From: Candidatus Sumerlaeota bacterium
GTDB lineage: Bacteria; Sumerlaeota; Sumerlaeia; JAFGJS01
Assembly (NCBI GenBank): GCA_016928995.1
Contig: JAFGJS010000031.1
Span: forward strand, 1 to 10,369
Reading direction: 5' to 3'
DNA length: 10,369 nucleotides
The notes under the pieces are model-generated. The model saw nothing but the letters and a program-made list of their open reading frames with translations, did no database searches and was not told the origin of the DNA. A program made the position numbers and the translations under genes. This document shows positions 1 to 10,369 of this stretch, one piece after another (the first letter of the stretch is position 1; the number at the start of each line of letters is the position of its first letter).

Positions 1-50
1 AGGCCTCGCTTGAAAAGGAATGGGAGTCATTTCTCATCTCCAAAACATAA
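1..50 (+). CDS. Possible 3' end of a plus-strand gene (partial)
   Basis: From the left edge an open frame, with its first full codon at 3, reads ASLEKEWESFLISKT and stops at TAA 48-50. The tail pattern of small and acidic residues followed by E-x-W-x-x-F-L resembles C-terminal ends I know from peptidase-MA-like and similar proteins, but 15 residues cannot identify a family. The convergent arrangement with the minus-strand hydrolase ending at 171 is plausible. The following 120 bases hold no other gene I can support and no clear terminator. The opposite strand is also open across this stretch, so the call is tentative. Confidence 0.3.
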   Translation, partial: ASLEKEWESFLISKT

Positions 51-170
51 TCTCCCATAACTCCCGTAGCTTCGTCAAGATGCGCCCAGTCAAATTCGCG
101 AGAAGTTTTGAAAGTTAAATCGCCATCTATCAATTGTGTTTGCTGACGGGCGCTCCGCTGAATGCAGGCA

Positions 171-1064
171 TTAATCAGGCGTGTTTTCCTTGTTGAATTC
201 ATCCTCCAGGCAGCGCTGGAAGAAATCGAGAATCGGCGCGCGGTATTCCCGAAGCGGCATCCGCAGCCCTTCGAGGTGATTCATCCCATCGATCAGGATC
301 AATTCCTTCGGCTTCGGGGCCTTGTCAAAAAGTTCCGGCGACATGCGACAGGGAATCACGTTGTCCGCCGTGCCGTGAATGAAGAGCACTGGCGCACGCA
401 GCTCGTCTACATAGTCGATCGGATGCAATCCCGGCGACAGCAACAGGTATGGCAAAACCGGCGCCAGCGGAGCAAGGATGATCGAACGCAGCATCACGCT
501 GCGCGCAATCGCATAGTAAGACGTGAATGTCGATTCGATCACAATGCCGCGAATGTCGTCGCGGTTCGCCGCTTCGACAATCGTCATCGCTCCGCCCAGC
601 GATTGCCCGAATAAAAGCAAGCGCTGCGGATCAACATCGTCCCGCGACTTGACATAATCAATCGCCGCCTTGACGTCGCTCTGTGCGCCTTTGCGCGTGA
701 TCCGGCCTTGCGACTGGCCATATCCGCGGTAGTCAAAGCAAAACACCTGATAGCCGTTCTCGACGAGAAACAAAGTCAACGGAAAGTGATTCGTCACATT
801 GGCGGCGTTGCCATGCGCATGCACGACCGTGGCGATGGGCTGCTCATTTCCGGATGGCATCAGCAAAAAGCCGTGCAACCGGTTCCCATCCGCATTGGAG
901 AAATAGACATCCTCATACTTAAGGCCCATCTCGCGCGGATGGGCGTATATCGCGCGCGAGGGAACATAAAAAAGCCGATCCGCGCAACCGTTCAGCATCA
1001 GCGCCGCTCCCAGCGTAATCACCGCTCCGATGGCCCACTTGCGTTGACGGGCGGTCAGGGGCAT
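171..1064 (-). CDS. Lipoprotein alpha/beta hydrolase (serine hydrolase, BEM46/YfhR-like)
   Basis: Predicted membrane-anchored serine hydrolase of 297 residues. A basic N-terminus and a hydrophobic stretch (about residues 10-24) end in the lipobox L-N-G-C with Cys27, so the mature protein should be a lipoprotein facing the periplasm. The fold markers are in order: HGN at 84-86 (oxyanion region), DYRGYG at 111-116, the nucleophile elbow G-Q-S-L-G with Ser155, the STFTS segment at 178-182, the acid Asp234 in HGTADNVIP, and His263 in GMNH. The triad is therefore complete and the length is normal for the BEM46/ABHD13/YfhR-type group. Substrate is unknown; an esterase or peptidase-like role is possible. 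I chose ATG 1064 because AGGAG (1072-1076 on the plus strand as CTCCT) lies 7 bases upstream. A TTG two codons earlier would sit almost on the ribosome site. A well-formed promoter lies just upstream. It is transcribed alone, divergently from the next gene. Confidence 0.9.
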   Translation of the reverse strand: MPLTARQRKWAIGAVITLGAALMLNGCADRLFYVPSRAIYAHPREMGLKYEDVYFSNADGNRLHGFLLMPSGNEQPIATVVHAHGNAANVTNHFPLTLFLVENGYQVFCFDYRGYGQSQGRITRKGAQSDVKAAIDYVKSRDDVDPQRLLLFGQSLGGAMTIVEAANRDDIRGIVIESTFTSYYAIARSVMLRSIILAPLAPVLPYLLLSPGLHPIDYVDELRAPVLFIHGTADNVIPCRMSPELFDKAPKPKELILIDGMNHLEGLRMPLREYRAPILDFFQRCLEDEFNKENTPD

Positions 1065-1091
1065 TTTCAATCTCCTGCTGTATTTAGCGGG

Positions 1092-1120
1092 AATATAGTT
1101 GACTGGAATCCCGTTTTCAA
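1092..1120 (-). promoter_or_regulatory. Sigma70-type promoter for the hydrolase gene
   Basis: On the minus strand TTGAAA (1115-1120) is followed after exactly 17 bases by TATATT (1092-1097). Transcription would begin near 1085 and give a leader of about 20 bases containing the AGGAG ribosome site. Box quality and spacing are good. The same 70-base gap must also hold the start signals of the divergent gene at 1142. Confidence 0.6.
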
Positions 1121-1141
1121 CATGAATAGCCCACGTGACTA

Positions 1142-3076
1142 ATGCTGGAGCAGCCTATTCAAGCGATGCTGAAATCACCGGAATCGCCGCCTGACAGTGC
1201 CAAGACGCCGCGCCCCTCGCTATGGATGACGGGAGTGATGACGGCGTTGCACTTCCTGATCATAGGCTATCAGCTCGGCGCATCCGATCATCCGTTGTAT
1301 CTGCCTTACGTGCCGCGCTATTTCGGCGACGCCCCCGCTTTCGATTACGATTATTACTTTCCATTCGGCGAACATGTATACACCACGTTGTGGATCGCAA
1401 TGGCGCCGTTGATCCGCTGCTTCGGCTGGGAATGGCCGGTGTTCATGCTCTATCTCGTTGCGAAATTCTTCACCTTCTGGGGCGTATGGTCGCTGACGGT
1501 GTTCCTGACCAGGGACCGGCGCGCAGGCTGGCTCGCGATGATGTTTTTTTTGTTCAATCACCCTGTCAACACATCGGTCGCCCTGCATACGCACATCGCA
1601 TCGAATCGCATGGTCGTGCTTCCCATGTTCCTGTTTTCAATACGCTGGTTCTGGGAACGCCGTTATCTGGCGGCCGGCATCCTGGCGGGCCTTTCGTTCC
1701 ATATCCACGGTCTAACGACGCTGTTCGAGGGGCTGATCGTTGTCATCTGCCTGGCATCGGATCCGCGTTATTATTTCTTCCGCGATGAGAAGGACACGCC
1801 CGAACTGCGCGCCGTGCTGAAGCGTATGGGTTTGGCCGCCGGAGTGTTTGCGTTGCTCTGTCTGCCGATCCTGATCTGGAAAGCGAAAACTCCGCTCCCG
1901 GACTTCCCGCCGGGCTTCATGCTCGACGATTGGCTGGAAATCATCTATTGGCGCACGTCATACGTATTCCCCTCGGTATGGAATTTCAGCACATGGATAG
2001 GTATGCTGGCCTGGGTGATGTTTTTTGCGGCGGCCTATCGGCTGCTGCAAAAAGACGGCGCGTTGCGTTTCATCGTCCCTGCGCTGGCGGTGGCGCTGCT
2101 CGCTCTCCTGATGCAATACCTGATTGCGGATGTGCTGCGCAATCCAGGGTTGATCAACATGCAGCTTTCGCGAGGCTGGAAGCTCTGGATCATTTTCACG
2201 CTGATTGGCGTGGCGCGTTTATTGTCGGAAGAATCGCGCAAGCCGCATCCTTGGACCATAGCAATCTGCGGCGCCGTAGCGATGGCGGGCATGTTCTGGG
2301 CCGAGGGAAATCCACTGTCATACATTGGCGCCGCCCTGCTGTTTCTGGCCGCAGCTTCCAATGGTGAACGGCGCTTGCTGGGGCTTACGTCGTTCAGTGC
2401 GCTCGTCTTGCTGGCGTTGATATTCCTGCCGTTGCCGCAGCACCCCTGGCGGCCGATGACCGCGCCGATTCAAAGGCTGTATGAGATCGGACTGGCCTTC
2501 GCTCTGATTCCGCCGTTATTGATCGTGTTTTATGCGGATCGCATATCCTCCGCTCGATGGCGCGCGTTCATCACTGCTGCGGGGATCGTGCTGGCCGGCC
2601 TGGTCTTGGCATATTGGGCGGCCAATCCATCCGTATTATGGAAACAGCCCTTTGAGAAATGGTATGAAGGCGTCGATCTGCCGGGCAAAACATTCGATCA
2701 CCCCTGGAATCGGATTCAGCTCTGGGCCAAGGAAAACACACCGCCAGACGCAACGTTCTTCACCCCGCCCCACCTGCAAGGCTTCCGGAATTTCTCGGAA
2801 CGCAACACCTTCTGCGAACTCAAGGACGGCTCGCAAAGCCTGTTCGATCCGGAATACGCCTTGATCTGGCGCGAGCACATGCGCGAACTGACCGGCTGGC
2901 CGCCTGACATGAATCCAGACACTTATCATCGCATCACGCCGGAGCGCTGGCGGGAGCTCTCCCGCATATACGGCATTGAGTGGCTTGTGACCAGTCAGCC
3001 TGTTGATTTGCCGTTTGAACGGCTCGTTAAGTTCGACAAATACACGATTTGGAGAATCACAAACGTCCGCCAATGA
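1142..3076 (+). CDS. Polytopic membrane protein with DUF6798-like C-terminal region
   Basis: A 644-residue integral membrane protein. After a hydrophilic N-terminus of about 28 residues there are roughly 11-13 hydrophobic helices up to about residue 500. A soluble tail of about 140 residues follows. The first loop is rich in aromatic and acidic residues (FDYDYYFPFGEHVYTTLW, about residues 68-85), which would face the outside. The tail has the pattern of the DUF6798 family as I recall it: a TPPDATFFTPP motif, GFRNFSERN, then a Trp/Arg-rich helix, and a final 'I-x-W-L-V' strand pair. Overall this resembles the GT-C type of membrane glycosyltransferase (many helices plus one large loop), but I see no catalytic motif that proves transferase activity, so the function is unknown. 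ATG 1142 has no evident Shine-Dalgarno. In-frame ATGs at 1166 and 1226 are not better supported, so the true start is uncertain by up to about 28 residues. It stands alone, with 124 bases to the next gene. Confidence 0.82.
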   Translation: MLEQPIQAMLKSPESPPDSAKTPRPSLWMTGVMTALHFLIIGYQLGASDHPLYLPYVPRYFGDAPAFDYDYYFPFGEHVYTTLWIAMAPLIRCFGWEWPVFMLYLVAKFFTFWGVWSLTVFLTRDRRAGWLAMMFFLFNHPVNTSVALHTHIASNRMVVLPMFLFSIRWFWERRYLAAGILAGLSFHIHGLTTLFEGLIVVICLASDPRYYFFRDEKDTPELRAVLKRMGLAAGVFALLCLPILIWKAKTPLPDFPPGFMLDDWLEIIYWRTSYVFPSVWNFSTWIGMLAWVMFFAAAYRLLQKDGALRFIVPALAVALLALLMQYLIADVLRNPGLINMQLSRGWKLWIIFTLIGVARLLSEESRKPHPWTIAICGAVAMAGMFWAEGNPLSYIGAALLFLAAASNGERRLLGLTSFSALVLLALIFLPLPQHPWRPMTAPIQRLYEIGLAFALIPPLLIVFYADRISSARWRAFITAAGIVLAGLVLAYWAANPSVLWKQPFEKWYEGVDLPGKTFDHPWNRIQLWAKENTPPDATFFTPPHLQGFRNFSERNTFCELKDGSQSLFDPEYALIWREHMRELTGWPPDMNPDTYHRITPERWRELSRIYGIEWLVTSQPVDLPFERLVKFDKYTIWRITNVRQ

Positions 3077-3120
3077 ATTCAATCTAATCCTGATGGCATT
3101 CTTGCAGATGGGGATAGCGG

Positions 3121-3149
3121 TTGACATACACACACATTCCAGAGATGAT
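3121..3149 (+). promoter_or_regulatory. Candidate sigma70-type promoter for the CsgG/TPR gene
   Basis: A perfect TTGACA (3121-3126) is followed after 17 bases by GATGAT (3144-3149), which matches four of six -10 positions. A GATAAA three bases further is an alternative at longer spacing. Transcription would begin near 3156, giving a leader of about 45 bases with GAGG (3188-3191) nine bases before ATG 3201. The gap is otherwise AT-rich and holds no other gene. Confidence 0.42.
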
Positions 3150-3200
3150 AAAAAGCAAATTTAAACGCTCTTCAACTCTCTCTCAGCGAGGTTCCGGCTC

Positions 3201-4949
3201 ATGCTCTTTCGCGATCGAACAAGCCATCTCAGCATATCTTCATCTGCGTTCCGAACGCGCCTGATTCCGGCGCTTTGCGGAGCGCTGGTGCTTGCTTTGC
3301 CCGTTGCGGCTCAGGAAAACCGTTCGCAATGGATCGATTTGGAAAACGATCCGGCGTTTTCGGGCTACCGGCAATTCAACACCGATGAAAATGCGACGCT
3401 CGATGCCTCCGAAGCACAGGAGAGCCAAACTCCGCAATCGGAAGAGCCGCCCAAGGAAGAGCAACCGGCCGCGGCCAAGCCTGCCGGGCGCGATATGCAC
3501 AACACCATCGCCGTCATCGATTTCTACTCCGACACGCTACGCAACCGCGATTTGAATTCGATCAGCCAGGTGACCTGGGATCTGGTCTTCAACACCCATC
3601 GCTACCGGCTCGTGACGCGAGACAACGTAATTAAAATTCTCACGGAAAAAAACATGCTGCCCTCGGATCCCTATGCGCCCAAATTGCAGCCAGCCGCCGT
3701 GGCCGAGGCGCTGAACGCGGACTTCCTGTTTGTCGGCAACATCAACAAAATCGACAACACCTACGCGCTATCTTTGCATGTCTGGTCCGCGCGAGCCAAC
3801 AAAGTATTGGATAGCCGGTCTTTGCTGTACGACGACTTAGGCAAGATCACTCAAGAACTGCCTAACGCGCTGGAAGGCATGTTGAGCAAAGTCGACGATT
3901 ACCGGGCGAAAGTTACCGGTCCTGCTCCAACTCGCCATCCGGCCACTGCGGACGCCGCTTCAGAATCAGCATCCACGGCGATGAGCGATGGCGCGGCGAA
4001 CGCCGACCTTAAGCGGCAGTTGGCTGTGCAAGCCGAAAAAATCGCGCGCCTGGAAAGCCGCATCGCGTCAGTGAAACCGGCGCAAGATGCGAATGCAAAT
4101 AAGGAAATGCTGAAAAGATTGTCGGCTCTGGAAAGCGAACAAAAAGCCTTGCAGCAAGCCAATGAGGAATTGCGTAAACAAATCGCCGCGATTCAGCAGG
4201 AATTGAACCTGAAAGCGCAAACAACAGCATCCGCGGACGACCGCACGACATCGGACGCCGCTGTGCAAACCACAACCGAAGAAAAAACGAACGGTGACGG
4301 CGCATCGGAACAACAAGGGGAAGCGGCGCCAGACGCCACGGATGACTCGAACGCTCAGGCTTCCGCCGAAGGCGCTGATGCGGAACAATCAACCGTAAAA
4401 CTCTCGCCCCCCTCCTCAACGGCAGAAAATGGCTCTGCCGCATCGGACAGCGCGACAGATCAAGCGGAATCATCGCCTCGCGGCGATTCTGCGGCTGCAC
4501 GAAAATTGATCCAGCAGGCCAACACGCTGGAGTATACGGATCCTAAGCGTCTGGAATTGATCCGCGAAGCGTATACGCTTGATCCGGACAATCTTGAGTC
4601 GTTCCAGCTTCTGATGCACGCGCTTTGCTCCATGGAAAAATATGAAGAGGCCATCGCCGCTGGACAGCGCCAGATTAAAAAACACGACGATGAATTTGTG
4701 CGGTTGATGACAGGCTATGCGCAGTATCATGCCTCCGAATACGAAGCCGCCCGGGAGAATCTTCAGGAAGTGCTGCGCCTCGCGCCGGACAATCTGAACG
4801 CGAATTTCTACCTTGGTCTGGCCTTGGTAGAGATCGACTCGGCCGCCGCCCGCAAGCAACTCGAGAATTTTATTCAGCGCGCTCAGGGGCAGGCTGGCCA
4901 GGAAGAATACTTGAAAGAAGCGCGTAAAGCGCTCATGTCACTTGAATAA
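3201..4949 (+). CDS. Exported CsgG/LpoB-like protein with coiled coil and TPR repeats
   Basis: A 582-residue modular protein. An N-terminal signal peptide (hydrophobic core about residues 21-38, likely cleaved after VAA) lacks a lipobox, so a soluble periplasmic product is expected. An acidic, Pro/Glu-rich segment leads into a domain at about 99-230. This has the CsgG/LpoB/TolB-N style pattern: the opening strand TIAVIDF, 'VTWDLVF', 'YRLVTRDNVIKILTEK', then 'ALNADFLFVGNINKIDNTYALSL'. Family members act as envelope accessory proteins, for example activators of peptidoglycan synthases or secretion-channel parts. A heptad-like coiled coil follows (about 268-335), then an Ala/Ser/Asp/Glu/Gln linker of about 95 residues, and at least two TPR-like repeats from about 434 to the end, including 'NLNANFYLGLALVEID'. 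This domain mix suggests a scaffold that binds partners in the envelope. GAGG sits nine bases before the ATG. The neighbouring downstream pseudokinase gene is co-oriented, 164 bases away. The exact role is unknown. Confidence 0.85.
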   Translation: MLFRDRTSHLSISSSAFRTRLIPALCGALVLALPVAAQENRSQWIDLENDPAFSGYRQFNTDENATLDASEAQESQTPQSEEPPKEEQPAAAKPAGRDMHNTIAVIDFYSDTLRNRDLNSISQVTWDLVFNTHRYRLVTRDNVIKILTEKNMLPSDPYAPKLQPAAVAEALNADFLFVGNINKIDNTYALSLHVWSARANKVLDSRSLLYDDLGKITQELPNALEGMLSKVDDYRAKVTGPAPTRHPATADAASESASTAMSDGAANADLKRQLAVQAEKIARLESRIASVKPAQDANANKEMLKRLSALESEQKALQQANEELRKQIAAIQQELNLKAQTTASADDRTTSDAAVQTTTEEKTNGDGASEQQGEAAPDATDDSNAQASAEGADAEQSTVKLSPPSSTAENGSAASDSATDQAESSPRGDSAAARKLIQQANTLEYTDPKRLELIREAYTLDPDNLESFQLLMHALCSMEKYEEAIAAGQRQIKKHDDEFVRLMTGYAQYHASEYEAARENLQEVLRLAPDNLNANFYLGLALVEIDSAAARKQLENFIQRAQGQAGQEEYLKEARKALMSLE

Positions 4950-5052
4950 CACCGCCCCGACAAGCGGAGTCCTGTTTTTTCATTTCTCGCTTGCATCAAA
5001 CCACGCGGCCGGTGTTGGATATAAAATTGCAGGCATTGATAAATAGAGGCAG

Positions 5053-5091
5053 ATGCTTGCCATAAGCATGGCGGCTTATACGATATGCCGC
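5053..5091 (+). promoter_or_regulatory. Leader region with mutually exclusive hairpins before the pseudokinase gene
   Basis: Three short perfect stems can be read here. A: ATGCTT (5053-5058) with AAGCAT (5064-5069). B: GCCAT (5059-5063) with ATGGC (5068-5072). C: GCGGC (5071-5075) with GCCGC (5087-5091). A and C can form together, while B excludes both. The SD-like GGTGA (5101-5105) lies 10 bases after C. This could be a translation or attenuation control, or chance in a short leader. No metabolite riboswitch is recognised. An AT-rich TATAAAAT (5020-5027) might be a -10 box, but no convincing -35 accompanies it. Confidence 0.25.
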
Positions 5092-5113
5092 TCATTGGAC
5101 GGTGATCCGAATC

Positions 5114-6796
5114 ATGACTAACATCATGAATCCCAACGAAGAACACATCGGACCGTACGTTGTGATTTCGCGCCTCTCCGCCAATCAAACGGGCGAAATG
5201 TACCAAGCTCTCGATCCGCAGCTGAACCGCTATGTCGTAATCAAGGTTCTTTCCGAAGAGCTCTCGCGACAGCCCGACATCGGACCGCGATTAAAAGAAT
5301 ATTTCCGCCTGATTAACGCGCTGCAACATGAATGCTTCGTGCGCATTCTGGAAATCTCGCCGGGACAGCTGGGCGTGGAGAAACCCTATATCGTCCAGGA
5401 ATACGTGGACGGTCCAACGCTGCGGGAACTGACGCAGGGAGCGGCGCATCCACCACTCACTTCATTGATCGAATTCATGATCCAGGCCTGCCAGGGATTG
5501 GAATACGCCACACAGCATAACCTGGTGCATGGCAACATCTGTCCGGCGCACATGATGATCGCGCCGAACGGACTGATCAAAATGGTCGATTTCGGCTTCA
5601 GCCAACTGCTGACTCAAGCGTTGCCCACAGCCGCTCGTAAAGACGTGGAATTAAGCATATATTCACCGCCGGAATTCAGACACGGCCATCTTGATCTTCG
5701 CAGCGATATTTACTCCCTGGGGATCACGTTCCTTCATCTCTGCACAGGACGCGAACCGACCGGGACGATGATGGACTTCCAGCAACATACGGCCCCTCTG
5801 CCGGATAAATTGACACGCACCCTGCAGCGCATGACCCAGCGCGATCCGGATCAGCGCTATCAGAGCTATCAACGGCTGCTGGCGGAACTGGACGCCGCGC
5901 GGCTGCTGGCAATGTCGCGGGAAGGATTCTATCAATTCGACGATCCGACAAGCCGGCCGCCGTCTGCGCCTTCCGTAGACACGGCGCCGGATGTTGGGGC
6001 GGAGGATTTTCGCGCACCATCGACATCGAGCAACATCGACAACGCCTTGCCGCAGGATTCGCCATACTACGCCCAGCAAAAATCCAGTCCAGCGATTCCT
6101 TCCATGAACGAATCCTTTGCGGAAATTGCGCTGGACATGGATAATCGGCCGGATCTTGGCTCGAGCATCCAAACGGAATACAATCCAGGCTATGTCAACG
6201 CGAACAATCCGCTATACTCCGCGGCGGAGGAAGCCGGCTATAATCCGCAACGGGCTCTGCAAGTCAATATGGACGATGTGGCGACGGCGTCGCGCAGGGG
6301 CACCCTTGCCGGAACGCTGTTCATTTTCGGCTTCGCATTCCTTTTCGTCGCCATGATGATCATGTTCGTGCTGAACAGACCCAATCCGGAAGAGGGCGGA
6401 GAGGCGAAAAAGGGACTGGTGAACCGTTTTCTGACGGAAACCGTGCCGGGATGGTTCGCCGGAGAAAAATCCGAGCTGGAAGTGGAAATGGAATTGCGCG
6501 CCATCACGCGCGAGCGCATGCAGTACGTCTTTACCGCAGTAGAGAATTATTTTATCAAATATAAAAAGTATCCCAACTCGCTTCAGGATTTGATCGAAAA
6601 AGAAAACATCGCGGAAGACCAAATCAAGGATGGGTGGGGCACGCTGCTCGACTACAGACGTTCGGATCGTCGTATTATTTCCGCTGGGGCCGACAAATCC
6701 TACAATACTACCGACGACTTTGTGCTTCTCAACGGCCGTTTCACTGCGGAGCCTCCGAAACTGGACATGGAGATCGTGCGCGAGGAAAACATGTGA
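5114..6796 (+). CDS. Membrane-anchored pseudokinase with GspG-like C-terminal domain
   Basis: A 560-residue protein. The N-terminal half (about residues 10-265) has the bacterial Hanks-type Ser/Thr kinase fold: the beta-3 Lys44 in VVIKVL, the DFG motif at 159-161, an APE-like SPPE, and the RSDIYSLG helix with Asp198. It should not catalyse phosphotransfer. The HRDLKPxN loop reads HGNICPAH, so the catalytic Asp is Asn141 and the Lys and Asn of that loop are also replaced. The glycine-rich loop has become LSANQTGEMY. A Pro/Ser-rich linker of about 120 residues leads to one transmembrane helix (about 398-420), so the kinase domain is cytoplasmic and the tail lies outside. The tail (about 461-550) resembles the C-terminal part of the type II pseudopilin GspG: a long helix, 'KYPNSLQDLI', D-G-W-G, 'IISAGADKSYNTTDDF'. 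I preferred ATG 5114 because GGTGA lies 8 bases upstream. A GTG at 5102 or ATG at 5126 are alternatives. It is probably a binding or signalling scaffold; ligand and partner are unknown. Confidence 0.88.
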   Translation: MTNIMNPNEEHIGPYVVISRLSANQTGEMYQALDPQLNRYVVIKVLSEELSRQPDIGPRLKEYFRLINALQHECFVRILEISPGQLGVEKPYIVQEYVDGPTLRELTQGAAHPPLTSLIEFMIQACQGLEYATQHNLVHGNICPAHMMIAPNGLIKMVDFGFSQLLTQALPTAARKDVELSIYSPPEFRHGHLDLRSDIYSLGITFLHLCTGREPTGTMMDFQQHTAPLPDKLTRTLQRMTQRDPDQRYQSYQRLLAELDAARLLAMSREGFYQFDDPTSRPPSAPSVDTAPDVGAEDFRAPSTSSNIDNALPQDSPYYAQQKSSPAIPSMNESFAEIALDMDNRPDLGSSIQTEYNPGYVNANNPLYSAAEEAGYNPQRALQVNMDDVATASRRGTLAGTLFIFGFAFLFVAMMIMFVLNRPNPEEGGEAKKGLVNRFLTETVPGWFAGEKSELEVEMELRAITRERMQYVFTAVENYFIKYKKYPNSLQDLIEKENIAEDQIKDGWGTLLDYRRSDRRIISAGADKSYNTTDDFVLLNGRFTAEPPKLDMEIVREENM

Positions 6797-6944
6797 CGCT
6801 CCGCGCCAGCCATCGCATTTTTCGCGCATGAAGGCCAATCGCCCCTTGCAAACCATGAATTCCGCCCGCAAAATCAAGCTTGCCTCGCGACAATAGCGTC
6901 CCGGGGCGGATTCATTATGACTGTATAAATGGAGCGCAAAACAA

Positions 6945-8052
6945 ATGACTCTGCAGGAAACCTCGCAAAAACTATCGGAGCTCAAGGCTCGCATCGCCCA
7001 AGCCGGAGACTATCTTTAACTTGGCCGCCAAGGAAGCTGAGTTGAAGGAACTCGAGGAAAAAACCGCCGGCGACGGATTCTGGAACGATATGGAAGAGGC
7101 GCAACAGACGCTGAAAAAAATCAAACAGCTTAAAGCCGTGACCGAGCCTTGGCGCAAATGCGAACATCACGCCGAAGACACCCTGGCCATGATTGAATTG
7201 CTCGACGAAGAGGGCGAGGATTCCGAAATGCTGGCCGAGGCGGCGGCCGGAGCTGAGCAGCTCGACCGGCAGATCGAAAAACTGGAAACGGCCAGCCTGC
7301 TTTCCGGCGAAACCGACCTGAGCAATTGCTATCTCTATATCAACGCCGGCGCGGGCGGAACCGAGTCCTGCGACTGGGCCAGCATGCTGATGCGCATGTA
7401 CGTCCGCTTCGGCGAACGCAGCGGCTACGCCGTGAAGGCGCTCGACATCCAACCCGGAGACGAGGCCGGCATCAAATCGTGCCAGCTCTTCTTCGAAGGC
7501 GATTTCGCCTACGGCTACCTGAAGGCCGAAAGCGGCGTGCACCGGTTGGTGCGCATCTCCCCTTTCGACGCCAACAAACGGCGGCATACTTCCTTCGCCT
7601 CGGTGCATGTCACGCCCGAGCTCGACGACACGATCGAAGTGGAAATCGACGAGAAGGACTTGCGCATCGACTATTACCGCGCCAGCGGCGCGGGCGGCCA
7701 GCATGTCAACAAGACCAGTTCCGCCGTGCGTATCACGCATCACCCCAGCGGCGTCGTCGTGGCGTGCCAGAATGAGCGCTCGCAACATCAGAACAAGGAC
7801 GTGGCGTTTCGCATCCTGCGCTCGCGGCTCTATGCTCTGGAAGTGCAAAAACGCCGCGAGGCCGCGGAAGCCCGCGAGCCGGAAAAGAAAGAGATCGGCT
7901 GGGGCAGCCAGATCCGCTCATACGTATTCCAGCCATACCAGATGGTGAAGGACGTGCGCACCAGCTGCCAGACCGGCAACCTGCAGGCTGTGATGGACGG
8001 CGACATCGACGAATTCATCGAAAGCTACCTGCGCTGGTCCGTGGAACGATAA
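6945..8052 (+). CDS. prfB: Peptide chain release factor 2 (RF2), read by +1 programmed frameshift
   Basis: RF2 ends translation at UGA and UAA codons by hydrolysing peptidyl-tRNA on the ribosome. A 24-codon leader frame begins at ATG 6945 (GGAG at 6931-6934, 10 bases upstream). It reads to CTT 7014-7016 and meets TAA 7017-7019. Skipping one base at that point continues as Asn and then LAAKEAELKEL, giving 368 residues. Both halves fit RF2: the leader ends GDYL like the E. coli leader end GYL, and the frame-shifted part carries the codon-reading SPF tripeptide at 205-207 and the catalytic GGQ at 250-252. These are the same positions as in E. coli RF2. SPF distinguishes RF2 from RF1 (PxT). Residue 246 is Ala, as in most RF2s, not the Thr of E. 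coli K-12. The flanking genes are unrelated, 148 bases upstream and 232 downstream, so it is probably a single-gene unit. What is odd is the UAA at the shift site and the weak internal SD. Confidence 0.95.
7005..7020 (+). promoter_or_regulatory. prfB: Programmed +1 frameshift site in prfB (CTT TAA C)
   Basis: The site reads GGAG (7005-7008), then ACTAT, then CTT TAA C (7014-7020). In E. coli the element is an AGGGGG internal SD, three bases, then CTT TGA C. The slippery CUUU run is conserved, so tRNA-Leu on CUU can slip to UUU and the next codon is AAC. Differences from E. coli: the stop is UAA instead of UGA, the SD core is only GGAG, and it lies about one base further upstream when aligned to the anti-SD. 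Known biology: low RF2 leaves the ribosome paused at the stop and favours the shift, so RF2 controls its own level. Confidence 0.88.
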
Positions 8053-8081
8053 GCCGCCGGACGTCTTTGGCAAAAACATGG

Positions 8082-8110
8082 TTTACATCGGCAGCTCGAG
8101 TTCCTATATA
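8082..8110 (+). promoter_or_regulatory. Candidate sigma70-type promoter for the epimerase gene
   Basis: TTTACA (8082-8087, five of six) is followed after exactly 17 bases by TATATA (8105-8110, four of six). Transcription would start near 8117, giving a leader of about 170 bases that contains the repeat element at 8155-8264 ahead of the AGGA ribosome site at 8275-8278. The promoter lies 30 bases after the prfB stop, which fits independent transcription of the two genes. Confidence 0.42.
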
Positions 8111-8154
8111 TAAACCTTATGCGTTACGTTTGTACTAAAAGGCTGCCTCTTGAA

Positions 8155-8264
8155 TTTTTTTTTACTCGCAGAGCCGCGAAGCACACAGAGATTCAATTCA
8201 TTGTATTAACAACGCATTTCATTCATCCTCTATGTCCTCTGTGATCTCTGTGGTAATAATAAAA
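8155..8264. repeat. MITE-like element with inverted 9-mer repeat arms (CACAGAG type)
   Basis: The left arm begins with nine Ts (8155-8163) and then three 9-base units: TCGCAGAGC (8166-8174), CGCGAAGCA (8175-8183), CACAGAGAT (8184-8192). The right arm carries the same kind of unit on the other strand: TCCTCTATG (8226-8234), TCCTCTGTG (8235-8243), ATCTCTGTG (8244-8252), ending in TAATAATAAAA (to 8264). CACAGAGAT at 8184-8192 is the perfect reverse complement of 8244-8252. About 33 AT-rich bases lie between the arms and no gene is inside. I recall CACAGAG-rich intergenic repeats from many environmental genomes. Membership of a family was not tested. Low GC against GC-rich neighbours supports insertion. 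Confidence 0.6.
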
Positions 8265-8284
8265 GGCTCACTAAAGGATGCTCA

Positions 8285-9223
8285 ATGGCGAATTACCTGG
8301 TCACCGGCGGCGCGGGATTCATCGGCTCGAATCTAGTGGAACACTTGCTGGAGCGCGGCGATGTCGTGCGCGTGCTGGACAACTTCGCGACTGGACGGCG
8401 TGAGAACATCGCGCCGTTTCTGGATCAAATCGAGCTGATCGAAGGCGATCTGCGCAATCCCGAAGATTGCACCAGGGCCTGCGACGACATGGACTACGTG
8501 CTGCACCAGGCCGCGCTGCCGTCTGTCGCGCGTTCCGTGGAAGATCCGCTCGATTGCAACGCCGTCAACGTCGAAGGCACGTTGAACCTGCTGCAAGCCT
8601 GCCGCGAGGCCGAGGTCCGCCGCGTGGTGTATGCCGCGAGCAGCTCTGCTTATGGCGATCAACCGGCGGAATTCAAAGTGGAAAGCATGGCGCCGCGCCC
8701 GCGCTCGCCGTATGCCGTGGCCAAGCTCGCCGCAGAGCACTACATGCAAGCCTTCGCCGTCTGCTACGGCATGGAGACCGTCTGCCTGCGCTACTTCAAC
8801 GTGTTCGGCCCGCGTCAGGATCCCAACTCGCAATACAGCGCGGTGATTCCAAAATTCATCCGCGCCGCGCTCAATGGCCAACGCCCAGTAGTCTACGGCG
8901 ACGGCCTTCAATCGCGCGACTTCACCTTTATCGCCAACAACGTGCAGGCCAATATCCTGGCCGCCACGGCCGATTTCGAAGCGCGCGGCCAAGCCATCAA
9001 TATCGCTTGCGGCCGCTCCTACTCGCTGCTCGATCTGCTCGCTGCGATTGAAAAGATACTGGACATCAAACTCGAGCCGGAATTCACCCATCCGCGCGCG
9101 GGCGACGTCAAGCACTCCAAAGCCGGCATCGCCCTCGCCCGCGACACCTTTGGCTATGAGGTCGGCATCTCTTTCGAAGAAGGCCTCAGCCGCACGATCG
9201 ACTGGCTCCGCAATCACGATTGA
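8285..9223 (+). CDS. NAD-dependent sugar-nucleotide 4-epimerase (extended SDR, GalE/WbpP-like)
   Basis: A 312-residue extended short-chain dehydrogenase. The NAD-binding Rossmann motif is GGAGFIGS (8-15), with Asp32 at the end of beta-2 for the cofactor ribose. D55-L56 follows the typical GD-L step, and HQAALPSVARS at 74-84 is close to the HQAA(L/L)PSV pattern that I associate with UDP-GlcNAc/UDP-glucose 4-epimerases. The catalytic Ser lies in S119-S121, with Tyr143 and Lys147 in the YAVAK motif. RYFNVFGPRQDP (from about residue 178) and SRDFTFIANN complete the substrate domain. The expected reaction inverts C4 of a UDP-hexose or UDP-N-acetylhexosamine for surface polysaccharide or lipid-linked sugar. 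The exact sugar cannot be read from the sequence. AGGA (8275-8278) lies six bases before ATG 8285. Length is normal for the family. No other sugar-pathway gene is visible nearby, so it appears to be a single gene. Confidence 0.9.
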   Translation: MANYLVTGGAGFIGSNLVEHLLERGDVVRVLDNFATGRRENIAPFLDQIELIEGDLRNPEDCTRACDDMDYVLHQAALPSVARSVEDPLDCNAVNVEGTLNLLQACREAEVRRVVYAASSSAYGDQPAEFKVESMAPRPRSPYAVAKLAAEHYMQAFAVCYGMETVCLRYFNVFGPRQDPNSQYSAVIPKFIRAALNGQRPVVYGDGLQSRDFTFIANNVQANILAATADFEARGQAINIACGRSYSLLDLLAAIEKILDIKLEPEFTHPRAGDVKHSKAGIALARDTFGYEVGISFEEGLSRTIDWLRNHD

Positions 9224-9235
9224 TCGCAAGATCAA
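9220..9235 (+). other. Stem-loop with GNRA tetraloop over the epimerase stop codon
   Basis: TTGATC (9220-9225), loop GCAA, GATCAA (9230-9235): a perfect six-pair stem closed by a GNRA loop, with the TGA stop at 9221-9223 inside the 5' arm. There is no T-run immediately after it, only TTTTT at 9252-9256, so it is not a classical terminator. It could protect the 3' end of the mRNA or be chance. Confidence 0.35.
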
Positions 9236-9306
9236 GCAGTAAAACGCGCTGATTTTTCCCAATTATAACAGTTCTCAAAAGCTCTTGCCGCATCCATTGT
9301 CTGTGG

Positions 9307-9326
9307 CACAGCCGCCCCCGGCTGTG
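9307..9326. repeat. Short perfect palindromic repeat unit
   Basis: CACAGCCG (9307-9314), loop CCCC, CGGCTGTG (9319-9326): an eight-pair perfect stem with two flanking G-T pairs possible. No T-run follows, so it is not an intrinsic terminator. Similar GC-rich 'GGCACAGCCGCCC' palindromes are, in my recollection, dispersed in some environmental bacterial genomes. It sits in the gap after the epimerase gene, 62 bases before the next repeat. Confidence 0.5.
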
Positions 9327-9387
9327 TTCTCTGCCCATTGGGATAAGATGCTATATAGGTTTCACTTCTCTTCAATTCAACCTTATC

Positions 9388-9467
9388 AGCGCCAACGGCG
9401 CTTGACATACCAGTCCAGGGCGCAGCCTTGGGTTTGGATCGGTTGACCCTTTAAGCCCTGTAAGGGC
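9388..9467. repeat. Three consecutive hairpins with 3-base loops (REP-like intergenic element)
   Basis: Three precise hairpins follow each other. First: AGCGCC-AAC-GGCGCT (9388-9402), six pairs. Second: CCAGGGC-GCA-GCCTTGG (9415-9431), seven pairs, one a G-T wobble. Third: GCCCT-GTA-AGGGC (9455-9467), five pairs. Each has a 3-base loop, and the wobble suggests that structure is kept while sequence drifts. There is no coding potential and no T-tract. The block looks like a repeat family I associate with many environmental genomes ('CAGGGCGCAGCCCTGGG', 'AGCCCTGAAAGGGC'). Copy number was not tested. The gap 9224-9505 otherwise holds only the two stem-loops listed before it. Confidence 0.6.
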
Positions 9468-9505
9468 GCGACATTGAGGGGTATCCAATCTCAACGTTTT
9501 AGTCT

Positions 9506-9940
9506 TCAATCCTCGCGCGAATAAACGAACACCAGCGCGCTGAGCGCCAGCACGATCGGACCTTCGCAGCAGGTCCACATCAACGGCATTCCTTCGGCCC
9601 AGTCCATCGCAGCGATCCAAACGCCGAAAATCAGGCCGAGGATTGCCAGAAACCGGATCGCCGCCCGGTAGCGCCGCACATCGTTCGAGAGAAACCAGTA
9701 CAACGCGCCGTGCATCGCATAAAACGCCGACAGCGACCGCGACAGATACCCCACGATCGGCTCGCCCGGCAACGCCCCCATCCCCATCGCCCGATGAATC
9801 GCATCCATCCAGGCATAAGGAAAAAACACCGGAAACACCGCCAGCAACAGCATCGCCGCGATGCAGCGCAGAAGAATCGCCAGCATTTTCTCTTGCCGCT
9901 CAAGTCCTTGAAGCGAGACGAATAAATGTTTAGAGTCCAT
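9506..9940 (-). CDS. Small four-helix membrane protein, function unknown
   Basis: A 144-residue membrane protein. Four hydrophobic segments lie at about 20-40, 62-85, 97-115 and 128-141. The short N-terminus carries KHLF and an ERQEK turn. The loop after helix 2 contains NDVRRYR (86-92) and the loop after helix 3 carries EGMPLMWTCCEGP with paired Cys 124-125. These patterns (helix 1 followed by WMDAIHRAMGMGALP, then 'YLSRSLSAFYA') resemble uncharacterised small membrane proteins I remember from environmental genomes, but I cannot name the family or its role. I chose ATG 9940, where AAGAAG-like purines stand upstream. An upstream extension to 9997 lacks a ribosome site. It is transcribed away from the 3' neighbour and stands alone; no partner is apparent. 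Confidence 0.72.
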   Translation of the reverse strand: MDSKHLFVSLQGLERQEKMLAILLRCIAAMLLLAVFPVFFPYAWMDAIHRAMGMGALPGEPIVGYLSRSLSAFYAMHGALYWFLSNDVRRYRAAIRFLAILGLIFGVWIAAMDWAEGMPLMWTCCEGPIVLALSALVFVYSRED

Positions 9941-9974
9941 TGTTTCTTCTTTGTAGAGTATTTGGCGTTGCCAT

Positions 9975-9983
9975 ATCTTAGCA
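9975..9983 (-). promoter_or_regulatory. Weak extended -10 promoter candidate for the small membrane protein gene
   Basis: On the minus strand TGCTAAGAT (9975-9983) gives a TGn extension plus a -10 matching four of six positions. A poor -35 (GGGGCA, three of six) lies 17 bases upstream at 9998-10003. The start point near 9968 would give a leader of about 28 bases. Confidence 0.28.
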
Positions 9984-10080
9984 TATATTCCTCTCACTGC
10001 CCCAGCGAGATGGCAATGTGTTTTTCATCATTGACGGTCTGCTCGTGCAGATGGAGAGAGGAAAAAACCGCAATCCACAA

Positions 10081-10108
10081 TTGACAAAGGATGCTGATGA
10101 TCTTTAGA
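10081..10108 (+). promoter_or_regulatory. Weak promoter candidate for the last gene
   Basis: A perfect TTGACA (10081-10086) is followed after 16 bases by TTTAGA (10103-10108), a poor -10. If used, transcription would start near 10116, leaving a leader of about 70 bases with GGAG (10171-10174) nine bases before ATG 10184. The rest of the gap 9941-10183 shows nothing else I can support. Confidence 0.25.
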
Positions 10109-10183
10109 AAAGAACCGATAAGTTCGTTTCTTAAAATCCGTACTGCAATCCCAATTCCGTAATTGAAAAAGGAGACGTGAATC

Positions 10184-10369
10184 ATGGCGAAACGCAGAAT
10201 CCCAACCAAACCGCCGGAACTGCGCGACCAGATGTTGCAGGCCATCGCGGCCATCGGCGGCGAGGCCAACTGGCCAGCCACTGCGCCCACCCAGGCCGAC
10301 GTCGTCGCGCTGGCGGGCAGCATCAGCACGGCCATCACCAACGTGGACAGCCTCATGGCCCAGCTCTCC
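10184..10369 (+). CDS. 5' part of an unrecognised gene, cut by the window edge
   Basis: The frame opens at ATG 10184, nine bases after a strong GGAG in AAAGGAG (10168-10174), and stays open for 62 codons to the edge. The product begins MAKRRIPTKPPELRDQM and continues with Ala/Thr/Leu-rich segments such as 'TQADVVALAGSISTAI', a helical pattern. There is no signal peptide or membrane segment so far. No family can be named from this part; the rest lies outside the window. The strong ribosome site and high third-position GC support a real gene. The antisense frame through this stretch is less credible. Confidence 0.7.
   Translation, partial: MAKRRIPTKPPELRDQMLQAIAAIGGEANWPATAPTQADVVALAGSISTAITNVDSLMAQLS

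Follow-up and report, generated by a model that had tools for sequence, protein, structure and literature searches.

A UAA stop codon at the prfB +1 frameshift site of a Sumerlaeota bacterium and its recurrence in other bacteria

Our analysis indicates that the prfB gene on contig JAFGJS010000031.1 of the Candidatus Sumerlaeota bacterium genome GCA_016928995.1 very probably has an ordinary programmed +1 frameshift, in which one transition has changed the in-frame UGA to UAA. UAA prfB sites are rare and have been documented before; they have arisen many times. What is new here is modest, namely the retention of UAA across a whole family of the class Sumerlaeia (f13); this family and a group in Chlorobi are small counter-examples to the description of UAA as not fixed in clades. 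The window analyzed is one entire contig (C74), 10.4 kb long, of a 4.55 Mb draft assembly (161 contigs, 92% complete).

The prfB gene and the translation machinery of its host

The shift site, on the forward strand, reads ...GCC GGA GAC TAT CTT TAA C TTG GCC.... The zero-frame leader (6946-7019) is an open reading frame of 24 codons which starts with the ATG at 6946, is translated as MTLQETSQKLSELKARIAQAGDYL and ends with TAA; it codes for the N-terminal residues of RF2, and a possible Shine-Dalgarno (SD) sequence, GGAG, is located 10 nt 5' of its ATG (6932-6935). Both the leader start, 22 to 26 codons 5' of the shift, and the leader residues (...YL) recur across Sumerlaeia, where the position of the start and the reading frame are conserved. 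An internal SD-like GGAG (7005-7008) precedes the slippery CTTT (7014-7017), which consists of the P-site CTT (7014-7016) and the first T of the stop, and which is invariant at the frameshift sites of Sumerlaeia. The CUUU thus directly adjoins the in-frame stop (CTTTAA, 7014-7019), and the stop (7017-7019) is followed by C (7020), forming TAAC (7017-7020) where TGAC is usual. The body of RF2 (7018-8052) lies in the +1 frame relative to the short leader; it begins with AAC (Asn), opens with NLAAKEAELKELEEK and runs to a TAA stop ending at 8052, with SPF and GGQ motifs. It matched the profile TIGR00020 with 508.9 bits (cut-off, 370), and the PCRF and RF-1 domains were found with Pfam. The sequence, the reading frames and the profile match confirmed the +1 frameshift site at CTT TAA C that had been proposed in an earlier note on this DNA. 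UAA is decoded by RF2, and the stop at the shift site is therefore readable by the SPF-type RF2 that the gene encodes. The TAA at 7017-7019 places the site outside the canonical form with its RF2-specific UGA, and within a wider kind that admits UAA (1.4% of known sites). Elsewhere in the window, 5102-6796 encodes a Ser/Thr protein kinase that includes a transmembrane segment; its C-terminal part resembles a pseudopilin domain of type II secretion (GspG-like), and only the kinase was detected with Pfam.

There is no ATG, GTG or TTG in the +1 frame from the upstream stop (24 codons up) to the shift site, so full-length RF2 requires a change of frame unless initiation occurs at the TTG at 7021, which would remove the first 24 residues of RF2. 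The genes of the release factor family in GCA_016928995.1 are one RF2, one RF1 (contig C70) and one for a 132-aa RF-like protein (contig C31). Since RF2 is single, the second intact in-frame prfB, which the earlier note had named as an observation that would speak against its reading, is absent from the genome.

The translation machinery of GCA_016928995.1 is ordinary. The prfA gene for RF1 is full length and has the PxT motif (PET, in RVPETEAQGRIHTS) and the GGQ motif (GPGGQ), so that the loss or a defect of RF1 is not supported as an explanation of the UAA codon; this bears on the integrity of the gene, not on the cellular level of RF1, with respect to the low RF1 activity suggested previously. 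The 3' end of its 16S rRNA is GGATCACCTCCTTTCT, indicating that the anti-SD sequence (CACCTCCTTT) is intact; an altered anti-SD was looked for in the genome's own 16S and was not found. No RF3 above the cut-off was found in the 92% complete assembly. Stop codon usage is 48% TAA, 40% TGA and 12% TAG (182 long ORFs in a sample of 334 kb).

The duplex of the internal SD with the anti-SD has an energy of -6.6 kcal/mol, and its paired stretch ends 4 nt before CTT, against the usual gap of 3 nt, so the GGAG was rightly described as one base further away. Its description as weak holds in comparison with E. coli, whereas within Sumerlaeia this SD is mid-range, and with the 16S tail intact a peculiarly weak SD is not supported: the energies at 31 sites of the class range from -1.5 to -12.3 kcal/mol, and 15 of them are weaker. 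Five Sumerlaeia sites (L005, L012, L013, L014 and L031, from G006, G003, G016, G002 and G018, respectively) keep CTTTGAC with a nearly absent internal SD, for example, CCTGGCAATATCTTTGAC at -1.5 kcal/mol. These sites contrast with the published prfB motif, which treats the SD as hyper-conserved. RF3 (prfC) is present in 12 of the 39 Sumerlaeia genomes, mostly in families f8 and f13, and the median energy of the internal SD is -10.7 kcal/mol in genomes with RF3 versus -6.4 kcal/mol in those without it (P = 0.014, uncorrected for kinship). In E. coli, prfB shifting increases on the loss of RF3 (PMC5373646).

UAA and UGA at prfB sites in Sumerlaeia and other lineages

The comparison set consisted of all 38 other Sumerlaeia genomes in our collection, all of which fall outside the genus and the family (f1) of the host. 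Searching the class with a loose pattern yielded mostly chance matches, and the counts were restricted to prfB places. Among the 32 readable shift sites, 27 have CTTTGA and five have CTTTAA, the latter from GCA_016928995.1 and from four members of family f13 (G015, G025, G028 and G037). The relatives, among which family f1 is not represented, are thus not uniformly TGA; uniform TGA among relatives had been put forward as a pattern that would tell against a genuine UAA. In family f13, UAA is present in four of the four genomes with prfB in the assembly, which belong to three genera, and all sites of its sister family f8 have UGA. In the three genomes of family f2, the frameshift has been lost and prfB is simply in frame, suggesting that a decayed site would look different from the CTTTAAC site. 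RF2 is not in the assembly for four Sumerlaeia genomes.

In the RF2 tree, f13 forms a supported clade as the sister of f8, and GCA_016928995.1 is placed apart from f13, its position within the class not being settled by the tree. A grouping of GCA_016928995.1 with f8 and f13 was weak and is absent from the final tree, and the two UAA groups stay separate. On the best RF2 tree and on every bootstrap tree that was counted, at least two changes between UGA and UAA are required in Sumerlaeia. In samples of the genomes, the usage of TAA/TGA/TAG as stop codons is 20/57/23 in the UAA family f13 and 18/57/26 in the UGA sister f8, and RF3 is found in both; stop codon usage was rejected as the cause of UAA because the two families are alike.

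We also scanned 84,980 species genomes with the strict pattern GRN TAY CTTTAAC N57 TTYTGGRA. The 46 places obtained comprise 24 full RF2 genes with a leader, two truncated RF2 genes and 20 that are not RF2, so that 26 RF2 genes with CTTTAAC from about ten lineages were confirmed; the lineages with matches were Chlorobi, Sumerlaeota, Lentisphaerae, Caldisericota, Spirochaetes, Ignavibacteriae, WOR-3, Zixibacteria, Cytophagales/Schleiferiaceae and UBP8. Around one match in Chlorobi (L100), the 17 nearest matching genomes have 11 UAA and six UGA sites, and the other 47 matching genomes of its class all have UGA. Close relatives in this group switch between the two codons, making it a good place to study such flips. 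In one family of Lentisphaerae, two of five matching genomes have UAA. UAA thus turns up repeatedly, and it can extend across a genus or a family. Among 8,164 frameshifting prfB genes, Prince et al. (2025, PMC12421855) found 98.6% TGA, 1.4% TAA (in several phyla) and no TAG, and described TAA as not broadly fixed in clades. The UAA codon, regarded as unusual in the earlier note, is therefore uncommon (five of 32 in the class, 1.4% of published sites) but not unprecedented.

Proposed mechanism and alternative explanations

For shifting in the cell, for its rate and for the effect of RF1 at this prfB, we infer the following. Ribosomes would translate the 24 codons of the leader and come to a pause at UAA-C, where tRNA-Leu would slip from CUU to UUU with the assistance of the moderate internal SD, and RF2 would then be finished in the +1 frame. 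Because RF2 still recognises UAA, more RF2 should mean more termination, and high RF2 would still favour termination at UAA, so that the self-limitation of RF2 would be kept. RF1 should also be able to terminate at the leader stop, an expectation that is right by standard release factor specificity, and the site would then answer to RF1 and RF2 together, not to RF2 alone; by the same specificity, the feedback would be less specific to RF2 and the shift rate probably lower. If UAA is decoded mainly by RF2 in most bacteria, as Prince et al. argue (PMC12421855), the loop would stay nearly intact.

An assembly or sequencing error, with G as the true base and a canonical CTTTGAC, was considered since the site is on a 10.4 kb contig of a 161-contig draft and our collection has no close relative that confirms the base. 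However, four other Sumerlaeia genomes and 22 genomes of other groups likewise have UAA at this position, and errors at exactly that base should be far rarer than the natural 1.4% (PMC12421855); with this recurrence in relatives and other lineages, an error is extremely unlikely. Against the frameshift itself, the internal SD is weak next to that of E. coli and lies one base further from CTT. In addition, the TTG at 7021, directly after TAAC and 1 nt 3' of the stop, might in principle serve as the start codon of a truncated RF2, perhaps by re-initiation after termination at UAA, and would leave the frameshift vestigial. Most relatives, including the UAA family f13 (AACTAC), do not have TTG there, the product would be without the first helix of RF2, and the leader is still open with its start at the conserved position; we consider such a start highly improbable.

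The change to UAA may also have been adaptive, in that it would let RF2 output sense the total of RF1 and RF2 and would be selected where UAA/UAG usage or the level of RF1 is special. The retention of UAA throughout f13 is in line with such selection, as are the UAA-rich, UAG-poor usage and the lack of RF3 above the cut-off in GCA_016928995.1. In contrast, f13 and its UGA sister f8 share stop codon usage and both have RF3, so that no genomic feature tracks the change, and the mixture of UAA and UGA in the Chlorobi group resembles drift between near-equivalent states. An adaptive rewiring therefore appears unlikely, and it is just as unlikely that some Sumerlaeia and a Chlorobi group have a stable UAA set-point that senses pooled RF1 and RF2, as a distinct feedback logic kept at the family level. 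Since stop usage does not separate the UAA from the UGA families, we prefer near-neutral drift, with both stops workable, to adaptive rewiring.

Comparison with known prfB sites

The prfB site is a textbook case of a stop codon that senses its own release factor, and prfB sites with UAA are natural tests of whether this sensing must be specific to RF2. The family-wide retention of UAA suggests that sensing by RF2 only is not strictly required, and f13 and f8 provide matched UAA and UGA sister families for measuring it. The site of GCA_016928995.1 shares with the canonical E. coli prfB (AGGGGGUAUCUUUGAC) the leader open reading frame, the internal SD-like purines, CUUU, a stop followed by C and the +1 continuation into RF2; it differs in that its stop is UAA instead of UGA, its SD is only GGAG and is one base further from CUU, and its first residue in the new frame is Asn instead of Asp. 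It is like the UAA-type sites of Prince et al. (2025, PMC12421855), in which CTTTAA replaces CTTTGA and which are scattered over phyla, although, unlike their description of such sites as not broadly fixed, UAA is common to all readable members of f13.
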